A stretch of DNA of 64,000 nt, taken from a virus. The notes under the pieces were generated by a model. It saw only the letters and a list, made by a program, of their open reading frames with translations. It did not search any database and was not told the DNA's origin. Each line of letters opens with the position of its first letter. The first letter of the stretch is position 1. The stretch covers positions 1-64,000 of the IMG/VR virus record IMGVR_UViG_3300037153_000881. One strand, given 5' to 3'. A program made the position numbers and the translations under genes. Shown one piece after another: positions 1 to 64,000 of the stretch.

Positions 1-61
1 TCACGCCCGCGGGGAGCGTGGCTGATGCCCCGAAGAACTGGGCTTGGACGGTCGCAGGCAT
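1..61 (-). CDS. Tail-region structural protein, N-terminal fragment cut by the window edge
   Basis: Only the first 20 codons are present. The start ATG (61-59) follows a clear ribosome binding site, GGAAGGAG, about 7 bases upstream. The peptide begins MPATVQAQFFGASATLPAGV, which resembles the VPATAxF repeats of the large repeat protein at 942-2723, so it is probably another repeat-type tail protein. It is the last gene visible in the minus-strand virion operon and continues beyond position 1. Function is inferred only from context and N-terminal resemblance. Confidence 0.6.
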   Translation of the reverse strand, partial: MPATVQAQFFGASATLPAGV

Positions 62-95
62 CCTCAGACTCCTTCCACGAGGCATTGTCCGGGTG

Positions 96-129
96 GCCTG
101 CCGCGGCGCCAAGCGCCGGGCCGGCAGGC
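96..129 (-). terminator. GC-rich hairpin between two tail genes
   Basis: Arms GCCTGCCG+CGGCGC and GCGCCG+CGGCAGGC pair fully around a 3-base loop, with one 3-base bulge (GGC). It lies just after the stop of the gene at 165-926 and before the ribosome binding site of the next gene. No T-run follows, so it could be an attenuating or processing hairpin rather than a true intrinsic terminator. Confidence 0.4.
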
Positions 130-164
130 GGCCGGCGCCACCTGAGCTCACCCGGTTCGGCCCA

Positions 165-926
165 TCAGAATTCGTCGTAGGAGACGATCAGGTTCGGCAC
201 CGCCGCCGTGCCCGGTGTGGTGCCGTATGCCGTGGAGATAGCGCCGATCACGACCACGAACGGACCAATGCGGCCCTTGTTCAGGACGCTCAACCCCAGC
301 GGGGAGAACTGGGTCGGAGTCGTCAGTGGCAGCGCATAGCTGGGTGGGACGAACGGCTGTCCGCCAGTCTCCGAAGGCACGTCTGCCGGTCCTGCCGTGT
401 TGAACTGCGCAATCTGTGCGCCGATGGAGTGATTGAACGCCAGAATTCGATCCACGGTCAGCGTGTAGGGGCCCGTGCCCGTGACGGCCAACACCTGACG
501 TAGCTCAGCCGTCGCGCCCTCATCAATCTGGACAAAGGCGTTGATGGCATATGCGAAGGATGCGACCAGCGTTACATCGCCGCCTGTGGCACCGGCCGCC
601 AGCGACGATGTGAGCGACAGTTGCGGGATGTACGTGGGACTGGACGAAAACATCCAGGCCGCGCCGGTGGGCATGCTCGCCGCTGCCCGTACCGTGCCGT
701 TCACCAGCGTGGTCGGTGGCGACGGCAACGGGTCGAGCACTTCGAGGGCGATCTGCTTGATGGCGCTATACGACGTCCTCGGGCCGGTGGTCGGCACGGG
801 CAGCGGTTCGGTCCCCGTCTGAATGTCCGACCGATCCAGACTGACGCCCGTCGATGCGTCGGACCCGACCAGTGGCTCGGTGGCCTCCCCTCCGTACCAA
901 CTCGCCCGAATGTTTGCAGTAGGCAT
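165..926 (-). CDS. Putative tail-associated structural protein (beta-rich)
   Basis: A 253-residue protein without a signal peptide or membrane helix, rich in Ser, Thr, Gly and Pro. The middle (about residues 125-165) reads IDEGATAELRQVLAV then GPYTLTVDRILAFNHS. This pattern is common in phage structural proteins that bind at tail tips, where an E/R-containing strand pair is followed by a GPYTLT turn. The start is an ATG with a good ribosome binding site (AAGGAGA) 6 bases upstream. It sits at the end of the tail-fibre gene run, 15 bases after the repeat protein at 942-2723. I do not recognise a specific family. Confidence 0.6.
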   Translation of the reverse strand: MPTANIRASWYGGEATEPLVGSDASTGVSLDRSDIQTGTEPLPVPTTGPRTSYSAIKQIALEVLDPLPSPPTTLVNGTVRAAASMPTGAAWMFSSSPTYIPQLSLTSSLAAGATGGDVTLVASFAYAINAFVQIDEGATAELRQVLAVTGTGPYTLTVDRILAFNHSIGAQIAQFNTAGPADVPSETGGQPFVPPSYALPLTTPTQFSPLGLSVLNKGRIGPFVVVIGAISTAYGTTPGTAAVPNLIVSYDEF

Positions 927-941
927 GCTGTCTCCTTTCTC

Positions 942-2723
942 CTAGCCGACCATCTGGCCATACGGCGTCGGCTGTAGCCTCGGCGCGATCACCTCGATGA
1001 CAAACTGCGTCACCGCCAGCTCATCCTCGTGCGTGGTCAGCACGTCCAGGAACATCTGCGTCACGTGAATGCCTGGACGGGTGTCGCCGACCGGAATGCT
1101 GAGCGGGACCGTGAACGTGCTGGTGAGCAGTAGCCGTCCAACGGCGACGACCCACTCGCCGGCGCGGCCAGACCCGCGTCCCTTGACGATCAGCGTCAGC
1201 GGGACGGCCCGATCGGGCCGTCTGACGAACCGCGCCAGGACGGGTACGTCCTGCGACGGTCTGGTGAACCCGACCGGTATCGACAGCGGGACCGGGAGGT
1301 TGGTTTCGACCTGCACCGGAATCCGCAGCGGGACGACCGTTCGAAGTGAGGTGAAGACGGCCTGGATCGGAATCCAGCCCGCCCGGTACAACTGCGTCCG
1401 CGCCGGGACGCTGCGCGGGGTGGCGTAGGTCTTGACCCACAGCTGGAGCGGAACCGTCAGGGCGTGCGGGGTGGGTTGGACGATCTGTCCCGTGGCAGGC
1501 ACGGAGCGCGACCGACGGGTGCCGCCAAAGCACGCGGTGACCGGGATGTAGCGGTCCCAGTGCGCGATGAATCGAGCGGGGACACTGCGTTGCTGGTGCC
1601 AACGGAAGGCGGGATAGACCGGGACCGGGCGTTCCCTGGCAGGCAGGAACCACGCCGTGCCTGGAACCGACCGCTCGATCTGAGGTCGCGGGAGAGCCTC
1701 GACGTTCAGCGCGAAGCTGCCGATGCGGCGGCTGGGGACGGCGCGAACCTCGACGTTGAGCGCGAAGCTGCCAATGCGGCGCGGCGTGGGCGGCGTGGCG
1801 AAAACGACGGTGACTGGAACGACGCGGGTCGCGACGGGCCGGTAATCGACAAGGAAACCGAACGACCCAAGCTGGCGTGCCGGTGGCGGTGAGGCGAAGT
1901 CAACGACAAACCCAAACCCACCCAGTTGTCGCTGGGGTGGCGTGGGCTGGTAGTCGACGACGAACCCGAAAGCACCGACCTGGCGGAGTGGTCCTGCGGA
2001 GAAGCTCGCCGTAATGGGTACGCTGCGGAAGTTGCTGACGACCGTGGACAGCAGCGCCGTGGCAGGCACGCTGCGGGAGTTGGTGCTGATCGCCCCGTAC
2101 CACCAGCGCTGGGCAGCGCTCGCATCCGTGACGGCAACCACCACCGCGGCGGTGTCCAGTGACGCGGCGGCGGTAGGCGCAGTCGCCCTAATCCAGGGCG
2201 GGAATAGCCCGGAGAATTGCGCGAGCGCTACGACGTTGCGCGACAGCCGCTGACCGCCGAATTGCGCGGTCGCCGGCACGCTGCGTCCCAGAAGCTGGGG
2301 CGGGACGTAGAAGTCGACGCTGACGCCCGCGGCGCCGACCTGGGGATACCCCGTGGCCGGACGGGCGAACTCGACGCTGATCCCCGCGCCACCCACCAGC
2401 GCGGCGGGCGGGTAGCGGTCGATCTGGAGCGCGACGCCGCCGATCTGGCGCGGCGCGGTGGTGACGATGTCCGGCTGCAGCCCGACGCCGCCCACCTGAC
2501 GTCCGATGCCAGGCGTGATCTCGACGTTCAGCGCGACACTGCCGACTTGACGCGCGGGCGCCGTGGCCTGCACGTCCACGTTCAGCACGACACTGCCGAC
2601 CCGACGCGCGGGCGCCGTGGCCTGCACGTCCACGTTCAGGGCATCGCCGCCTACTTGACGTACAGGCGGGGCCGCGACGATCTCGACGTTCAGCCCGACA
2701 CTGCCAGCTCGGCGGTCGGTCAC
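942..2723 (-). CDS. Repeat-rich adhesin-like tail protein
   Basis: A 593-residue protein built almost entirely of short repeats of two kinds. Residues about 5-130 and 240-340 repeat RxVGSxALNVEV with a period near 18 residues. Residues about 145-500 repeat RSVPxTAxF with a period of 13-25 residues. Each repeat looks like a beta-strand followed by a turn, suggesting a solenoid or a fibrous stalk. The last 45 residues (VTQMFLDVL then LAVTQFVIEVIAPR) match a VTQxxxEVL motif common in phage structural proteins. The start is a GTG just after the stop of the paralogue at 2734. A role in host-surface binding is inferred from position and repeats. Confidence 0.6.
   Translation of the reverse strand: MTDRRAGSVGLNVEIVAAPPVRQVGGDALNVDVQATAPARRVGSVVLNVDVQATAPARQVGSVALNVEITPGIGRQVGGVGLQPDIVTTAPRQIGGVALQIDRYPPAALVGGAGISVEFARPATGYPQVGAAGVSVDFYVPPQLLGRSVPATAQFGGQRLSRNVVALAQFSGLFPPWIRATAPTAAASLDTAAVVVAVTDASAAQRWWYGAISTNSRSVPATALLSTVVSNFRSVPITASFSAGPLRQVGAFGFVVDYQPTPPQRQLGGFGFVVDFASPPPARQLGSFGFLVDYRPVATRVVPVTVVFATPPTPRRIGSFALNVEVRAVPSRRIGSFALNVEALPRPQIERSVPGTAWFLPARERPVPVYPAFRWHQQRSVPARFIAHWDRYIPVTACFGGTRRSRSVPATGQIVQPTPHALTVPLQLWVKTYATPRSVPARTQLYRAGWIPIQAVFTSLRTVVPLRIPVQVETNLPVPLSIPVGFTRPSQDVPVLARFVRRPDRAVPLTLIVKGRGSGRAGEWVVAVGRLLLTSTFTVPLSIPVGDTRPGIHVTQMFLDVLTTHEDELAVTQFVIEVIAPRLQPTPYGQMVG
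2535..2642. repeat. Two 54-bp tandem repeats inside the adhesin-like gene
   Basis: Two near-identical 54-bp units start at 2535 and 2589 and differ at only a few bases. They encode 18-residue LNVDVQATAPAR(R/Q)VGSV units. Such DNA-level identity suggests recent expansion by slippage or recombination. Confidence 0.8.
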
Positions 2724-2733
2724 CGCATTGGCC

Positions 2734-3810
2734 TTAGCGGACCGTGACGCCCGCTTCTACAGCATTGACCGCGGCTGAGGTCCAGGCAGCGCCGGTGTTG
2801 GGATCTGTTTCCCAGCGGCTCACGACGTAGTTGGCGCTGGTTCCCAGCGCGGCGGCGGCCGCTTCGCTGGTGGTCGCGCCGCTTTTGAGAGTGGGCGCCA
2901 GCGATCCCGCGCCCGCGTCCGAGTTCTGCGCCAGCGCGATGGCCTCCACCACGTTGATGGAAAACCCCGCGGGCACATCCGTCATCGCATACAGATCGCG
3001 GTCACCCACGTTGGCCGACATCACGTAGTCGGACATGGACGGCGGCACCTCGTCCACCTGGCTCCAGTTGGCGCCGGAGTCCGTGCCGCCTCGCGTCAGC
3101 ACGGTGCTGCTGCCCGCGCCGCTGGGTGTGAGCAGAATGACGCGCCCGTCGCCGGGACGGCCGTTATTGAGTGTGCCGTTGGTGTCGTTGACGGCCAGAT
3201 CGTCGTACGCGTAGTAGGTGCCGGTCGTCGGAGCAACCCCACTGAGCAGCGTCAAGCCCACCTGAAGCACCTGGACGTTCAGCGTGCTGCTGGCCGTGTT
3301 GTCCACGCCGCTCACGTTGATGACCTGGCTCCCATCCAGCCAGAGCTCGCTGGTGCCGCTGGTCGCGCTGGTGATCTGCGTGCGCCATTCGATCACGTGC
3401 CAGCTGTCGGGCGGGCAAGCCGCGTTGGACGAGGCAATAGAACCTCCCGAAGCGAGTGAGCCCGGCGCGCGGTAGATGCGCAGCAGACCATCAGTCGCCG
3501 ACCAGCTCAACTGGGTCTGCTGTTGCCCGGTTGACTCAAGCCACTGCGCGATGGCTTCTTCCGTCGAATTTGTGGCGTGCGCGTAGAACGCAAACCGAAC
3601 CCACACGTCCGTCTTCGGTGCGGGAAGCACGAAGCTCTTGTAGGTCAGAGCGGCGCCGGACGCGATCTGGGCGTATTTCAGGCAGAACGTGCCCGCGCGA
3701 GGCGTCGGCGTGGTGCTGACGACCGTGAGCGTCGTGTTACCCCCGATGGTTGAGGTGCCAGCCTCGTTGACGTCGCCGGTCTCCCAGCCACATGTGAGTA
3801 AACGCGTCAT
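2734..3810 (-). CDS. Lectin-like tail paralogue 1
   Basis: A 358-residue member of a tandem family. The N-terminal two thirds are beta-rich, starting MTRLLTCGWETGD, with the motif TSELWLDGSQVINVSG expected of a concanavalin/LamG-like jelly roll. A conserved centre reads GRPGDGRVILLTPSG and RGGTDSGANWSQVDE. The C-terminal end (SRWETDPNTGAAW, then AVEAGVTVR) recurs in all copies. The start is the ATG at 3810, which overlaps the upstream stop as ATGA; an earlier in-frame start is unlikely. Probably a receptor-binding or tail-tip decoration protein, inferred from fold and position. Confidence 0.65.
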   Translation of the reverse strand: MTRLLTCGWETGDVNEAGTSTIGGNTTLTVVSTTPTPRAGTFCLKYAQIASGAALTYKSFVLPAPKTDVWVRFAFYAHATNSTEEAIAQWLESTGQQQTQLSWSATDGLLRIYRAPGSLASGGSIASSNAACPPDSWHVIEWRTQITSATSGTSELWLDGSQVINVSGVDNTASSTLNVQVLQVGLTLLSGVAPTTGTYYAYDDLAVNDTNGTLNNGRPGDGRVILLTPSGAGSSTVLTRGGTDSGANWSQVDEVPPSMSDYVMSANVGDRDLYAMTDVPAGFSINVVEAIALAQNSDAGAGSLAPTLKSGATTSEAAAAALGTSANYVVSRWETDPNTGAAWTSAAVNAVEAGVTVR

Positions 3811-4868
3811 CGCACCGTAACCCCCGCTTCCGCGCCGTTGACGCCGGCGAACGTCCAGGGCTGCCCCGTATTCGGGTCGGTCTCGCGTGCCAGCCGCGGG
3901 TAGGCGGGCCACATGCCCAGCGTCACGGCCGAGCCTTCCAGCACGGCGGCGCCACTTTTGAGCGTGGCCGCGGCCGCGGCTTCGCCCGCGTCGCCCTTTT
4001 GCGCCTGGGCGACCACGTCTACCGCGTAGATCACCACTGGCGGAGCCGCCAGGTCGGTGATGGCGTACAGGTCGCGGTCGCCGGGCGTGGCGGACTGGAC
4101 GTAGTCCGCCACGGACATCGGCGACTCGTCCACCTGGCTCCAGTTGGCGCCGCTGTCGGTCCCGCCGCGCGTCAGCATCGTGCTGCTGCCAGTCCCACTC
4201 GGCGGCAGAAAGACCACCCGGCCGTCACCCGGCCGCCCGTTGTTGATCGTGCCGGTCGTGTCGTTGATGGCCAGGTCGTCGAAACAGTGGTAGCTAGCCC
4301 CCCGCACTACGCCGATACACCCGATACGCAGCTGCCCGATCGTCAGCAGCGTGGTCGCCGCGTTGTTGTCGCCGGAGAAGAGGATGATCTGCATGCCATC
4401 CAGCCACACCTCGGTGATGCCGCTGGTAGTGCTGCTCATCTGATGCCGCCATTCGAGGGTGTGCCAAACAGCCAGCGACACGCTCACGCTGGACGTCGCG
4501 ACCACCGTGCCGTTGCTCCCCTGACACGCGTCGATGAATTGAGTGCTGCGCAAGCACAGCGAGGCCAGCGCCACGCCGTTTGGATCGCGCAACTCGCAGA
4601 ACGGCGCGATGCTATCGCCGGAGGCGCCGCCGTTGTATAGCTGGAAGTTTCCCGACCACCGTACCCAGACTTCGTTTGCAGCCGGACCGAACACAATCGT
4701 TTTGTAGGAACTATCGAAGGACGCGCTTGGCGTCCACGCCTTGATGCAGTACGCCGTGCGCGGCGTCGGGGACGTGTTGACCGCCGTCACGCTGCCGATG
4801 TTGGTGTAATCGAAGCCCAGCTCGCTGGAGTCACCCGATTCCCAGCCGCACGTCACCAGGCGGCTCAT
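3807..4868 (-). CDS. Lectin-like tail paralogue 2
   Basis: A 353-residue paralogue of the flanking genes, starting MSRLVTCGWESGD at an ATG that overlaps the previous stop (ATGA). It keeps the jelly-roll core (TEVWLDGMQIILFSGDN), the GRPGDGRVVFLPPSG linker, RGGTDSGANWSQVDE, and the C-terminal DPNTGQPWTFAGVN end. Differences between copies concentrate in the N-terminal jelly roll, which would be expected if that part meets variable host glycans (inference). Confidence 0.65.
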   Translation of the reverse strand: MSRLVTCGWESGDSSELGFDYTNIGSVTAVNTSPTPRTAYCIKAWTPSASFDSSYKTIVFGPAANEVWVRWSGNFQLYNGGASGDSIAPFCELRDPNGVALASLCLRSTQFIDACQGSNGTVVATSSVSVSLAVWHTLEWRHQMSSTTSGITEVWLDGMQIILFSGDNNAATTLLTIGQLRIGCIGVVRGASYHCFDDLAINDTTGTINNGRPGDGRVVFLPPSGTGSSTMLTRGGTDSGANWSQVDESPMSVADYVQSATPGDRDLYAITDLAAPPVVIYAVDVVAQAQKGDAGEAAAAATLKSGAAVLEGSAVTLGMWPAYPRLARETDPNTGQPWTFAGVNGAEAGVTVR

Positions 4869-5923
4869 CGCGCCGTGATCCCAACTTCCGCGGCGTTCAC
4901 CGCCGCCGGCGTCCACGCCGCGGAAGTATTCGGATCGGTTTCGTACTGGGTGCGGACATACGCGGGCGTGGTGGTGAGCGCTGAGGCAGCCGCCTCGTTG
5001 ATCGTCGTTCCGCTTTTGATGGTCGGCGCCAGACTGGCCCCCACGTCCACGGCCTGCGCCAGCACGAGGTTGTCCACCGCGTTCACGCTCGTGGTGATGG
5101 CAGGTAGATCGGCCACGGCGTACAGATCGCGGTCCCCGATGGTGAAGGATTCGACGTAGTCGGTCATCGCCATGGGGTTGTCGTCGACCTGACTCCAGTT
5201 CGCGCCGCTATCCGGCCCGGAGAGCCGCAGCCACGTGGTGGAGCTGCCCACAGCGTTCGGAGTGAGCAGCACCACCCGGCCATCGCCGGGGCGGCCGTTG
5301 TTGATGGCGCCGGTCGTGTCGTTGATCGCCAGATCGTCGACCGCGTGCCACCAGTAGCGGGTGGACCCCCAGACGCCGAGGTCCAACTGCGCGACGTTCA
5401 GCAGCGTGCCGGCCGAGTTGTCGCCGGAGAAGCTGATCTGCTGGCTGCCGTTGACCCACAGCTCGGTGATGCCCTGCGTCAGGCTGGTCATCTGGTGCCG
5501 CCATTCGAGCGTATGCCACACCAACAGCGGCGCCGACTGGCTGGTGCCGAGTAGTGTGGTGTTGGTCGCGCCACCCTGGCGTGCGCGGATGAACCCGTCG
5601 ACCCTCGAGTACGTGAGGCACGCCACCGCCGTCCCGCCGCTATCTCGCAGTCGGGCCACCATCCACTCGGTGCCACCCGCTAGCTGCGGACTGCGAAATT
5701 GCGCCGCCCAGCGGACCCACACCTCGGTGCGCGCTCCGAAGTTGAACGTCTTGTAGACGTCCGCGCCCGAGATCGAATTGATGCCCATGCGACAGCACCA
5801 GTTGCCCGCGCGCGGCACCGGCGTGCTGTTGACCGCGAAGATCTCGGCGCTGGGGCCCAGGAAGTTGGTGCCCGCCTCGTTGGGGTCGCCAGTTTCCCAG
5901 CCGCACGTCAGCAGGCGGGCCAT
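4865..5923 (-). CDS. Lectin-like tail paralogue 3
   Basis: A 352-residue paralogue starting MARLLTCGWETGDPNEAG. The ATG at 5923 overlaps the preceding TGA as TGATG. It has the same order of elements as its neighbours: jelly-roll segment with ITELWVNGSQQISFSGDN, linker GRPGDGRVVLLTPN, a SGPDSGANWSQVDDNPM variant of the central motif, and a DPNTSAAWTPAAVNAAEVGI end. No signal peptide or membrane segment. Confidence 0.65.
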   Translation of the reverse strand: MARLLTCGWETGDPNEAGTNFLGPSAEIFAVNSTPVPRAGNWCCRMGINSISGADVYKTFNFGARTEVWVRWAAQFRSPQLAGGTEWMVARLRDSGGTAVACLTYSRVDGFIRARQGGATNTTLLGTSQSAPLLVWHTLEWRHQMTSLTQGITELWVNGSQQISFSGDNSAGTLLNVAQLDLGVWGSTRYWWHAVDDLAINDTTGAINNGRPGDGRVVLLTPNAVGSSTTWLRLSGPDSGANWSQVDDNPMAMTDYVESFTIGDRDLYAVADLPAITTSVNAVDNLVLAQAVDVGASLAPTIKSGTTINEAAASALTTTPAYVRTQYETDPNTSAAWTPAAVNAAEVGITAR

Positions 5924-6984
5924 CAGTGCACCGTCACTCCAGCCTCGAGCGCATTCAGGTCGGCTACCGTCCAGCCGGCGGTGGTGTCCGGGTTGGTCTG
6001 GTACTGCTGGCGGAAATATTGCGGGCTGATTGCGAGCGCTTGCGCAGCGCCTTCGGCTGTCGTGGCGCCCGTCTTGAGCGTGGGCGCCACCGACATCGAG
6101 CCGACGTCGCTGGTCTGGGCGTAGGCGAGCGCCTCGACGGTGTTCACCGACCAGCCGCTGGCCGCCGAGGGGACGTCCTGCAACGTGTACAGATCGCGGT
6201 GGCCAGCGGTGGCGTCGTACACGAAGTCTGTCATGGACATGGGCACATCGTCGACCTGCGACCAGTTCGCGCCGCTGTCGGTCCCGCCCCGCAGCAGCTG
6301 CGTGCTGCTGCCAGCTCCACTCGGACTCAGCAGCACCACGCGGCCGTCACCCGGCCGCCCGTTGTTGACCGTCCCGTTGGTATCGTTGATCGCCAGGTCA
6401 TCGAACGCGTAGTACGGGCCTCCAGAGAGCATGGCAGCACCCGTCCCCACAAGAACATTGCCTATATTCAGAGCCGAAGTCTGTGTGTTATCGACGCCGA
6501 CGAGGTTGAGTGTCTGGGCGCCGTCGAGCCAGACCTCAACCGTGCCGACGGTCAGCGACGTCATTTGCCAGCGCACTTCGAGTGTGTGCCACTGATCGGC
6601 GCTCATTTGCAGCGCACTGGTCCCGAGCAAGAAGACGGTCGACCGATAGGCGCGTAACAGCGAGTCGCTGGTGGTCCAGGTCACGCGGCCTTGCAACGAG
6701 CCAGCGTTGTCGGAGAAGCTGACCAGCGCGTTTTCGCTGTTCGGGTTCGCGTGCATGAGCACTCCCAGGCGAACCCACACATCCGTCAGCGGGTTGGGGA
6801 GAACCCAGTTGACATTGGCGATGTTGACAGCGCCGATCGCCATGAGCTTCAGACAGTGCGCACCTGGAGCACGTGGCGTTGGTCCGCTGGATACCACCGT
6901 CGCGACACCTGGCCCATTCACCGAGAGCAAGCCCGACTCGTTCGGGTCACCAGTCTCCCAGCCGCAGGTGAACAGCCGCGTCAT
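5923..6984 (-). CDS. Lectin-like tail paralogue 4
   Basis: A 353-residue paralogue beginning MTRLFTCGWETGDPNESG at the ATG that overlaps the upstream stop (ATGA). A longer reading frame exists upstream but runs in the wrong frame over the gene at 6981-7904 and is not used. The jelly-roll core is VEVWLDGAQTLNLVGVDN, the linker GRPGDGRVVLLSPSG, the centre RGGTDSGANWSQVDD, and the end NPDTTAGWTVADLNALEAGVTVH. Confidence 0.65.
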   Translation of the reverse strand: MTRLFTCGWETGDPNESGLLSVNGPGVATVVSSGPTPRAPGAHCLKLMAIGAVNIANVNWVLPNPLTDVWVRLGVLMHANPNSENALVSFSDNAGSLQGRVTWTTSDSLLRAYRSTVFLLGTSALQMSADQWHTLEVRWQMTSLTVGTVEVWLDGAQTLNLVGVDNTQTSALNIGNVLVGTGAAMLSGGPYYAFDDLAINDTNGTVNNGRPGDGRVVLLSPSGAGSSTQLLRGGTDSGANWSQVDDVPMSMTDFVYDATAGHRDLYTLQDVPSAASGWSVNTVEALAYAQTSDVGSMSVAPTLKTGATTAEGAAQALAISPQYFRQQYQTNPDTTAGWTVADLNALEAGVTVH

Positions 6985-7904
6985 TGGGTCGGCACCGCAA
7001 GCACGGGATAGTTGTTCGTGTTGGCCGTCGACCCCCAGCCAAAGGGCGTGCGCACCTGTTGCGCGCTCACCGTATGGCGAGTGACCAGGACGAGAATGTA
7101 GTTTTCGGCGTTGTAGACCAGCCGCCCGTAAATCGGCGCCGGGAAGTCGTTCGCCGACGAGGCGTTCCACAAACTCATCGCAAAGCCCGCGGAAAAACAC
7201 TTGCCGATACGACCCCGGATGCCCGCGGCGTCCTCGATCACCACGTATGGCCAGAGATAGTTGTTGCCGTCCACCAGACACGCGCGTTGCGGGTTGAGCC
7301 ATGCCGCTCCTGCCTGTGACCCTCCGTTCGGCATGGACAGCGTGGCCAGCTTGGCGGTCACCCAGGAGGCAGTGTCGGCCCGATTGCGCGATACCCAGCA
7401 GGTGTCGACATCCATCTGGGTGGTCGCGGTCGGGTTGGCGATGAGCACGACGATGGGATTCGGCTCGCCCGCAAAGTAGGGCACCACATCGCCGAGAAAG
7501 AAAACCTGGCGCATGGACCCAAGTGACGCCGAATCCGCGTTCGTCTCGCCCGCACGCGGGCCTTCAATCGACATGAGCAAATGGTCCTGGCCGGCGCTGA
7601 CCATCGCATGGATCGTGTCGGTGGTCGCACCGGTCACCGAGTGCCAGCACAGATACCGCGTGAGCTTGTCGGTGCCGGAACCGGCGCTGTAGCTGCGGTA
7701 GACCCCCAGTTGCATGCGCTGCGCGGTCGCCGCCGCATCCGCCAGATCGACGTTCATCTGCGCCCCGCGCGAGGTCACGGCCTGCATGACGTTGCCCGTG
7801 CCGCCCGAGATGTTCGCCCAGTTGGAGGAGTTGAGAATGCGCGCCTTCATATCGGCGACGATGTTGGCCGGGGTCGAATTAAATTCTGCGAAGTAATTCG
7901 GCAT
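6981..7904 (-). CDS. Unknown tail-associated structural protein
   Basis: A 307-residue protein starting MPNYFAEFNSTPANIVADMK after an excellent ribosome binding site (AAGGAG, 5 bases from the ATG). It interrupts the run of lectin-like paralogues and is not one of them. The sequence is mixed, with aromatic and Asn/Thr-rich stretches (VYRSYSAGSGTDKLTRYL, then MRQVFFLGDVVPYF). No motif identifies a family. Neighbours suggest a tail-tip or fibre part. Confidence 0.55.
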   Translation of the reverse strand: MPNYFAEFNSTPANIVADMKARILNSSNWANISGGTGNVMQAVTSRGAQMNVDLADAAATAQRMQLGVYRSYSAGSGTDKLTRYLCWHSVTGATTDTIHAMVSAGQDHLLMSIEGPRAGETNADSASLGSMRQVFFLGDVVPYFAGEPNPIVVLIANPTATTQMDVDTCWVSRNRADTASWVTAKLATLSMPNGGSQAGAAWLNPQRACLVDGNNYLWPYVVIEDAAGIRGRIGKCFSAGFAMSLWNASSANDFPAPIYGRLVYNAENYILVLVTRHTVSAQQVRTPFGWGSTANTNNYPVLAVPTQ

Positions 7905-7913
7905 GCGGTCTCC

Positions 7914-8636
7914 TTACGCCACCACGCCCGCGTCGGCGGTATTGCTGTCGCGCCCCTTGTAGACAAACGCCGCCACCGGCGTCGGCGATGCGGGAAAATG
8001 GCTCAGATTGACGATCAACCCCAGCCAGGCCGCCGACGTGATCGTCCACTGCAGTCGCGACAGATTCGCCGCGGTGGCCGAGGCGTACGCCACGGCCGTT
8101 CTGATCGTCGTGCTCGAGCCGCTTTCGCCGTTGTTGACGAAGGTGTTGCCCGTCGACGCGCGAGCCGTCGAGGCGGTGTTGTTGGCCCAGGTGGTGGCCG
8201 CGATCACCAGATCGCCGACCGCCGGCGTGATCGTCCCACTATCCGCGGTCACGCTCGTGCCGGACGTGGGCGTCCCGGCGGTGGCCGTCGGGGCTCCCTG
8301 CGACAGATCGGAGTCCACCCAGACGCAGCTGACGCCCGAGGCCGCCGTTCCGCCGCCGGTGAAATTGACCGTGTAGGAGGTCGGCGCGCCACCGCTGAAG
8401 TTGTAGGCAATCCAGATTTCGAGCGCCCGCGCGCCGCTAGTCGTAAACGCCAGACGCGTCGTCGTCGCGGTGCCGCTGGGAAAGGTGATGCTGGTGACCG
8501 CACCGGCCGTCGGCAGCGCGATGGTGAAGATCAACAGCGTGGTCAACGGCGAGGGCGGCGTTAGCCCTCCGGCGGCGACGGCCACGCCCGTGGCGGCGGC
8601 ACCTCCGGTTTGCGAACCGAGTTGGACCGCGGGCAT
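7914..8636 (-). CDS. Beta-rich structural protein
   Basis: A 240-residue Ser/Thr/Gly/Ala-rich protein with alternating hydrophobic strands, such as TSITFPSGTATTTRLAFTTS and VGDLVIAATTWANNT, typical of phage head or tail decoration domains of Ig-like or jelly-roll type. The ATG at 8636 overlaps a very short reading frame (MVKVQTR) as TGATG. It sits between lectin-like paralogues 4 and 5. Specific function unknown. Confidence 0.55.
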   Translation of the reverse strand: MPAVQLGSQTGGAAATGVAVAAGGLTPPSPLTTLLIFTIALPTAGAVTSITFPSGTATTTRLAFTTSGARALEIWIAYNFSGGAPTSYTVNFTGGGTAASGVSCVWVDSDLSQGAPTATAGTPTSGTSVTADSGTITPAVGDLVIAATTWANNTASTARASTGNTFVNNGESGSSTTIRTAVAYASATAANLSRLQWTITSAAWLGLIVNLSHFPASPTPVAAFVYKGRDSNTADAGVVA

Positions 8637-8670
8637 CAGCGCGTCTGCACCTTCACCATGTACAGCACCA

Positions 8671-9726
8671 CTACCGAACAGTCACACCGCCTTCAAGCGC
8701 ATCGACGGCAGCCTGAGTCCACGCGGCACCGGTGTTTGGGTCAATCTCCCAGCGCGCGCCGATGTACGCCGGGCTGGTGCTCAAGTTTTGCGCAGTTGCT
8801 TCATCGATCGTCGAACCACTTTTCATCGTGAGCCCAAACGCGCCCACACCCGGAGCGGCGTTCTGCGCAAACGCCACGGCTTCGATCACATTGATGGGGC
8901 CGACACCGCTAGCAGGGGTATCGTTCATCGTGTAGAGATCGCGATCAGCCACCACGCCGGAACTGACGTACTGCGCCATCGACGGCGGCAGCTCGTTTTC
9001 CTGACTCCAGTTCGCACCCGTATCGGTCCCACCCCGACTCAAGGTCGTAACCGAACCCGCACCATTGGGCACCAGCAGCACGATGCGCCCGTCACCGGGT
9101 CTGCCGTTATTGACCGTGCCGTTGGTGTCGTTGATGGCGATGTCATCAAACCCGTGGTAAACCGAGCCTCCAGTCCCAGGATTACCCAAGCCCCCAAGTT
9201 TGAGGCCAGCTAGATTGAGCGTGGCTGTCGCGGAATTGTCGCCGCTAAAGTTGACGACCCGCGCCCCATCGAGCCAAAGCTCCGTGGTGCCGGTGCTCGT
9301 CGTGAGTAATTGCGTACGCCACTCGATCAGGTGCCAGGTATCGATGGGAAAGCTGACGGTAGACGTTCCCAGCAGTGCAGGGCCGTACACACGCAGCAAC
9401 CCGTCTGGCGGGTTATAGCTCAGGTATGTCTGGACCGCAGCACTGGCATCGGTCAGTTGCGCGAATGGGTACTCTGACAGGGTGCCTGTGGATGGATGTG
9501 TGAGAAACGCGAAGCGAACCCAGAGTTCTGTCCGTGCAGGCAGCACAAAGTTCTTGTAGCCAGTGTTCCCGATAGTGGTCGCCGCGGCTACTTTCAGGCA
9601 GTACGCACCGGATCGAGGCGACGGCGTGTTTGAGACCACCGTCGACGTAGCGTTGGAGTTGTTGACGGTGATCCCCGCTTCATTCACGTCCCCGGTCTCG
9701 TAGCCCGTCGTCAGCAGTCTGGCCAT
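8671..9726 (-). CDS. Lectin-like tail paralogue 5
   Basis: A 351-residue member of the same family, starting MARLLTTGYETGDVNEAG with TGATG coupling to the gene upstream. Core motif TTELWLDGARVVNFSGDN, linker GRPGDGRIVLLVPNG, centre RGGTDTGANWSQENELPPSM, end DPNTGAAWTQAAVDALEGGVTVR. It is separated from paralogue 4 by two unrelated genes, so the array has been interrupted or rearranged. Confidence 0.65.
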   Translation of the reverse strand: MARLLTTGYETGDVNEAGITVNNSNATSTVVSNTPSPRSGAYCLKVAAATTIGNTGYKNFVLPARTELWVRFAFLTHPSTGTLSEYPFAQLTDASAAVQTYLSYNPPDGLLRVYGPALLGTSTVSFPIDTWHLIEWRTQLLTTSTGTTELWLDGARVVNFSGDNSATATLNLAGLKLGGLGNPGTGGSVYHGFDDIAINDTNGTVNNGRPGDGRIVLLVPNGAGSVTTLSRGGTDTGANWSQENELPPSMAQYVSSGVVADRDLYTMNDTPASGVGPINVIEAVAFAQNAAPGVGAFGLTMKSGSTIDEATAQNLSTSPAYIGARWEIDPNTGAAWTQAAVDALEGGVTVR

Positions 9727-11057
9727 CAGTTGCTCACCCGGTAACCGAACGTGTCGGTCGTGAAGTCACTCGCCAGCCAGCCGCGATGGGCAAACGGATT
9801 GCGCTCGAGCGTGGCCGTGGTCAACGCCCAGCCAGCGTTGAGCGGGCCGTACGTCACCCAGGACGGAACTTCAATGGGCTTCCCTGGCTGGTCAATCGTC
9901 AACGTTGGTCCGAGCGCCTGCACGGCTGCCTCGCCAATCACCGTCTCCAGCGTGGAGTTGATCGTGCCCAGGCGTTTCGTGACGGCAGCGAACTGGACGG
10001 CGATGATCCGCCCGTGCGCTGTCAGCGCCTCCATCGTGTATTGATCCGTAGCCCCGAAGGTGCTGCTCGCCACGTTGGTCGCGTCGTCATCGCTTGTTAC
10101 GTCAGCCACGTCCTGCCAGTTCTGAGTTGTCGGCGGCATGGGCGCAAACTGCGTGCGTGGTCCGGCTCCAGTAGGCCGCAGGGTGGTCGTCTTGACCACG
10201 CCCAGGAAGTCCGTCACATCTCCAGCCTGCGTATCAGCGATATACACATCGTCGTAGTCGTAGCACCATTCCCAGATGTCGAGGTCCCCTCCGCCAAGTC
10301 CCCAGGTGACGGCCCCGCGACCACCGATCGCGCCCAGATAGACCCACGGATAGCCGAAGCCGTAGCGGTTCGTTTCCAGTCCACTCTCGTTCAGGATTTC
10401 TTCGCCGTCCTGGCGAATCACGATGGTCCCGTCGGTGGAGATCCTGAATTCCAGGTACGACCAGATGCCTTCGCGCATGACCGGGCGCCTGGTGCGGGCG
10501 ATCTCCTCACAGAAACGGTCCGCTGCATGTTGGACGTCGATGGCCAGGAAGTTGCCGCGTGTGATGCGAAATCCCAGATTCAACCGCAGATAGGTGTTCG
10601 GTGGATACGGACCACCCAACCCGAATTCCCACCTGCTGTCGAAAAAATCCCACGTCTCCGGTCGGCCCAGGCTCAGAAAGTGCATGTCGAAGGAAGAATT
10701 CGGATTCCCCAGATAGACGAACACCCCCAGCGGATGTCCCGCTGTTCGTCTCCAACGCAACGCCATACCGATGACGAGGGTGGTGGCACCTGGCGTCGGG
10801 TGGCCGACGAGATAGTACGCCGCACCCCATGATTGGTAGTGCATCCGCAGATAATTGCCGTCGCCTGTCCAGCCTGTTGGCCCGACGATGGTCTCTGGTG
10901 GAAACGGACCACCTGGCGGAAGCGGGTAACCAACTCCGCCCCGGTTGTTACCCGGAATCGAATTCCAATCGTACGTACCCCACTTGGCTACCAGCGCGGT
11001 TGGGTCAGCGTTGGTAGCCGTGTACGTGTCGAAGGAGTCGAAGAAGAGCAGCGTCAC
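9726..11057 (-). CDS. Larger lectin-like tail paralogue 6
   Basis: A 443-residue protein starting at a GTG (11057) that overlaps the upstream TGA as GTGA: MTLLFFDSFDTYTATN. The xSFDxY opening and WELFLExR-like segment (YLEFRISTDGTIVIRQDGEE) fit a concanavalin-like jelly roll. The later part (DVTDFLGVVKTTTLRPTGAG, then NWQDVADVTSDDDATNV) is a diverged form of the linker and central motif of paralogues 1-5. The C-terminus ends FTTDTFGYRVSN instead of the usual EAGVTVR. Confidence 0.6.
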   Translation of the reverse strand: MTLLFFDSFDTYTATNADPTALVAKWGTYDWNSIPGNNRGGVGYPLPPGGPFPPETIVGPTGWTGDGNYLRMHYQSWGAAYYLVGHPTPGATTLVIGMALRWRRTAGHPLGVFVYLGNPNSSFDMHFLSLGRPETWDFFDSRWEFGLGGPYPPNTYLRLNLGFRITRGNFLAIDVQHAADRFCEEIARTRRPVMREGIWSYLEFRISTDGTIVIRQDGEEILNESGLETNRYGFGYPWVYLGAIGGRGAVTWGLGGGDLDIWEWCYDYDDVYIADTQAGDVTDFLGVVKTTTLRPTGAGPRTQFAPMPPTTQNWQDVADVTSDDDATNVASSTFGATDQYTMEALTAHGRIIAVQFAAVTKRLGTINSTLETVIGEAAVQALGPTLTIDQPGKPIEVPSWVTYGPLNAGWALTTATLERNPFAHRGWLASDFTTDTFGYRVSN

Positions 11058-12409
11058 GTGCTCGCCATCCCGTGTTCGGCGTCGGGGGCGTTGAAGTCGT
11101 CGGCAACCCACGGCACGCCCGTCAATGGATTCAGACCGTAGGGCACCGAATACACCGTGTAGTTGGCGGGCGATGGTCTGACCGACTGCCCGACGAGCTG
11201 CCCGGCCCGACGCGTCACGGTCGCGAGCTTGAAGCTGGTTCCGCTCACATTTTTGGTCGTGTAGACGTACTGCGCACCGAGAATGCGCCGCGGCACGTGC
11301 TCCATCGGATAGGTGTCGATCAACCCCGTCTCCCTGGCGGACACCAGCCCGTTGTCGAAGTCTGGCGTGGGTCGATCACTGACCAGTTGCCAGTTCGCGC
11401 CGTCCGGCTGGGGTGTCCAGCCCGTGGTCGTACCTACCGCACGGGGCCGGATCGCGGTGACCTGAACATCTCCCAGGAACGACACCGGGTCCGGCTCAAT
11501 CGTATCCAGCATGTACACATCGTCGTAGTCGTACCGAAAGTTGAACAGAAACGGCCAACTGCTCTGACCACCGATCTTGCCCAGATAAATCGTGTCGTAC
11601 TGGTTGCCCACGTCGCCTTCCCAGGAGCCGTAGAGTCTGCCATCGCGCTGCACGGTCATTCTTCCGTTGCCGATACGGAACTCCCAGTAGTGCCACTCGC
11701 CAGGCAACGCGGTGTCGGGCGGACCGTTGCCAAGCTGATTGCCCCACACCGCTTCCTCGAACCCCGACGTGGGCAATCCAGGGCCGTTCGGCTCGAAATG
11801 CAGTCCTTCAAACACGACACCGAGCCCGGTGGAGCCCTGGGCTTCGTCGTAGCTGAATGTCGTGTAGCCCGTGCCGTACGGGTGCCACAGGGCGACAATC
11901 GCGGCGTACATCGCTTTGACCGCCTCGCCCAGACCGATCAGGCCACCATGACCGGGCGGCGGCGGGATGTACACCCGATCCCGTCGGCCGATGCCGATGA
12001 CCTCGTTGTGGTAGCCAATCAGCGCGCTGGCCTGGCAGATCCCACGCCGACTGAGGCCCATGAAGTCCCACCCGTAAATGGCTGGCGGGCTTGTCCCAAG
12101 CGCCCCGCCGACATCACTGACGTTGACATACGGGCGCATGGCGAAACCGACGATCACTTCGTCCTTCGGTTGGGCCAGGTATTTTCCGAGAAAGTTGTAC
12201 TGGCCGAACTGGTCGTGATAGTTCAGCTCGAGATAACCCAGACCGTTTCGGCCACCCGTGGCGTGCGTGCGCACTTGTGGTAAATCGCCCCGGCCAGCGA
12301 ACTGCATGATGCCCCACTTGCTGGCAAGCGGCCACGCGTTCAGGTTCTCCGGATCGAGCGACAGGTCCATCGTGTAATGGTCGAACGAGTCGGTGAACAG
12401 CAAGCTCAC
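11054..12409 (-). CDS. Larger lectin-like tail paralogue 7
   Basis: A 451-residue sister of the preceding gene, starting at a GTG (12409) in a GTGA overlap: MSLLFTDSFDHYTMDLSLDP. It keeps HYWEFRIGNGRMTVQRDG in the jelly roll and DPVSFLGDVQVTAIRPRAVG plus ANWQLVSDRPTPDFDNGLV in the second half. The pair 6 and 7 likely arose by tandem duplication, separately from the shorter set. Receptor-binding role is inferred. Confidence 0.6.
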   Translation of the reverse strand: MSLLFTDSFDHYTMDLSLDPENLNAWPLASKWGIMQFAGRGDLPQVRTHATGGRNGLGYLELNYHDQFGQYNFLGKYLAQPKDEVIVGFAMRPYVNVSDVGGALGTSPPAIYGWDFMGLSRRGICQASALIGYHNEVIGIGRRDRVYIPPPPGHGGLIGLGEAVKAMYAAIVALWHPYGTGYTTFSYDEAQGSTGLGVVFEGLHFEPNGPGLPTSGFEEAVWGNQLGNGPPDTALPGEWHYWEFRIGNGRMTVQRDGRLYGSWEGDVGNQYDTIYLGKIGGQSSWPFLFNFRYDYDDVYMLDTIEPDPVSFLGDVQVTAIRPRAVGTTTGWTPQPDGANWQLVSDRPTPDFDNGLVSARETGLIDTYPMEHVPRRILGAQYVYTTKNVSGTSFKLATVTRRAGQLVGQSVRPSPANYTVYSVPYGLNPLTGVPWVADDFNAPDAEHGMAST

Positions 12410-12933
12410 GTCGGCTGCCCTCGCATCCGGAGCAGTTGCTCCTGGTCGCCGACCGCGATCGGCTGCACGGTGAGCTGCGGCTGCTCCTTCATGTACAGCA
12501 CCAGCGTCAACTGCTCGACCACGGCGGCGTCGCGAGGCTGGATCAGAATGGCGTCGCGGCGGTTGAGCTGGAGCGGTCCATTCCAGCTGGAGAGATCCGT
12601 GGAGTTGATGTTCGTCGTGCCTGGCAGATACGGCGCCGGGCCATCGCCGATCATGTCGCGCCACACCCGCGGCGTCTGCCAGTCCGACCAGGACAGCGCG
12701 AAGCGAACCTCGCCGGGCACCGTCGAGTCGATCGACCATTCCACCAGCACGCACGGTTTGGTCACCACCAGAATCGCCTGTTCGTCGCCGGTGAAGAAGT
12801 AGCCTGGCGCGCCGAATTGCTGCTCCAGACCGTGCGCGTCGGCGGGCATGGGCGGGCTGTTCGGCCGCGTGCGGGCAAGAAAGCTCTCTGCGGCACGCTG
12901 CAGATCGCGATCAGGCAGGATTTGCTGGGGCAC
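12406..12933 (-). CDS. Small tail-tip structural protein
   Basis: About 175 residues, without recognised domain. The predicted start is the GTG at 12933 (MPQQILPDRDLQRAAESFLA), preceded at 4 bases by GGAGG, and overlapping the end of the hub gene by 23 bases. A longer in-frame reading upstream is probably hub-gene shadow. Mixed alpha/beta composition with beta-strands such as CVLVEWSIDSTVPGEVRFAL. Coupled by GTGA to the lectin-like gene downstream. Confidence 0.55.
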   Translation of the reverse strand: MPQQILPDRDLQRAAESFLARTRPNSPPMPADAHGLEQQFGAPGYFFTGDEQAILVVTKPCVLVEWSIDSTVPGEVRFALSWSDWQTPRVWRDMIGDGPAPYLPGTTNINSTDLSSWNGPLQLNRRDAILIQPRDAAVVEQLTLVLYMKEQPQLTVQPIAVGDQEQLLRMRGQPT

Positions 12934-14623
12934 CGGACCTCCGCATTTGGGTGGGAATGATGGGATTGCCGTTCTGATCGAGCTCCAGACCACCGCCCAG
13001 GTACGTCGGCGTCTGGGTCAGCACCGGCGCGCCGGCGCGGACTTCGAGCTCGAAGTCGTTACCCTGGCACCACAAGGGCTCGCCGGTGCCCAGCCGGTCG
13101 GGGAGGCCCGCCGGCCCCTGGACGAGATGGATCTGGCCGGGCGCGATCAGCGTGTCCTGCGCGGTGGTGAGCGAGCCGGTGACCGTCTCGCGCGCGATCT
13201 CGAGCAGCCGCGCCTTTGCGACCGTCTCGCAATCCATGCCGAAGCGCTGGGTGGGATCAATGTCCTGGGGCGGCCCGTTCAGCGTGAAGCCGGCATTGAT
13301 GGCCTTGGCGTCCGAGCCGTCCTGGCCCCGGTCGACCGTCCAGCTGCTGCCAGCGACGTCAGTCACCAGCATCGACTCGGCCGTCTCCGCGCAAAAAAGC
13401 GTGAAGGGCGGGTCCGGGAAGCGGTCCATGCTGTCGGGGGTGATCGACGTGGCGTCCGCGGTGGCGGCGGCCGCCGCCTTGGCCGAGACCGAGCGCTGGG
13501 TGTAGCTGAGTTGCCCGCTCACGCTCATCCAGTCGATCCAGTCGCTCGAGGGCGGCGACGGATCGTAGTGGTAGGTCGTGGGCCCTGGTGGCCCGATCGG
13601 CATGAAGATCGGGATGTTCGTCGCGGCCTCCCAGTGCATCTGGAAGGGCCCCAGCTCGGTGCCCATCACCAGCGTGCGATTGCCGAGCGGATAGTCGCGC
13701 TGGAAACTCGCCGACAGGATGTTCGGCGTGCCGGGCGCGGGCGGAAACTGGTTGCCATCGGCGTCGCGGATCTCCGTCGAGCCGCCCTCGGTGAAGATGA
13801 TGTCGGTGCCGTCGAGGTCCTGCGAGTACGGGCCGCTCGGGTGACCGCCGACGAGTTTGACCACGACGTCGCCCGACGGCATCTCGAACAGGCGGAAGAA
13901 GCCGATGCGATTCGGCGGCCCGAGATCGTACAGCGCTTCGATCTGGGAGTATTTCTGGAGATAACTGAGCGCGGACTCACCCGCGCGGCGGTAGGCGTTT
14001 TCGACGTTGACGTCCCCACCCGCAGACAGGCCGCCGGTGCCGGAGTGCCAGATGAAGCGCAACCCGACCGGATCGGCGATGCCGAAGCCATAAACGCGGC
14101 CCGTGGACTGGAGGTTGGCCAGCGTGTGCGGCACGTTCGCCCGCAGCAGCACCGCGTGGGCGATCTCCGTGTACGTCGCGCAACCGGCGAAGTGGCCAGA
14201 GCTGGGCACCAGGTCCTGGACGCGCAGACCCCCGATCCCGATCGAGTAGGTGGTGTTGCCGAAGGTCAGATTGGGGATCGTCCGTCCGGGGATGCTGGTG
14301 CTCTCCTGCCAGTTGATGTATTCGTCGGCTCGCGACAGCTCGCCGACGCAGTCCATGACGACGTTGCGCGGCAAGAGGTCGTAGTGCGCCTTGCGGCGGC
14401 GGCCCTTGAAGCGCGTGATGAGCCCATTACCCCCGTCAGCTACGGCGACACCGCACTTGATCTCGACCGGAGAGTCGTACGTGCCGTAGGCGTAGGGCGC
14501 GACGATGGTGGCGCGCGCGACGGCGTCCGTCAGTGAGTGGCTGGCGCGAAACGCCAGGAAGTCGTGCACAGTCTGATTGCCGACGGTCAACTGCGCCTGG
14601 ATCTGGCGGCGCACGATCGGCAT
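12911..14623 (-). CDS. Tail hub/tip (Tal-like) protein
   Basis: A 570-residue protein starting MPIVRRQIQAQLTVG at an ATG in a TGATG overlap with the distal tail gene. Its place (tape measure, small distal tail protein, this gene) is the classic place of the siphovirus hub or Tal protein. The N-terminal part (HSLTDAVARATIVAPYAYG, residues about 25-45) resembles the opening strands of gp27-like hub domains. A Gly-rich middle contains SAGGDVNVENAYRR. Possible tail-tip lysin domains are not recognisable. The call rests mainly on gene order and size. Confidence 0.6.
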   Translation of the reverse strand: MPIVRRQIQAQLTVGNQTVHDFLAFRASHSLTDAVARATIVAPYAYGTYDSPVEIKCGVAVADGGNGLITRFKGRRRKAHYDLLPRNVVMDCVGELSRADEYINWQESTSIPGRTIPNLTFGNTTYSIGIGGLRVQDLVPSSGHFAGCATYTEIAHAVLLRANVPHTLANLQSTGRVYGFGIADPVGLRFIWHSGTGGLSAGGDVNVENAYRRAGESALSYLQKYSQIEALYDLGPPNRIGFFRLFEMPSGDVVVKLVGGHPSGPYSQDLDGTDIIFTEGGSTEIRDADGNQFPPAPGTPNILSASFQRDYPLGNRTLVMGTELGPFQMHWEAATNIPIFMPIGPPGPTTYHYDPSPPSSDWIDWMSVSGQLSYTQRSVSAKAAAAATADATSITPDSMDRFPDPPFTLFCAETAESMLVTDVAGSSWTVDRGQDGSDAKAINAGFTLNGPPQDIDPTQRFGMDCETVAKARLLEIARETVTGSLTTAQDTLIAPGQIHLVQGPAGLPDRLGTGEPLWCQGNDFELEVRAGAPVLTQTPTYLGGGLELDQNGNPIIPTQMRRSGAPANPA

Positions 14624-15132
14624 CAGGGACCTATTCCATTCGGCGACGGAGCGCCCGTCTCCTCGTGCGTCTGGGCGGTCTTCGCGGTCCCACCGATCGC
14701 CCCGTCTGGGGCACTGGCGGGATCGACCAGCAGGAGGAAGTCGGCTTCCGCCTTGTGGACCGCCATCGGCAGCGCCTCGTTGCGGCTCAGGCTGACCAGG
14801 ATGGCCGTGTAGGTGACTGGCTCCGTGATGACAGGCCGGTTGGCGATGCCAGAGCGGACCTGCAGGCTCATGTTGAGCGGACCACTGGGGTCCGGCCCCC
14901 AGTGATCGACATACACGACACCGCCCACGCTCGGATCGCCAGCCACGCGCACGGAGCATGGGCGCACGTAGCTGAACAGCGCGTCGAGCTCGACGATGTC
15001 GTACACGAGGATGGATCCCGACAGGTGCAGGGCGCCGTCCTGGATGGTGCGTTTCGGGTTGCCGTATTCCCAGTCGAAGCCCGTGCCGCGGAAACTTGAG
15101 ACCGGGGAGTAGTAGGGCGAGGGCATCGTCAT
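14623..15132 (-). CDS. Putative distal tail protein
   Basis: A 169-residue protein starting MTMPSPYYSPVSSFRGTGFDWEYG, ATGA-coupled to the tape measure. The small size and position directly after the tape measure fit a distal tail (Dit) protein or its functional equivalent. Predicted beta-rich, no signal peptide. Family membership is not visible from motifs, so the role is inferred from synteny. Confidence 0.5.
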   Translation of the reverse strand: MTMPSPYYSPVSSFRGTGFDWEYGNPKRTIQDGALHLSGSILVYDIVELDALFSYVRPCSVRVAGDPSVGGVVYVDHWGPDPSGPLNMSLQVRSGIANRPVITEPVTYTAILVSLSRNEALPMAVHKAEADFLLLVDPASAPDGAIGGTAKTAQTHEETGAPSPNGIGP

Positions 15133-18100
15133 CGCTGAGCGACTCCCGACATCGTGCCGTTGACGTTGCCCTGAGCGGTGCGGAACACGTAGACGAGCTG
15201 ATTGCGCACCTGTTCGTAGGTCTGATCGCCGGCTTGATCGGCGGCGGCGCGGGCGATGCGTTCGATGTCCTCCTGGGAATTGATCGTCGCGCCGCTCAGA
15301 TCGACGCTGATCGACGGCGCGGTCGACGGCATCATCGCCGCGTGGTACACCTCGGCCTGCTCGGGTTCGGCCGCGGGTGTGATCGGCGCCTGGACGTAGC
15401 TCTGAATCGGGCGAACGTCGGGCCCCTGCGGAAACAGCCGCCGCAGCACCTGGTCGCTCGCGCCGCTGAAGATCTGCCGGATCTCGGGCGTGAGCGTGTC
15501 GCCGAAGCCCTGCATCGCTGCCTGGAGCTGCTGTTTGGTCGCGACCGGCGCCTGGGCGGGTGGTGGCGCCGGCTGCGGCTGCGGTTGGGCCTCGAGACTG
15601 CGGAGCGCGGCGACGATCTGGGCGAACTCGCTCAGCTCTTCGGGCGTCGGCTGGGTCTGGTAGGGATCTCGGCCTGGGACGAGGATGCCCTGGCGCACGC
15701 CCTCCTGTTGGGCCCGCGCGAAGGCCGTCGGCAGATCGAGCAAACCCGATTCGATGGCCCCGAGATCGTTGTGCACGAACTCCGGCGCAAGCCCGAGGTG
15801 GCGCAGCGCCGCATTGGTCACTTCCTGCGCGGAGGGCGGTGCTGCCGCGGGTGGGGGCTGGGACGGTTGTCCGCCGCCGCCTGCGCCGCCACCCGGCCGC
15901 TGGTCCGGATACTCGCCGCGCTCGCCGCGCCGCTGGTCCTCGAGCGCGCGCTGGTTGGCTTGCTTGGTCTGCTCGTCGGTGATCTGCTTCTGAATATCCA
16001 GGCGCGCCTGGTCCGCCACGAGCTGCAGCGCCGTCGTCTTCAGCAGGTCGTTGGCGACATTCAGCAGGTCGGTCTCGGCTGCCAACCCGGCGTTTTCGAG
16101 GATCGCGGCGCGTTCGGCGGCCGTTGCCTGACGCTCGAGCGCGTCAGCCCCCAGCACCTGCCGCTCGGCGATCTCGCGTTCCGGTTCGCGCTGCAGATCG
16201 CGCAGATCGAGGGCCGTCTGGATGTGTAGTTGCTGGTTCTGCAGACTCGCCGCGATCTGCTGTTGCTGGAGCTGGACGTCCTCGAGCGCGCGCTGCTCGT
16301 TGCTCAGTTGATTCAGGATCAGGTCGCGCGCGATCTGCTCGTCCTCAAGCTGGCGTTGGGGGCCGACCAGCGAGCGTTGCGCTTCCAGGGACTGGGGCAG
16401 TTGGGCCTGCGCTTCGAGCGTGGCCTGGATCTGTTCCTGCACCAGACCAGGGATCGCCCCAAAGTCCGCGCCGCGGCCGAGCAGCACATTGGCGCCGATC
16501 GCACGCAACCGCGCGCCGGCGATCGTGGCGCGATACTGCAGGTCCTCCTGCTCGCGCGTGGCAGCCAACGAGCCCTGACGGGCCAGGAGCAGCTGTCGCT
16601 CAGTCTCCAGGTTGGTGCGCTGGGCGATGGTGACCCTTGCCTGGAGCTGAGTCTGTTGCAACTGGTTGTCGGAGATGGCCAGCTCGAGTTGGAGTTGCTG
16701 CGCCTTGAGATTGGTGAGCTCCTGCTGGCGGCTGATGCCATTGGCCTGGACGTCGAGCAAGTCGTGCTGGTGCTGGGCGGAGAGCTCGTCGAGTTGCGCC
16801 TGGGCCTGGGCACGGCCCATGGCGATGTAGGCGCGCGCCTGCTCGATCTGTTTGAGCTGCGCCTGGGCGCCGGCCTGGCGCTGAAGATCGGCCAGCTCCT
16901 CCGCGGCTGGCCGCGTGCCGGGCTGACCCTGGATCGTCGCGACCGCGCCGGGTCCCTGTGCCGCGGCGCGGACCAGCGGCGGCAGCACTTCCAGGTTCTG
17001 GGCCTGCAGCGCCGTCGCCGCGTTGCGCTGGGCGAGGACCTGGGAAATCGCCTGGCCCTGGGCGAAGCTGGTGATGCCACCCGGCGGGATGACCAGCGGC
17101 GCGAAGGGTCCCAGCGCCGCCTGGCCGAGCTGCTGCGCCCGCTGGGCGATGGGCTGCAGATTGGTGATCAGGTCCAGCCGCGACTGCACGTCCTGGCTGG
17201 CCGTCGACAGCGCCGTGAGGCTGTTGGCCGCACCAGCGAGCGCTGGCGTCAGCTGCGTCTTGTGCGCGCGCGTGGCCTCATCAGCCGCTTGCTTCTCTTG
17301 CTGGAGCGCGATCGCGGCGTCGCGCACCGCCGGCGCCATGTCCTCGGGCTTGACGCCCTGCTCGATCTGCGCCTGCGCCAGGGCGCGCGCTGCGATCGGG
17401 TTGGACTCCTCCGCGCCGAGCTGGAGCAGATAACCCTGCGGGCCGCGGCGATAGATCCGCACGTCTTCGGGTCGGGTGCCAGTGACAGTGGCCTGCAACT
17501 CGGGGTTGGCCGCCTCGATCAGCGATCGCGTGCGGAAGTTGCGGAGGATGTCCTCGGAGCGGAGGCCGACGAGGCCGGTGAGGCCCGCCAGCATCTTGGC
17601 CAGCTCGCCACCGGCATAGCCGACGACGGTCGAGAACGCCTCCCACGCCTGCTGGTTGCTCTTGGCCAACTGGTCCTGGGAATCGGCGAGCTTCTGGGCG
17701 TCACCAACCTGGCGCTCGTAGGTGTCGTTGAGCTGTTCCTGGATGGCCTGCAGACGGATGAGCTGCTGCGTCGCCTCAGGCAGTTGGTCGAACCAGGCGC
17801 CAAACTGCTGCAGCGTCTGGCCAGGCAGCGGCTGGCGGCCGGTCAGCCGCTGGGTGAGCGCGGCAGAGCTGACGTCGATCGCACCGCCTGTCATGCGCGT
17901 CAGCTGGTCGGTGCTGCCGGAGATTGCCTGCTGGATCGCCTGGCCCGCGTCTTCGACGCTGGTACCGAACTCTCTGCCCAGCAGCCCAGCCTGCAGATTG
18001 AGCTGCGTCGCCAGATCGCCCTGCGGCGCCACGCCGGCACGCCGCGCGAGTGCCTGACCGGCGGTCGTCGCGCCGAGCTGGGCGCCGATATCAGCTGGCA

Positions 18101-21100
18101 GGCCACGCTGAATCTGGGAGACGAACGCCTGCTGACCGATCTGCGCACGGACCAGCTCGGTGCGCGTGCCCGCGATCTGCGCGCTGCGCGCCAGTTGCTG
18201 GTTGACGCCTTCGATCTGGTCGGACCGCTCGCCGTAGACCGCGTTGGTGGCGCGCGCGGCGCGCTGCCAGTCGCCCTCGGTCTGAATTGCGGCGGCGAAC
18301 AGGTCGTGGAGTTGGCGGCCCAGGGAGCCCAGGATCGAGATGCCGACGCCCAGGCCGATCAGGTCCGTGCCGAAGCGGACGACGTCGCCGGAGGTGCCGC
18401 GGAACAGACGGTTGATGGCCTGGACGCCACGGCCGACGATGCCGAGCCCGTGGCCAGCCCGCTCGGAACTGGTCTCCAGACCGCGCAGGCTGCGGCTGTA
18501 GTCCTGGGTCGACTGGATCTGCTCGCCGAAGACGCGCGCCGGTCCGTAGGTCTCGGGCGTGATGCGGATGCGTTGACCGCCGATCGGGACGATCCGACCT
18601 TCCATGCCCGCCGGGACGGCGGTGCCGACCGCGGCTCGAGCACGCGCCTGGAGCGCGGGTGTCTCCAGCAGGCTAATGACCTGTTCCGAAGTCTCGAGGA
18701 CCTGGCGGGTCGCGCGCGTGGTGCGCCGCGTGCCGCGTGTCGCTTCCTGGAGCTCGGCCGAGTAGTCGACGAGCGCGCGGTAGAGCGGGTAGGTCGCCTC
18801 GTTGATCTGGACGAAGCGCCGCTCGAGACCGCGGCCGACGGGCTGGATGGTGCCGGCGAGGATGGGTGGCAGCTCGTCGGTCCGCGCGCGTGCCTCCGCG
18901 CGCCGCGAGACCGGCAGCAGCTCCGCGACTTCCTCGGGTGTGGTGCGAACCCGCGCCCGTTCTTCACGCGCGCGCCGATCCGTCTCGGCCCGAATCCGGC
19001 GAGCTTCCCTCTCTCGCTCCTCCTCCGAGCGTCGCGCCAGCGCCGCCAACTCCTCGGCGGAGGGCGGCTCAACCTCCGAGGCGTAGGCGCGGATGAACGG
19101 CGGGAAGCTCGCGAGCCGCGTACCGCTCAGCAGCTCGCCCGCGCGACCGCCGCGTCGCCGTGCCTGCCGACGGGCCTCCCGCGCGGCGACGCTGAGCTCG
19201 CCCAGCTCCTCCGGGCTCATGGTGCCCGACTCGTATTCGGCCAGCAGCGGCGTCGTCAGGAAGCGCTCGGGCACGCCCGCCGCGCGGGCGACGGCCCGCA
19301 TGCCACGCGTGTCCCTGGACAGCCGCGCCGTGGTTTCGCCGCTGCGCCTGGCGGCGGCGGTGCCGCGGTCGGTCGCCCCCGCCGCCTCGGCCTCGGCGCG
19401 CATCAGGCGCTCGAGCAGCGGCAGCTTGGCACGGATGGCCTCAGCTTCGGTGTCGATCGCTTCGGCGCTGTCGCGTGCGGACGCGGCCGCGTCGTCGGTC
19501 GCGTCGGCGGTCTCTCGCTCGCGGTCCGTCAGTCCCTCGAGGTAGTCGGCGACTTCCTCAGGAGTCGACGGCCCTGGGGCGGCGGCCGCGGCTGGCGTGT
19601 AGGCAGGCCGCATCGCCGCGGCCGCCAGCGGACTGACGTACGGACCGGTCGGGGCCGCTGCGGCGGCTGGGATCGCGGCCGGTGGCGGGCCGATAGTCGG
19701 CTCGGGGTAGATGTCCTCTTCTTCAGGCGCTGCCGCTGCACCCGCAAGACGCGCGGAGACGGCCGCCATCGCCGCACGGCGGGTGGGGCTGCGCACTGCG
19801 CCCATCGCGGCGATCGTGCGTGACGCCTCGGGCTCGCGCAGGCGCTCCTCGGGTGCTTGCGGCGGTAGCTCGTCGGCCAGGTAGCTGAGCCTGCCGGACA
19901 CCTGCAGCATGACCTGGTTGACCGTCTGCAGCTCGGACTTGGCGGCGTCCAGCTCCTTGCCAGTCCTGGTGGCGACCTCGTGCTCGAGCGCACGGCGATC
20001 CGCGCGCAGCTGGAGCATCTGCGCCTTGGCGCGGTTCCATTCCGCCTCGAGCTCGGCGATGCGCAGCTCGGACAGCTGGGCGACCTGATAGCGGTACTTC
20101 TGCGGGTCGTCGCCCTCCGGCATCGTCTGGAACAGCCTGCGGAACTCGGTGCCGGAGGCCTTCTTGCCAACGTAGACGCTGACCTGTTTACCCGCCTGGC
20201 TGATGAGCTCGGCGAAGAGCTGGCGGCCGGAATCGGCGGTGACGCCCTGGAAGCGGCCCGTCAGCCCCTTGTACTGGCCGCTCAGGATCTGCAGGATCTG
20301 ACCGCGCTCGACATCCCAGTTCTTCGGCTGGGCCGAGACGCCGATCGGGCGGTCGCGGAAGATGACGTCGCCCATCTGGCGCGCCGCCTGCTGGCGTGCG
20401 CCGGCCGGCGTGAGGCCCTGGCGCACCAGCTCCTGGCGCATGGCGGCGACGCGCGTGGACCGCTCTGCCTGGTAGCGCGCGTAGGCGCCTGCGGTCAGCT
20501 GCGGGCCTGGCTCGACGGCCGCCGTGCGGCCGCCGCTCTGCGCCTGACGCCGGCCGCGCACGCCTGGCGCCATCTCCGCGGCGCGCGCGCGCAGCTCCTC
20601 GACACGCCGCGTGTCGCCCGCGTTCCGCGCCTCGACGATCCGCCTGGCGAGGTCCCCGCGTGCTTGCAGCCAGTCGTCCTGGCCGGAGAGCACCTGCTCG
20701 AGCAGCGCGCGCGTCTCGGCCAGGCTGTTCAGCGCCTGTTGGGCGACCGCGTCCTTCCGCTCGCCGATCTGCCGTTCGAGCTGGGTGATCGCCTCCAGCT
20801 GGCGACGCGCCGCGGCCGTCACCTCCCCGATCGTCAGCTCGCCTGTGCGTGCCTCCTTCGCCGCCGGCGGTTCGTAGTCCAGCCGCTTCAGCCACGCGAG
20901 TCGCTCCGGGGTGTCGGCCGGCGGCGGCTCCGCGCGGCGCGCCTCCTGGGCCATCGTGCCCGGCGTGGTCAGGCGAGTGGCGCGCTGCTGGAGCTCGGCC
21001 GCCGTCTGCAGCAGTCCCTGGCGGATGCTGAGCACGACGTCGTCGATGCGCTTCATGCCGGCCTGGACGGCCAGGTACTCCGGCGAGCGCGCCGGGCGCG

Positions 21101-22955
21101 CGCGGGTGGCCTGCTGGACCGCCTCGGACATCGGCGTGCGCACCGCCTGGGCGAGCGCCGCGACCGCGCCCTCGACGCCATCCTCGACCATGCGCTGCAG
21201 CGTCGCGACGTCCTCGCGGCCACGCCGCGTCAGCGCCACTTCCTGGCGGGACGGCTGGGGCGCGCCGGTCGGCCTGGCGCCCTCGGTGAGGCCGAGCTGC
21301 TCGCGCGTGAGGCCGCTCTCGTTGACGATCGCCTCGGCCCTAGCCGTCAGCTCCGTAATGCGCGTCTCGAGGGCGCGGATACGGGTCTCGTACTCGGCGA
21401 TCTTGCGCGACGGGCCGACGTGGCTGTAGACGCCCTGCCGCTCACCTTCCGCGAGCGCCCGCATGACGTCCTGGTGCGACTCGACGTACGGCGTGTCGCG
21501 CTCGATGCCGCGGCGCGCCTCGATCAGCCGCTTCAGCTCGGCGATCTCGGCCTCTTGCTCACGGATGCGGGCCATGACCGCGCCGAAGGCCTCGGCGGGT
21601 GTCTGGGTGGGCGCCGGCGCGGCCGCGGCCTCGGGCACCTGCTCCGCGCCTGGCTCTTGCGGCGGCTCGGCGGCCGTGGTTGGGCGTCGTCGACGACGTC
21701 CGCCGCCACCACCAGCGCCCGCGCCCGCGCCAGTCTCCGCGGTAGTCGCCGCTGCGGTGGTCGCCTGCTGGACGGTCTGCGCCTGCTGGTCGATCTGCTG
21801 CGCCTGAGCGGCCGCCTGCTGGACGGTCTCCGCCTGCTGCTCGATCTGCTGCGCCGAGCTGGCCGCGGCGGCCTTGAGCGCACGGTCAGCCGCGCGCCAC
21901 TGCTCGAACGCCGGCTGGAGCGTCGTGACCACCGCATCGACGGCGGCCGCCGTCTCTTTCGGCAGCTGCTCGAACTGCTTGACCATCGGCAGCGCCTGCT
22001 GCAGCAGCGCGCGGCTGGCGGCCACGGCCCCTTCCTGCGAGCGCGTCAGCTGCTCGCCGCCCTGCAAGCGGGTCGTGCCCGTGCGCATGCGTTCGGCCAG
22101 CGCCTGCAGGTTGTCCTGGCTCGTCTTGAAGTGCTGCTGCAGCGCGTCGACCGGCGCGGCGGCGGCCGCCTGGACCTGCGCCTGCTCGCGCTCGAGCCCG
22201 ACGTACGACTTCGCCGACACGAAGCGCGGGATCAGCGGCGCGCGGTAGACGCCGGCCGCGAGCGCCTCGCGCGCCAGCCGCTCCTTTTCCTCGAGGGTGG
22301 ACAGCTGCTCCCTGGCCGTCGGCAGGTTGCGCTCGGCGATCTTGGACCGCGTCCCCGCGGCGATCGCCCGCTCGGAGGCGGCGATGTTGCCGGCGCGCGT
22401 GGCCACGTCGTGCGCCAGGGCGGTGACGACCTGCTCCATGAACTGGCGCGTGCCCTGGGGCGCGTCGATGCGGCCGGCGGTGCCGCGCGTTGGGCCGGTG
22501 GCCGCCCGCCGCCGCTCTTCCTGGCGCTGCTGGACCGTCTGCTGCTGCTGCTGCTGCGTTTGCTGGCGGGCACGCTCCGCGTCGCGGATGGCCTTTTGCT
22601 CGGCGCGGTACTCCTCCTCGAGCTCCTGGAGCACGCGGCGCTGGGCATCGCCGACCTCAGCGCCCTTCTGCACGGCGGCGTTCTGGGCGTTCTGCGCCTC
22701 GGTGAGCTTCTGGGTGGCCTCGGTCGCGGCGTTGATTTTGTCGGTCGGCAGGTTCAGCCGGCTGGCGGCCTGACTGGCGTTGCTGAAGGCGTCCTGGACG
22801 CCAGCCGCGAAGTCCTGGAGCGCCTCGTTGGCCGCCTCGAGCCCTTCGGCGAGCGGCTGGAGATTGGCGTCGACGTTGACCTGGAGCTCGCCGGCGACGG
22901 CCTCGGAGCCCGTCTCGCCGGTGAAGTCCTCGTTCGGCGTGAACTGACCCGCCAT
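15129..22955 (-). CDS. Tail tape measure protein
   Basis: The largest gene, 2,608 residues. Residues 1 to about 1450 are Ala/Gln/Glu/Arg-rich and strongly helical with coiled-coil stretches and low-complexity linkers. A hydrophobic block at about residues 1510-1555 (RFGTDLIGLGVGISILGSLG) is typical of tape measure proteins. The C-terminal third is again Gln-rich coiled coil. It follows the tail-assembly chaperones and precedes the distal tail gene, as expected. At about 1.5 Angstrom per residue the tail would be near 390 nm, if no processing occurs. Two very long reading frames on the opposite strand are shadows of its biased codons. Confidence 0.92.
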   Translation of the reverse strand: MAGQFTPNEDFTGETGSEAVAGELQVNVDANLQPLAEGLEAANEALQDFAAGVQDAFSNASQAASRLNLPTDKINAATEATQKLTEAQNAQNAAVQKGAEVGDAQRRVLQELEEEYRAEQKAIRDAERARQQTQQQQQQTVQQRQEERRRAATGPTRGTAGRIDAPQGTRQFMEQVVTALAHDVATRAGNIAASERAIAAGTRSKIAERNLPTAREQLSTLEEKERLAREALAAGVYRAPLIPRFVSAKSYVGLEREQAQVQAAAAAPVDALQQHFKTSQDNLQALAERMRTGTTRLQGGEQLTRSQEGAVAASRALLQQALPMVKQFEQLPKETAAAVDAVVTTLQPAFEQWRAADRALKAAAASSAQQIEQQAETVQQAAAQAQQIDQQAQTVQQATTAAATTAETGAGAGAGGGGGRRRRRPTTAAEPPQEPGAEQVPEAAAAPAPTQTPAEAFGAVMARIREQEAEIAELKRLIEARRGIERDTPYVESHQDVMRALAEGERQGVYSHVGPSRKIAEYETRIRALETRITELTARAEAIVNESGLTREQLGLTEGARPTGAPQPSRQEVALTRRGREDVATLQRMVEDGVEGAVAALAQAVRTPMSEAVQQATRARPARSPEYLAVQAGMKRIDDVVLSIRQGLLQTAAELQQRATRLTTPGTMAQEARRAEPPPADTPERLAWLKRLDYEPPAAKEARTGELTIGEVTAAARRQLEAITQLERQIGERKDAVAQQALNSLAETRALLEQVLSGQDDWLQARGDLARRIVEARNAGDTRRVEELRARAAEMAPGVRGRRQAQSGGRTAAVEPGPQLTAGAYARYQAERSTRVAAMRQELVRQGLTPAGARQQAARQMGDVIFRDRPIGVSAQPKNWDVERGQILQILSGQYKGLTGRFQGVTADSGRQLFAELISQAGKQVSVYVGKKASGTEFRRLFQTMPEGDDPQKYRYQVAQLSELRIAELEAEWNRAKAQMLQLRADRRALEHEVATRTGKELDAAKSELQTVNQVMLQVSGRLSYLADELPPQAPEERLREPEASRTIAAMGAVRSPTRRAAMAAVSARLAGAAAAPEEEDIYPEPTIGPPPAAIPAAAAAPTGPYVSPLAAAAMRPAYTPAAAAAPGPSTPEEVADYLEGLTDRERETADATDDAAASARDSAEAIDTEAEAIRAKLPLLERLMRAEAEAAGATDRGTAAARRSGETTARLSRDTRGMRAVARAAGVPERFLTTPLLAEYESGTMSPEELGELSVAAREARRQARRRGGRAGELLSGTRLASFPPFIRAYASEVEPPSAEELAALARRSEEEREREARRIRAETDRRAREERARVRTTPEEVAELLPVSRRAEARARTDELPPILAGTIQPVGRGLERRFVQINEATYPLYRALVDYSAELQEATRGTRRTTRATRQVLETSEQVISLLETPALQARARAAVGTAVPAGMEGRIVPIGGQRIRITPETYGPARVFGEQIQSTQDYSRSLRGLETSSERAGHGLGIVGRGVQAINRLFRGTSGDVVRFGTDLIGLGVGISILGSLGRQLHDLFAAAIQTEGDWQRAARATNAVYGERSDQIEGVNQQLARSAQIAGTRTELVRAQIGQQAFVSQIQRGLPADIGAQLGATTAGQALARRAGVAPQGDLATQLNLQAGLLGREFGTSVEDAGQAIQQAISGSTDQLTRMTGGAIDVSSAALTQRLTGRQPLPGQTLQQFGAWFDQLPEATQQLIRLQAIQEQLNDTYERQVGDAQKLADSQDQLAKSNQQAWEAFSTVVGYAGGELAKMLAGLTGLVGLRSEDILRNFRTRSLIEAANPELQATVTGTRPEDVRIYRRGPQGYLLQLGAEESNPIAARALAQAQIEQGVKPEDMAPAVRDAAIALQQEKQAADEATRAHKTQLTPALAGAANSLTALSTASQDVQSRLDLITNLQPIAQRAQQLGQAALGPFAPLVIPPGGITSFAQGQAISQVLAQRNAATALQAQNLEVLPPLVRAAAQGPGAVATIQGQPGTRPAAEELADLQRQAGAQAQLKQIEQARAYIAMGRAQAQAQLDELSAQHQHDLLDVQANGISRQQELTNLKAQQLQLELAISDNQLQQTQLQARVTIAQRTNLETERQLLLARQGSLAATREQEDLQYRATIAGARLRAIGANVLLGRGADFGAIPGLVQEQIQATLEAQAQLPQSLEAQRSLVGPQRQLEDEQIARDLILNQLSNEQRALEDVQLQQQQIAASLQNQQLHIQTALDLRDLQREPEREIAERQVLGADALERQATAAERAAILENAGLAAETDLLNVANDLLKTTALQLVADQARLDIQKQITDEQTKQANQRALEDQRRGERGEYPDQRPGGGAGGGGQPSQPPPAAAPPSAQEVTNAALRHLGLAPEFVHNDLGAIESGLLDLPTAFARAQQEGVRQGILVPGRDPYQTQPTPEELSEFAQIVAALRSLEAQPQPQPAPPPAQAPVATKQQLQAAMQGFGDTLTPEIRQIFSGASDQVLRRLFPQGPDVRPIQSYVQAPITPAAEPEQAEVYHAAMMPSTAPSISVDLSGATINSQEDIERIARAAADQAGDQTYEQVRNQLVYVFRTAQGNVNGTMSGVAQR

Positions 22956-22958
22956 GCG

Positions 22959-23147
22959 CTACTGCCGCTCGCCGTGGTCTTCGACGAAGCCCGAGGCCGG
23001 GCGCCCGCTGCGCGCGCGCAGCCACGCGAACAGCGCGCGGATCTCGCTGGCGGTGTCGGGGCGCGGCTGGACCTGCTGCTGAACCAGGGGGCGCCGCGCG
23101 GTGCGTGGGCTCGACGGCACCACCCAGACCGGCCGCCTACCCGGCAT
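22959..23147 (-). CDS. Small conserved tail-region protein (62 aa)
   Basis: Starts at an ATG (23147) 7 bases after GAGGAGG and overlaps the end of the Cys-rich gene upstream. Its C-terminal half, SEIRALFAWLRARSGRPASG, closely resembles the end of the frameshift product next door (REIRALFTWLRGKFWGD), so the two probably arose by duplication. It ends 3 bases before the tape measure start. Role unknown; perhaps a small chaperone of the tape measure. Confidence 0.55.
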   Translation of the reverse strand: MPGRRPVWVVPSSPRTARRPLVQQQVQPRPDTASEIRALFAWLRARSGRPASGFVEDHGERQ

Positions 23148-23331
23148 CCAGTTCCTCCTCGATCGCGAACAGCGCCTCACCCAGCTCGCACGGCTCGTTG
23201 CCCTCACGGCACGCCGCGCACCCCAGCAGGTGCTGATCCAGCACGCTCGGCCCGGCACAGTCGCAGCAGTCGTAGCAGCACGGCTCGGCCTCCAGATCGC
23301 GCGGATCGTGGCGGTGCTCGCTAGCCGCCAC
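23137..23331 (-). CDS. Small Cys-rich protein (64 aa)
   Basis: Starts at a GTG (23331), overlapping the upstream stop by 11 bases. GGAGG lies 12 bases upstream, rather far. It has the cluster EPCCYDCCDCAG and GCAACREGNEPCELG, giving nine Cys in 64 residues and suggesting zinc binding or a redox knot. The acidic end is EEELDAG. It lies between the chaperones and the tape measure. No known family recognised. Confidence 0.5.
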   Translation of the reverse strand: MAASEHRHDPRDLEAEPCCYDCCDCAGPSVLDQHLLGCAACREGNEPCELGEALFAIEEELDAG

Positions 23332-23728
23332 GCGGGCGCCGATCCTCCTCGAAGCCGGACGTGCGCGTCGGGTCACCCCAGAACTTGCCCCGCAGCCAGG
23401 TGAACAGCGCGCGGATCTCCCGTCGCGCGTCGCGCTGCGACGGATCGGTGCCCGTCTCGGGGCGCGTGCGCCAGCCACTGGCGCCCTCCGCGTCTTTGAT
23501 CCACCTGTTCAGCTCCGCCTCGCGGTCCATTTGCCAGCCCGCGTCGGAGACGGTCAGCACCCGCCGCTGATCGAGCATCTCCTGCGCGTGCAGCGCCCTG
23601 AGCGCATCCCACCACGCCCACCACTCCTTCAGGAGCATCCGCCCCTGCTCTTCGGGGCCTACTCCGTAGTAGCGGCAGAATCGGGCTCGGGCTCGGCCCC
23701 AATCGAACTCTGGATCGAGCCCATTTCC
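23321..23728 (-). CDS. Tail-assembly chaperone, C-terminal (T) part made by -1 frameshift
   Basis: This frame stays open for 135 codons after a -1 slip from the gene at 23659-24315 and reads GLDPEFDWGRARARFCRYYG, then MLLKEWWAWWDALRALHAQE. Such a protein-like, aromatic-rich sequence is expected of the T extension of siphovirus G/GT chaperones, and continues into the only ATG (23638) in the frame. The fusion would be about 331 residues (196 + 135). It lies between tail tube and tape measure, the canonical place. Independent initiation at 23638 (105 residues) is possible but the ribosome binding site there is weak. Confidence 0.8.
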   Translation of the reverse strand, partial: GNGLDPEFDWGRARARFCRYYGVGPEEQGRMLLKEWWAWWDALRALHAQEMLDQRRVLTVSDAGWQMDREAELNRWIKDAEGASGWRTRPETGTDPSQRDARREIRALFTWLRGKFWGDPTRTSGFEEDRRPRGG

Positions 23729-24315
23729 GGGGGGTTCTGGGACTCGCCTCCGCCCTCACTACCTTCTTCGGCCTGGCCCTCGCCTTCGTCCTGGGCGTTC
23801 TCGGCCCGTGGCGGCCGCAGATAGCCCAGCTCGGTGATCACCATCACCCGCGCCTGCGGACTCAGCAGGTCCGCCTCGTGCTCCTCGAGTCCGGGAATCA
23901 GCGCGCACAGCGCCCGCGTCACGTAGCGCTGCCACTCCACCTCGCTCGAGCGCAGCTCGGGCTCCTCCTGGAGCTCGCGCACGACGGCGGCCAGCCCGCG
24001 CGCCGCGGAGACGATCGCCTCGGGCTCGTCGGACTGGTCCACGACATCCGCCAGCGTCTCCGCCGCGTCCCACAGCGTGCTGGGGATCGCGACGTTGGGA
24101 TTGATCGGCTCGCGTGCGCTCAGCCAGCGATTGCGGGCGTCGTCGAGCTCGGCCGCGACGCTGGACGGGTAGCGGCCATTGGTCGTGACCCAGGCGAACA
24201 GCGTCTTGCCGTTGATCTCGATCGGGCGGCGCTCCTCGACCGTGTCGCCGAGTTTGAGGACGTCGAACTGCTTGGCGTGGCCATTGGCACGCGCCAGGGT
24301 TGGAATGCCCTGCAT
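23659..24315 (-). CDS. Tail-assembly chaperone (G-like)
   Basis: A 218-residue protein between the tail tube and tape measure. It begins MQGIPTLARANGHAKQFDVL and has a helical body (VSAARGLAAVVRELQEEPEL; WQRYVTRALCALIPGLEEHE) then an acidic Gly/Glu-rich tail. Size, position, acidic C-terminus and the slippery site near its end fit the short chaperone form that wraps the tape measure during assembly. The start ATG lies 13 bases after the tail-tube stop. Confidence 0.75.
   Translation of the reverse strand: MQGIPTLARANGHAKQFDVLKLGDTVEERRPIEINGKTLFAWVTTNGRYPSSVAAELDDARNRWLSAREPINPNVAIPSTLWDAAETLADVVDQSDEPEAIVSAARGLAAVVRELQEEPELRSSEVEWQRYVTRALCALIPGLEEHEADLLSPQARVMVITELGYLRPPRAENAQDEGEGQAEEGSEGGGESQNPPEMGSIQSSIGAEPEPDSAATTE
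23728..23734 (-). other. Predicted -1 slippery heptamer C-CCC-CCG
   Basis: In the zero frame of the chaperone gene the codons are AAC CCC CCG GAA. The heptamer C CCC CCG fits X XXY YYZ; both tRNAs can re-pair with CCC after slipping back one base. The downstream -1 frame is open and encodes the T-like extension, while the zero frame ends 22 codons later. Confidence 0.75.
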
Positions 24316-24328
24316 GGCTGGAACCAGC

Positions 24329-24895
24329 TCAGGTCAGGTCGCGGAACCAGATGATCCGCGGTGGCGCGGCACTGGTGTCCGGCACGATGGCGTGGTTGAA
24401 GCTGATCTGGGCCGCGTCGTTGACGACGAAGTCGAGCGTCACGTCGCCAGTGGCAAAGCCCTTCCAGCCCACGACCCGGACGGGCTTGTTGTCGCCCGGA
24501 TTCAGGATGTCGTAGCCGGTGGTGATGTACTGGTCAATGATCGTGCCCGAGATCTGCAGCTCGTCATGACCTGCCACGGTGGTCGGCGTGCCCTGGCCCG
24601 TGCCTTCAGCCAGGTTGGCCATGTTGATCTGTGCCAGGCGGCACTCCATCGTGATGTCGCGCGAGGTCGGGATACGCAGCACCGGGTCGACTTGCTGATC
24701 GACCAGGATGTCCTGGCGTTGGACGGCCAGCCGCACGTGCAGCCCGCCACTGGTGAAGCCCTTGTCCACCCACGTGCCACCCCAGGTCTGGCCCCACGGG
24801 ATCGCGTCAGCTGGGAACGCGTTGGACGGCTGCCATGGCTCGGTGTAGACAATCAGGTTCCTACCGGCCACTACCTGTGTTTGATCGCCCGGCAT
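24329..24895 (-). CDS. Major tail tube protein
   Basis: A 188-residue protein. The segment GGLHVRLAVQRQDILVDQQV (residues about 50-69), followed by RIPTSRDITMECRLAQINM, matches the usual pattern of siphovirus tube subunits: a beta-strand, a D-x-x-V-D-Q motif, then a change-tolerant loop and a strand in the tube wall. It lies just before the chaperones. The start ATG has GAGGGG about 10 bases upstream. No Ig-like C-terminal extension. Confidence 0.85.
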   Translation of the reverse strand: MPGDQTQVVAGRNLIVYTEPWQPSNAFPADAIPWGQTWGGTWVDKGFTSGGLHVRLAVQRQDILVDQQVDPVLRIPTSRDITMECRLAQINMANLAEGTGQGTPTTVAGHDELQISGTIIDQYITTGYDILNPGDNKPVRVVGWKGFATGDVTLDFVVNDAAQISFNHAIVPDTSAAPPRIIWFRDLT

Positions 24896-25037
24896 CGCTG
24901 CATACCCCCTCGGCGGAGGAACGGCTCACAGCTCCGCGAGCTCGGTGCCCGAGGTGTGAGCGCTCTTCGGTTTGCAGCTCTTGGCGGGCAGCGTACGCAG
25001 TCCGCTGCCGCGAAGCGACCGGCAGGCCGGCAGTCGT

Positions 25038-25739
25038 TCAGGAGCTGGGCGGGATTTCCGTCGCCTCTGGATCCGCGGCGGGCTCCTCGGTTTCAGCCGG
25101 TGCGGGCTCGCCGAAGTCAGGCAGTGGCTCGAGGTCGGACTCGTCGGCGGCTGGCTCCTGATCAAGCGGCTCGGGCGGCTCGGGCGGTGGCTCGGGATCG
25201 GGGACAGCCACGGCCACCACGTCCTCGGGCTCACTGGTCACGGCCAGCTCGGCCGCTGCTGGCACGGCGACGGCCACCACGCCCTCGCCGGCGACCAGCG
25301 GCGGCGGCGGGTCGACGATGTTGGCGGTCACCGCGCTGCCGCTGGTGGAGGTCGTCCAGGACTCCTGGGGCGCGGCGCCGTGCACGACCACCCCAGGCGC
25401 GAGCTCCGGCCCAGGCGCGGGTGGTGGTTCGGGTGCGACCCAGTTCGCCTGCGGGGCCGGGCCGTTCAGGATGACGCCCGGCGTGGAGCCCTCTGGCTCG
25501 CCGGTCCGCGTTGCCGTGTGCGGCACGCGACGCTGGGTCATGGCCGCCGGCTCCATGTACGGCGTGCCATAGGGGTAGACGTTGGGGATCTCGAAGCTGT
25601 GGCCGAGCGGCACCATCACCTGCGCCTCGGGTTCGCTCATGCCAGGGATCAGGTCGCCCACGTTGTAGAAGACGCCGCTGCCCGGCGGATACTCGAGCTG
25701 GCTGACGCCCGGCGCTCCGAGCCAGTAGACCGTGGCCAT
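25038..25739 (-). CDS. Proline/glutamate-rich virion-associated protein
   Basis: A 233-residue protein with an ordered start (MATVYWLGAPGVSQLEYPPG, residues 1-75), two related segments (PGVILNGPAPQANW and PGVVVHGAAPQESW), and a long disordered acidic Pro/Glu-rich tail. The ribosome binding site is very strong (AGGAGGT, 8 bases from ATG). It lies between tail completion genes and the tail tube gene. The repeated PGVxxxGxAPQxxW segments could be short peptide anchors. No family recognised. Confidence 0.55.
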   Translation of the reverse strand: MATVYWLGAPGVSQLEYPPGSGVFYNVGDLIPGMSEPEAQVMVPLGHSFEIPNVYPYGTPYMEPAAMTQRRVPHTATRTGEPEGSTPGVILNGPAPQANWVAPEPPPAPGPELAPGVVVHGAAPQESWTTSTSGSAVTANIVDPPPPLVAGEGVVAVAVPAAAELAVTSEPEDVVAVAVPDPEPPPEPPEPLDQEPAADESDLEPLPDFGEPAPAETEEPAADPEATEIPPSS

Positions 25740-25853
25740 TATCAGTGACCTCCTGTCAGGAACTGCGCGTCAGTGCGACATGACACGCGCGCTGTGCAAT
25801 CTCGCCGCGCGGCGAATTTCCGAATGGTCCAACCAATACTGGTCATGTCAGCG

Positions 25854-26375
25854 TCACTGCAGGCGCACCGGCACCGGCGGCCGACGGCTGTTGATCTCCG
25901 CCATTAACTGCTCGGCGCGCGCCTTGCTGATCGGCTCCAGGACGCCGATCGCGATGGCGATGATGTCCACGCCGGGCTCGTTCGGACGCAGCGCCTGGGC
26001 GGTCAGCGGGTGGCCGGCGGCCAGGTGCGGCGCCCAGTCCAGCAGGCGGTGGCGCAGCGTGCTGTCGCCGCGGACCTGCGCGTAGCCCCACAGCGCGCCC
26101 TCAAGCCCGCGGAATGGGCGGTACACGCCCATATACGTCAGGTACTCGTGCAGCCCGTTGCAGTTGTGCAGCTCGGGCACCGAGCAGCGATAGCGCTCGC
26201 CGGTCATGCCGTCGCGATTGCGGACCAGGAAATACTGGCTGTCGCGCAGGCGGCGGTACGCGGTCAGGTGTTCGGGCAGCAGCAGGTCGGGCACGCGCAG
26301 ATGGCTCAGCCCGCGCTCGCGCATGAACCGCGTCAGTTGCTCGGTGTCGAGCCAGTTTTCGCCCGCCTGGCTCAC
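25854..26375 (-). CDS. Unknown protein of the tail-completion module (173 aa)
   Basis: Starts at the GTG at 26375 (MSQAGENWLDTEQLTRFMRE), overlapping the upstream stop as GTGA. The protein is rich in Arg, Leu and Tyr, with YLTYMGVYRPFRGLEGALWG near residue 90 and helical ends. It sits between the tail terminator and the Pro/Glu-rich protein. It may act in tail completion, but I recognise no motif. Confidence 0.55.
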   Translation of the reverse strand: MSQAGENWLDTEQLTRFMRERGLSHLRVPDLLLPEHLTAYRRLRDSQYFLVRNRDGMTGERYRCSVPELHNCNGLHEYLTYMGVYRPFRGLEGALWGYAQVRGDSTLRHRLLDWAPHLAAGHPLTAQALRPNEPGVDIIAIAIGVLEPISKARAEQLMAEINSRRPPVPVRLQ

Positions 26376-26839
26376 GCGGCCACCGGTAGCCGCGCGTGCT
26401 GGACCAGGTAGCTCATCAACGCCCGGTCCCAGTCCGTGCCTGGCTCGGGCAGCGTGAGCGGCTCGCTGGTCTGGGGCAGGATGGTGTAGACGATCAGCCC
26501 CGCGGCGTGGAAACCCATCGGGGTGCCGCTGCTGGCCGGCGGGCACAGCGCCGGCTCGGCTGTCCGCCACAGCAGGCGCGCGGTGCGGCGCCGCACGTTC
26601 GGCGAGGGCCCCGAGCCGTAGAAGTGCAGGTCGACGCGGCCCCAGCGCCGCTCGTCGTAGGCCGACGGCGGCAGCCCGCCCACGGCGCGCACGATGATCG
26701 CGTACGTCGGCATCGGCCAGGCGCGGCGGCCCTCTGGGAACGCGGCCGAAATCCGATCGCCGCACAGCGCCACGACCTCGGGACTCGAGCGGAGGCGCTG
26801 GATGATCGCTGCCGGCAGGTCGCCGAGCACGACCGCCAT
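26372..26839 (-). CDS. Tail terminator-like protein
   Basis: A 155-residue protein starting MAVVLGDLPAAIIQRLRSSP in a TGATG overlap. The layout matches DUF3168/gpU-type tail terminators: a helix with LRSSPEVVALCGDRI, a strand MPTYAIIVRAVGG, then RRWGRVDLHFYGSGPSPNVR and a helix RRRTARLLWR. Such proteins cap the tail tube and join the head. Order (head closure, gp10-like, this gene, tube) supports it. Confidence 0.75.
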   Translation of the reverse strand: MAVVLGDLPAAIIQRLRSSPEVVALCGDRISAAFPEGRRAWPMPTYAIIVRAVGGLPPSAYDERRWGRVDLHFYGSGPSPNVRRRTARLLWRTAEPALCPPASSGTPMGFHAAGLIVYTILPQTSEPLTLPEPGTDWDRALMSYLVQHARLPVAA

Positions 26840-27297
26840 CAGTCGCTGCGGCCTTTCAGCTCCTGGGCCAGGTACGTGCGGATGCGCGGGGCGATGAAGT
26901 CCATCGTCTGGCGCAGCGGGAAGTGGCCCTCGTAGTTGCGCGTGCCGAACTCGTGGTAGATCGCCTCGGGCGCCTGCCCGAGATCCACGCTGCCGGTGAA
27001 GCGCACGCGATTGCGAGCGCTGCGCCGCACGAGGAAGCGCCCGGCATCCCTTTCGTTGCCGGTCATGTACGGGTGCAGCTGCGGCTGCCAGACGACGTCC
27101 TCCCAATAGTTGCGCGCGTCGGCGGCGGCTCGCTGCATGGCACGCTCGGTCGCCTCGTTCATCGTCGCCAGGACCTTGTTGCCGTTCCACACGTAGCGGA
27201 TCTGGGCGCCGCGAAAGAGGCTCGGCGTGGCGCGCCCGAACACGCTCTTGATGCCGCTGGGAACCGGACGGCGGCTGCGGAAGCGTCGGAAGGGCAT
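26839..27297 (-). CDS. HK97 gp10-like neck/tail-completion protein
   Basis: A 152-residue basic protein. The end of the domain, QAPEAIYHEFGTRNYEGHFP followed by LRQTMDF, matches the EFGTxxxxxxPFLRPAxD signature of the HK97 gp10-like family. The N-terminal 30 residues are Arg-rich. ATG start at 27297 with no strong ribosome binding site. It is placed between head closure and tail terminator genes, as in other siphoviruses. Confidence 0.78.
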   Translation of the reverse strand: MPFRRFRSRRPVPSGIKSVFGRATPSLFRGAQIRYVWNGNKVLATMNEATERAMQRAAADARNYWEDVVWQPQLHPYMTGNERDAGRFLVRRSARNRVRFTGSVDLGQAPEAIYHEFGTRNYEGHFPLRQTMDFIAPRIRTYLAQELKGRSD

Positions 27298-27308
27298 GCG
27301 GTCTATCT

Positions 27309-27776
27309 CTATCCAGGCTCGTGCGGGGTGGTCGTCTCGCGCAGCAGCCAGCTCTGGTACACGCGTGGGCCGCCAGGCGCGATATCGGCGGGCTCTTCGG
27401 CCACGCCGCGCTTGACGTAGATGTGGCCCTCGCTGTCGCGCACGTCGTGCACCTCGTCACCGGCCTGCAGCGGATCGCCATAGGCGACGAACAGGATCGG
27501 TCGATCGACGAGCTCGGTGCCGTGGTCGGTGCGCACCAGGCGCGTGCTGGTCTGGTTGCCAGCCGCCTCGTACAGGCATGGCTGGTTCGGCACGGGCGTG
27601 CCGTAGGTCATCTCCGGCTGGTTGTAGTCGTCGAGCCCGTCAGGATCCTCCGGGACCTGGCCGCTGTCGAGGACGTCGACCACCGGCACGCGCGTGTAGC
27701 GATGACGCAGGTAGCGCGTGATGCGGTGACGGGCGAAGGTGTTCCTGGGGAACACCGGACGATTGTCCCGCCACAC
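27309..27776 (-). CDS. Putative head-closure (stopper) protein
   Basis: About 155 residues if started at the GTG at 27776 (MWRDNRPVFPRNTFARHRIT). TTG 27791 and GTG 27755 are alternatives, and the frame stays open to 27914. The body is beta-rich with VDRPILFVAYGDPLQAGDEV, then EGHIYVKRG, resembling the barrel of SPP1 gp16-type stoppers that ask for a small beta-barrel with a gated loop. Position between connector and gp10-like genes supports the call. Motif evidence alone is weak. Confidence 0.5.
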   Translation of the reverse strand: MWRDNRPVFPRNTFARHRITRYLRHRYTRVPVVDVLDSGQVPEDPDGLDDYNQPEMTYGTPVPNQPCLYEAAGNQTSTRLVRTDHGTELVDRPILFVAYGDPLQAGDEVHDVRDSEGHIYVKRGVAEEPADIAPGGPRVYQSWLLRETTTPHEPG

Positions 27777-27858
27777 TTTCGGAAGCGCCAAGCTCCAGGC
27801 CGGCGTCCGCGTGTGGTCCCAGCGGCCGCGGCACCGGCAACTGCCGGTCGCACATGCC

Positions 27859-28266
27859 TCAGTAGGCTGTCTCGGGAACCTGTTCCCGGCGTCGGCCGTG
27901 CTCGCGGTGGACACGCTCGAGCTTGAGCGCGGCGACCACGCGCAGCATGGTCAGCAGCTCGTCCTGCTCCGCCGGCGGCAGCTGGGCCACGTAGCCATTC
28001 AGCTCGAGCAGCCGCTCTGGCCAGGCCGTCGCCTCGGGCAACTCGCCCTCGCCCTGCTCGCCGATCAGCACACTGACGCGACTGCCGAGCGCGACGGCGA
28101 GCGCCTGCAGCGTCTGAAGCGTCGGCGATCGCTCGTCGGCCTCGTAACTGGAGATGCTCGACTGGGGCTTGTCGATCAGCACGGCGAGCTCGCTCTGCTT
28201 GAGCCCACGCTGCTGGCGTAGATACTTGAGTCGCTGGCCGAACGTGCGCGGCCCGTTGGCGATCAT
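27859..28266 (-). CDS. XRE-family transcriptional regulator
   Basis: A 135-residue protein. Residues 8-62 form a lambda-repressor type HTH: FGQRLKYLRQQRGLKQSELA, then KPQSSISSYEADERSP as recognition helix and cap. The C-terminal part (PPAEQDELLTMLRVVAALKL) is a helical dimerisation region. It lies isolated in the middle of the virion operon, and its start is only 4 bases from a perfect 8-bp dyad (28271-28289), so autoregulation is likely. It could be a repressor of the fibre cassette or a lysogenic function; this is inference. Confidence 0.85.
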   Translation of the reverse strand: MIANGPRTFGQRLKYLRQQRGLKQSELAVLIDKPQSSISSYEADERSPTLQTLQALAVALGSRVSVLIGEQGEGELPEATAWPERLLELNGYVAQLPPAEQDELLTMLRVVAALKLERVHREHGRRREQVPETAY

Positions 28267-28270
28267 ACGA

Positions 28271-28289
28271 ATATCGTCCCAGACGATAT
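28271..28289. promoter_or_regulatory. Perfect dyad operator before the XRE gene
   Basis: ATATCGTC and GACGATAT are perfect inverted arms separated by CCA. The site lies between the XRE start codon and any promoter for it, as expected for an autorepressor operator. Confidence 0.65.
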
Positions 28290-28876
28290 CACGTACTCAG
28301 ATATTGCCTGTGGAACGCCTGGGCGAACGCCGTGGCGCCGCAGATGACAGCCGCGTGATGTGTCCGAGTTGTACTGAATATGCCTGCTCCTCGGGCTTTT
28401 GCGGGTGTCCCGAGAGTCGCTCCAGGGGAACTATCTTCGGTTGTGCGGGATAGTGGGGGGCGATAAACTCCCCGGTCGCGACACCCTGGTGCGGCCCGTA
28501 CCCGGACAAGGTCCAAGTCGCGGAGGGCGACGCTGCCGGGCAGCGTTAGGAGCTACCCGACAGCGCCTTTTCGGGACGGGCGGGCCAACCCAGCGGTCTC
28601 AACTACAGACCCCTGTGAACGCCCGTTCCGGAATCGAAGCCTATCAGTCTGCACACTAAGTGTGCGACTGAGAATGGTGCCGGAGTTCGCACCGTTTTCC
28701 TCACGAATCGACCACAGTCAGGTTTCGGGCGTCGTGAGTAATAGAACAGAATTTCTGTTTTTACTCTCATTTTCTGCCAAGGCGCTGCTCCTAAAGAGGC
28801 CGGCCTTCTTAACAGAAATTCCCTCCAAGAACTCTTTGAAAAAACGGGGCTAAACCATGCCGGAAGAACGTATGTT
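28290..28876. other. Long intergenic stretch with lower GC; no convincing gene
   Basis: About 590 bases with no supported gene, AT-richer than its surroundings from about 28660 on. It holds a perfect 8-bp hairpin (28530-28546, ACGCTGCC/GGCAGCGT), a small AACAGA/TCTGTT stem followed by a T-run (plus strand, near 28747) and a GAAC-GTAT-GTTC dyad (28865-28878). A plus-strand frame of 63 codons (28662-28853) has no ribosome binding site and unusual composition. It separates the fibre cassette from the XRE gene and probably holds the promoter for the downstream tail operon. Confidence 0.5.
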
Positions 28877-28878
28877 CT
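28865..28878. promoter_or_regulatory. LexA-like dyad AGAAC-GTAT-GTTCT
   Basis: A 5-bp dyad around GTAT. GAAC-N4-GTTC is the core of Gram-positive LexA (SOS) boxes. It overlaps the stop codon of the gene at 28877-29278, so it may instead be a coincidental or terminating structure. Confidence 0.3.
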
Positions 28879-29278
28879 AGCTGGAGCGCGTCACGTCGGC
28901 GCGGAAGGTGAGCGTCCCGGAGGCCACCGTCCACACCTCGCCCGTCGGTTCCCGCCACTGCACGTCGATCTGCACCGGCGAGTCCAGCGGCGGCAGCACG
29001 GCGCTCGCCGCGGGCGTGAGCTGCACCCTCAGCACGCCTGGGCTCGGGTTGGTGATCACGCCCTGGTCGCTGCCAAGCTGCGTCACCTGGAACAGCGCTT
29101 CCGTGTCGTCGACGGCGTTCCGCCACCACTTGCCGGTGCACCACCACTGGCCCTCGCTGAGATCGGCGAGCGCGCCCTGGCGCGCCACGGTGATCTCGAA
29201 GACGACCGTGTCGCCGCGAAAACACGCGTCGTCGATCTCGGCGATCTCGGGCGGCAGCGCGTAGCCGGATCCAGTCAT
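28877..29278 (-). CDS. Baseplate upper-protein-like (BppU N-domain type) virion protein
   Basis: A 133-residue protein whose motif order is that of phage beta-sandwich domains: FRGDTVVFEITVARQG, then LSEGQWWCTGKWW, then a central strand pair (NPSPGVLRVQLTPAASAVLP) and PVQIDVQWREPTGEVWTVAS ending LTFRADVTR. This is the pattern of the N-terminal domain of baseplate upper proteins, which attach receptor-binding parts to the tail. The ATG start overlaps the preceding stop (ATGA). It is the last gene of the fibre cassette. Confidence 0.65.
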   Translation of the reverse strand: MTGSGYALPPEIAEIDDACFRGDTVVFEITVARQGALADLSEGQWWCTGKWWRNAVDDTEALFQVTQLGSDQGVITNPSPGVLRVQLTPAASAVLPPLDSPVQIDVQWREPTGEVWTVASGTLTFRADVTRSS

Positions 29279-29448
29279 CGGACCGGGATCTGCGAAACCG
29301 TCGTCGTCGGTCCCAATCGGCGGTAGGTCGAGACCGGCTGGCCCGCGGTTGGGCCAGGGCCTGGACCAGGTCCGACGCTCAGCTGCATCGGGCTGGCTGG
29401 CACGACCGCGCCGAGCTGTGTGAGCGGCGTGCCCAGGATGGACGTCAT
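29275..29448 (-). CDS. Small fibre-cassette protein (57 aa)
   Basis: Starts [20 protein letters not shown] at an ATG in a TGATG overlap with the collagen-like gene and ends in an ATGA overlap with the next gene. A Gly-Pro string (GPGPGPGP) occupies the middle. The double overlap argues that it is translated. It may be a linker or chaperone for the fibre; no family known. Confidence 0.6.
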   Translation of the reverse strand: MTSILGTPLTQLGAVVPASPMQLSVGPGPGPGPTAGQPVSTYRRLGPTTTVSQIPVR

Positions 29449-31922
29449 CAGCCGGTCTGCTCGACGAGGAGGTGGCGCAGCGTAGTGACGCCAGTCATCG
29501 TTCCACCACTCGTGTTCCATCGGCCGCGAATGGTGTGTGACCCGGCTGCCACGTCGGTCCAGATGGCAAAGATGGTCGCGGCTGTACGGCCGTTGGTGGA
29601 TGGCATGCGCGTGCTGATCTGACCCTTCTCGGCTGTTGCGTCCAACTGCAACGCGATATTCAGATCGTTGGACAGCGTTGAGTGGCTGAGCGTGATACTC
29701 AGCCACGCGACCAGGGTGCACGTCGCGGCGGGATTGACCGTGACGGTCATGTCCGGAATGTCGGCATAGGTCGCGGAGGTGGTCGATGGCCCTGATTGCA
29801 CGCCTTCGGCAGAGCCGACGATGCGTACGCCAATCGACCCTTGCGGTCCTTGCAGTCCCTGCGGGCCGGCCGGACCCTGAATGCCCTGCGGCCCCTGCGC
29901 CCCGGCCGTCCCGGCCGCGCCCTGCGGTCCCGTGTCGCCTTTGGCACCCGCGATGCCTACATCCCCCTTCGGCCCCTGCGGTCCCTGGAGGCCATCCGCG
30001 CCGGCTGGGCCCTGTGCCCCCTGCGGCCCCTGCGCGCCGCTGGCGCCCACATCCCCCTTTGGGCCCTGCGCACCCGCCGGGCCGACGTCGCCTTGCGGAC
30101 CTGGCGGACCCGCCGGACCCTGCGCGCCGATCGGCCCCGCTGGACCCTGTGGCCCGGCCACACCCGTCGCCCCATCCACGCCCGGCGCACCGACCGGGCC
30201 ACTCGCTCCGACCCCGCCCACCGGCCCCCGAATGTTGGTCGAGGTCTGATTCCAGCCCGACGGTCCCGTCTCCGGGTTGTCGAACGACCAGAGCTGACCG
30301 TCGTCCTGGACGTACATGTCGCCAGGTCGCCCCAGCGTGGGCAGTGGCGCGCCACTGCCCGTGTACCACTGCGGAACGGGCGAGCCCTCGGCCAGGATGC
30401 TCAGGATGGCGTCCGCGCCGCTGTTGGGCGAGGCCCCAAGCCCGTCGAGGACGCTGACGGTGTACTCGAAGTAGGTGCCCTGATCCACGGGCGGCTGCAT
30501 CACTTCGTACTTGACCCAGCGCGTCGAGTCGGTCTTCTGCTGCAAGCGGATGTTGTCGCCGACCTCGACCGCGCGCAGCTCGGCGCTGAGATCGACGTTG
30601 CTCACGTTGTTGTCGTCGACCCAGAGCTTCGTCGCACTCAACCAGTCGACCGTGTCCGTGCGCACCTGCATGTTGTTGGGCGGAGTGGTGTTCTGGCTGT
30701 TCCAGGTCCACGTGCTGGTGTAGATCGCGTTCGCGTCGCCCGGTGGCCCCTGCTGGCCTTGCGGCCCGGCCGGGCCGGGGTCGCCCTGCGGCCCAGCGAC
30801 ACCGTCCGCTCCCGTCGGCCCCACCGCGCCTGGTGCACCGGGCGGTCCGATTGGGCCGGGGTCGCCTTGCGGTCCCTGTTGGCCAACTGGCCCCTGGAGC
30901 CCCGCGTCGCCCTTCGGTCCAGCCACGCCAGCAGCACCCTCTGGGCCAGCCGGGCCAACCGCTCCAGGCGGACCCTCTGGGCCGGCCGGACCTTCGGCGC
31001 CTTGCGGTCCAGCTGGGCCCTGCGGGCCGGGCGCGCCTGGCTGACCCGCCGACACGAACAGGTCCCAGTGGTTGGGATCGTCCTCCGGCTCGGCCGGCGC
31101 CGGCGCGGCAACGTCCATGATGCACACGTAGGCGCACCCGTTGTCGCAGGTCGCGATGTCGTTGACCGCATAGCTCGTGTTGGCGTCCCACAGCCCACGC
31201 CAGACGCGCTCTGGTCCGACCGGCCCCATCGGTCCGGGTGGGCCCTGAGCGCCCATGGGCCCTTGCGGGCCCGGCAGCCCCGTCGGTCCGGGCGTCGGCA
31301 GCGTGGGCTGGTAATCGGCCGGGATCGCGCCGACGACCAGGCTGACGTTGTCGAACGAGAAGTCGAACTGGCCCATGCCTGCCAGCACGACCGTGACGCC
31401 CACGGGCGGGCCGGCCGGGATCGAGCCCAGCAGCCGCACGATCTGCCAGTCATCGGTGCCATCGAGCGGCTGGGGCAGCGTGAAGCCGAACGCGCCGATG
31501 ACGCCGACGACGGCCTGCACCTGCGCGCCGAGGGGTGCGCTGACCAGGAACGACAGCGACACGTCAGTGCCGTTCAGCGCGCACACCGACGGGTCGATCG
31601 TCTGCGCCAGCAGATTGGCCGCGGCGCTGGTGCCGTGCAACCTGGCAGCCGACGCCGAGCCGGCTGGCGCGGTCGAGGCTTCCTGTTCGACACTGGCGAC
31701 CTCGCCGTTGGCGTTGGCCATCAGGAACCAGCCGGTGGCGGTCTCCTGGTCGCTCTGATCGAACGGGCCTGGGCCGAGCGGCCAGTCCTCGAAGCCGCCG
31801 TTCTGCAGCAGATTCGGCCGCGGCATGTCGAAGTTGACCGCCTCGTTGGAGACGCGTTGCACGGCTGCCGGCTGCGTGCCGGGCACCATGGGTGTCGCGC
31901 CGAACGCTTCGATGACCGTCAT
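29448..31922 (-). CDS. Collagen-like tail fibre with carbohydrate-binding domains
   Basis: An 824-residue protein starting [15 protein letters not shown]. Residues about 35-210 form a jelly-roll like carbohydrate-binding module ([33 protein letters not shown]). Three Gly-X-Y collagen-like blocks lie at about 215-240, 285-395 and 555-690. Between the first two is a CBM5/12-like unit ([20 protein letters not shown], then HWDLF). The C-terminal 130 residues form a beta-sandwich head. Collagen-like repeats give trimeric phage fibres, so this is likely the main host-contact fibre. Frame shadows on the opposite strand are artefacts. Confidence 0.88.
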
Positions 31923-31926
31923 GACG

Positions 31927-32472
31927 TCATGGCCCCGTCGTGGCGTAGCTGATGACCACCCGCTCGCTGCCGCTGAAGCCCCCCGCAAAGGTGACGGTCT
32001 TGTCCGTGACCGAGTAATGACCCGCCGCGCGTGACTGGATCACTCCGTTGCGCGAGACCATGAACACCGGGTTGGGCGTCATGCTCAGCGTCACCTGGTT
32101 GGCCCCACCAGTGGGCAGGAACTCCTCGAGCTGGATGCTGAGCGTGGCGACCTGCAGCAACGCGCTCAGCCCATCGTGGGTCAGAACCGCCGCGATGCTG
32201 GTGCCCGAGGCCCAGGCGCGCGCGGTGCGAACGCCGCGAAACGGCTCGGCCGCCCGCTCGACGCCGAGCGTGGCGGTGCCCTGCCCGGCCGTGACGCGCA
32301 GGACTTCCCAGGGCCCGTTCGTCGCGTCGCTGAACAGCACGGCGCGGTACACGCCGCTGCCAGGCCACGCTGACGCGTCGGCGGCCTGGATCGGAATCAC
32401 GGTCGTGCTGGCGTCGATCGCGGCGCTGAGCGTGCTCTGCAGCCCGTTGCCGGCCAGCACTTCCATCGTCAT
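31927..32472 (-). CDS. Fibre/baseplate N-domain protein
   Basis: A 181-residue protein that starts [20 protein letters not shown] and contains the strand pattern [59 protein letters not shown]. This matches a common phage domain in which a sandwich with a conserved LxVxRGxxGTxAxxxxxGxxV element precedes a fibre. The second half holds another strand-rich domain ([13 protein letters not shown]). Probably anchors or attaches the adjacent collagen-like fibre. Confidence 0.65.
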
Positions 32473-32484
32473 GACGCGACCTGA

Positions 32485-32955
32485 CTACCCCCAGCTGGGG
32501 CCCACGGGCGGGCGGCTGTACCCCGGCCGGACATCGCCGCGGCCACCGGCGGCGAGCACCATTGCCGGCGGCAGCACGCTTTCGGGCAGCGTGTCCGGGA
32601 TCGTGCTGATCGCGCCGAGCTCCTCGAGCGCCTGGGATCGCAGGAAGCTGTAGAGCGCGTTCAGATCCTTGGGCACGAGCGTGACCGCGTACTGCGCGAA
32701 GCGCTCGCTGGCGATCTGCGTCAGGCGCAGCGCCAGGCGGGCGGCTGTCAGATAGATGGTCGCCAGACGCACGTGGGCGCGATCGGCTGGATCGGTGTGG
32801 ACCAGCGCGTCGGGGTCGATCGCGAGCACCTCCGCCTCCGCGGCGCCCTGGTAGACGTCGCGGTGGATGATGTCGTCTGGCAGCTCGTCTGGACCGAGAT
32901 CCGGGCTCAGTGCCGCCCGAACCTCGGGATAGTCGGCGGGCGTCAGAATAGACAC
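32485..32955 (-). CDS. Head-tail connector (gp6/adaptor-like)
   Basis: A 156-residue protein with a GTG start: MSILTPADYPEVRAALSPDL. The pattern LTPADYPEVRAAL, then the helical DDIIHRDVYQGAAEAEVLA and ATIYLTAARLALR is typical of the mainly helical head-tail adaptor proteins that bind beneath the portal. It follows the capsid genes directly, as expected, and precedes the inserted fibre cassette. Confidence 0.75.
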   Translation of the reverse strand: MSILTPADYPEVRAALSPDLGPDELPDDIIHRDVYQGAAEAEVLAIDPDALVHTDPADRAHVRLATIYLTAARLALRLTQIASERFAQYAVTLVPKDLNALYSFLRSQALEELGAISTIPDTLPESVLPPAMVLAAGGRGDVRPGYSRPPVGPSWG

Positions 32956-33004
32956 GCCTGGAATCCTGGGTAATCCCCTGGCGTCAGAAGATCAGTCGGC
33001 ACGG

Positions 33005-33544
33005 TCAGGCCGGCCGCTCTACCTCGGACGCAGACGGGACGTACGCCCCTGTCGGAGTAAGTTCGGTCGGGCGACCTGACAACCGCCGTTCGACTGCCGC
33101 GATCTCCCCAGCATCGAAGAGATCGGGGTCCAACGTTCGGCCCAATGGAATTGGCCGGCCTGGCTGAGCAGCGGCGGAATCGCCAGTTTCGATCCCCGTA
33201 TTCACGGGGTAGCGCGGATTGGGGATCTCGACCTCTTGCCCATCGCGCATGACCTTGACCGTGCGCCTGGGCTCGGGAACTTCGACGATCAACCCCTGCA
33301 TCAGCAACTGGTTGACTTGCCCGGTTCGGTAGACGAAGTCGGGTGTTGGACCAGCAATAAACGCCTCGCCACCGGGATGCATCGGATCGCGCTCAAAGAG
33401 CACGACGCGATCGTCGGTTCGTCCTGACACCGCCCAGAACACGTTCGCCTGCCAGCGGTCGAGCTGGGATTCTGCGACGCCGCGCGAGCGGGCGCGTTCC
33501 CGCTCACGATCGTCTACTTTGCCTTTGCTGTTCGATTCAGCCAT
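33005..33544 (-). CDS. Head-associated protein with ERDPxHPxGEAF motif (long form)
   Basis: A 179-residue protein. Its core RVVLFERDPMHPGGEAFIAG (residues about 47-66) is shared with the next gene upstream (RVALYERDPAHPNGEAFVGP), so the two are paralogues that follow the capsid gene. The ends are rich in Arg/Glu and Pro respectively. Such proteins are common after phage capsid genes but have no firm role; a surface or accessory head protein is inferred. Confidence 0.55.
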   Translation of the reverse strand: MAESNSKGKVDDRERERARSRGVAESQLDRWQANVFWAVSGRTDDRVVLFERDPMHPGGEAFIAGPTPDFVYRTGQVNQLLMQGLIVEVPEPRRTVKVMRDGQEVEIPNPRYPVNTGIETGDSAAAQPGRPIPLGRTLDPDLFDAGEIAAVERRLSGRPTELTPTGAYVPSASEVERPA

Positions 33545-33553
33545 CGAGCACGC

Positions 33554-34012
33554 CTATTTGCTGCCTGCTTCGCGCAGGATGCCTGCCCGAAGACGCGCCT
33601 CGACCGCAGCTGTGCGAGCCACTTCGACCTGGTGGCCTGGGCCGACAAACGCTTCACCGTTGGGATGCGCTGGATCGCGTTCGTACAGTGCGACCCGATT
33701 CGCGTCAGTGCCCGTCAGTGCCGACTCGACCGTGATCGTCTTGGCTGCGGCTGCCGCTTCTTCTTTGCCCTCGGTCCTGGAGTTCGCCTTTTCGTGATCG
33801 TCAGCGGTGCTCTTATCCTCCTCGGCCGGCGGACCACCAGCTGCCTGCGGCAACGGCGGGTGCATGACGGTCGACCCTTCTGCGGGAACAGGCTGCGGTT
33901 CTGTCGTTACGGTCGCCATCGTCGCGCCAGGAGCCGGCGTCGGCGCCGGCGCGGATGCAGTCTTCGCGGTTGTCGTGGATGACGACGACCCGGAGCTCGT
34001 GGATTCAGCCAT
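33554..34012 (-). CDS. Head-associated protein with ERDPxHPxGEAF motif (short form)
   Basis: A 152-residue protein with a Ser/Thr/Pro/Ala-rich, probably disordered first 90 residues and the shared RVALYERDPAHPNGEAFVGP core, then helical VARTAAVEARLRAGILREAG. GGAGG lies 10 bases before the ATG. It is immediately downstream of the major capsid gene in the operon. Role unknown. Confidence 0.55.
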   Translation of the reverse strand: MAESTSSGSSSSTTTAKTASAPAPTPAPGATMATVTTEPQPVPAEGSTVMHPPLPQAAGGPPAEEDKSTADDHEKANSRTEGKEEAAAAAKTITVESALTGTDANRVALYERDPAHPNGEAFVGPGHQVEVARTAAVEARLRAGILREAGSK

Positions 34013-34046
34013 GCTTATCAGTCCTCCCTCGTGGTGGACGTATGCG

Positions 34047-35354
34047 TCAGGCAGCGATGTTCAGGATGCGAGCCGCGTTCGGATCGATGATCCCGTAGCC
34101 CTCGACCTCGGTCATGGTCAGCAGCTGCGTCTGGTTGTTAATGAACCGGTCCACCTCGGACACGTTGCCACCCACTTCGGTCACGCGTTCGAGCGAGCCG
34201 CTGGATTGGAGCGCGACCAGCTTGGATGCCGGCGCATCTGCCGTGACGCCGTATTCCATCGCGATGTTCAGCTGATTGGCGAGCGGCGTGATCGTGCCGA
34301 GCGCGTTCGCCGGAAGCATCGCGTAGGGAGTCTGGACGCCAACCGACACCGGCAGGAGCAACAGCTGCATCACCGCGGCTTCTTGGCCGAGGACGATGTC
34401 CGGCTGGTACGTCAAGGCAAACCGGAGCTTGAATGTCAGCCACGACTGAAGCGTCAGCGTGCCTGCGGTCGAACCAGGGTGCAGTGCGGTCTGATTCAGG
34501 ACCAGGGCTGACGTGTTCGCGTTGCCGTCGCCGTTGATGATCGTGTTCAGCGCGATCGTGACCTTGTCGGCCTCGGCCTGAACAGCCATACGCGCGATGA
34601 TGAACGCGATCCGGTCGATACGCTGACGCCGAAGCTGCTCGTACGTCGCCTGGAGCGCACGCCCAAACTTGTAGATCCGCAGCGTGTGCTCACCAGTGAC
34701 GAGCGAGGTGCGGGGGATCTCGGTGCCTTCAGCGATGCGCTTCATGCGATACGCGTCAGTCCCGAAGTCATCCGTGATGTACAGCGTGCGGTAGGCGTCG
34801 CTGTCGATCGCCGTGGTGCGAGCCACCAGGCGCTCGAGCGGGATTGGCGGCACCAGGCGCTTCGCCCGAATCTCCGGGTTGTCGTACCAGGGATTGACCA
34901 ACGAACCGAGCGCCGCGTCGCCAGACATCAGCACGGCGCGCGTTTGCGATCCAGGAAGATCCTCGATCTGGGTCATCGCCAGACGAGCTTGCTCGACTGG
35001 ATCCAGACGCTGTGCGCGACGCCACACCCGCGCCATGAACTCTGGCATCAGGGCGCGACGCTCTGGCGCGGCGAGGCACTCCTGCCAGGTTGACGCGTGG
35101 AGCCCGAGCTCCGGCACGGGCGCGAGCACAATGCCGCTCGCACGGACCAAACGCTCGAATGCGTCGAGCGCCCGATCCTCGGCAGATTCACGTTCAGCCG
35201 TAGGATCGACGTTTTCGAGATACTGGGAGAGATTCATGCCGCGCTCAGCGGCTTCGCGATAGAGACGCGATCCGTTGTTCCCGAGAACACGGATCGTGTC
35301 TTCAGGCGATTGTCGCCGGATCTGAACGGTCGCCGGCGAAAGGGTTGTTTCCAC
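34047..35354 (-). CDS. Major capsid protein (HK97 fold)
   Basis: A 435-residue protein. The motif TGEHTLRIYKFGRALQATYE, then RRQRIDRIAFIIARMAVQAE, ADKVTIALNTIINGDGN is the P-domain/spine-helix region of HK97-fold capsid proteins. Residues about 1-130 form a long helical N-arm (delta-like) region. The start is GTG with an excellent AAGGAG site 8 bases upstream. The gene is preceded by the protease and decoration genes. Confidence 0.92.
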   Translation of the reverse strand: METTLSPATVQIRRQSPEDTIRVLGNNGSRLYREAAERGMNLSQYLENVDPTAERESAEDRALDAFERLVRASGIVLAPVPELGLHASTWQECLAAPERRALMPEFMARVWRRAQRLDPVEQARLAMTQIEDLPGSQTRAVLMSGDAALGSLVNPWYDNPEIRAKRLVPPIPLERLVARTTAIDSDAYRTLYITDDFGTDAYRMKRIAEGTEIPRTSLVTGEHTLRIYKFGRALQATYEQLRRQRIDRIAFIIARMAVQAEADKVTIALNTIINGDGNANTSALVLNQTALHPGSTAGTLTLQSWLTFKLRFALTYQPDIVLGQEAAVMQLLLLPVSVGVQTPYAMLPANALGTITPLANQLNIAMEYGVTADAPASKLVALQSSGSLERVTEVGGNVSEVDRFINNQTQLLTMTEVEGYGIIDPNAARILNIAA

Positions 35355-35374
35355 GTGTGGTTCTCCTTTCCGGC

Positions 35375-35815
35375 CTAGCCGCCCAGGTCTACGACGACCT
35401 TCGTCATGTCCACGTTGTCCCAGGCAATCGGCGCCATCTTCGCGAGCTCAGCCGCCGTAGCGCTGTTCACGTCGCGGATGTAGCCCTTGGCCGCGGCCGC
35501 ACCGAGCGCCCCAACCTGCCTGAGACCTGGGGTCACGGTCGCCGCGTTGCCAGCCGGCAGCGTGCAATTGCCCTTGTTTTGAATCGTGCACGCGCCGTCA
35601 GCTTCGACCTTCAGGAGCTTGCCGACGATGGCGTCCCCGTCGGCGCACAGCCCCACGACGTCGGTGCCAGCCGCGAACGTCACGGCCAGACCTACCGACA
35701 CCGAACCGCCTGGTGCCGTCGCGCTGAAAACAATCGTTGTGCCGTCAGCCCAGAACGTCTGCGCGTTGTAACGCTGATCGTCAAAGCCGATGGCAAGTCG
35801 GCCAGTAGCAGGCAT
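35375..35815 (-). CDS. Capsid decoration/head-stabilising protein
   Basis: A 146-residue protein just before the major capsid gene in the transcript. It starts MPATGRLAIGFDDQRYNAQT and holds VVGLCADGDAIVGKLLKVEA, DGACTIQNKG, then TVTPGLRQVGALGAAAAKGY, a pattern of small beta-barrel decoration proteins that trimerise on the capsid. The ribosome binding site is strong (AGGAGAGG). High expression is expected. Confidence 0.7.
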   Translation of the reverse strand: MPATGRLAIGFDDQRYNAQTFWADGTTIVFSATAPGGSVSVGLAVTFAAGTDVVGLCADGDAIVGKLLKVEADGACTIQNKGNCTLPAGNAATVTPGLRQVGALGAAAAKGYIRDVNSATAAELAKMAPIAWDNVDMTKVVVDLGG

Positions 35816-35841
35816 GGGCTACCTCTCCTCTCTCTCGGCTT

Positions 35842-37935
35842 TCATGAGCGATATGCGTAGGAGGGCACTTTGCGCGGGTTGGCCGACGCGATGTCCTCCG
35901 AACGCGGAGTGGCTGACGGATCGTCGTCACGGGTGACCCGTCCGCCGCGCAGCCGCTGGGCAGCCTGCTCCTGGAAGTGCTTGCGCAGCGCGAGCAGATC
36001 GTCGGCGGTGCCGCGCTCGATGATCGGCACGTACGCCGCCCTGGAGCTGCTCCAGGTCTCGGCGCCGAAGGCGCGCACACCCTCGGCTTCGATGTCGCGG
36101 CACAGCTCCTCGCGATAACGGCGGCCCCAGCCGCCCCAGGTGCGCTCGACTTCCAGCTCGCGGCCGAGCTCGCGGAGTCGGGTCAGCGGGTCGCCGTCGA
36201 ATCCGTCCGGCGCCAGCTGCGACTCGATGAGCGCGCCGCGCACCTCGGCATGCCAGATGGGCACCACCGCCGCCGCCGCCGGTGCGGCGGGCTCAGGCGC
36301 CGCGCGGCTAGCAGGCGGGGGTGCTTCCGACGCCGGGGGGGCTGCCGCAGAGCTGCTCAAAGCGGCGGCCCCACTCGACGCGGGTCCCTCGTGAACGGCC
36401 GACTCGGGATCGGCGGGAGCGGTACTGGTCATGGACGCGCGCACCTCCTGCGGCTCAGGGTTGGGATCGGGCTCGGGCTGCGGCTCGGGCATAGGCTCCG
36501 GATCGGGCGGCTGCGGGCCGGGGTCGTCTTCGGTGTCGTCGGGCACAACTCGCCGGAACTTGGGCTTGCCGTCGGGCGTCCAGTGCGAGTGGTCCGTGTC
36601 ACCCTCAGGCGTGCGGTCGTCGTCCCCGTCGCCGTCCGGATCGGGATCGTCGTCGGTCGGCTTCTTGACAGCCCGCTCGACGTCCCAGTCGTCGTCTGGA
36701 CCGACGTCCAGGACGTAGCGGCGCGCGGTGACGTCAGGAAAGTGCACGCCGCGGGTGTGCTCCTCGAGCAGCAGCGCCGTCTGGCGATCGAGCAGGTCGG
36801 CCTCGGCGAGCAGCGCGGCGGTCCGCAAGCTTGGTGTATGCAGCGCCCAGGCTGGCGGACCACCCCGCTCGTCGACGACCAGCGCGCGGGACGGACTGAT
36901 GATGCCCGCGCCGGGTGTAGCCCCGCGAAAGACCGGGCTCAGCTCGAGGCAGTGTGCGCCGTAGATCTTGCCCAGCGCGCGTTGCTTTTTGCCCTCGTGG
37001 ACGTACGTGACGCCCGGAATGTGGCGGCAGGGCGCATTCGGGTCCTCGGGATCGGCCGTCAGCAGCTCGAGCAGATTGCGCGGCATGTTGCGGCCGTCGA
37101 GCGAGCACACGATGCGCTCGGGCTCGAAGCCAATCGACACGTCGCGTGCGACGCCCGAGCGCACGGCCTTGATGAAGTGCGTGGTGTCGACCCCGTTGAC
37201 GTTCATGTCGTAGGGCACGTAGACGTCCATCTCCGTGCGCGCCAGGTTCTGGCCGCGGCCCTGGTGGAATTTGCCCTCGAACGTGCGGCCGAACGGCAGC
37301 TCCTCGTGCTGGTGGCTGTTGCAGAAGGGCAGCCCGTCCTCGGCGTCCTGGGCGTAGTTGCGCAGGCTGTCGGTCTGCATGACCGTGCCGTAGTGGTCCT
37401 CGGCGGCATTCGAGGCAACGCTGCGGAACCAGTACAGCGGTGTGTCCTGGACCACGCTCGGGTCGTGCAGCTGGCGCACAAGCGACTCGGGCAACTGCTC
37501 GGCCGAGTCGGCCAACAGCATCGCGCCCACGTTGCGCTCGAGCGGCACGATCGAGGCGTAGGGCGCCATCCAGCGCTCCTCGTCGCCCGAGTGCATCTTC
37601 TTCATGTAGCCGTCGATCACCGAGCGGGCGGCGTTCCTGGTCTCGGTGCTCAACCCATCGGTCTGGGGCAGCCGGCTGGCGGCCGCGCGCAGGCCCGACG
37701 CGAGGGCCGTCAGCCGACCATTCAGCACCATCGCGAACGGGAGCTTGTACGAGCCGCGCTGATCTGGCGCGTCCGCGTCGTAGGCCAGAAAGCCGCGGCG
37801 GGCCCCCGAGGTGGGGTTGCCGTCCGAGTCGCTGTTGGCCTCGAAGATGGACTTCGCCGCCGCGCCACCATCCCAGGCCTTGCTGGTATTCAGCGGCAGG
37901 TCACGGGCAGCGCCGCATTTGAAGCCGCTAGCCAT
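35842..37935 (-). CDS. Prohead protease with long acidic scaffold-like tail
   Basis: A 697-residue protein. Residues about 50-120 form a DUF2213-like helical region (YKLPFAMVLNGRLTALASGL). Residues about 200-345 carry an S78-type prohead protease domain with candidate catalytic His208 (CNSHQHEELPFG), Ser267 (VARDVSIGFEPER) and Glu331 (AHCLELSPVFRGATPGA). After this come an acidic Asp/Pro/Glu-rich tail (about 430-510), an Ala/Pro-rich linker and a basic helical C-terminus, likely working as built-in scaffold. It lies upstream of decoration and capsid genes. No separate scaffold gene is apparent. Confidence 0.82.
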   Translation of the reverse strand: MASGFKCGAARDLPLNTSKAWDGGAAAKSIFEANSDSDGNPTSGARRGFLAYDADAPDQRGSYKLPFAMVLNGRLTALASGLRAAASRLPQTDGLSTETRNAARSVIDGYMKKMHSGDEERWMAPYASIVPLERNVGAMLLADSAEQLPESLVRQLHDPSVVQDTPLYWFRSVASNAAEDHYGTVMQTDSLRNYAQDAEDGLPFCNSHQHEELPFGRTFEGKFHQGRGQNLARTEMDVYVPYDMNVNGVDTTHFIKAVRSGVARDVSIGFEPERIVCSLDGRNMPRNLLELLTADPEDPNAPCRHIPGVTYVHEGKKQRALGKIYGAHCLELSPVFRGATPGAGIISPSRALVVDERGGPPAWALHTPSLRTAALLAEADLLDRQTALLLEEHTRGVHFPDVTARRYVLDVGPDDDWDVERAVKKPTDDDPDPDGDGDDDRTPEGDTDHSHWTPDGKPKFRRVVPDDTEDDPGPQPPDPEPMPEPQPEPDPNPEPQEVRASMTSTAPADPESAVHEGPASSGAAALSSSAAAPPASEAPPPASRAAPEPAAPAAAAVVPIWHAEVRGALIESQLAPDGFDGDPLTRLRELGRELEVERTWGGWGRRYREELCRDIEAEGVRAFGAETWSSSRAAYVPIIERGTADDLLALRKHFQEQAAQRLRGGRVTRDDDPSATPRSEDIASANPRKVPSYAYRS

Positions 37936-38153
37936 CCCGTTTGTCCTGGACTGTGCGCGTCACGAACCCTCTCCCTCCTCGGGAAGCGTGTCCGCGCGTC
38001 GCGCGCGCCAGGACGAGCTATGAACGGGCTGGCCGCCCGACGCAGGCCCCCACGTCAGTCAGGACGTGACATGACGCTGCGCCTGCGTTTGGGCGCGAGC
38101 CTAGCAGCGTCGGCGCACGCGAGAGAAATCCCAGGCCGGCAGTCGGCCAGGAT

Positions 38154-38396
38154 TCAAGACTTGTCGCTCGATTCGGCCTCTTCGGGCGCCTGCTCCTCCT
38201 CCTCGGACTCGTCCTCCTCAGCGGGTTGTTGTTCTTCGTCGGGCTGCGGGCCCTTCGCCGCGGCCTCGGCTGCCTCGATCGCGGCCTCGCCGCCGGCCGC
38301 CACCTCGCCCGCGGTGTGCGGGCTGCCGGGCACCTGCTCCTGCGTGTCTGGCTGCTCCTGATACCCCGATTCCGCTGGACGTTCCTGCTCCGTCAT
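38154..38396 (-). CDS. Small acidic protein 1 (80 aa)
   Basis: A Gln/Glu-rich protein with QVPGSPHTAGEVAAGGEAAI, then EAAEAAAKG and a very acidic Glu tail. It shares the VPGSPHTAxEVAxGG block with the next gene, so they are duplicates. ATGA overlap with the upstream gene shows that it is translated with it. Role unknown; possibly a small head assembly protein. Confidence 0.55.
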   Translation of the reverse strand: MTEQERPAESGYQEQPDTQEQVPGSPHTAGEVAAGGEAAIEAAEAAAKGPQPDEEQQPAEEDESEEEEQAPEEAESSDKS

Positions 38397-38605
38397 ACCT
38401 GCTTCTCCTCGTTCGATTCCTCGGGTTCTGCGGACTGCGCCTCGGTCTGGCCCGGATCCGTCAACGCGGCTTCGGCGGCCTCGATCGCGTCGTCGCCGCC
38501 GTCGGCCACCTCGGCCGCGGTGTGCGGGCTGCCGGGTACTTCGTAATTGATCTCCGACGGCAACTGCTGATACGGCGATTCCGTCGGATCTGGCGGCTGT
38601 GTCAT
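38393..38605 (-). CDS. Small acidic protein 2 (70 aa)
   Basis: MTQPPDPTESPYQQLPSEIN then YEVPGSPHTAAEVADGGDDA. It combines the QLPSxINY element of protein 3 with the VPGSPHT block of protein 1, as if the three arose by tandem duplication with domain loss. Start ATG in an ATGA overlap. Confidence 0.55.
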   Translation of the reverse strand: MTQPPDPTESPYQQLPSEINYEVPGSPHTAAEVADGGDDAIEAAEAALTDPGQTEAQSAEPEESNEEKQV

Positions 38606-38790
38606 GCCTGGGTGTCTTCCGCGTGCTCGGCCTGCTCCGGCTCGGGTGCTGGTTGCTCTGGGACTGCGCCGTAGTTGATCTGCGACGGCAACTGCTGATG
38701 GACCGTGATCCACGGCGTCTTGGACGGCTCGGCGGGCGTGGCGGGCGTCGCCTCCTCCGTCGTCGGCTCAGGGTCTTTTTTCTTTGCCAC
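38602..38790 (-). CDS. Small acidic protein 3 (62 aa)
   Basis: Starts at GTG 38790 with AAGGGAG 7 bases upstream: MAKKKDPEPTTEEATPATPA, then HQQLPSQINYGAVPEQ and an acidic end. First gene of the three-gene set; the QLPSQINYG element is shared with protein 2. Disordered, Pro/Glu-rich. Role unknown. Confidence 0.55.
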   Translation of the reverse strand: MAKKKDPEPTTEEATPATPAEPSKTPWITVHQQLPSQINYGAVPEQPAPEPEQAEHAEDTQA

Positions 38791-38803
38791 GATGTGACTC
38801 CCT

Positions 38804-39046
38804 TCAGAACGTGGTGGCACGCGGGCGACGGCGCTGGATCTCGGCGATCCAGCGGTCGCGGTCGGGCCGCGGCAGCGGTTCCTCACCGACCTTGACGAGG
38901 TTCATCCGTCCGCACCGCGTCTCGGGACACTTGAGATGCACCGTGCCGTGCGTCCCGAGAGCGACCGTGGTCTCGAACAACCAGCGCCCGCAGCCACGAC
39001 AGAAATAGCTCCGTTCGATCTGGCCGTTGCCATTGGCTTCGCTCAT
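38804..39046 (-). CDS. Com-like zinc-ribbon protein (80 aa)
   Basis: MSEANGNGQIERSYFCRGCG begins the protein; CRGC is followed by CPETRCGRMN, giving the C-x2-C ... C-x4-C pattern of Mu Com-type translational activators. Com in phage Mu lets the Mom DNA-modification gene be translated; whether this homologue does similar work is unknown. ATGA overlap with the gene upstream. The C-terminal 25 residues are basic. Confidence 0.6.
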   Translation of the reverse strand: MSEANGNGQIERSYFCRGCGRWLFETTVALGTHGTVHLKCPETRCGRMNLVKVGEEPLPRPDRDRWIAEIQRRRPRATTF

Positions 39047-39234
39047 CGCCGCTCGGACTGGCGCGGATCCTCGACGCTCCGCCGCCAGACATGCGTGACC
39101 AGCCCCTCGCGACGGTGCTCGTCCGGACCCGCGCCGCACTCCTGGCAGCGATCCAGCGGCGGTTCTTTCCAGCGCTGCTGCCACACGTTGCCGCAGCGGC
39201 GGCACTGGACGAGCATGTCCGCGGGCCGAGACAT
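39043..39234 (-). CDS. Zinc-ribbon protein (63 aa)
   Basis: MSRPADMLVQCRRCGNVWQQ then DRCQECGAGPDEHRREG gives a four-Cys C-x2-C/C-x2-C ribbon. It is one of a set of small zinc proteins beside the portal gene. The ATG start is adjacent to the previous stop. Confidence 0.6.
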   Translation of the reverse strand: MSRPADMLVQCRRCGNVWQQRWKEPPLDRCQECGAGPDEHRREGLVTHVWRRSVEDPRQSERR

Positions 39235-39236
39235 CG

Positions 39237-39443
39237 TTAGCGGCTGCGTCCCGGACGATTGCGTCCGCCGGGGGGACGGGCCATCGAGGGAATGCTGCCA
39301 GCGTAGCCACTCGCGCGGGCGTAGCCGGCTTTGATGAGCGCCTTCTGGGTGGTGCGCCGGCCAGCGCTCGGGACTGGATTGTTGCCTGGCGCCCACGGGT
39401 TGGCCATCACGCCTGGCCCACCCATATCTCCGGACATCATCAT
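39237..39443 (-). CDS. Small basic protein (68 aa)
   Basis: Starts MMMSGDMGGPGVMANPWAPG with a very strong ribosome binding site (AGGAGGAG). The C-terminal half is basic (GRRTTQKALIKAGYARASGY). No known family. It lies just after the gpF-like minor head gene; a DNA or capsid-interior protein is possible (inference). Confidence 0.55.
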   Translation of the reverse strand: MMMSGDMGGPGVMANPWAPGNNPVPSAGRRTTQKALIKAGYARASGYAGSIPSMARPPGGRNRPGRSR

Positions 39444-39446
39444 TGC

Positions 39447-40100
39447 TCACTCCTCCTGCGAAGATGCTGCTCTCGGTCGGCTCAGTTGCAGCGGCGACCA
39501 GCTCGCCGCGAGCTGACGGCAGTCGGCGCATTCGCGTTCGTCGCCCAGGTCCAGCCAGTACACCTGCCAGCCGTCGTCGGTTTCGTCGACCTGCAGCTCG
39601 CAGCGGCAGTTAACGAGACAGCTCGTCGAGCCGTCGCCTGGCACGCGCTCGAGCCGCGGCATGTCGCCAAAGCCGGCCAGCTGACCGCGCTGATAGCTCT
39701 GCGTCGCCGCCTGGACATACAGCGTGCTGCGACTGAGCGCCCGTTCGCGCGTGACGGTCTGGCCGTCGATGGCGCGGGCGTACTCGTTCAGATAGCGGTA
39801 CTGCCGACCGACCAGCCCGCCGACACGACCCCAGTCCGCCTGGGTCATGACGTTGCGGCCGCCGCGGCCGAGCAGGTACGCGGTGCCGAAGGCGTCCTTG
39901 ACCACCCGCCGCATCTCGATCTCCCACTCCTCGAGGGTGATCTGGCGATTGGCGAGCTGACCAGTCACGACCAGCGTCCTGTCGGTGACCTGACGCAGGA
40001 ACCGTTCGCGCAGCGGGCGCAGCTCGCGCTCGCCGAGCTCGCGGCCGGTGTCCTCCTCGCGGTAGCGTCGCCGCTCGATGTTGTAGGTCCAACCGGGCAT
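39447..40100 (-). CDS. Minor head (gpF-like) protein
   Basis: A 217-residue protein starting MPGWTYNIERRRYREEDTGR in a TGATG overlap. The helical core (DRTLVVTGQLANRQITLEEW; RRVVKDAFGTAYLLGRGGRN) and the C-terminal Cys-containing segment (TSCLVNCRCELQVDE, then ECADCRQLAASWSP) follow the Mu gpF/SPP1 gp7-type head morphogenesis pattern, in which a CRC motif follows the helical part. It comes just after the portal and zinc-ribbon genes. Confidence 0.68.
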   Translation of the reverse strand: MPGWTYNIERRRYREEDTGRELGERELRPLRERFLRQVTDRTLVVTGQLANRQITLEEWEIEMRRVVKDAFGTAYLLGRGGRNVMTQADWGRVGGLVGRQYRYLNEYARAIDGQTVTRERALSRSTLYVQAATQSYQRGQLAGFGDMPRLERVPGDGSTSCLVNCRCELQVDETDDGWQVYWLDLGDERECADCRQLAASWSPLQLSRPRAASSQEE

Positions 40101-40249
40101 CAGTACAGGTCCGTCCACGAGCAGCGGTCGCAATAGACCTCGCCATATCCGCGAAACCGGACGTGATGTCCGATGAATGGCCACAGCAGGTGCTCCAGCC
40201 AGGGCCACCTCGAGCCCACATAGCACCGCCAGCTAATGCGCTCGGCCAC
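40100..40249 (-). CDS. Small Trp-rich Cys protein (49 aa)
   Basis: Starts at GTG 40249, overlapping the stop of a duplicated remnant as TAGTG; TTG 40288 is an alternative longer start. MAERISWRCYVGSRWPWLEH, then a C-terminal CDRCSWTDLY. It ends in a TGATG overlap with the gpF-like gene. Function unknown. Confidence 0.45.
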   Translation of the reverse strand: MAERISWRCYVGSRWPWLEHLLWPFIGHHVRFRGYGEVYCDRCSWTDLY

Positions 40250-40287
40250 TACTCGCCGTCCGACGCGACGGCCCAGCTGACTTTGCA
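40249..40287 (-). pseudogene. Remnant CKVSWAVASDGE: duplicated end of the neighbouring zinc-ribbon gene
   Basis: The 13 codons read CKVSWAVASDGE and a stop, nearly the same as CKVSWSVESEGE at the end of the gene at 40536-40745. It has no start of its own and sits between two genes, so it looks like a leftover from duplication. Confidence 0.55.
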
Positions 40288-40293
40288 ATGGTG

Positions 40294-40539
40294 CTACTCA
40301 CGAAGATCCACGACGACGATCCCGCGCTCGTCGAATTCAAAGTCGTAGTCGCCACAGGACCGGCATGTGTACGTTCCGAACGGATGCCCCCAGCAATCGG
40401 TTTCGTAAGTGTCAGATCCGCCGCACACAGGGCACCGTGGAGGATGCGGATCGAACAGAGCAGCCAGCGGGTAAGGGTGCGTACGCAGGCATCCCGCCAG
40501 TTCGCAGAGCTCGATCTCCTGGACTGACGGTTCACTCAC
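40294..40539 (-). CDS. Zinc-ribbon protein (81 aa)
   Basis: The start GTG (40539) overlaps the upstream stop (GTGA): MSEPSVQEIELCELAGCLRT. A CPVCGG ... CRSCGD ribbon, with a DCWGHP loop between, occupies residues about 36-68. Acidic C-terminus (DYDFEFDERGIVVVDLRE). Probably a small DNA/RNA or protein-binding zinc protein. Confidence 0.6.
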   Translation of the reverse strand: MSEPSVQEIELCELAGCLRTHPYPLAALFDPHPPRCPVCGGSDTYETDCWGHPFGTYTCRSCGDYDFEFDERGIVVVDLRE

Positions 40540-40745
40540 TCGCCCTCCGATTCGACCGACCAGCTGACCTTGCAGCGCCAGCAGTCGATCCACACAATGG
40601 GCGGGCTCATGCTGGGAAACCGGCGCACGTCGCAGGCGCTGCGGCAGCGCGGGCAGCGCGGCGGCATACCGGGCGGGGTGGGCTCGGCTTCGTTGGCCAT
40701 CCGAAAGATCTCGTCGCGTGCCAAGGCTGACCAGCTCACCTTCAC
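40536..40745 (-). CDS. Zinc-ribbon protein (69 aa)
   Basis: Starts at GTG 40745 in a GTGA overlap with the portal stop (alternative ATG 40700): MKVSWSALARDEIFRMANEA, PPRCPRCRSACDVRR, WIDCWRCKVSW. The CPRC/CWRC pair makes a ribbon. KVSWS occurs at both ends of the protein, a sign of internal duplication. Coupled to the portal gene. Confidence 0.55.
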   Translation of the reverse strand: MKVSWSALARDEIFRMANEAEPTPPGMPPRCPRCRSACDVRRFPSMSPPIVWIDCWRCKVSWSVESEGE

Positions 40746-42601
40746 GCCGCTTCCCAGCGGCGCTCGAGCTCGGTATCGCGCTCGCGGGCGTTGAGCAGCC
40801 CGCTGTAGGCCGGCATCGCGGCGTCCCACAGCGCCGCGCACTCGCGCTGGTCGGCCGCGTCGAAGCGCACCTGCTCGGGCACGATCGGCAGTGGGTGACC
40901 GAGCGGCTGCATCGGCTGCGGCGCGTCCGCCTGCCGCTCGTTCGGCTGCGGCCAGCGCAGTCGCAAAAACTCGCGGCGACTCGAACGCGCGGCGCCGGTG
41001 TCTTCAGCCTTCTGCTGGTCGCCCTCGGACTGCAGCCCTTCGCGGCCGCCTGACGGGCGGTTGTCGGCGCCGCCGGGGCGAGCCGGCACGGTGCCCTCGG
41101 CGGTGGCGTTGCCGAACTCGGGCGGCGCCTCGCCGCGCGGCACCATGCGCGGCTTGGCCTGATCGGGCAGGTGGCCAGTGGCCTCCATCGAGGCCTGCAC
41201 CTGGGAGTCCCAGCCCATCAGATACGTCTTGGTGGCCGTGTCGACCATCAGCGCCTTGGTCATCGCATCGCGGTACAGCTCGGCGGCGCGCAGCTCGGCG
41301 AAACGCCAGGTGGCGGTGGCGGCGATGCCCTGGGCATTCAGCACCAGCGTGGCGAACTCGGAGAGCAGGCTCTCCGACAGGTGCTGGATGGATTTGACGC
41401 CCGCGGCCTGGATCTCCCACTGGCGGTTGGCGTTGGCCTCGCTCTGGCCCTCGGTCATGCCCATCAGCAGCGGCATGCTTTTAAGCGCACGCGCGAGTTG
41501 GCGCTCGAGGACCTCGATGAGCTGGCTGACGCCGCGCAGCGAGTCGGCGTTGACGGCGCCGGTGGGCGGCCGCACCTCGACCAGGTCGGTGTGCACGAAG
41601 GCGGCGTCCGGCTCGAGCGCGTTGTAGGCGGCGGAGACGGCGTCGGTGGTCGCCTCGACGAAGTTCTTCCAGGCGTTCGGGTCGCTCTTGACGGCCGGGC
41701 CGGCCAGCAGCGCCAGCTGCTCGAGTTTGATCAGCAGGTCGTACCGCGGATAGCCCTGCTGGGCGACCACACGGCGGAGGTCGCCGAGCAGTCCGAGCAG
41801 GAACAGGCTGTTGAAGAGCGCCGGCGCCGAAGGGCTGCGGCCGTAGGGGATGCCTGGCGCGGGATCGACCGGAACGTACTTGATCGTCGGCCGATCGAGC
41901 AGCACCCAGCGCGCTTGCTGGTACTGGCCGAGATCCCACACCTGACCGCGGAGCGGGTCCACGCGCCGTCGAAAGCGCGCGGTGGTGGGATCGGGTGTGG
42001 CGAAGTCGATCGCCACGCGGCCCTGCTCGTCGAGCACCAGCTCGGCGAAGAGCGCGCCGCGCAGGAACGCGCCGAAGTGGAGCCGGCCGACGACCACGTC
42101 CATGCTGCCGTAGAGCTTCTCGAGCGAGCTGGCCCACTTGTCCAGCACGGCCTGGGCGGCGGGATACGGCCGCTGGGTCCCCGGATGCATCGCCTTGAGC
42201 TCCCAGCCGGGGTTGACCAGCCGGAGGAAGTCCCAGAGCGAGCGGCTGACGTCCGGCGACAGGTCGGCGAGCACGCGCAGCAGCCGCTGGGCGGGCATGC
42301 TGCGGATCGTCGAGGCGTCCAGGTTGATGAGCCGCCAGCCCTCGGTGATCTCGTCCGGCGGCATGATGAACGGGTAGCCACCGAAGAACTGCCAGGGGAA
42401 GTCGGTGCTGACGCGGCCGCCGCCACGGGCGAAGCCGCGTGGCGGGTTGGGTGGCGCGGATGACGTGCCAGGCGCGACACCCGGATACGCGGCGCCCTCG
42501 GCGGAGATGCCCTCGATGCCCGTGTCGAGGGTCTGCCGTTGGTGGCCGTCGTCGGACGATATCCCGAAGAAGCGGTCGCGCAGGTCGGCAAGCAGCGGCA
42601 T
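40742..42601 (-). CDS. Portal protein
   Basis: A 619-residue protein, first gene of the virion operon. PFIMPPDEITEGWRLINLDA marks the start of the clip/stem region; SVDVVVGRLHFGAFLRGALF-like and YPRYDLLIKLEQLALLAGPA elements, then MTEGQSEANANRQWEIQAAG, are typical of SPP1/HK97-type portals (a long helical region with a MGxxEGxxxA motif near the crown). The C-terminal 130 residues are variable and charged. The ATG start lies 140 bases from the divergent holin-like gene and has no clear ribosome binding site. Confidence 0.82.
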   Translation of the reverse strand: MPLLADLRDRFFGISSDDGHQRQTLDTGIEGISAEGAAYPGVAPGTSSAPPNPPRGFARGGGRVSTDFPWQFFGGYPFIMPPDEITEGWRLINLDASTIRSMPAQRLLRVLADLSPDVSRSLWDFLRLVNPGWELKAMHPGTQRPYPAAQAVLDKWASSLEKLYGSMDVVVGRLHFGAFLRGALFAELVLDEQGRVAIDFATPDPTTARFRRRVDPLRGQVWDLGQYQQARWVLLDRPTIKYVPVDPAPGIPYGRSPSAPALFNSLFLLGLLGDLRRVVAQQGYPRYDLLIKLEQLALLAGPAVKSDPNAWKNFVEATTDAVSAAYNALEPDAAFVHTDLVEVRPPTGAVNADSLRGVSQLIEVLERQLARALKSMPLLMGMTEGQSEANANRQWEIQAAGVKSIQHLSESLLSEFATLVLNAQGIAATATWRFAELRAAELYRDAMTKALMVDTATKTYLMGWDSQVQASMEATGHLPDQAKPRMVPRGEAPPEFGNATAEGTVPARPGGADNRPSGGREGLQSEGDQQKAEDTGAARSSRREFLRLRWPQPNERQADAPQPMQPLGHPLPIVPEQVRFDAADQRECAALWDAAMPAYSGLLNARERDTELERRWEAA

Positions 42602-42662
42602 GGGGATGGTTGGCCCGATCCGGCCCGAGCATAGCCCCGGTTTCCGGGCTCAGTCCCGCGCT

Positions 42663-42688
42663 GGGCCGGCGTCATGACGCGCCGGCCC
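42663..42688. promoter_or_regulatory. Hairpin/dyad in the divergent promoter region
   Basis: GGGCCGGC and GCCGGCCC are perfect arms around GTCATGACGC, whose core GTCATGAC is itself palindromic. It lies between the divergent virion (left) and lysis (right) operons, about 60 bases from each gene start, a likely operator or antiterminator site. Confidence 0.5.
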
Positions 42689-42743
42689 CATCGCTTGAGA
42701 GGCGACCGACGAGCAGGCACAGTGCAGCCGACAGGAGGAGCTG

Positions 42744-42926
42744 ATGGCCACCCAGCCCCACACCCACTACGTTTGGGCATCCCCCGCCCGCTGGGGATTG
42801 CTCATCCTCGCGGTGCTCACGCTGTTGCTCGCCGCCTTTCACGCCAACCCGTTCGCGCCGACGGTCGATCTGACGGATCTGGGGCTGGCGCTCGGATTCG
42901 GCGCGTTCCTGGTTCCCGGTCCCTGA
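42744..42926 (+). CDS. Small membrane protein, holin-like (60 aa)
   Basis: MATQPHTHYVWASPARWGLL then a hydrophobic segment (ILAVLTLLLAAF, residues about 20-32) and a second weakly hydrophobic stretch at the end. A strong AGGAGG site lies just upstream. As first gene of the lysis block it is a candidate holin, but a second, better holin candidate is at 44585-44830. No motif distinguishes them. Confidence 0.55.
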   Translation: MATQPHTHYVWASPARWGLLILAVLTLLLAAFHANPFAPTVDLTDLGLALGFGAFLVPGP

Positions 42927-42927
42927 T

Positions 42928-43170
42928 ATGGCGTACGGCTCGTATATCGATCATCTCATCTGGAGCTCAATTCTTCCGGATTTAGTACTTAACCCAGAGG
43001 CGGCGATTTACGTCTTTTGGAGGCAACTGCGCAACGACCCGGCCACGCCGAACCCCGGCCCGCCGATCACCCCGGAGATCGAGACGGAGATCGGCGTCCA
43101 GCAGGCGTTTAGCTCGGGGATAGTTCTGGGCTGGAACGAGACCGACGGCGCCTACATCGCCAACGGCTAA
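42928..43170 (+). CDS. Unknown lysis-region protein (80 aa)
   Basis: MAYGSYIDHLIWSSILPDLV followed by a soluble Pro-rich segment. It starts one base after the holin-like gene's stop and ends in a TAATG overlap with the endolysin gene. Possible cofactor or regulator of lysis; no family recognised. Confidence 0.55.
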   Translation: MAYGSYIDHLIWSSILPDLVLNPEAAIYVFWRQLRNDPATPNPGPPITPEIETEIGVQQAFSSGIVLGWNETDGAYIANG

Positions 43171-43739
43171 TGGTTAGCGCGGCCACCTTCCATCCACCGC
43201 AACATGTCGTTCAACCGCCTGCCCCGGAAGGCTGCTGGTCACGCTGGGACGCGGGCACGATGGCTCGCTGCACGAACTGTCCGCAGCTGGTCATTGAGGC
43301 CAACTGGCCAGCGATCTACGCAGAGCTCGAGCGCTGCGGTATCGCCTCCCCTGAAGTGCAGGCCGGCGCATTGAGCACGATCGCCATCGAGACGGCGCGC
43401 ACGTTCGCCCCGGTGCGCGAGGCGTACTGGATGAGCGAGGACTGGCGCGCCGAGAACCTGCGCTACTCCCCCTACTACGGGCGCGGCTACATCCAACTGA
43501 CCTGGGACTACAACTACCAGAGCTACGGCCAGATCGTCGCCCAGCCACTGCTCGAGCAACCCGACCTGGCGCTCGAGGAGGCGATTGCCGCCAGCGTCTT
43601 CGCCGAGTTCTTCGGTCGCTCGGGCGCCGCGGCGGCGGCGCAGCGCTGCGACTGGACCGAGTGCCGGCGTCGAGTGCAGGGTGGGTCGGCCGGGCTCGAC
43701 GAGCTGAAGCACGTGTGTGCCTGCCTGGGCTATCCATGA
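43170..43739 (+). CDS. Endolysin, GH19 chitinase/lysozyme-like
   Basis: A 189-residue protein. GALSTIAIETARTFAPVREA carries the catalytic Glu expected in the GH19-like lysozyme fold, followed by YSPYYGRGYIQLTWDYNYQS, the YYGRGYxQLTWxxNY signature of chitinase-like endolysins. Two Cys pairs (ARCTNCPQ and CDWTECRR) may form disulfides. It should cleave the sugar chain of peptidoglycan. Start ATG in a TAATG overlap. Confidence 0.85.
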   Translation: MVSAATFHPPQHVVQPPAPEGCWSRWDAGTMARCTNCPQLVIEANWPAIYAELERCGIASPEVQAGALSTIAIETARTFAPVREAYWMSEDWRAENLRYSPYYGRGYIQLTWDYNYQSYGQIVAQPLLEQPDLALEEAIAASVFAEFFGRSGAAAAAQRCDWTECRRRVQGGSAGLDELKHVCACLGYP

Positions 43740-44284
43740 CCAGCCCCGTCCTGTTCAACCCGCACAACTTCGCGATTCCGGTCGACATTCCACTGCCGGA
43801 ACCGATCACGCCGGTGGCCGGCTGGTACGACTACTTCGATCGCCACCGCGACCTGTACATGGCCCCCCAGGTGTACGACTGGACCTGCTCCGTGGCGTCC
43901 ACGACGTGGGTTCTCCAAGCCTCAGGGCTCGACGTCAACGCGGCACGCGAGTCGGTGGCCTACGCGATCGGTTATCCGCAGTGCGTCAATCCGCAGTACG
44001 GGTTAATGGACACCAACTGCGTCGAGCGGGTGTTCCGCAGCTACGGCGTGGAGTGCCGCACGCTGTGGCCGAACTTCGACCAGATGTACGAGTTGGCCGA
44101 ACGCACCACGGGCCTGCTTAATTCCACGCGCTGGTACCACTTCGTGGGCATCCGCGGCGTCTCTGGCAGCTCGATCTGGGTGGCGAATTCGGCCGTCGGC
44201 TACAAGGGCATCGGCGAGCTGGTCAGCCGCGGACAGTGGGATGCCTGGGCGAACTCATGGAAATGCGTTGTGCTGGAGCCATGA
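43736..44284 (+). CDS. C39/papain-like peptidase, putative second lysin
   Basis: A 182-residue protein starting MTSPVLFNPHNFAIPVDIPL in an ATGA overlap. YDWTCSVASTTWVLQASG carries a candidate nucleophile Cys at the helix start; RWYHFVGIRGVS holds a candidate His and SSIWVANSAVGYKG the Asn/Asp, the order of papain-fold (C39-like) peptidases. Paired with the endolysin, it likely cuts peptide cross-links. Its end (SWKCVVLEP) is duplicated in the next gene. Confidence 0.7.
   Translation: MTSPVLFNPHNFAIPVDIPLPEPITPVAGWYDYFDRHRDLYMAPQVYDWTCSVASTTWVLQASGLDVNAARESVAYAIGYPQCVNPQYGLMDTNCVERVFRSYGVECRTLWPNFDQMYELAERTTGLLNSTRWYHFVGIRGVSGSSIWVANSAVGYKGIGELVSRGQWDAWANSWKCVVLEP
44254..44284 (+). repeat. 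31-bp direct repeat, copy 1 (end of peptidase gene)
   Basis: Runs from CTCATGGAAAT to the stop codon of the peptidase gene. Matches copy 2 (44463-44493) at 29 of 31 positions, spaced 209 bp apart. Confidence 0.85.
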
Positions 44285-44493
44285 GCGCGGCGAAAGAACA
44301 GGTCGCGTTCGGTGAGGCAATCGTTGCCGATCTGGTGCGACTGTTTCCTGACTATCCGCCGAATTGCTTCACATCCAACGCTGCGAACGCCCGTCTTGGG
44401 GGTCTTTTGACGATCACCATGCCGGACGCTGTTGCGCGAAGACTGATCGACGAAGCCCTGCGCTCGTGGAAATCCGTTGTGCTGGAGCCATGA
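44281..44493 (+). CDS. Small protein ending in duplicated peptidase tail (70 aa)
   Basis: MSAAKEQVAFGEAIVADLVR, ATGA-coupled to the peptidase gene, and ending SWKSVVLEP like it. The body (NCFTSNAANARLGGLLTITM) is not homologous to the peptidase. It seems to have been created by, or inserted with, a 31-bp duplication. Function unknown. Confidence 0.55.
   Translation: MSAAKEQVAFGEAIVADLVRLFPDYPPNCFTSNAANARLGGLLTITMPDAVARRLIDEALRSWKSVVLEP
44463..44493 (+). repeat. 31-bp direct repeat, copy 2
   Basis: Runs from CTCGTGGAAAT to the stop codon of the 70-residue gene; differs from copy 1 at two bases (A to G, G to C). Confidence 0.85.
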
Positions 44494-44515
44494 ATCGCTT
44501 CGTAGCGCCCTGATC

Positions 44516-44575
44516 ATGAGCATTGCGCAACCACGACGAGTGGTGATCCTGGTCGGCGCCGGCCTGGTCGTGTGA
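44516..44575 (+). CDS. Possible 19-residue hydrophobic peptide
   Basis: ATG at 44516 opens MSIAQPRRVVILVGAGLVV and stop, the size of a single membrane segment with basic N-side. It follows a 7-codon frame (MNRFVAP) coupled to the previous gene. No ribosome binding site of note, so this is tentative. Confidence 0.25.
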   Translation: MSIAQPRRVVILVGAGLVV

Positions 44576-44584
44576 GCTCCGTCT

Positions 44585-44830
44585 GTGGCTGAGTCGCCTC
44601 CTGAAAGCGAGTGGCACGAGGATGCGCGCGTGACGGCCACGCGGCTGGTGTGTCAGATGATCGTGACGCTGACCGTCCTGGTCGCTTCCGTCCTGCTGGT
44701 GCTGACGCATCCCGAGTACGCGGCGGGCGTCGCGCTGGTGTGCGGCGTGGTGCTGGGCAGTTGGTTCACCATGCCGCGTGACCTGCGCGGGGGGCGCGGC
44801 CGCCGCCGTCGCCAGGATTCCGAGGACTAG
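44585..44830 (+). CDS. Holin-like two-helix membrane protein
   Basis: An 81-residue protein from a GTG start. Two hydrophobic segments at about residues 21-41 (LVCQMIVTLTVLVASVLLVL) and 45-64 (YAAGVALVCGVVLGSW), then a basic tail (RGGRGRRRRQ). The two-helix, charged C-terminus layout is that of a class II holin, which would release the endolysin. No gene-family signature identified. Confidence 0.65.
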   Translation: MAESPPESEWHEDARVTATRLVCQMIVTLTVLVASVLLVLTHPEYAAGVALVCGVVLGSWFTMPRDLRGGRGRRRRQDSED

Positions 44831-45556
44831 ATGCTGGCCCTGGCGGTGGGCCTGGCCATGCTGCTGCACGCCCAGTGCGTCAATCCGCTCGGCACCATCG
44901 AGGTGTGTTCGACGCCGACCGAAACGCCCATGCCTGAGCCGACCGAGACGCCAACCCTGGAACCGACGCCGACGCCAGAGCCAACCGAGACGCCGACGGT
45001 TGCGCCGACCCCCACGCTCGAGCCGACCCAGACACCGGTCCCGCCGCCGGTGGTAGTTGTGGTGACCGAGACGCCCACGCCGCGGGAGCTCCCTACGCCC
45101 AGGCCCACCCCGGACGTACCGACGCCCCCTACGCCCAGGCCCACCCCGGACGTACCGACGCCGCAGCCGCGATTCCGCCCGACGCTTCCGCCCGGCCCCG
45201 AACGAGCGAGGTCGGCTGCGTGCCTGGCGGCGCCTCCACCCGTGCCTGACCTGTCGGGAGTTCGGGACGTGAGCTGGACGAACGAGCAGCGCTGTGGCGG
45301 CACGCCCGAGGCACTGGCTACCCAGCACGAGCTACCTGCTCTCCGCACGCCAGCGTCCGCGCCAGATCGCGGCGGCAACGGTGCGCTGGTGGTGGTGGTG
45401 ATCCTGCCCGCACGCGAGCCGACCGAGACGGCAACCCCTGAGCGCGTGTTGATCAATCCGCCCGCTTCAACGGATGAAGCGCCGCCCGAGTGGCCAGAGG
45501 TGCCAGTTCAGTTACCTGAAGAGACTGGTGCTGTTGATCGCCAACCAGCCAGGTGA
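44831..45556 (+). CDS. Secreted Pro/Thr-rich protein
   Basis: A 241-residue protein. The first 15 residues (MLALAVGLAMLLHAQC) form a short signal peptide or lipoprotein-like leader; the Cys at 16 is not in a canonical lipobox. Residues about 27-120 are PTETPT/PTP repeats, with two tandem copies of PTPRPTPDVPTP encoded by a perfect 36-bp DNA repeat (45091-45162). The remainder contains two Cys. Possibly a cell-wall or spanin-like protein acting in lysis; Pro-rich repeats also occur in surface proteins. Confidence 0.6.
   Translation: MLALAVGLAMLLHAQCVNPLGTIEVCSTPTETPMPEPTETPTLEPTPTPEPTETPTVAPTPTLEPTQTPVPPPVVVVVTETPTPRELPTPRPTPDVPTPPTPRPTPDVPTPQPRFRPTLPPGPERARSAACLAAPPPVPDLSGVRDVSWTNEQRCGGTPEALATQHELPALRTPASAPDRGGNGALVVVVILPAREPTETATPERVLINPPASTDEAPPEWPEVPVQLPEETGAVDRQPAR
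45091..45162 (+). repeat. 36-bp tandem repeat (two copies)
   Basis: Two copies of a 36-bp unit start at 45091 and 45127 and encode PTPRPTPDVPTP. They are identical over nearly all of the unit. Confidence 0.8.
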
Positions 45557-45710
45557 CCACCACATCCTGTTGTGCGAGGAGTGGCTGAAAGAGCACTCGC
45601 CGCCGGCCCGCCACCCACGCGGCCTGGCAAGGTCAACCAGCCGGCCCATGTGGTGCGGCCGCGTATGGACCCGTGCTAGCGTCGGGCCGAGTTTGGGATT
45701 GACGACATGA
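45528..45710 (+). CDS. Possible small basic protein (60 aa)
   Basis: Starts at a GTG (45528) inside the end of the preceding gene, in another frame: MLLIANQPGDHHILLCEEWL. Its TGA overlaps the ParB-like start as ATGA, which supports translation; ribosome binding site is weak. Composition is Arg/Trp/His-rich. Real but unproven. Confidence 0.4.
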   Translation: MLLIANQPGDHHILLCEEWLKEHSPPARHPRGLARSTSRPMWCGRVWTRASVGPSLGLTT

Positions 45711-46288
45711 CCCAGGCGACGAATGACCTGACCGAGCTGGTCAGCCAGGCACAGTTGGTTCCGCTTTCGAGCCTGCGCCCAGCCGTTTGGAATCCTAGGG
45801 TCATTCGATCCGAGCGCATGAAGAACCTGATGCGCTCGATCGAGCGCGACCCGGACATGCTGCGGCTGCGGCCGGTGCTGGCCAGGCTGAACGGCGAGAT
45901 CTACGCCGGCAACCAGCGTTACCTGGCCTGCCAGCAGCTCGGCCGCGAGACGATCTGGGCGCATCTCGAGGACGTCTCCGAACAGGTCGCCAAGGAGCGC
46001 GCGCTGCGCGACAACAACGAGTGGGGCGCCTGGGACGACGACAAGCTGCGCGACATGGTCGCCGATCTCAAACAGCTGGGCTCCGACGTCGCGCTGCTCG
46101 GTTTTGACGACAAGGAGCTGCAGGCGCTGATGGGCGGCCGCGGCATGCCGGCGCCGGGCGACGCGGACACCGACGCGACGGAGCATCTGTTCGGGGTGGT
46201 GGTCACCTGCAGCGACGAAGCGCAACAGGTCGAGCTGCTCGAGCGGCTGACCGAAGAGGGCTACGACGTGCGCGCGCTGGTCTCTTGA
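45707..46288 (+). CDS. ParB-like nuclease-domain protein
   Basis: A 193-residue protein. VPLSSLRPAVWNPRVIRSER (residues about 18-37) followed by RPVLARLNGEIYAGNQRYLA matches the ParB/sulfiredoxin-type fold, with the GNQRY segment corresponding to the GxxR/H box that binds nucleotide. The C-terminal half is helical and acidic. Phages often carry such proteins beside DNA-modification or methylase genes. It opens the accessory cassette. Confidence 0.8.
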   Translation: MTQATNDLTELVSQAQLVPLSSLRPAVWNPRVIRSERMKNLMRSIERDPDMLRLRPVLARLNGEIYAGNQRYLACQQLGRETIWAHLEDVSEQVAKERALRDNNEWGAWDDDKLRDMVADLKQLGSDVALLGFDDKELQALMGGRGMPAPGDADTDATEHLFGVVVTCSDEAQQVELLERLTEEGYDVRALVS

Positions 46289-46304
46289 TGACGCGAGTAT
46301 TGGG

Positions 46305-46502
46305 GTGTGTGATTTCTGCGGCGACCCAGGCGACCACAACAAGCCGTACGAGGTTGGCCGCGAGGACCTGGTGGTGCTGCGACTGGTGCCCGCCGAGTTG
46401 CACGCGTTGACGCGGCTGCGCACGCACGTGCGCGACGTGCAGCTGCGCGGCTACGACCAGGGCCCCGCCGCGGGCGACGTCCAGGCGGATGCGGAGTCAT
46501 GA
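46305..46502 (+). CDS. Small CxxC protein (65 aa)
   Basis: Starts at GTG 46305: MCDFCGDPGDHNKPYEVGRE. A single CDFC knuckle at the start; the rest is helical and basic. Ends in an ATGA overlap with the ABC/GNAT gene, so likely translated together. Role unknown. Confidence 0.5.
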   Translation: MCDFCGDPGDHNKPYEVGREDLVVLRLVPAELHALTRLRTHVRDVQLRGYDQGPAAGDVQADAES

Positions 46503-47749
46503 CCACGACAGCTGGGCCTCTGGTGGCGCACGTCAGGAACGAGGTGGCCGTCAAAAAGTCCGTACGCACGATGCAGGTTTCGTCAATGTTCGACATCCCG
46601 CCGCACGAGCGCAGCACGAGCGAGTGGACCGTGTCTCTGCCCCTGCACGAGCGGGACTGGGGCGTGGGCCTGATCGTCGGGCCATCAGGGGCAGGCAAGA
46701 CGAGCGTGGCCCGCGCCCTCTTCCCCGAGCAACTCGTCGCCGAGTTCGCGTGGCCCGCGGAGCGCAGCATCCTGGACGCGTTCCCGGAGGGCATGTCGAT
46801 CAAGGACATCACCGGCTCGCTGACCGCCGTCGGCTTCGGCTCGCCGCCGGCCTGGTTCCGTCCGTACGCCAGCCTGAGCACCGGCGAGCAGTTCCGCGTG
46901 ACGATCGCCCGTGCGCTGGCCGAAAGCCCGGACCGGGTGGTCATCGACGAGTTCACCAGCACCGTCGATCGGCAGGTGGCGCAGGTCGCCTCACACGCGA
47001 TCCAGAAGGCGGTCCGCCGCGCGAAGCGGCAGCTGGTAGCGGTGACGTGCCACTACGACGTCGTCGACTGGCTGCAGCCCGACTGGATCTACCAGCCGCA
47101 CACGGGCGAGTTTGCCTGGAGGTTTCTTCAACGACACCCGCCCCTGGAGCTCCGTCTCCATTCGGTCCATCACTCCGTCTGGCCGGTGTTTGCACGTCAT
47201 CACTATCTGAGTTCAGAACTGAACAAGTCCGCGGTGTGCTTCGGCGGCTGGATCGGCGACGAGCTGGTGGGTTTCACGTCGTACCTGCATCTGCCGCACT
47301 ACCGCGTCAAGAACGTGAAGCTCGGCCACCGGCTGGTGGTGCTGCCCGACTACCAGGGGCTGGGCATCGGCGGGCGCATGGACGACTGGCTCGGCCAGAA
47401 GCTGTACGAGGAGGGGTACCGCTACCACAACGTGGTCTCGCACCCGGCGATGATCGCGTACTACTCGGCCTCGCCCCGCTGGCGGCTGTTTCGAGGGGCC
47501 GGAGCCAAGTCGTACCCGCTGCACAGCTACGGCTCACTCGAAAAGAACCCGACGCTGGTGCGGCGCCACGCGCACCCGCGCAACCTGCAAACCATGGCCT
47601 TCGAGTACGTGCCGCCCATTCAAGAGGGGGGGGTAGCTGTATGCCGTTCGGCGCCGACTGCGAATTTGCGGACTTCGCCGCCTGTGTCAGGCACTTCTCG
47701 AGCGGCAAGAACAAGAAGTCCAACCCGCGCGCGTACTGCGCCCAGTTAA
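46499..47749 (+). CDS. ABC-type ATPase fused to GNAT acetyltransferase
   Basis: A 416-residue fusion. N-terminal ABC-type ATPase: Walker A GPSGAGKT (61-68), signature LSTGEQ (126-131), Walker B RVVIDE (146-151), candidate switch His185. C-terminal GNAT: HHYLSSELNKSAVCFGGWIG and VLPDYQGLGIGGRM (281-294), the QxxGxG acyl-CoA loop. An 8-G run at 47626-47633 precedes a TAG; with 7 G the protein would stop at residue 378, and the last 38 residues look like a frame artefact. ABC-GNAT fusions occur in phages and have been proposed to act on DNA bases or nucleotides; that role is inference here. Confidence 0.85.
   Translation: MTTTAGPLVAHVRNEVAVKKSVRTMQVSSMFDIPPHERSTSEWTVSLPLHERDWGVGLIVGPSGAGKTSVARALFPEQLVAEFAWPAERSILDAFPEGMSIKDITGSLTAVGFGSPPAWFRPYASLSTGEQFRVTIARALAESPDRVVIDEFTSTVDRQVAQVASHAIQKAVRRAKRQLVAVTCHYDVVDWLQPDWIYQPHTGEFAWRFLQRHPPLELRLHSVHHSVWPVFARHHYLSSELNKSAVCFGGWIGDELVGFTSYLHLPHYRVKNVKLGHRLVVLPDYQGLGIGGRMDDWLGQKLYEEGYRYHNVVSHPAMIAYYSASPRWRLFRGAGAKSYPLHSYGSLEKNPTLVRRHAHPRNLQTMAFEYVPPIQEGGVAVCRSAPTANLRTSPPVSGTSRAARTRSPTRARTAPS
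47626..47633 (+). other. G8 homopolymer that sets the ABC/GNAT C-terminus
   Basis: Eight consecutive G at the 3' end of the gene. Losing one G brings TAG (47634-47636) into frame and gives a 378-residue protein ending 4 bases before the next gene's start. Such a tract is prone to slippage in replication, transcription or sequencing. Confidence 0.7.
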
Positions 47750-47865
47750 TGAAGGCGACCGAGGAGCACTGCGCGAAGCAGCGCGCGGCCCAGCACGTGC
47801 CCGCCGAGCCGCCGCCGGCCGAAGCGCCCGCGGAGTGGCCCATGCCACCGCGCGTGGGCCCATGA
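47641..47865 (+). CDS. Small Cys-containing protein (74 aa)
   Basis: MPFGADCEFADFAACVRHFS then AYCAQLMKATEEHCAKQ. Proteins of the form CEFxDFxxCVxH...C occur widely in phages, sometimes as fusions; function unknown. The ATG lies directly after the natural end expected for the ABC/GNAT gene. Pro-rich end, ATGA overlap with the PanD-like gene. Confidence 0.65.
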   Translation: MPFGADCEFADFAACVRHFSSGKNKKSNPRAYCAQLMKATEEHCAKQRAAQHVPAEPPPAEAPAEWPMPPRVGP

Positions 47866-48224
47866 AGAACTGGGTTGCCGCCAAGATCCACGGCATCGTG
47901 GTGACCGACCGGCACTTCAACTACCACGGCTCGGTCACCATCGCCGAACGACTGCTGGAAGCCGCGGGCATCGAGCCGTACGAGCAGGTCCACGTGGTGA
48001 ATCTCGAGAGCGGCGCGCGCTGGGTGACGTACGCGCTGCCAGGCCCGGAGTCCGTGTTCGAAACCAACGGCGGCGGGGCGCACCTGGCCAAGCCTGGCGA
48101 TCGGTGCGTGGTCATGACGTACGCCATGACCGAGCGCTTCGAGGGCGCGCGGGTACTGATGATGCGACTCGAGGGCGAGGCGCTGCTGCCGAACGTCGAC
48201 TTCGATCTGCTGCGCTATCCGTGA
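47862..48224 (+). CDS. panD: Aspartate 1-decarboxylase (PanD) homologue
   Basis: A 120-residue protein, near the usual PanD length. Motifs that match PanD: AKIHGI (Lys8, His10), NYHGSVTIA (Tyr21 with the Gly23-Ser24 self-cleavage pair that forms the pyruvoyl group), GARWVTYALPG (Arg53, Thr56, Tyr57), TNGGGAHL (Asn69, His74) and PGDRCVVMTYA. So the catalytic set appears intact. PanD turns L-aspartate into beta-alanine for pantothenate and coenzyme A. Whether this phage version uses aspartate, and its processing, are unknown. ATGA and GTGA overlaps tie it to both neighbours. Confidence 0.88.
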   Translation: MKNWVAAKIHGIVVTDRHFNYHGSVTIAERLLEAAGIEPYEQVHVVNLESGARWVTYALPGPESVFETNGGGAHLAKPGDRCVVMTYAMTERFEGARVLMMRLEGEALLPNVDFDLLRYP

Positions 48225-48310
48225 GCGACGAGCAGCTGCGCCTGGTGATGTTCGCCGCACTGGTTGTCACGTTCCTGGTCATCCTGGTCATGCGCGGGAG
48301 CAACTGGTGA
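48221..48310 (+). CDS. Single-helix membrane peptide (29 aa)
   Basis: Starts at GTG 48221: MSDEQLRLVMFAALVVTFLV, then ILVMRGSNW. GTGA overlaps at both ends, with PanD and CoA-transferase genes, make it very probably translated. Typical one-helix peptide that could anchor or regulate one of the cassette proteins. Confidence 0.6.
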   Translation: MSDEQLRLVMFAALVVTFLVILVMRGSNW

Positions 48311-49023
48311 GGGCAATGCGCGTTCTGGAACTAGGGAACTATGTTTCTGTCGCCTACGCGGGCATGCTGCTCGCCGAGCAGGGGTTCGAGGTGACCAAGT
48401 GGGTGGCGCCCGAGCCGGCGCGCGATCCGATCCTCGGTCTGGACCACGGCGACGAGCTGTGGGCGTGGATCAACGCGGGCAAAACGCTGGTCGCGCGCCG
48501 GGCCCACGAGCTCGCGCAGCTGCCGCTGGGCGACGTCGGGATCGTGCTGGATAACGTTCGACCGGCCACGCTGGCCAGCTGGGGCATCGAGCCGGCCACG
48601 CTGGCGCAACGCTGGGCGGTGGTGTGGGTCAGCCTGCGCAGCGAGGTCGGCGAGCGCAGCTTCGACGTCGTCGCCCAGGCGCGCAGCTGGATGGAGTACG
48701 GACCCTGGCTGCCGATCTACCTGGGCGACACCACCGCCGGGCTGATGATGGCCTTCAAGGCGCTGGCCAAACTCGCCCGCCACGAGCCCGGCCACTACGT
48801 CCTCGGCCAGGCCAGCTGCTTACAGAAACTTGTCGAGGGCGAGCTGGTGGTCGATGCGCCGCTGCGCGAGCAGAACACGCGCTGGGACCTCGACGAATAC
48901 TGGGCCGGGCCCGACGGCGCCCACGTCTGCTACCGCGGCGAGCTGCTGCGCGAGCCGATTCGCGATCGCGCCTGGAAGCTCGAGCACCTGTACCACGACG
49001 GGGCCGGACGGATCCGCCTCTAA
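48307..49023 (+). CDS. Shortened CaiB/BaiF (family III) CoA-transferase-like protein
   Basis: A 238-residue protein, versus about 400 in the family. RVLELGNYVSVAYAGMLLAE opens like family III members; DNVRPATLASWGI, VVWVSLRSEVG, RSFDVVAQARS and IYLGDTTAGLMMAFKALAKL follow in family order. Asp141 in LGDTTAG corresponds to the nucleophilic Asp of formyl-CoA transferase. The C-terminal region is shorter, so whether it can dimerise as an interlocked ring is open. GTG start with GGGAG 6 bases upstream and GTGA overlap. It ends back-to-back with the PAS gene. Confidence 0.75.
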   Translation: MRAMRVLELGNYVSVAYAGMLLAEQGFEVTKWVAPEPARDPILGLDHGDELWAWINAGKTLVARRAHELAQLPLGDVGIVLDNVRPATLASWGIEPATLAQRWAVVWVSLRSEVGERSFDVVAQARSWMEYGPWLPIYLGDTTAGLMMAFKALAKLARHEPGHYVLGQASCLQKLVEGELVVDAPLREQNTRWDLDEYWAGPDGAHVCYRGELLREPIRDRAWKLEHLYHDGAGRIRL

Positions 49024-50006
49024 CCGCTGCCGAAGAGGTTTGAGATCGCTTTCGCGCAGAAGTGGACGATGCCGTCCAGTTGGCCGTCGGAGAGATAGTC
49101 GAGCATGGCGTAGCTGAAGAAGCCCAGCAGCAGGACCGTCGCATACCTGGCCGCCGTCCGGACGCTCATCGCGTCCCCAAGTACCGTGCGCGTGGCGCGG
49201 ACCGTGAAGCACCCGCCCAGATCGGGCGACCACTGCAGCCGGCTGCGCAATTCCAGCCGCTCCTCGTCCTTCGCGATCCAGTGTTCGTTAAACTCAAGGA
49301 TCTCGCTGCTGCGTTCCATGGCCACCCGCGTGCACTGCGCGACCTCGTCCGGGCGCGCCTGGCTGCTCGGCGGTTCGCCAGGGTGGAGCATCGTCTCGTA
49401 GTAAGAGCCCACCAGCTCCGTGCGGGTGTACTTGAGCGCGGTGCAGGCCGCGTCATTGGCGGCGAGGATCAACCCGCCGCCGCCGCCGGTGCCGGTCTTG
49501 ATGACGATCACCAGCATCTCGTCGGCACTCGCGATGAGCGGGGCATCGCGCGGAGTCAAGCGGAAGCGCAGGCGGCCAGGGCTGTCGCGCACCACGTCCA
49601 CGCGCGCCTGCTGTTGCGAACCATCGCCGCGGAACAGGTTCGTCTCCCAGGAAGCGTCGTCGCGGAGTCCCCGCTCCAGCGGGCCCAGCAGGTGACGCTC
49701 GAGGGGACCGGTGTCGGGCGCCGGCCCGATCCGGTGGGCCAGGGCCAGGGCCAGCGTGCGGTTGACCAGCTGCGTGTCGTCGGCGTAGCCGAAGGTTTGC
49801 AGGAAGTTGTCGAAGACCTCGACGATGATGCGCTGCGGCCCTTCGGTGATGAGTTCGCCGAAGCGCTTGCCAGGATCGAGCAACAGGTCGAGCTGCTCGC
49901 GGGTCTCGTCAATCAGTTTCAGGCACGCTTGGAGCTCACCGTCGGTGAATCCGTCGCGCGCGGAGTCCTCTCCGCGCTGGGATTGTGGCGTAGGTGTCAC
50001 TGTCAC
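49020..50006 (-). CDS. Membrane-anchored PAS-domain protein
   Basis: A 328-residue protein. LILAANDAACTALKYTRTEL, then SYYETMLHPGE, matches the helix-strand core of PAS sensor domains (residues about 175-210). A hydrophobic segment near residues 285-305 (TAARYATVLLLGFFSYAML) could anchor it. The N-terminal 160 residues are helical. Stop codons of this and the CoA-transferase overlap by bases 49021-49022. PAS proteins sense light, redox or ligands; which is not visible. Confidence 0.6.
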   Translation of the reverse strand: MTVTPTPQSQRGEDSARDGFTDGELQACLKLIDETREQLDLLLDPGKRFGELITEGPQRIIVEVFDNFLQTFGYADDTQLVNRTLALALAHRIGPAPDTGPLERHLLGPLERGLRDDASWETNLFRGDGSQQQARVDVVRDSPGRLRFRLTPRDAPLIASADEMLVIVIKTGTGGGGGLILAANDAACTALKYTRTELVGSYYETMLHPGEPPSSQARPDEVAQCTRVAMERSSEILEFNEHWIAKDEERLELRSRLQWSPDLGGCFTVRATRTVLGDAMSVRTAARYATVLLLGFFSYAMLDYLSDGQLDGIVHFCAKAISNLFGSG

Positions 50007-50041
50007 CTGAGTGCATGCAGCCTCCCCTCAAGTGCGGAGTA

Positions 50042-50112
50042 CCAACTCACACGGTACATGCCTCCAGAGTTGGCAATTCCCTAACCCCTGCTCAGACCAT
50101 ACCATCGGGGTT
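50042..50112. promoter_or_regulatory. Two dyads with identical 18-base gaps upstream of the XRE gene
   Basis: CCAACTC (50042-50048) with GAGTTGG (50067-50073) and AACCCC (50083-50088) with GGGGTT (50107-50112) both have 18-base spacers. GTTGGCA occurs at two adjacent sites. They lie in the divergent region between the PAS gene and the XRE gene and may be operators. Confidence 0.45.
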
Positions 50113-50231
50113 GGCACGCAATCACGCGATACTGGCAGGAGGTGGTGACGCACTCGTGAGACACTCAGCCGCAGAACGCTTGCGCAGTCGGATGCCAGGC
50201 CACGGCACTGGGACGCTAGGCTGATGAGTGC

Positions 50232-50669
50232 GTGGACGCCGGCGGCGGCAGGACCGACCTCTATGGGCTCCTTCGCCGTGAACTCACCGAACGCGGCTGG
50301 ACGCGCCGGCGCTTCGCCCGCGAGCTGGGGCTGCGCGAGTCGACCGTCGGCCGCTGGTTGTCGACCAATCCGCACGCGCGGGTGGTGCCCCGTCCGGCCA
50401 CGATCGCGCGCATCGCGCGCGTGCTGGATTTCACGCCCGCGGAGCTGCTGAGCGCAGCCGGCTACCTGGACCCACCAGCAACGTTGGCCTTCCAACCCGA
50501 AGAGCCCCTGGCCGACGAATTCCGCGCTCGGGCGCGGCGCTTCCGCAGGGTGCTGCGCATGGTTCCAAGCCACCAGCAGGGACTGGCGCTCCAGATCATC
50601 GACGTCATGCTGGACGCGCTGCAGGCGTTCGTGAACCGGCTTGACGACGAGGAGGACGACGCCGAGTAG
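50232..50669 (+). CDS. XRE-family regulator 2
   Basis: A 145-residue protein with an HTH of RRELTERGWTRRRFARELGL then STVGRWLSTNPHARVVPRPA. C-terminal acidic tail (NRLDDEEDDAE). GTG start at 50232; no clear ribosome binding site, so translation may be leaderless. It precedes the terminase genes and probably acts on the divergent 50007-50231 region. Confidence 0.8.
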   Translation: MDAGGGRTDLYGLLRRELTERGWTRRRFARELGLRESTVGRWLSTNPHARVVPRPATIARIARVLDFTPAELLSAAGYLDPPATLAFQPEEPLADEFRARARRFRRVLRMVPSHQQGLALQIIDVMLDALQAFVNRLDDEEDDAE

Positions 50670-50774
50670 CGCAGGCACGCGTCACCGCGGACGCACACGT
50701 GCATTTTTCAGATGTGCCCGCGCCGGCCCCGCGCGTGCGGCCATCAACTGCCTCACGGCACACTCGGCCAGAGC

Positions 50775-51425
50775 ATGGCGGCCAACACCCGCACCCCGCT
50801 GCAACGCGAGAAAGACTTCGCCCGCACCGAGGAGCTGCACCTGCGGGGGTACACCGCACCCGAGATCGCCAGCGAAATGGGCGTCTCGCCCGAGCAGATT
50901 CGCCAGGACCTGAAAAAGATCGCCCAGCAGTACGCCCAGAGCACGCTGCGCAACTACGACGTCGATCTGAACCAGCAATTGCGAAAGCTCGACCTGCTCG
51001 AGCGCTCGGCGTGGCGCTTCCTGGGCCAATCCGAACAGGATCGCGAGATCACCGTGCGGCGGCAACGCAGCCGCTCGGGCGAGGACGGCGAAACGACCGT
51101 ACGCGAGGCCAGCACGCGCACCGAGCAGCGCGACCCCGACAGCCGCTACATGACCGTCATTCAGTGGTGCATCGCCGAACGCAACCGCCTGCTGGGGCTG
51201 TACCCGGCCGACGAGGCGAAGCCGCAGACGCACGTGAATGTGACGGAGATCGTATACGAGCTCGCGCCGCAGAAGCCGGCGCAGGGCATGACGATCATCG
51301 GCGCCAGCTCGCAGGCGTCGCTGGTCAACGGCCAGGTCGAGGCGCTCAGCCCTCCAGCGCAGGAGATCGAGCGCGTCGATCCCAACGAACTGTGGGGTGT
51401 CGAGCCCGAGTCCGTCGAGGACTGA
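50775..51425 (+). CDS. terS: Terminase small subunit
   Basis: A 216-residue protein. The HTH YTAPEIASEMGVSPEQIRQD (residues about 26-45) near the N-terminus, helical middle with LNQQLRKLDLLERSAWRFLG, and a position just before the large subunit fit a small terminase that recognises packaging DNA. Start ATG 50775 was chosen because upstream sequence looks non-coding. C-terminal EPESVED is acidic. TerS families diverge a lot, so the call relies on HTH plus context. Confidence 0.75.
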   Translation: MAANTRTPLQREKDFARTEELHLRGYTAPEIASEMGVSPEQIRQDLKKIAQQYAQSTLRNYDVDLNQQLRKLDLLERSAWRFLGQSEQDREITVRRQRSRSGEDGETTVREASTRTEQRDPDSRYMTVIQWCIAERNRLLGLYPADEAKPQTHVNVTEIVYELAPQKPAQGMTIIGASSQASLVNGQVEALSPPAQEIERVDPNELWGVEPESVED

Positions 51426-51431
51426 GGCCGC

Positions 51432-53897
51432 ATGGTCATTTCGGCGAGCCAGCGCCGGCAGATCGAGCGCACCGCGGCCAACCTGGGAGCCGAACTGCTG
51501 AACGGCCCTCCCCTTGCGCCGACGCCACCGCCCAGGCAACTGCTGCCAGCGCCGCGAGTACCGCGCGGCGGCGCGCGGCAGGAAGGCCCGTGGATGCTCG
51601 AACGGAGCCCGGACGGCAGCGCACGCGTGCGCGCCAATCTGCACCCCGGCCAGAGCGCGGCGATGGCCAGCCGCGCCCGCACGATCGCCATGATCGCCGG
51701 GTCGCAGAGCGGCAAGACCTCGAGCGGGCCGCTGTGGCTGGAGCGCGAGATCCGCCTGCAGGGGCCGGGCGACTACCTGGCCGTGACGGCGACCTTCCCA
51801 CTGCTGAAGCGCAAGATGCTGCCGGAGTTCCTGCGGTTGTTCCAGGGCACGCTCAATCTGGGCACGTGGATGGCCGCGGACAAGATGTTCGTCTTCCACG
51901 ACAACCAGACCCGCGTGCTCTTTGGATCGGCGACCAATCCCGAGTCGCTCGAGTCGGCGACGGCCAAAGCCGCCTGGCTCGACGAGGCCGGCCAGGCGCA
52001 GTTTCGGCTCGAGTCGTACGAGGCCATCGACCGCCGCCTGGCGCTGTACGAAGGACGTCGGTTCATTTCGACGACGCCGTACAACCAGGGGCCTCTTTTC
52101 ACCACCGTCTACAAGCCCGCGGTCGACGGCGACCCGGACATCTGCGTCATCCAGTTCGCGTCCTCGCTGAACCCGTCGTTTCCGATCGAGGAGATGGAGC
52201 GCCAGCGCGACAAACTGCCGCTCTGGAAGTACCGCATGTTCTTCGAGGGCCGCTTCGACAAGCCGCCGGGCCTGATCTACTCGGACTACGAGGACAGCTA
52301 CCGCGAGCAGGGCGGGCACCTGATCAAGGCGCGCACGATGCCCATCCCGGCGTGGTGGCCGCGCTACATCGGCCTGGACTTCGGCGGCGTGCACCTGGCG
52401 CGCATCTTCATCGCCCAGGACCCGCTGACCAACACGTTCTACGTGTACGACGAGCAGCTCTCGGGCGGGCGGACCGCCTCGCAGCACGCCCAGGACATCC
52501 TCCAGCAGCTGGGTGGCGCGCCGCTGTACCGCTCGTGGGGCGGCGCCAAGAGCGAGGACAGCTGGCGGCTGGAGTTCACCGCGGCCGGGCTGGTGGTCGA
52601 ACCGCCGCCGGTCTCCGACGTGGAGGTCGGCATCGACCGCGCGATCGAGCTGTTCAAGGCTCGAAGGCTGTTCGTCTTCGACACGTGCGTGGGCTTGCGC
52701 TCGGAGCTGGGCACGTACTCGCGCAAGGCCGGCCCGGACGGCGAGCCGCTCGAGGACATCCAGGACAAGGCCGCCTATCACCGCTGCGTGACGGCCGGAA
52801 CGCTCATCGAGACCCGCTCCGGACTACGACCGATCGAGCAGATCAGACCGGGCGAGCTGGTGCGGACGCGTCAGGGGTTCCGACGTGTGCTGGACAGTGC
52901 GCTGACGGAGCGACAGGCCAAGGTCCTGACACTCGAGCTGAGTGATGGCCGGAAATTGACAGCGACGCCTGAGCATCCCATCTGGGTGCGCAAGCGTGGT
53001 TGGGTAAGAATGGACGCACTGCGATACGCTATGGCGGTCGAATGCAGCCCTTCACGCCCCCAGCCCGCGAATACAAGTCCGAGGTGGTCGTCTTCCAGGG
53101 CATCACCTACCGGCGCTACCCGGAAGCGGAAGATGAGCATCGCCGCAACTACTTCCACGCCAGTGAAAACACCGGCGGCCGCCCGCGGTATCTCCACATC
53201 GCCATCTGGCAAGACGCGACCGGACAGAAGCTCCCTAAAGGCTGGGTGGTTCATCACGACGACCACAACCCACTCAACAACGACCCCTCGAATCTCAAAC
53301 CGATGTCGCAAGCCGAGCACAACCAGCACCACTTCCGCGGGCCGGGGGCAAGTCCCGCGAGGCTGGCGCATCTGGAGCGAGTTCGTGCGCAGGCCGTGGA
53401 GTGGCACAGCTCAGAGGCTGGTCTGGCGTGGCACGCCAAACATGCTCGAGAAGCTTGGGCGAAGCGTCAGACAGCCAAGCGCAGCTGTGAGCAGTGCGGC
53501 ACGAGCTTCGAGTCGATCACGCGGCGCGCGAGCGATCGCTTCTGTTGCAACTCGTGCAAGTCGAGTTGGCGGCGGGCCAGCGGCGTCGACAACGAGACGC
53601 GCACGTGTGCCTGGTGCGGACAATCCTTCGAGACGAACCGGTACTCACGCATTCGCCATTGCTCGCGCAGTTGTTCGAGCAAGGCCAGGATGTCTGGTCG
53701 TCCGAGTAGTCCGCGAGACCGAGCCACGGGACGTTTTCAATCTGACGGTTGAAGGCGAGCACGAATACTTCGCGAACGGCATCCTCGTCTCGAACTGCGA
53801 CGCGCTCCGGTATCTGTGCTCGGGCTTGAGCGGGCCGCAGCAGCCGCTGCCGGTGCTGGCCATGGGCCGCGCGCGGGGCTGGCAACCGCGCTATTGA
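51432..53897 (+). CDS. terL: Terminase large subunit, interrupted by an intein
   Basis: The reading frame is 821 codons. N-terminal extein: Walker A GSQSGKT (90-96), Walker B AAWLDEAG, IGLDFGGVHLAR in the nuclease half with the first metal Asp, and GLRSELG before the junction. At Cys 452 an intein begins (52785); after Asn (53795) the C-extein CDALRYLCSGL restores the ADALRYL nuclease motif. Spliced protein about 484 residues. Its ATP-driven motor packages DNA through the portal. SD GAGG precedes the ATG. Confidence 0.9.
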   Translation: MVISASQRRQIERTAANLGAELLNGPPLAPTPPPRQLLPAPRVPRGGARQEGPWMLERSPDGSARVRANLHPGQSAAMASRARTIAMIAGSQSGKTSSGPLWLEREIRLQGPGDYLAVTATFPLLKRKMLPEFLRLFQGTLNLGTWMAADKMFVFHDNQTRVLFGSATNPESLESATAKAAWLDEAGQAQFRLESYEAIDRRLALYEGRRFISTTPYNQGPLFTTVYKPAVDGDPDICVIQFASSLNPSFPIEEMERQRDKLPLWKYRMFFEGRFDKPPGLIYSDYEDSYREQGGHLIKARTMPIPAWWPRYIGLDFGGVHLARIFIAQDPLTNTFYVYDEQLSGGRTASQHAQDILQQLGGAPLYRSWGGAKSEDSWRLEFTAAGLVVEPPPVSDVEVGIDRAIELFKARRLFVFDTCVGLRSELGTYSRKAGPDGEPLEDIQDKAAYHRCVTAGTLIETRSGLRPIEQIRPGELVRTRQGFRRVLDSALTERQAKVLTLELSDGRKLTATPEHPIWVRKRGWVRMDALRYAMAVECSPSRPQPANTSPRWSSSRASPTGATRKRKMSIAATTSTPVKTPAAARGISTSPSGKTRPDRSSLKAGWFITTTTTHSTTTPRISNRCRKPSTTSTTSAGRGQVPRGWRIWSEFVRRPWSGTAQRLVWRGTPNMLEKLGRSVRQPSAAVSSAARASSRSRGARAIASVATRASRVGGGPAASTTRRARVPGADNPSRRTGTHAFAIARAVVRARPGCLVVRVVRETEPRDVFNLTVEGEHEYFANGILVSNCDALRYLCSGLSGPQQPLPVLAMGRARGWQPRY
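52785..53795 (+). other. Intein in the terminase large subunit
   Basis: Cys1 opens the element (CVTAGTLIETRSGLRPIEQI), block B is TATPEHPIWV, and the end carries VFNLTVEGEHEYFANGILVS followed by Asn and +1 Cys. All splice residues are present. Splicing would join YHR to CDAL, exactly restoring the nuclease motif. The region between block B and the end (about 240 residues) reads as nonsense in this frame because an HNH gene occupies another frame. Confidence 0.9.
53042..53752 (+). CDS. HNH homing endonuclease nested out-of-frame in the intein
   Basis: A 236-residue protein starting MQPFTPPAREYKSEVVVFQG. HNH core: KGWVVHHDDHNPLNNDPSNL (residues about 67-85), then AEHNQHH with the second His. 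The C-terminal half holds two zinc-finger-like units, CEQCGTSF and CAWCGQSF, each with partner Cys pairs (NSC, HCSRSC). It is in the +2 frame relative to the intein, and its end overlaps the intein's last blocks. GGCGG 4 bases before ATG is a weak ribosome binding site. Confidence 0.85.
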   Translation: MQPFTPPAREYKSEVVVFQGITYRRYPEAEDEHRRNYFHASENTGGRPRYLHIAIWQDATGQKLPKGWVVHHDDHNPLNNDPSNLKPMSQAEHNQHHFRGPGASPARLAHLERVRAQAVEWHSSEAGLAWHAKHAREAWAKRQTAKRSCEQCGTSFESITRRASDRFCCNSCKSSWRRASGVDNETRTCAWCGQSFETNRYSRIRHCSRSCSSKARMSGRPSSPRDRATGRFQSDG

Positions 53898-53996
53898 GCA
53901 CGAACTCCCGCACTTTTGCGTGCTACAGTGAGCCGCACTGCAGCTTTGGCTCAGGGGTCGGCAACGGCCGCGGGGTCCAAGGGTGTGGTGGGGTGT

Positions 53997-54032
53997 TCGA
54001 GGGGCATTCGGCGCAATCCGGGTGCCCCTCGA
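53997..54032. terminator. Bidirectional terminator-like hairpin after terminase
   Basis: TCGAGGGGCA and TGCCCCTCGA pair perfectly (10 bp) with a 16-base loop containing CGG/CCG. It lies between the convergent terminase and zinc-protein genes. No T-tract either side. Confidence 0.55.
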
Positions 54033-54047
54033 CGTGTGTTCAGCGGT

Positions 54048-54248
54048 TTAGTTGGCCTCCAGCAGCGGCATCGTCGCCTCGCAGCGCGTGCAGACCAGCA
54101 GACGGCGCTCGATCTCCTCGGGAGTCGCCTGCCAGCGGTGCATGCCGTAGCGCTCGCAGTCCCAGTGGCAGTGGCAATCGCAGCCGTCGGGCTGACGGAT
54201 GTTGTGGCTGCACGCCGCGCACAGCACGTCGTAGCGCCTGATCTCCAT
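54048..54248 (-). CDS. Cys-rich zinc protein (66 aa)
   Basis: MEIRRYDVLCAACSHNIRQP, CDCHCHWDCERYGMH, LLVCTRCEATMPLLE. Three Cys pairs suggest two zinc sites. Starts at ATG 54248, three bases after the upstream gene's stop. Phage-typical small zinc protein; function unknown. Confidence 0.6.
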   Translation of the reverse strand: MEIRRYDVLCAACSHNIRQPDGCDCHCHWDCERYGMHRWQATPEEIERRLLVCTRCEATMPLLEAN

Positions 54249-54250
54249 GG

Positions 54251-54553
54251 CTACGGCATCGGCCGCCAGGGCCCGACGCGCCAGGACTCGATCTGGCTCA
54301 GACTGACCGGCTGCTCGTGGTGCTCCCAGCTGCAATACTGGCACTCGCGCCACAGGATCCAGCCCAGCCGCTTCCATCTCGGATTGGACTGAGCCTGGAT
54401 GCCGCCGTCGTCGAAGTCCTCGCGGTAGGCCATGACGGCTGGGACGTCCTTGCCCTGCCGGCCGCAGCGTGGGCACACGAGCGGGCGCGATCCCGTGGCC
54501 TGCCACCACTGCCCGTCAGTCTGCGGCGAGCCATGCATCGTCGTGCTTTGCAT
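54251..54553 (-). CDS. Zinc-ribbon protein (100 aa)
   Basis: MQSTTMHGSPQTDGQWWQAT, then RPLVCPRCGRQGKDV and RECQYCSWEHHEQ form a C-x2-C pair. TAGCAT lies six bases before the ATG, as expected of a leaderless promoter, and there is no ribosome binding site. A second ATG (54538) is possible. Function unknown. Confidence 0.6.
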   Translation of the reverse strand: MQSTTMHGSPQTDGQWWQATGSRPLVCPRCGRQGKDVPAVMAYREDFDDGGIQAQSNPRWKRLGWILWRECQYCSWEHHEQPVSLSQIESWRVGPWRPMP

Positions 54554-54559
54554 CCCAGA

Positions 54560-54565
54560 ATGCTA
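54560..54565 (-). promoter_or_regulatory. Possible -10 element for a leaderless transcript
   Basis: TAGCAT on the minus strand with TCTGGG between it and the ATG at 54553; fits the TANNNT-N6/7-ATG form of leaderless genes in high-GC bacteria. No -35 was recognised. Confidence 0.35.
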
Positions 54566-54643
54566 GCGTTTCGGCGGCCTGTATCGGGTCTGTAATGCCA
54601 AGCGGCCCGGACCGGGCAGCACTGACCGGCAGACTGACAGGAC

Positions 54644-55063
54644 ATGACACCCACCCCACCCGAGACTGCCGAGATCGGCGAATGGGTCAGCGTCAAGGAC
54701 GCGGCCGCGCGCCTGCACATCACCGAGCGGTCGGTCTTCCGCCGGCTGGAGAAGGGCGTGCTCAAAAAGCGCGCCAACCCGGACGGCAGCATCATGGTCC
54801 TGCTGACAGGTCAGGACGCCGTCATCGCCGAGGACATGACCGAGTCTGAGCCCGCATCTCAGCCAGGACCCGAGCCGCAGGTGGCTCTGGCGCTCGGCGT
54901 CATGCACAGCCTGCAGACGTTCGGGCTAACCCGCGAGCGCGAGCTGGCCGAACGCGACGAGCGCATCGCCTCGATGGCCGAGGAGATCGGCCGTTTGAGG
55001 GAGCAGCTGGCGTGGCTGCGGCGGCCGTTGTGGAAGCGGCTGACCGGCCAGCTGCCGTCATGA
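54644..55063 (+). CDS. MerR-type HTH protein with coiled coil
   Basis: A 139-residue protein. GEWVSVKDAAARLHITERSV (residues about 12-31), then FRRLEKGVLKKRANPDGSIM, is a MerR/excisionase-like winged HTH. C-terminal helix TRERELAERDERIASMAEEI, then GRLREQLAWLRRP, a coiled coil. Such genes act as DNA-binding regulators near lysogeny modules. AGGAC close to ATG. Confidence 0.68.
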   Translation: MTPTPPETAEIGEWVSVKDAAARLHITERSVFRRLEKGVLKKRANPDGSIMVLLTGQDAVIAEDMTESEPASQPGPEPQVALALGVMHSLQTFGLTRERELAERDERIASMAEEIGRLREQLAWLRRPLWKRLTGQLPS

Positions 55064-55231
55064 CCTGAGAGAACCGAGCGCGCCGGCGGACTCGGGGGAG
55101 GCTGGCGACCCGCGCACGCAGCGCCGGTCCCTGGAGGCGGAGACGCGGCGCCCCGCACCGCACGCGAGCTGGGAGTCGAGCCCGCCGACGCGCCCTCAAT
55201 ATAAGGGGCGGCACCGCCACAACTGCCGGCC

Positions 55232-55444
55232 TCAGCCCGAGCACTCCGGACAGCTCGGCTCGAACTCGTCGGCCGGCCACAGCCACTCCCAGCCCAGGCC
55301 CAGGAAATACTCGCCGTAGTGATCGTCGCAGCACGGCGTGGTGTGGCCGCAATCCTCGAACTCGACGCTCCACACGCCCTCGCGCACGCACCACGCGCAC
55401 GCGACGAGCGCGGAGAGCTGGGTCGTATCGTGGCTGTCAAGCAC
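55232..55444 (-). CDS. Zinc protein (70 aa)
   Basis: GTG start at 55444, overlapping the upstream stop. VACAWCVREGVWSVEFEDCG, then TPCCDDHYGEYFL and PSCPECSG give a CxxC / CCxxH / CxxC pattern of treble-clef type zinc finger. Function unknown. Followed by a small 5-bp dyad with an AT-rich loop near 55190-55210 that could terminate transcription, not certain. Confidence 0.58.
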   Translation of the reverse strand: MLDSHDTTQLSALVACAWCVREGVWSVEFEDCGHTTPCCDDHYGEYFLGLGWEWLWPADEFEPSCPECSG

Positions 55445-57278
55445 TGGCGGGCTCGGTGGCCTGCTTGGCGACTACCAGCTTGACCATCTCGAGCCACTCG
55501 GGCTTGAGCGCTTCGGCCTCGATGACATCGCAGGCGCCAGTGGTCAGCTTGGCCAGGCTGGTTGTGTCGATCAGCGCCTGCAGCAGCCCGCGACTGGCGA
55601 GCGAGTCGTTGGCGGTCGCCTGCTGGATGAGCATGCCGACGGCCTTGCGGCGGTCGTACTCGGCGACGTCCTTGTGGACGCTCGAGCTGATCCGCTGGCG
55701 CATCTCGGTCAGCCAGCGATCGAGTAGCTTCTGCTGCTCGTCCTGGCGGGCCAGATCCTCGCAACGCTCGGTACACGCCTCGCGATCGGCGCACACCAGC
55801 TGGCTGTCCTCGTCGTCCTGGTTGGCCATCACCAGTTTGGTCACCACGCCACACAGCTCGCACTCGCCGACGTCGGGATCGAGCCCATCGGCCTCGTCGC
55901 GGGCGGCCGCCTCGGCCCAGCCGCCTTCACCCATGTCGCCGGGGTCGATCTCCTCGTCGTCGTCGGCTGTCTGCGGCCGCGAGCGGCGGGTCGCGGCGTC
56001 GATGCTGGCCTGGTCGTTGGTGTCGTCGCCGAAGATCTCGGTGTAGCGCTGGGCACGCGACGCGTCGGCTGGCTGGGCAGTGCCGTTGGCCTCTCGGGCC
56101 AGCGTGTCGGTGACCGCGGCGAGCATGCGCTCGGCGTCGGCGTTGGTCACGCCCTTGAGCCACGCGGCCAGGCTGTTGGTCTCGTTGTCGGTGTACGCGA
56201 GCATCCACTCGGCGCGACCGGCCTTGTCGGCATAGCGCGAGCCGCCGACGGCGCCGAACCAGGCGCGCCGCCAGTAGTCGTAGTCGGCCGGCGCATCGCC
56301 AGCCATCAGCCGCGCGATGTCCGCGTCGTCGGGCTCGAATTCCTCGGGCCCTTCGACGGCCGCCGTTTCCCATGTCTCGGCGCGCGGCGCCATGAGCGCC
56401 TTGCCGTTGGGGTCGGGCACGTGCAGCGCCTTGCCCTCGGCGAGCGCCTGCTGGACCAGCGGCGCGAAGTTGCGCGTGTCCAGGACGATGCCGTGCGGCG
56501 GCTTCATGGCCAGCGACCACGTCGGGATGTTGCGCTTCATGCCGAACGGGTCCGACACCTCGCGATATGTCAGCTGCAGCTCCATCGGCACGCCGGCCAG
56601 ACGGCCGCCGGTGAAGCGGCTGAGGTAGCGCAAGGTGCCCAGGATGTTTCGCAAACTGTGGCGTGAGGTCGTGCGCAGCCGATAGAACCCGAGTCCGTCG
56701 GGCATCAGCACGCGCGGCTTGTTGTCCTGGTCCCAATCGGCGAGCACGAAGTACAGACTGGCGGACACCTTGCAGTCGGCGACGAGCTCGTCGTAGCGCG
56801 GCGTGCCAGCCTCATGGACCAGATGCTGGGCGGTCTGGCCGCGGGTGACGATCTCCATCAGGCGGAACTGATCGCCGTAGACCTTCAGCGCGGTGGCCGT
56901 GTAGCACACGAAGCGCTGCTGCAGGAACAGATCGGGATCGTCGAAGCCGACGGCGATGGTCAGCCGCTTGTTGTTGGTCTCGGCCAGCGCGGCCTTGAGA
57001 CCGGGCGCGCGGTTGTCGGCGTCGTGGAGCATGATCGTGCCGTCGCGCGAGACGCGCGGCGTGCCAGGGCGGCCGTCTTTGTCGGGGCCGCGATCGCCCG
57101 CGGAGATCGTGGCGAGCGCGTCGATCCGGGCGCCGCCGTCGCGCTCCTTAACGACGCCTTTGGCGTAGACGTCGAGCAGCTGGAAGCGATCGATCGGGGC
57201 GAGTTCGACGAGATCGTCATCGTCATCGCGCACCACGGGCTGTAGTTGAGCTCCGCGCTGCGCTGGGGTGGTACTCAC
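55437..57278 (-). CDS. Large early-region protein, possibly gp3-type recombination directionality factor-like
   Basis: About 613 residues from GTG 57278 (MSTTPAQRGAQLQPVVRDDD; GTG 57299 and the 640-codon ATG 57359 are alternatives). Segment ASLYFVLADWDQDNKPRVLM, then PDGLGFYRLRTTSRHSLRNI and LGTLRYLSRFTGGRLAGVPM, LQLTYREVSDPF resembles the gp3-type RDF/phage hydrolase-like family, in which a protein interacts with an integrase or with single-strand DNA. A zinc-like CELC/CADREAC cluster sits near residue 490. The family link is tentative; DNA metabolism is the safer statement. Confidence 0.45.
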   Translation of the reverse strand: MSTTPAQRGAQLQPVVRDDDDDLVELAPIDRFQLLDVYAKGVVKERDGGARIDALATISAGDRGPDKDGRPGTPRVSRDGTIMLHDADNRAPGLKAALAETNNKRLTIAVGFDDPDLFLQQRFVCYTATALKVYGDQFRLMEIVTRGQTAQHLVHEAGTPRYDELVADCKVSASLYFVLADWDQDNKPRVLMPDGLGFYRLRTTSRHSLRNILGTLRYLSRFTGGRLAGVPMELQLTYREVSDPFGMKRNIPTWSLAMKPPHGIVLDTRNFAPLVQQALAEGKALHVPDPNGKALMAPRAETWETAAVEGPEEFEPDDADIARLMAGDAPADYDYWRRAWFGAVGGSRYADKAGRAEWMLAYTDNETNSLAAWLKGVTNADAERMLAAVTDTLAREANGTAQPADASRAQRYTEIFGDDTNDQASIDAATRRSRPQTADDDEEIDPGDMGEGGWAEAAARDEADGLDPDVGECELCGVVTKLVMANQDDEDSQLVCADREACTERCEDLARQDEQQKLLDRWLTEMRQRISSSVHKDVAEYDRRKAVGMLIQQATANDSLASRGLLQALIDTTSLAKLTTGACDVIEAEALKPEWLEMVKLVVAKQATEPASA

Positions 57279-57330
57279 GGTGGTGTATTGCGCCTCCACT
57301 CCCTCATGGGAAAAGGGCCCTTGGCCGGGA

Positions 57331-57349
57331 CCCGCGTCATGACGTGGGG
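57331..57349. promoter_or_regulatory. Palindrome around CGTCATGACG
   Basis: CCCGCGTCATGACGTGGGG is a near-perfect inverted repeat centred on TCATGA. The same 10-bp core is inside the hairpin at 42663-42688. It lies upstream of the chosen start of the early gene. Confidence 0.4.
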
Positions 57350-57364
57350 ATTGTCGCATGAATC

Positions 57365-57397
57365 GAACAAATGTGCGATATCGGAAAGGATTTGTTC
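57365..57397. promoter_or_regulatory. Perfect 8-bp dyad with 17-base gap
   Basis: GAACAAAT (57365-57372) and ATTTGTTC (57390-57397) are perfect inverted arms. ATTTGTTCTC occurs again at 62227, just before the DUF6192-like gene. Confidence 0.5.
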
Positions 57398-57502
57398 TCG
57401 GCGAAACCTACCTACACTGGCCGCAACCGCCGCAACACCCGAATCGCGACCAGGAGCACACCCACTGCTTGCGGTTGCACTTCCAGATCGCTATACGCAT
57501 GA

Positions 57503-57784
57503 GTGGAAAACTATTTGGGTCCGGGCGTCACCTTCAGTTGGTGCCACGCCCACGCGCAGCAGCTCTGGCCAATCTTTCACGCCGTGTCCAGCAATGGCCA
57601 GATCGAGTCTCAGTGGTGGCTGGATAACCCGGCGTTTGTAGCGCTGCACCCCTCGTTTGCGGCCAAGCACAAGGGCGGATCGCCCGTCGTGAGCAAGTGG
57701 GCGAAGAAGTTCAGCGGGCTGTCCAGGATCACGTGGGTTCGCTATTTGGGCTCCAACAACTCGCTCTGGCTGGTGCAGCAGTAG
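57503..57784 (+). CDS. Hypothetical protein (93 aa)
   Basis: GTG start at 57503, directly after an in-frame stop: MENYLGPGVTFSWCHAHAQQ, then HAVSSNGQIESQWWLDNPAF and KWAKKFSGLSRITWVRYLG. Composition is protein-like (Trp, Lys, Asn spread), yet no family is recognised. It converges with the integrase, leaving 15 bases between. The 145 bases before it show no supported gene and are AT-richer; an attP site may lie here, but none can be proven. Confidence 0.45.
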   Translation: MENYLGPGVTFSWCHAHAQQLWPIFHAVSSNGQIESQWWLDNPAFVALHPSFAAKHKGGSPVVSKWAKKFSGLSRITWVRYLGSNNSLWLVQQ

Positions 57785-57799
57785 CTCTAGCCGTCTAGC

Positions 57800-58765
57800 T
57801 CAGAGTCCCGCGAGGACGGCGGCGTTGTCGCGGAACAGTCGCCCCTCGCGGACGTAGCGGTTGACCATCGCCGTCGAACGGTGCCCGGTCTGGCGCATGA
57901 TGGCGCGGTCCGACGCACCGCCGTCGGCGGCTGAGGTCGCCAGCCCGGCGCGCAGCGAGTGGCCCGCGTAGCGGCTGGGGTCGAGTCCGACGAGCTCGGC
58001 GTGCTCTTTGACCAGGCGTGCGATCGAGCGGTCGCTCAGACGCTCGGAACTGACATTGTCATGACGGTCGACGGCGCGGAAGACGGCGCCGCGGCTGATC
58101 TCGGCGGCTTCGAGCCAGCGCTGGACGCCGCGGACCGGGCAGGTCAGCTCGGTCGAGCCGAAGGGGATGCCGACGCGCCGCGTGCGGCCCTCCTGGTCTG
58201 TTTTTGAACGCCTCAAAGTAACGACCAGACCGTTTCTTTGAAAATCCAGATCGCCGCGATTGAGCGAGACCAGCTCGGTGCGGCGGAAGGCGCCGGCGAA
58301 ACCCAGCAGCAGGACGGCGCGGTTGCGCAGGCCGCGCAGCGAGTCCGGAGTCGCGCTCAACATCGACTTCAAGTCGTCGGTCAGCAGCGCGGCCACCTGG
58401 CGCTGGGCGGTGCCGACGGAGCGGCGCACGCCGGCCAGCGTCTCCTTCACCTCGGGGCTCAGGCCGGGCTGCGGTGCTCTGGCGACTTTGTGCTCGCGGT
58501 TGATGGCCACCAGGCGGCGGTCGATGGTCGCCGGGCGCAGACCGTTTGCGGCCATGTCGGTGACGTACATGGCGACGGTGATGGGCGTGGCGGGCAAGCG
58601 CTCGAGACCGCGCTCGGCGCACCAGTTGGAAAAATGGCGCCAGTCGCTGGCGTACGCCTTGACGGTGCGCGGCGAGCGGGCCGCGCGGGCGTAGCTCTGC
58701 GCCTGTTCGGCGAGCTGGGCCAGCTCCGTGCTGACGGGGACGACGCGTTCGAGATCGCTCGACAT
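57800..58765 (-). CDS. int: Tyrosine-family site-specific integrase
   Basis: A 321-residue protein. N-terminal core-binding helix region RTVKAYASDWRHFSNWCAER. Catalytic residues: RRTELV (Arg), RRSKTDQEG (Lys), GHSLRAG (His-x-x-Arg), TGHRS (His) and NRYVREG (nucleophile Tyr). This complete set marks an active XerC/D-like integrase, so the element is temperate. ATG at 58765, with TAGAAT 10 bases upstream and no ribosome binding site, so a very short leader is probable. Confidence 0.93.
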   Translation of the reverse strand: MSSDLERVVPVSTELAQLAEQAQSYARAARSPRTVKAYASDWRHFSNWCAERGLERLPATPITVAMYVTDMAANGLRPATIDRRLVAINREHKVARAPQPGLSPEVKETLAGVRRSVGTAQRQVAALLTDDLKSMLSATPDSLRGLRNRAVLLLGFAGAFRRTELVSLNRGDLDFQRNGLVVTLRRSKTDQEGRTRRVGIPFGSTELTCPVRGVQRWLEAAEISRGAVFRAVDRHDNVSSERLSDRSIARLVKEHAELVGLDPSRYAGHSLRAGLATSAADGGASDRAIMRQTGHRSTAMVNRYVREGRLFRDNAAVLAGL

Positions 58766-58775
58766 ACGGGGCTGG

Positions 58776-58781
58776 ATTCTA
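58776..58781 (-). promoter_or_regulatory. Possible integrase -10 box TAGAAT
   Basis: TAGAAT matches the -10 consensus at five of six positions, 10 bases upstream of the integrase ATG. No good -35 seen. Confidence 0.4.
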
Positions 58782-58849
58782 TGGTCCGGGAAGTGCCGAT
58801 TACCGGACGCCAGCGTTGCGATTCCGTCGCGGTTGGGTTCAGACGGTGA

Positions 58850-58877
58850 CGCGCCGGGCGCCTCCCTGCCCGGCGCG
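58850..58877 (-). terminator. GC-rich hairpin after the PN-repeat gene
   Basis: CGCGCCGGG and CCCGGCGCG form a 9-bp stem with a 10-base loop, without a T-run. It lies 23 bases beyond the stop of 58900-59022 and before the integrase. Confidence 0.4.
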
Positions 58878-58899
58878 CGGCCAACCGTCGGATTGCTGA

Positions 58900-59022
58900 T
58901 CAGGGTCGCGGTTGCGGCTCAGGCTGCGATGGGTCCGGCCGCGGCTCCGGGTTCGGCTCCGGGTTCGGGTTGGGGTTCGGGTTGGGGTTCGGGTTCGGCT
59001 GGGGTGGGTTGGGCTGTGTCAT
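58900..59022 (-). CDS. Pro/Asn-repeat peptide (40 aa)
   Basis: MTQPNPPQPNPNPNPNPNPN, then PEPNPEPRPDPSQPEPQPRP. A near pure PN/PE repeat, with matching hexamer DNA repeats (GGTTCG/GGTTGG). No ribosome binding site seen and it follows a terminator, so its expression is doubtful. It could be a linker peptide or a repeat that is merely open. Confidence 0.35.
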   Translation of the reverse strand: MTQPNPPQPNPNPNPNPNPNPEPNPEPRPDPSQPEPQPRP

Positions 59023-59037
59023 GGCCGCGCTTGATGC

Positions 59038-59062
59038 AAAAACCGGACCGTGAGCCGGGTTT
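59038..59062 (-). terminator. Intrinsic terminator after the CDCC zinc gene
   Basis: On the minus strand AAACC(C)GG and CCGGTTT pair (one bulged C) around CTCACGGT and are followed by a T5 run. It begins at the stop codon of the gene at 59061-59303. Confidence 0.55.
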
Positions 59063-59303
59063 AAGAACTGCTCGGCCCGCGGGTGCCCTCGGGCGTGATA
59101 TTCCAGTCGTAGACGTGCTCGGCCAGCGCGAGGACTCGCTTGGCGGCGTCGCCCTCGAGCTTCGTGGCCAGCTCGCGCAGTGCCGTTTCGACCCGTGGCA
59201 GCGTCGCGATCGTGTCCTGCCAGCAGCCGTCGCAGTACGTCGGGCCGTCGAGCGTGATCGACTGCTGACAGCAGTCGCAGACGAGATCCAGGTCGAGGCT
59301 CAT
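59061..59303 (-). CDS. Zinc-ribbon protein (80 aa)
   Basis: MSLDLDLVCDCCQQSITLDG, then PTYCDGCWQDTIATLPRVET: CDCC and CDGC make a ribbon. A helix follows. Starts directly after the upstream stop (TGA-ATG). Function unknown. Confidence 0.58.
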   Translation of the reverse strand: MSLDLDLVCDCCQQSITLDGPTYCDGCWQDTIATLPRVETALRELATKLEGDAAKRVLALAEHVYDWNITPEGTRGPSSS

Positions 59304-59546
59304 TCAGGAATTGCGTGAACCCGCTACATCCTTGCGGGATTGCACCACGTCCGCGCGGTCGAGACTGAGCTTGCCGTAGGCCACCCACTCGCGACTCACG
59401 TGGCCCGCGCGCGCCCGCCCCGGCCGACGCGTGATCTCGAACATGGTGGGATCGTCGAGCTGAGCGAGGGCGCTGGTCAGCGCAAAGATCGCCTCGTCGA
59501 TCTCGGACTCGGAGCGGCCGACCAGTCGGATGCGCACGACCGTCAT
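59304..59546 (-). CDS. Small protein (80 aa), unknown
   Basis: MTVVRIRLVGRSESEIDEAI, FALTSALAQLDDPTMFEITR. Ferredoxin-like alternation of strand-helix-strand is suggested by the pattern. Basic C-terminus. Four bases after the upstream stop. No family recognised. Confidence 0.52.
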   Translation of the reverse strand: MTVVRIRLVGRSESEIDEAIFALTSALAQLDDPTMFEITRRPGRARAGHVSREWVAYGKLSLDRADVVQSRKDVAGSRNS

Positions 59547-59550
59547 TGCG

Positions 59551-60711
59551 TCATCGCTTGACTACGAACAGCTTTGACTGCGGCGTTTTCAGCGGCCGGT
59601 CCTCAGGCCCCTTGACGTAGGGGGCGATGTACAGCGGCTTGTGTGCATCGGTTGATGGGTAATACTGCCGTCTCCAATGGCCGCTCACGATCCAGCGGTT
59701 CTTCCAGTCCGGGCCTTCGCCAGACTCGCCCGCGTCGCCGTGTTCCCGGTAGTGGCGGCGGCGGAGCTCGACGACCTTGATGTACGGCTCCTGCACGGAC
59801 CCCGCCCGCTCAAGCCGGCGGCGAGCCGTGCGATGCGCTTCGCCTCTAGGCGTGACGACCAGCTCCTGCTCGAGGAAGCTCAGACTGGCAGCGACGAACT
59901 TCAGGAACGCTCGGTGTTCGGCATCGGGGCCGCGCACCCGGATTGGCAACTCGGCCTCGTCGGTCAGTGTCCAGCCGAAATGCACCTCGGCATCGATCGT
60001 CGGAAACCCAGCTGGGCGCTTCGGTGTGTAGGTGAAACCCCACAGCGAGCACGTCCAGCCTGAGTGCGGCCGCGGGGCAGGAGCGCCGCCGATCACGGCG
60101 TTCTGTTCGTGAATCTTCTTCTTCTCTGAAGGCGGATCGACGTTCCACTGCCAGGCGGTGAGTCGAATCGGACCGTGCTTGTCGCTGGTCAGCAGCGTCA
60201 CGGGATGCTCGAGCCAGACGAACGCGTCGTGGACAGGGAAGCTCTCAGCCGTGAACGTGTAGTCGGGGATGATCTTCGAGGCAGCCAGCACGACATCGGC
60301 GATCGCGCCCGTCCAGAAGAAGGGCGTCGCCCTGGTGACCTGTGTCCGAAACGCGCGTGCAACATCCCGCTCATCGCGCGGTTCGCTCAGCGCCGGGTTG
60401 GTTTTCATCGCGGCGCGGTACATCTGGTCGAACCAGTTGCCGATCAGCGGCTCGGTGCTGGCGCGCTCTAACGCCAACTGCTCTTGCAGCGCGACCGAGT
60501 ACACGGCCGGGCTGACGCGCGGCATGCTGGGCACGGCTGCTTTGCGCTTCGGCTTCGGCGTTGGCGTCGACGTCGATGACGTCGTCGAGGGCAGTTGCTC
60601 GCGTTGCCCGCCGAGGAGTTTGCCGACTTTCTCTCGGAAGGCACTCCCGACCGTGACGCCGCGTGCGTACGCCTCGTCGTTGCCCTTGAGCAGGTCGCGC
60701 AGCTTCTTCAC
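59551..60711 (-). CDS. Hypothetical protein with VSGHWRRQYYPS / WIAPYVKGPED-type C-terminus
   Basis: A 386-residue protein, GTG start with AGGAGG 9 bases upstream. The last 50 residues (IVSGHWRRQYYPSTDAHKPL, YIAPYVKGPEDRPL) match a C-terminal motif seen widely in actinobacterial mobile-element proteins of unknown function. The middle contains PFFWTGAIADVVLAASKIIP; residues 1-70 are a basic disordered region (SSTSTPTPKPKRKAAVPSMP). No enzyme motif visible. Confidence 0.55.
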   Translation of the reverse strand: MKKLRDLLKGNDEAYARGVTVGSAFREKVGKLLGGQREQLPSTTSSTSTPTPKPKRKAAVPSMPRVSPAVYSVALQEQLALERASTEPLIGNWFDQMYRAAMKTNPALSEPRDERDVARAFRTQVTRATPFFWTGAIADVVLAASKIIPDYTFTAESFPVHDAFVWLEHPVTLLTSDKHGPIRLTAWQWNVDPPSEKKKIHEQNAVIGGAPAPRPHSGWTCSLWGFTYTPKRPAGFPTIDAEVHFGWTLTDEAELPIRVRGPDAEHRAFLKFVAASLSFLEQELVVTPRGEAHRTARRRLERAGSVQEPYIKVVELRRRHYREHGDAGESGEGPDWKNRWIVSGHWRRQYYPSTDAHKPLYIAPYVKGPEDRPLKTPQSKLFVVKR

Positions 60712-60771
60712 CAGCGTTGGCCTCCTGGCTGTGGATGATGCGCCCGCGCGCGGCTGTATGGGATTGCTAGC

Positions 60772-61030
60772 TCATGCAGAAACGCGTGGCGCTATGGCGG
60801 GGCTGTCGAGTGGGCGCATGGCGGCCTGGAGGCGCCGGTCGGTGGTCATCAGCACTGCGGGCTCGACGCCGAGAGCGGTGGCGAGTTTGAGGGTGGGTGC
60901 TCGGATGCGGCTCGGCCTGGCCGTTCTCGATGCGGAGGATGGTGGACTTGCCGACCCCGGAGCGCTCAGCGAGTCGCGCCTGGGACCAGGCGCGGCGCAG
61001 GCGGATGCGTCGGAGATTGGTCAACTTCAC
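60772..61030 (-). pseudogene. XRE regulator 3, frame broken by a 4-bp duplication
   Basis: From GTG 61030: MKLTNLRRIRLRRAWSQARL, AERSGVGKSTILRIENGQAE, a clear HTH. After residue 45 the frame becomes nonsense. In the other frame, after the duplicated CACC (plus-strand GGTGGGTG at 60892-60899), it reads LKLATALGVEPAVLMTTDRR, LQAAMRPLDSPAIA and ends at 60772. Removing 4 bp restores a full repressor of about 84 residues. The unbroken reading frame runs to 60767. Confidence 0.75.
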
Positions 61031-61040
61031 TGGAGCACGG

Positions 61041-61151
61041 CTAGCGACGACGACGCCGACGCACGAAATCGCTAGCGCAGTAGCCGCCCGCGATGCCGGC
61101 CAGCACGACGAACCAGTAGTAGAAGCGCGAATACCGCAGCTGGGGTCTCAC
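61041..61151 (-). CDS. Small membrane protein (36 aa)
   Basis: GTG start (61151), GGGGAGG abuts it: MRPQLRYSRFYYWFVVLAGI, AGGYCASDFVRRRRRR. One membrane helix then a basic tail. Just after the HTH gene at 61159-61488. Real by spacing, function unknown. Confidence 0.48.
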   Translation of the reverse strand: MRPQLRYSRFYYWFVVLAGIAGGYCASDFVRRRRRR

Positions 61152-61158
61152 CCTCCCC

Positions 61159-61488
61159 TCATGAAACAGCTCTGAGCGCCTCGCGCATCTCTTTGAGCCG
61201 GCTCACTGGCCGCGGGTGATTGACTTTGCGCCGTCGGCCGAGGACGTCCAACTTGTAGCTCACGGAGCCTTTCGGACGACCGATCGGCTTGCGCTGGGCG
61301 TGCCAGCGCTGGATGTCGTGGCCTCGGATATTCCAGGAGCGGCCGATCTTCTCACCCTTGAGCTCGCCATAGGCCAGCAGCTGCCGCACACGGACCGGGC
61401 GCACGCCAAGAATCCTGGCCGCGTTGTTGACGCTGTACCACTCGGTGGGGTTGACATCGAGCTCGGCAGAGGCAGGTTTGGTGGGCAA
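61159..61488 (-). CDS. MerR/excisionase-type HTH protein
   Basis: TTG start (61488) with AGGAG 7 bases upstream. PTEWYSVNNAARILGVRPVR then VRQLLAYGELKGEKIGRSWN IRGHDIQRWHAQ is a classic MerR-like HTH of phage excisionases. Basic C-terminus (VSYKLDVLGRRRKVNHPRP). It may be a DNA-bending cofactor of the integrase or a regulator. A 7-bp dyad (61514-61531) lies upstream. Confidence 0.75.
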   Translation of the reverse strand: MPTKPASAELDVNPTEWYSVNNAARILGVRPVRVRQLLAYGELKGEKIGRSWNIRGHDIQRWHAQRKPIGRPKGSVSYKLDVLGRRRKVNHPRPVSRLKEMREALRAVS

Positions 61489-61513
61489 TCGACAACTCCT
61501 GGGGATGAATTAT

Positions 61514-61531
61514 TAGCGTTGCGGAACGCTA
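61514..61531. promoter_or_regulatory. 7-bp dyad TAGCGTT/AACGCTA
   Basis: Perfect arms with a GCGG loop between the divergent HTH gene (61488) and membrane gene (61623); likely operator. Confidence 0.5.
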
Positions 61532-61622
61532 TGATCATAGTCGAGGAGGACGCCCCGGTGCAGGCCAACCGCCAGGGTTCCAGGCATCACAGACGTATAT
61601 CGGCTGCAGACTGGAGTGTCGC

Positions 61623-61853
61623 ATGACGCACGCATTGATCGGCTTCTACTGGCGCGTCGTCTGCACGCTGGTGACCGCGTGCGCGGTGGCCAGCTCGATC
61701 GGTCTGCCGCTCGTCGCGTTCTGGCTGCTGGCGTCCCAGCCCGTGCTCGTCCGCGTCGGCGTGTCCGCGCTGGCGGCGCTCATCCTGTGGCCGAACGCGG
61801 TCTTTCTGCTGCTCGGCTATCGGCGCATGCTGGGCTGGGTGTCGCCGCCGTGA
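61623..61853 (+). CDS. Two-helix membrane protein (76 aa)
   Basis: MTHALIGFYWRVVCTLVTAC, AVASSIGLPLVAFWLLASQP, then VGVSALAALILWPNAVFLLL: two hydrophobic segments and a short C-end. GGAG 6 bases upstream. GTGA overlap with the next gene. Might be an immunity or superinfection-exclusion protein (inference). Confidence 0.55.
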   Translation: MTHALIGFYWRVVCTLVTACAVASSIGLPLVAFWLLASQPVLVRVGVSALAALILWPNAVFLLLGYRRMLGWVSPP

Positions 61854-62092
61854 GCTTCCCGCACGAGTGCGAGTTTCGCTACCGCCGCGCCGGTGGCGTG
61901 GCGCGCATCCAGACACGCAGCCTGACCAACCACGAGCTCAGAAGCATCCTCATCGGCATGTGGCTGTCGCTCGACGAAGACGATCGGCGCGACCACGTCG
62001 CCGAGCTCAGCCACTACCTCGAGCCTGGCTCCAGACCGCCCGGCGTCGCGGTCGAGATCGCCGCGTCGATCGCTCGCGCTCGCACCGACTGA
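61850..62092 (+). CDS. Unknown protein (80 aa)
   Basis: GTG start in a GTGA overlap: MSFPHECEFRYRRAGGVARI, then LSLDEDDRRDHVAELSHYLE. Mixed alpha/beta, acidic. No family. Coupled to the membrane protein. Confidence 0.55.
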   Translation: MSFPHECEFRYRRAGGVARIQTRSLTNHELRSILIGMWLSLDEDDRRDHVAELSHYLEPGSRPPGVAVEIAASIARARTD

Positions 62093-62133
62093 CTGACGCG
62101 CGTCACGGCCGCGTCACGCCCCGCCGGCAAACC

Positions 62134-62152
62134 GTCATGTCCCCGGCATGAC
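62134..62152. promoter_or_regulatory. Dyad GTCATG/CATGAC upstream of the DUF6192-like gene
   Basis: GTCATG (62134-62139) and CATGAC (62147-62152) with a 7-base gap, in the 160-base promoter region of the gene at 62252. An ATTTGTTCTC element lies at 62227. Confidence 0.4.
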
Positions 62153-62251
62153 AGTGTCACAATTTGTCGTAACAACTTGACTTGCCCGAACATGGCATGC
62201 GTTACCCTGACATTGTCGTACAGGACATTTGTTCTCCCAGGGGAGGCGCGT

Positions 62252-63151
62252 ATGAAGTTCGAGCAGGCTGTGAATCGCATTCGCGAGCTGGATGCCAGTG
62301 AGGGCATGACGGCGTTCGAGATGGGGGACGTGGTGCTGGAGCAGGCGCCACTCGGCCGTGACGGCGCCCACAACGACACCGCCGGGGTGCTGGAGCGGCT
62401 CGCCGCCGATTCGGGCGTCGACTACAAGGTGCTGGAGCAGCGTCGGTTCGTCTCCAGCCGCATCCCTCCTACTACGCGCGTAGTAGGAGTCATCTGGTCG
62501 GTGTACCGCGAGATCGCCCAGGTCGCCGACGAGCGCGAGCGCAGCCGGCTGCTCGAGATGGTGGCCACCAAACCGCCCACGCAGTTCGTGGGCGGCGTGG
62601 AGCGCCCGACGGTGCAGAAGCGCTGGACCATCGACGCGATCCGCACCCACATCGGCGTCGAGCCGTACAACCCGCCGACCGGCAGCCAGGCGCTGCTCGA
62701 CCGCGCGTTCAAAGGCGTGCCGTCTCAGGTGATCCTGCACCAGGCCTTCAGCAAGGCGACGCCCGAGGCGATCGACGAGGTGCTCGACCAGCCCGAGATC
62801 CGCCGCGCCGTGTACCAGGGCTTGCACCGCCGCGAGCAGCAGGTCACCGCGCGCGCCGAGCGCATCGCCGACGCCGATCCGATCGACCGCACCATCGACC
62901 AGCAGCGCGCGCTGCTGGACGTGCGCACCTGGGTCGACCAGATGCGCCGCCACGTCGAGAAGCTGCGCGACGACATCCTGCCGCGGCTGGGCTCCGCGCC
63001 GACGCGCGATCCGCTGGCGCTGCGCCAGTTCCTGAAAGAGGCGCTCGACGATCTCGACGACGCCACCGGCCCGATCCGCGTGTTCGTCGACACCGGCTCC
63101 AGCGACATCGACCAGTTCCTGAGTTCTGTTCTCGGAGGCAAACGTGGCTAA
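62252..63151 (+). CDS. DUF6192-like DNA-binding-type protein
   Basis: A 299-residue protein from ATG 62252 (AGGGGAGG 6 bases upstream). FEMGDVVLEQAP, then LERLAADSGVDYKVLEQRRF, VSSRIPPTTRVVGVIWSVYR, ... follows the layout of DUF6192 proteins of actinomycetes. Middle/C-terminal helices hold LDRAFKGVPSQVILHQAFSK, then long heptad-like helices. A 24-bp palindrome is in codons 72-79. Likely a DNA-binding regulator or partition-type protein. Confidence 0.62.
   Translation: MKFEQAVNRIRELDASEGMTAFEMGDVVLEQAPLGRDGAHNDTAGVLERLAADSGVDYKVLEQRRFVSSRIPPTTRVVGVIWSVYREIAQVADERERSRLLEMVATKPPTQFVGGVERPTVQKRWTIDAIRTHIGVEPYNPPTGSQALLDRAFKGVPSQVILHQAFSKATPEAIDEVLDQPEIRRAVYQGLHRREQQVTARAERIADADPIDRTIDQQRALLDVRTWVDQMRRHVEKLRDDILPRLGSAPTRDPLALRQFLKEALDDLDDATGPIRVFVDTGSSDIDQFLSSVLGGKRG
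62466..62489. repeat. 24-bp perfect palindrome inside a coding gene
   Basis: CTCCTACTACGC is followed immediately by its reverse complement GCGTAGTAGGAG with no spacer. A perfect 12-bp arm is very unlikely by chance and suggests a protein-binding site or cruciform. Confidence 0.9.
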
Positions 63152-63557
63152 CAAACGCGGCCGTCCGCCCCTCAAGCCCGGCTGGGCCGAGCTCGTCTTC
63201 ATGCACATCCCGACCACCAACGACAACCGCTGGATCACGGCCAACCAGCTGATGACGCTGACCGGCCTGCGCTACATGCAGGTGACGGCCGGCGTCGAAT
63301 ACCTGCGCGATCACTTTCCCGAATTCCCGCTGGTGTCGTGCAAGAAGGGCTACCGCTTCAGCGTCGACCCGCGCGAGGTGCGCGAGTTCGCCGCCTGGCG
63401 GGCGAAGACTGCGATGACGATCCTGCGCCACAGCTACCGCGGCGCGGTCGCGCCGTACTTGAAGAACATGCCGCAGAGCCCGATCGTGCCCGTCGTGCGC
63501 AAGCAGTTCGAGCGCGCGCTCGAAGACCTCGGCGAGCTCATCACCGCGACGCCGTAG
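63144..63557 (+). CDS. Basic wHTH-like protein with AT-hook start (137 aa)
   Basis: GTG start with GGAGG 5 bases upstream. MANKRGRPPLKPGWAELVFM has the KRGRPP AT-hook. Then WITANQLMTLTGLRYMQVTA, GVEYLRDHFPEFPLVSCKKG, YRFSVDPREV: an HTH/winged-helix pattern. C-terminus helical. DNA binding is likely; target unknown. Coupled to the DUF6192-like gene (8-base overlap). Confidence 0.6.
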   Translation: MANKRGRPPLKPGWAELVFMHIPTTNDNRWITANQLMTLTGLRYMQVTAGVEYLRDHFPEFPLVSCKKGYRFSVDPREVREFAAWRAKTAMTILRHSYRGAVAPYLKNMPQSPIVPVVRKQFERALEDLGELITATP

Positions 63558-63568
63558 GGCCGGGCATC

Positions 63569-63778
63569 ATGGTGCTTGCCGTGGCCGAAGACACCGAGTG
63601 GCTGACGGTCGCCGATGTAGCCGCTCGCCTGAAGATCACGCCGACCACGGTCCTCAGATGGATTCGTGATCGGCGGCTTCCGGCGACGAAGCCAGGCGGT
63701 GATCGGATGGGTTACCGGATACGCGCTGACGATCTCGACCGATTCATTGCCGAGTACCGGACGTATGAGCCGGGCTGA
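63569..63778 (+). CDS. Excisionase/MerR-like HTH protein (69 aa)
   Basis: MVLAVAEDTEWLTVADVAAR, LKITPTTVLRWIRDRRLPAT, KPGGDRMGYRIRADDLDRFI. A standard phage excisionase-family HTH: VAxxLxIxPxTVxRWIxxxxLPA. With the integrase it could control excision. No strong ribosome binding site. Confidence 0.78.
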   Translation: MVLAVAEDTEWLTVADVAARLKITPTTVLRWIRDRRLPATKPGGDRMGYRIRADDLDRFIAEYRTYEPG

Positions 63779-64000
63779 GGTGTGGGACGTCGCCGAAGAT
63801 GTGGCGGAGATCGTGCGCGAGCGCAAGACGCTGCGCGTACGTGTCCGGCGTCTGGAAGCCCAGCTGAAACGCGTCGAAACCGAGAACAGGCGGCTGCGGG
63901 TGATCGTCGAGGGCACCCGCCAGCAACTGCGGCGCCATCCCGCCGATCGCGGTGACGGCTCGACGTCACCGCCGCCGCGATCGAAGACCCAGTCAGGGCG
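63765..64000 (+). CDS. Coiled-coil protein, cut by the window edge
   Basis: ATG at 63765 overlaps the preceding gene: MSRAEVWDVAEDVAEIVRER, then LRVRVRRLEAQLKRVETENR and RLRVIVEGTRQQLRR form a long charged coiled coil. Open to 64000 with no stop, so partial. Unknown function, perhaps a partner of the HTH protein. Confidence 0.6.
   Translation, partial: MSRAEVWDVAEDVAEIVRERKTLRVRVRRLEAQLKRVETENRRLRVIVEGTRQQLRRHPADRGDGSTSPPPRSKTQSG

Follow-up and report, generated by a model that had tools for sequence, protein, structure and literature searches.

A recurrent phage gene cassette that may acylate DNA with a donor of its own making

Why would a phage encode, in a single run of genes, an ABC-ATPase/GNAT fusion, a ParB-like protein and homologues of an aspartate decarboxylase and a CoA-transferase? 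The genes belong to a virus, IMG/VR record IMGVR_UViG_3300037153_000881, and were analysed in a stretch of 64,000 nucleotides (positions 1 to 64,000 of that record, hereafter the window). Our preferred reading, to which we give a little less than an even chance, is that four of the genes form a system that acylates DNA and supplies its own donor. A check of the open reading frames bears out the head-to-tail array of seven genes described in the initial annotation, with all frames on the + strand between 45707 and 49023. It likewise bears out the prevalence of ATGA and GTGA junctions: four of the six are 4-base overlaps of this kind (ATGA at 46499 and 47862, GTGA at 48221 and 48307), and a 16-nt gap separates the ParB-like and CxxC genes. 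The features are as follows.

45707..46288, + strand: ParB-like protein (ParB/Srx-fold), 193 aa, proposed DNA-targeting subunit (ParB_N, PHROG, neighbourhood)
46305..46502, + strand: small CxxC protein, 65 aa, probably not core (GC3 0.89)
46499..47749, + strand: ABC-ATPase/GNAT fusion, 416 aa as read, proposed acyl-transferring enzyme (Pfam, PHROG, motifs)
47641..47865, + strand: small Cys protein, 74 aa, probably not core (GC3 0.91)
47862..48224, + strand: PanD-like pyruvoyl-dependent decarboxylase, 120 aa (PF02261)
48221..48310, + strand: one-helix membrane peptide, 29 aa, probably not core (GC3 0.93)
48307..49023, + strand: CaiB-like shortened class III CoA-transferase, 238 aa, proposed omega-aminoacyl-CoA maker (PF02515, fold)

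The families named at the outset hold up in profile searches. Scores exceed the cut-off for ABC_tran (33.3 bits, cut-off 25), Acetyltransf_1 (28.9, cut-off 20.7), Asp_decarbox PF02261 (98.9, cut-off 25) and CoA_transf_3 PF02515 (41.6, cut-off 23.3, covering only profile positions 4-186 of 366), and ParB_N falls 0.4 short (25.9 against 26.3). Among PHROG families, the fusion matches phrog_11143 at 9.9e-99 and the ParB-like protein has its best ParB family at 4.9e-23; the latter also matches phrog_498, annotated ‘DNA methyltransferase’, at 5e-23 over positions 26-180 of 633. Gene calls in some of the loci compared below follow a GC3 rule, which fails in AT-rich loci.

The seven genes were first taken as one set, of which four (ParB-like, ABC/GNAT, PanD-like and CaiB-like) recur together elsewhere and three do not. 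Neither the CxxC protein nor the small Cys protein reaches the cut-off of any Pfam family. In blastp against the open frames of at least 40 codons in 136 sequences, a test that may miss a peptide as short as the one-helix one, all three small ORFs matched only near-identical copies of the window phage, and good matches to the small Cys protein among the loci compared were again restricted to such copies. A core role for these three ORFs is therefore not supported, and we set it aside.

The four-gene cassette keeps its order in the cultured Rhodococcus phage Jace (gp85-88; laboratory host Rhodococcus erythropolis RIA 643), which also carries six tRNA genes, and in viral contigs. We surveyed 46 CaiB loci, window included, which cluster at 90% identity into 22. 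In 17 of the 22 clusters PanD immediately precedes CaiB, at a spacing of -11 to 94 nt, and ABC-GNAT in turn precedes PanD in 16 of these 17; the contig of the remaining one begins inside PanD. Because many distinct loci show ABC/GNAT, PanD and CaiB in this order and on one strand, preceded by ParB wherever the contig extends far enough, the grouping is not a matter of chance. The initial annotation had named a lack of co-occurrence in relatives as grounds for abandoning its proposal, and the recurrence in Jace and in viral contigs answers this directly. The same result corrects its remark that no described system with this exact set was known to it, as Jace carries all four core genes. CaiB-like genes occur in 2 of 50,697 annotated phage records, both of them Jace, and the two Jace records are the only ones with both ABC-GNAT and PanD among the 40 ABC-GNAT matches listed (of 70) and 15 PanD records. 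Twelve plasmid records matched the CaiB-like protein, none of the 12 covering 80% of the query and 9 annotated as CoA-transferases. Distances for ABC-GNAT and CaiB are correlated (Pearson 0.84 over pairs of 15 loci). Those for PanD and CaiB correlate weakly (0.42), which counts against our preferred reading, as does one locus (L037) with ParB, ABC/GNAT and CaiB in order and no PanD on its 10.5-kb contig. PanD also occurs without CaiB in four clusters of other viral contigs (L019 to L022 and L024 to L028).

A profile built from 16 PanD-like members finds a solved aspartate 1-decarboxylase (3.7e-27), and the window protein scores 65.4 bits against TIGR00223, below the equivalog cut-off of 106. 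Positions K9, Y22, G24, S25, R54, T57, Y58 and N72 of E. coli PanD, which we take to be the Gly-Ser self-cleavage site and the catalytic Lys, Arg, Tyr and Asn, are kept in 17/17 cassette members. The adjacent alanines A74-A75 are changed to G-G in 15 of the 17, window included. This loop is also present in the lone PanD of L019 and hence has no tie to the cassette; judged from sequence, it may signal a substrate other than aspartate, a point that we count against the preferred reading.

The CaiB-like protein shares with the class III CoA-transferases (Frc, YfdE, CaiB, Rv3272) the fold of residues 1-191 and a catalytic Asp. Its AF2 model (pLDDT 85.9) finds class III enzymes as best fold matches (VIA Z 16.6), the match being confined to those residues. 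D141 is invariant in 20/20 aligned members and is paired by hhalign with D169 of E. coli Frc. Taken alone this alignment is weak (E 0.005, probability 7%); both residues lie in a GDxxxG context. Relatives start at the ATG of 48316, and all 20 aligned members are about 210-240 aa long, below the full two-domain size (about 350-430 aa); solved class III chains listed span 352-430, and by aligned ranges it is a mid-chain block that is missing. So short a protein may not be a full CoA-transferase, and this too is counted against the preferred reading.

Its substrate is suggested by its neighbours. In three other clusters, from the actinobacterial genomes of Promicromonospora, Actinopolyspora and Actinobacteria OK074, a PLP group II decarboxylase lies just upstream of a CaiB-like protein with 55-58% identity to that of the window. 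All three decarboxylases are 30-36% identical to E. coli GadB and keep H275-K276 and R422, presumably in the roles known for GadB; for the Actinopolyspora enzyme, the only one searched against the PDB, the nearest solved proteins are glutamate decarboxylases (3.8e-74). An aldehyde dehydrogenase is encoded downstream in two of the three, with gamma-aminobutyraldehyde dehydrogenase as its first (L047) or third (L044) solved match. The swap, together with the dehydrogenase, means that two unrelated decarboxylases, twice an enzyme of the same product class, stand beside one CoA-transferase family. Because the neighbour is either PanD or a glutamate-decarboxylase-like enzyme, the probable substrate of the CaiB-like enzyme is an omega-amino acid, either beta-alanine or GABA. 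The idea of decarboxylase and CoA-transferase as a donor-making pair, present from the start, is strengthened by this swap in bacteria. The bacterial loci have the same CaiB-like protein without ABC-GNAT, the matches to it in the three genomes being weak and of the kind that other ABC ATPases give. Among sampled genomes, CaiB-like genes were found in 1 of 394 (class of L044) and 1 of 289 (class of L046), each being the genome on which the search was centred.

In the ABC/GNAT fusion, the Walker A (G61/S63/G64/G66/K67), signature (L126/S127/G129/E130) and Walker B (D150-E151) residues and the QGxG acyl-CoA loop (Q286-G287-x-G289) are invariant in 16/16 aligned members. The ABC part of its AF2 model (pLDDT 78.7) matches PDB ABC ATPases; with the whole model, the best 50 matches listed are ABC ATPases or ABC transporter parts, and the search is uninformative about the GNAT part. 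The frame as read runs past a run of eight G (47626-47633), thereby overlapping the small Cys gene, and homology ends near 47632. Over the last 38 codons the GC content at the three codon positions is 0.55/0.87/0.45, as expected of a non-coding frame, where the core has 0.66/0.46/0.88; the real protein therefore probably stops near 47632.

ABC-GNAT is present in 70 annotated phage records and at least 595 viral stretches, and the best 80 of these at least 595 loci cluster at 90% identity into 71. In 64 of the 71 clusters neither PanD nor CaiB is present in the examined stretch, so that ABC-GNAT can do without the PanD/CaiB donor, a further point against the preferred reading. Seven clusters carry PanD and CaiB, among them two (L014 and L067) that are one lineage by CaiB and one (L058) that is a near-copy of the window.

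What would such an enzyme acylate? We consider a base of phage DNA, selected by the ParB-like protein, the most likely target. ParB lies just upstream of ABC-GNAT in 68 of the 71 clusters (from the best 80 of at least 595 loci), and within the same sample an ASCH gene lies within 3 kb in 21 of 71, of which 2 are themselves ASCH profile seeds. ASCH is near CaiB in 9 of 22 clusters, 7 of the 9 being profile seeds, and near none of the four PanD-only clusters, the sole background for its frequency in phage DNA; in the window phage it is encoded 21 kb away (70102-70593 of its record). We considered ASCH as a YqfB-type eraser or amidohydrolase and rejected it: the position of the YqfB nucleophile Thr24 is Glu in 8/8 aligned ASCH proteins, window phage included, with K21 and R26 kept. 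The absence of this nucleophile makes a reader likelier than a YqfB-like hydrolase.

The preferred reading could then work as follows. The PanD-like protein would generate its pyruvoyl cofactor by self-cleavage at Gly-Ser and convert aspartate, perhaps glutamate, to beta-alanine or GABA. The CaiB-like protein would shift CoA from a host acyl-CoA onto this amino acid via an aspartyl thioester at D141, giving beta-alanyl-CoA (or 4-aminobutyryl-CoA), and the GNAT domain would move the aminoacyl group onto the exocyclic amine of a phage DNA base. The ABC domain may power or gate loading while the ParB-like protein picks the site. Being bulky and positively charged, the resulting mark would protect the genome ahead of packaging, and ASCH proteins encoded nearby could read it. 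In this fuller form, with beta-alanyl or 4-aminobutyryl groups drawn from a self-made CoA thioester, a minimal CoA-transferase for loading, a modular ABC-GNAT writer whose donor-making or tailoring partner differs between phages (PanD and CaiB here, a formyltransferase-like enzyme in Gordonia, Pseudomonas and Porphyromonas phages), and ASCH readers, we put the reading forward only tentatively. If it is correct, amine-bearing acyl marks, a hitherto undescribed kind of decoration, would be added to those known from phage DNA, and the cassette would open a way to make DNA chemically addressable and supply a class III CoA-transferase already minimised by nature. The phage-borne donor-making genes point to the likely ABC-GNAT donor, and what is attached, and to what, becomes a direct mass-spectrometry question in cultured Jace.

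GNATs commonly act on proteins, and the same omega-aminoacyl-CoA might instead serve an ABC-GNAT that acylates a host or phage protein or tRNA for host take-over or translation control, with ParB as a nucleotide switch only. The phage GNAT Rac is described as acetylating host RNA polymerase (a passage in PMC7824862), and a bacterial ParB-fold/acetyltransferase fusion is described as binding GTP (a passage in PMC12704722), so that ParB may be a switch rather than a DNA guide; the six tRNA genes of Jace also fit. The frequency of the ParB-like partner (68/71) and of ASCH within 3 kb (21/71), both in the best 80 of at least 595 loci, points to DNA. So do the terminase genes that four of the examined cultured phages have near ABC-GNAT, and the relation of the window ParB to a phage family that carries the annotation DNA methyltransferase. 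None of this is decisive, and we regard a protein or tRNA target as unlikely.

Decarboxylases act in known thymine hypermodification, with post-replicative decarboxylation for putrescinylthymine. By analogy, the PanD-like enzyme could act late, decarboxylating an aspartyl-like group already on the base, with the CaiB-like protein as a CoA-binding donor handler; the opening of A74-A75 to G-G in 15/17 cassettes could admit such a larger substrate. The three bacteria without ABC-GNAT in which the CaiB-like protein sits beside an amino acid decarboxylase favour a free amino acid as acceptor, and late action seems improbable to us.

PanD is also a known source of beta-alanine for pantothenate, and its occurrence without CaiB in four viral clusters would suit a pair of ordinary auxiliary metabolic genes that raise host CoA or pantothenate and lie next to ABC-GNAT by accident. 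Against this stand the tight, often overlapping, conserved order in 17/22 clusters, the score of the window PanD below the equivalog cut-off, and the replacement of PanD beside CaiB by a glutamate-decarboxylase-like enzyme, which is no pantothenate enzyme; moreover, we know of no place for CaiB-type enzymes in pantothenate synthesis. Order, score and swap make a plain pantothenate gene quite improbable. PanZ, the GNAT protein on which PanD maturation depends in E. coli, and the adjacency of the GNAT and PanD genes raise the idea of a regulated decarboxylase in which the GNAT part binds PanD and drives its self-cleavage in the manner of PanZ/PanM, with no acyl transfer, and this we consider very improbable given that PanD is absent from the examined stretch in 64/71 ABC-GNAT clusters (best 80 of at least 595 loci) and that only the two Jace records are shared between the 40 ABC-GNAT matches listed (of 70) and 15 PanD records.

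DNA acylation by the cassette, our preferred reading, builds on earlier work. ABC-GNAT was predicted to acylate a nucleobase with an unknown acyl group (Iyer et al. 2013, NAR, as cited in PMC7824862), and its chemistry is still termed uncharacterized in a 2021 passage (PMC7824862). The initial suggestion that an acyl-CoA is made and its acyl group attached thus gains from this prediction and from the ParB neighbour in 68/71 clusters, although its base-acylation part was already in print. As cited, the 2013 system has in common with ours the coupling of ABC and GNAT and the predicted base acylation; here, the operon continues with a dedicated decarboxylase and CoA-transferase, which hint at the identity of the acyl group. 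Among the titles and abstract openings that we found, none describes PanD or an enzyme of the CaiB type together with ABC-GNAT or ParB in phages, and an earlier mention is possible in Iyer 2013 or in Krishnan 2020 on ABC ATPases. It is the dedicated donor-making module that appears new.

Mu Mom, responsible for momylation (adenine N6 acylation), offers a parallel as a GNAT-superfamily protein for which transfer of an acyl group, for instance glycyl, from CoA onto a base has been proposed (a passage in PMC7824862). However, the GNAT domain has no detectable likeness to Mom in hhalign (probability 0.3 over 14 columns, 16-row profile against the single Mom sequence), which is counted against the preferred reading, and Mu has no ABC, ParB, PanD or CaiB gene in the 2.7 kb that surround mom. 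Closer in layout are the cassettes of Gordonia phage Sisko and kin, Pseudomonas phage Komp_PAO1_1 and a Porphyromonas phage, where ABC-GNAT is directly followed by a small-molecule enzyme, as here, with an annotated ParB upstream in Sisko. They differ in that the partner is formyltransferase-like (Formyl_trans_N), with the Asn of the PurN NIH motif lost in 3/3 aligned, instead of PanD and CaiB. Formyltransferase-like genes occur in 0 of 71 clusters when the ABC-GNAT loci most similar to that of the window are taken (the best 80 of at least 595), and belong to more distant branches. Five further unannotated records appeared in the formyltransferase-like search at 22-27% identity.

The window takes in bases 1-64000 of an 82,708-base virus record. 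Seven plus-strand frames, head to tail as initially annotated, make up the stretch of interest, and ATGA or GTGA overlaps join them at four of the six junctions:

45707-49023, plus strand: in order, ParB-like protein, CxxC protein, ABC-ATPase/GNAT fusion (ABC-GNAT), small Cys protein, PanD-like pyruvoyl decarboxylase, one-helix peptide and CaiB-like (shortened class III) CoA-transferase
47626-47633: run of eight G that ends the ABC-GNAT core

ABC_tran, Acetyltransf_1, Asp_decarbox and CoA_transf_3 score above their Pfam cut-offs. ParB_N falls 0.4 bits under its own, PHROGs matches to ParB are strong, and the protein is related both to ParB families of phages and to one PHROGs family annotated as DNA methyltransferase. 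Beyond the G run the ABC-GNAT frame continues for 38 codons of non-coding composition that overlap the small Cys gene, and none of 15 aligned relatives has as long a tail; in the near-identical contig L005 the frame equals that of the window in length.

The initial annotation treated all seven genes as one set. Four recur together in relatives (ParB-like, ABC-GNAT, PanD-like and CaiB-like), and the CxxC, small Cys and one-helix frames are probably passengers, their matches among the collected loci being confined to near-identical copies of the window phage. Cultured Rhodococcus phage Jace has the four in identical order (gp85 ParB-like, gp86 ATP-binding protein, gp87 aspartate decarboxylase, gp88 hypothetical). 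Viral and genome contigs were scanned with PanD, CaiB and ABC-GNAT queries, followed by profile scans over the collected loci. The CaiB-like protein occurs at 46 loci including the window, which form 22 clusters at 90% identity. In 17 of them CaiB has PanD directly in front, at a distance of -11 to 94 nt, and ABC-GNAT precedes PanD by -1 to 336 nt in 16 of the 17, the last contig starting inside PanD. ParB precedes ABC-GNAT in 14 of the 16; the other two contigs begin ~75 nt before, or inside, ABC-GNAT. All but one of the PanD-CaiB clusters (16/17) come from phage or viral contigs; the other, L045, belongs to a Planctomycetales assembly, and on its 4.3-kb contig ABC-GNAT reads as two pieces. 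PanD is not directly upstream in five CaiB clusters. Two retain ParB-ABC-GNAT-CaiB, with PanD 4.6 kb upstream (L046, Alsobacter metallidurans) or absent from the contig (L037); the others are the actinobacterial L043, L044 and L047. In the L013/L016/L067 family a diverged second ABC-GNAT copy, perhaps for a second target site, immediately follows CaiB.

By E. coli numbering, the PanD-like proteins of all 17 cassettes keep the cleavage pair G24-S25 as well as K9, Y22, R54, T57, Y58 and N72, and the window protein scores below the NCBI equivalog cut-off. Together these make a functional pyruvoyl decarboxylase very probable, perhaps one whose substrate has changed; it would yield an omega-amino acid. 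A74-A75 has become G-G in 15 of the 17 cassette members, a change not peculiar to the cassette, since lone PanD proteins outside cassettes have G-G in locus L019 and A-G in three others. In L019 (6001-9592) this PanD-like gene, of the cassette type but lacking CaiB, is followed directly by four further ORFs that we take to be two TauD-type dioxygenase-like, one desaturase-like and one radical-SAM-like.

The AlphaFold2 model of the CaiB-like protein (pLDDT 85.9, pTM 0.82) has class III CoA-transferases as its top fold matches (VIA: Z 16.6, rmsd 3.3, 184 aligned). At 238 aa it is without a large block present in the usual 352-430 aa enzyme. D141 is invariant (20/20) and aligns to Frc D169, an alignment weak by itself. 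ABC-GNAT (model pLDDT 78.7, pTM 0.67) has invariant ATPase motifs and acyl-CoA loop (16/16).

Evidence on the CoA acceptor comes from Promicromonospora panici (L043), Actinopolyspora biskrensis (L044) and Actinobacteria bacterium OK074 (L047), where the gene directly upstream of CaiB is a PLP group II decarboxylase (PF00282), so that one CoA-transferase family stands beside two unrelated amino acid decarboxylases. The three share 30-36% identity with E. coli GadB and all keep H275-K276 and R422; that of L044 alone was run against solved structures, where its best matches are glutamate decarboxylases (3.8e-74). An aldehyde dehydrogenase gene lies downstream in L044 and L047; none was noticed among the gene calls of L043. 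The same three solved entries top both lists, in L044 well clear of others; gamma-aminobutyraldehyde dehydrogenase ranks first for L047 and third for L044, there behind entries named putative aldehyde dehydrogenase and putative betaine aldehyde dehydrogenase. This dehydrogenase thus probably makes GABA. With two decarboxylase types and, twice, a probably GABA-making enzyme as neighbours, the simplest reading is that the CaiB-like acceptor is an omega-amino acid (GABA, or aspartate-derived beta-alanine), and the fold and conserved Asp would then serve to make an omega-aminoacyl-CoA. ABC-GNAT was not found in the L043, L044 and L047 genomes, where the best matches reach 20-26 bits, as for other ABC ATPases. 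Such loci are rare: among 394 genomes sampled in the class of L044, only the genome on which the sampling was centred carries the CaiB-like gene.

ABC-GNAT itself is found in 70 annotated phage records. The viral-contig scan gave at least 595 loci, of which the best 80, all examined, form 71 clusters at 90%. Within these best 80, ParB is directly upstream in 68 of the 71 clusters, PanD and CaiB are both present in seven and neither ever occurs alone, and a formyltransferase-like gene occurs in none. The next gene in more distant branches encodes a Formyl_trans_N protein (in ten Gordonia phages including Sisko, as well as in Pseudomonas phage Komp_PAO1_1 and one phage of Porphyromonas); the annotation shown for EastWest, Pmp13, LE4 and SL25 has no such partner beside ABC-GNAT. 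Sisko gp3 (L057 1814-2464), annotated as a tRNA-methyltransferase, matches Pfam Formyl_trans_N at 4.5e-10. PurN and Fmt add formyl to the free amine of an aminoacyl group, and such a partner would fit a target bearing aminoacyl. In the three Formyl_trans_N proteins aligned, the PurN NIH motif has lost its Asn, which makes activity unsure.

Genes with an ASCH domain, proposed mark readers, lie within 3 kb of ABC-GNAT in 21 of the 71 clusters (best 80 of at least 595 loci) and occur in 9 of the 22 CaiB clusters. The profile was built from seven cassette neighbours, so 7 of the 9 and 2 of the 21 match by construction; PanD-only clusters (0/4) give the sole background rate. The relevant features are:

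70102-70593 of the window phage's record: ASCH gene
13105-13425, minus strand, L003 (Jace): gp89, annotated as a helix-turn-helix DNA binding protein; ASCH-like, with the shared PWA...ENRxW motif, and one seed of the profile
8035-8931, L002 (record 71035-71931): protein with Cys, close to the window phage's ASCH gene, presumably resembling the phage Gp37/DUF5131 type
6662-7921, L039: Cys-rich protein downstream of CaiB, its frame scoring 54 bits on the ASCH profile

YqfB is an ASCH enzyme that hydrolyses N4-acylcytosines (PMC6972931). The position of its nucleophile, Thr24, is Glu in all eight ASCH sequences here, and a role as mark reader rather than eraser therefore fits better.

From the conserved motifs and the ParB association, ABC-GNAT would place the aminoacyl on an exocyclic amine at DNA sites chosen by ParB, with protection from nucleases as the presumed advantage. 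The whole chain, from PanD-like through CaiB-like and ABC-GNAT to shielded, ParB-chosen DNA, we put at just under an even chance. Its main rival, in which the acyl group goes to a protein or tRNA, seems unlikely to us. Iyer et al. (as cited in PMC7824862) had already predicted nucleobase acylation by the ABC-GNAT platform, and the literature search met the PanD/CaiB pairing in none of the titles and abstract openings listed; the new part therefore appears to be the donor module, the platform being known as a prediction. In the passages found on Jace, the Rhodococcus phage paper (PMC13313380) makes no mention of DNA modification.

Downstream of the cassette, Hint and intein-splicing matches over residues 452 to 788 (two of the three best slightly below cut-off) mark an in-frame intein within the phrog_2 terminase match of the large terminase gene (window 51432-53897, plus strand).
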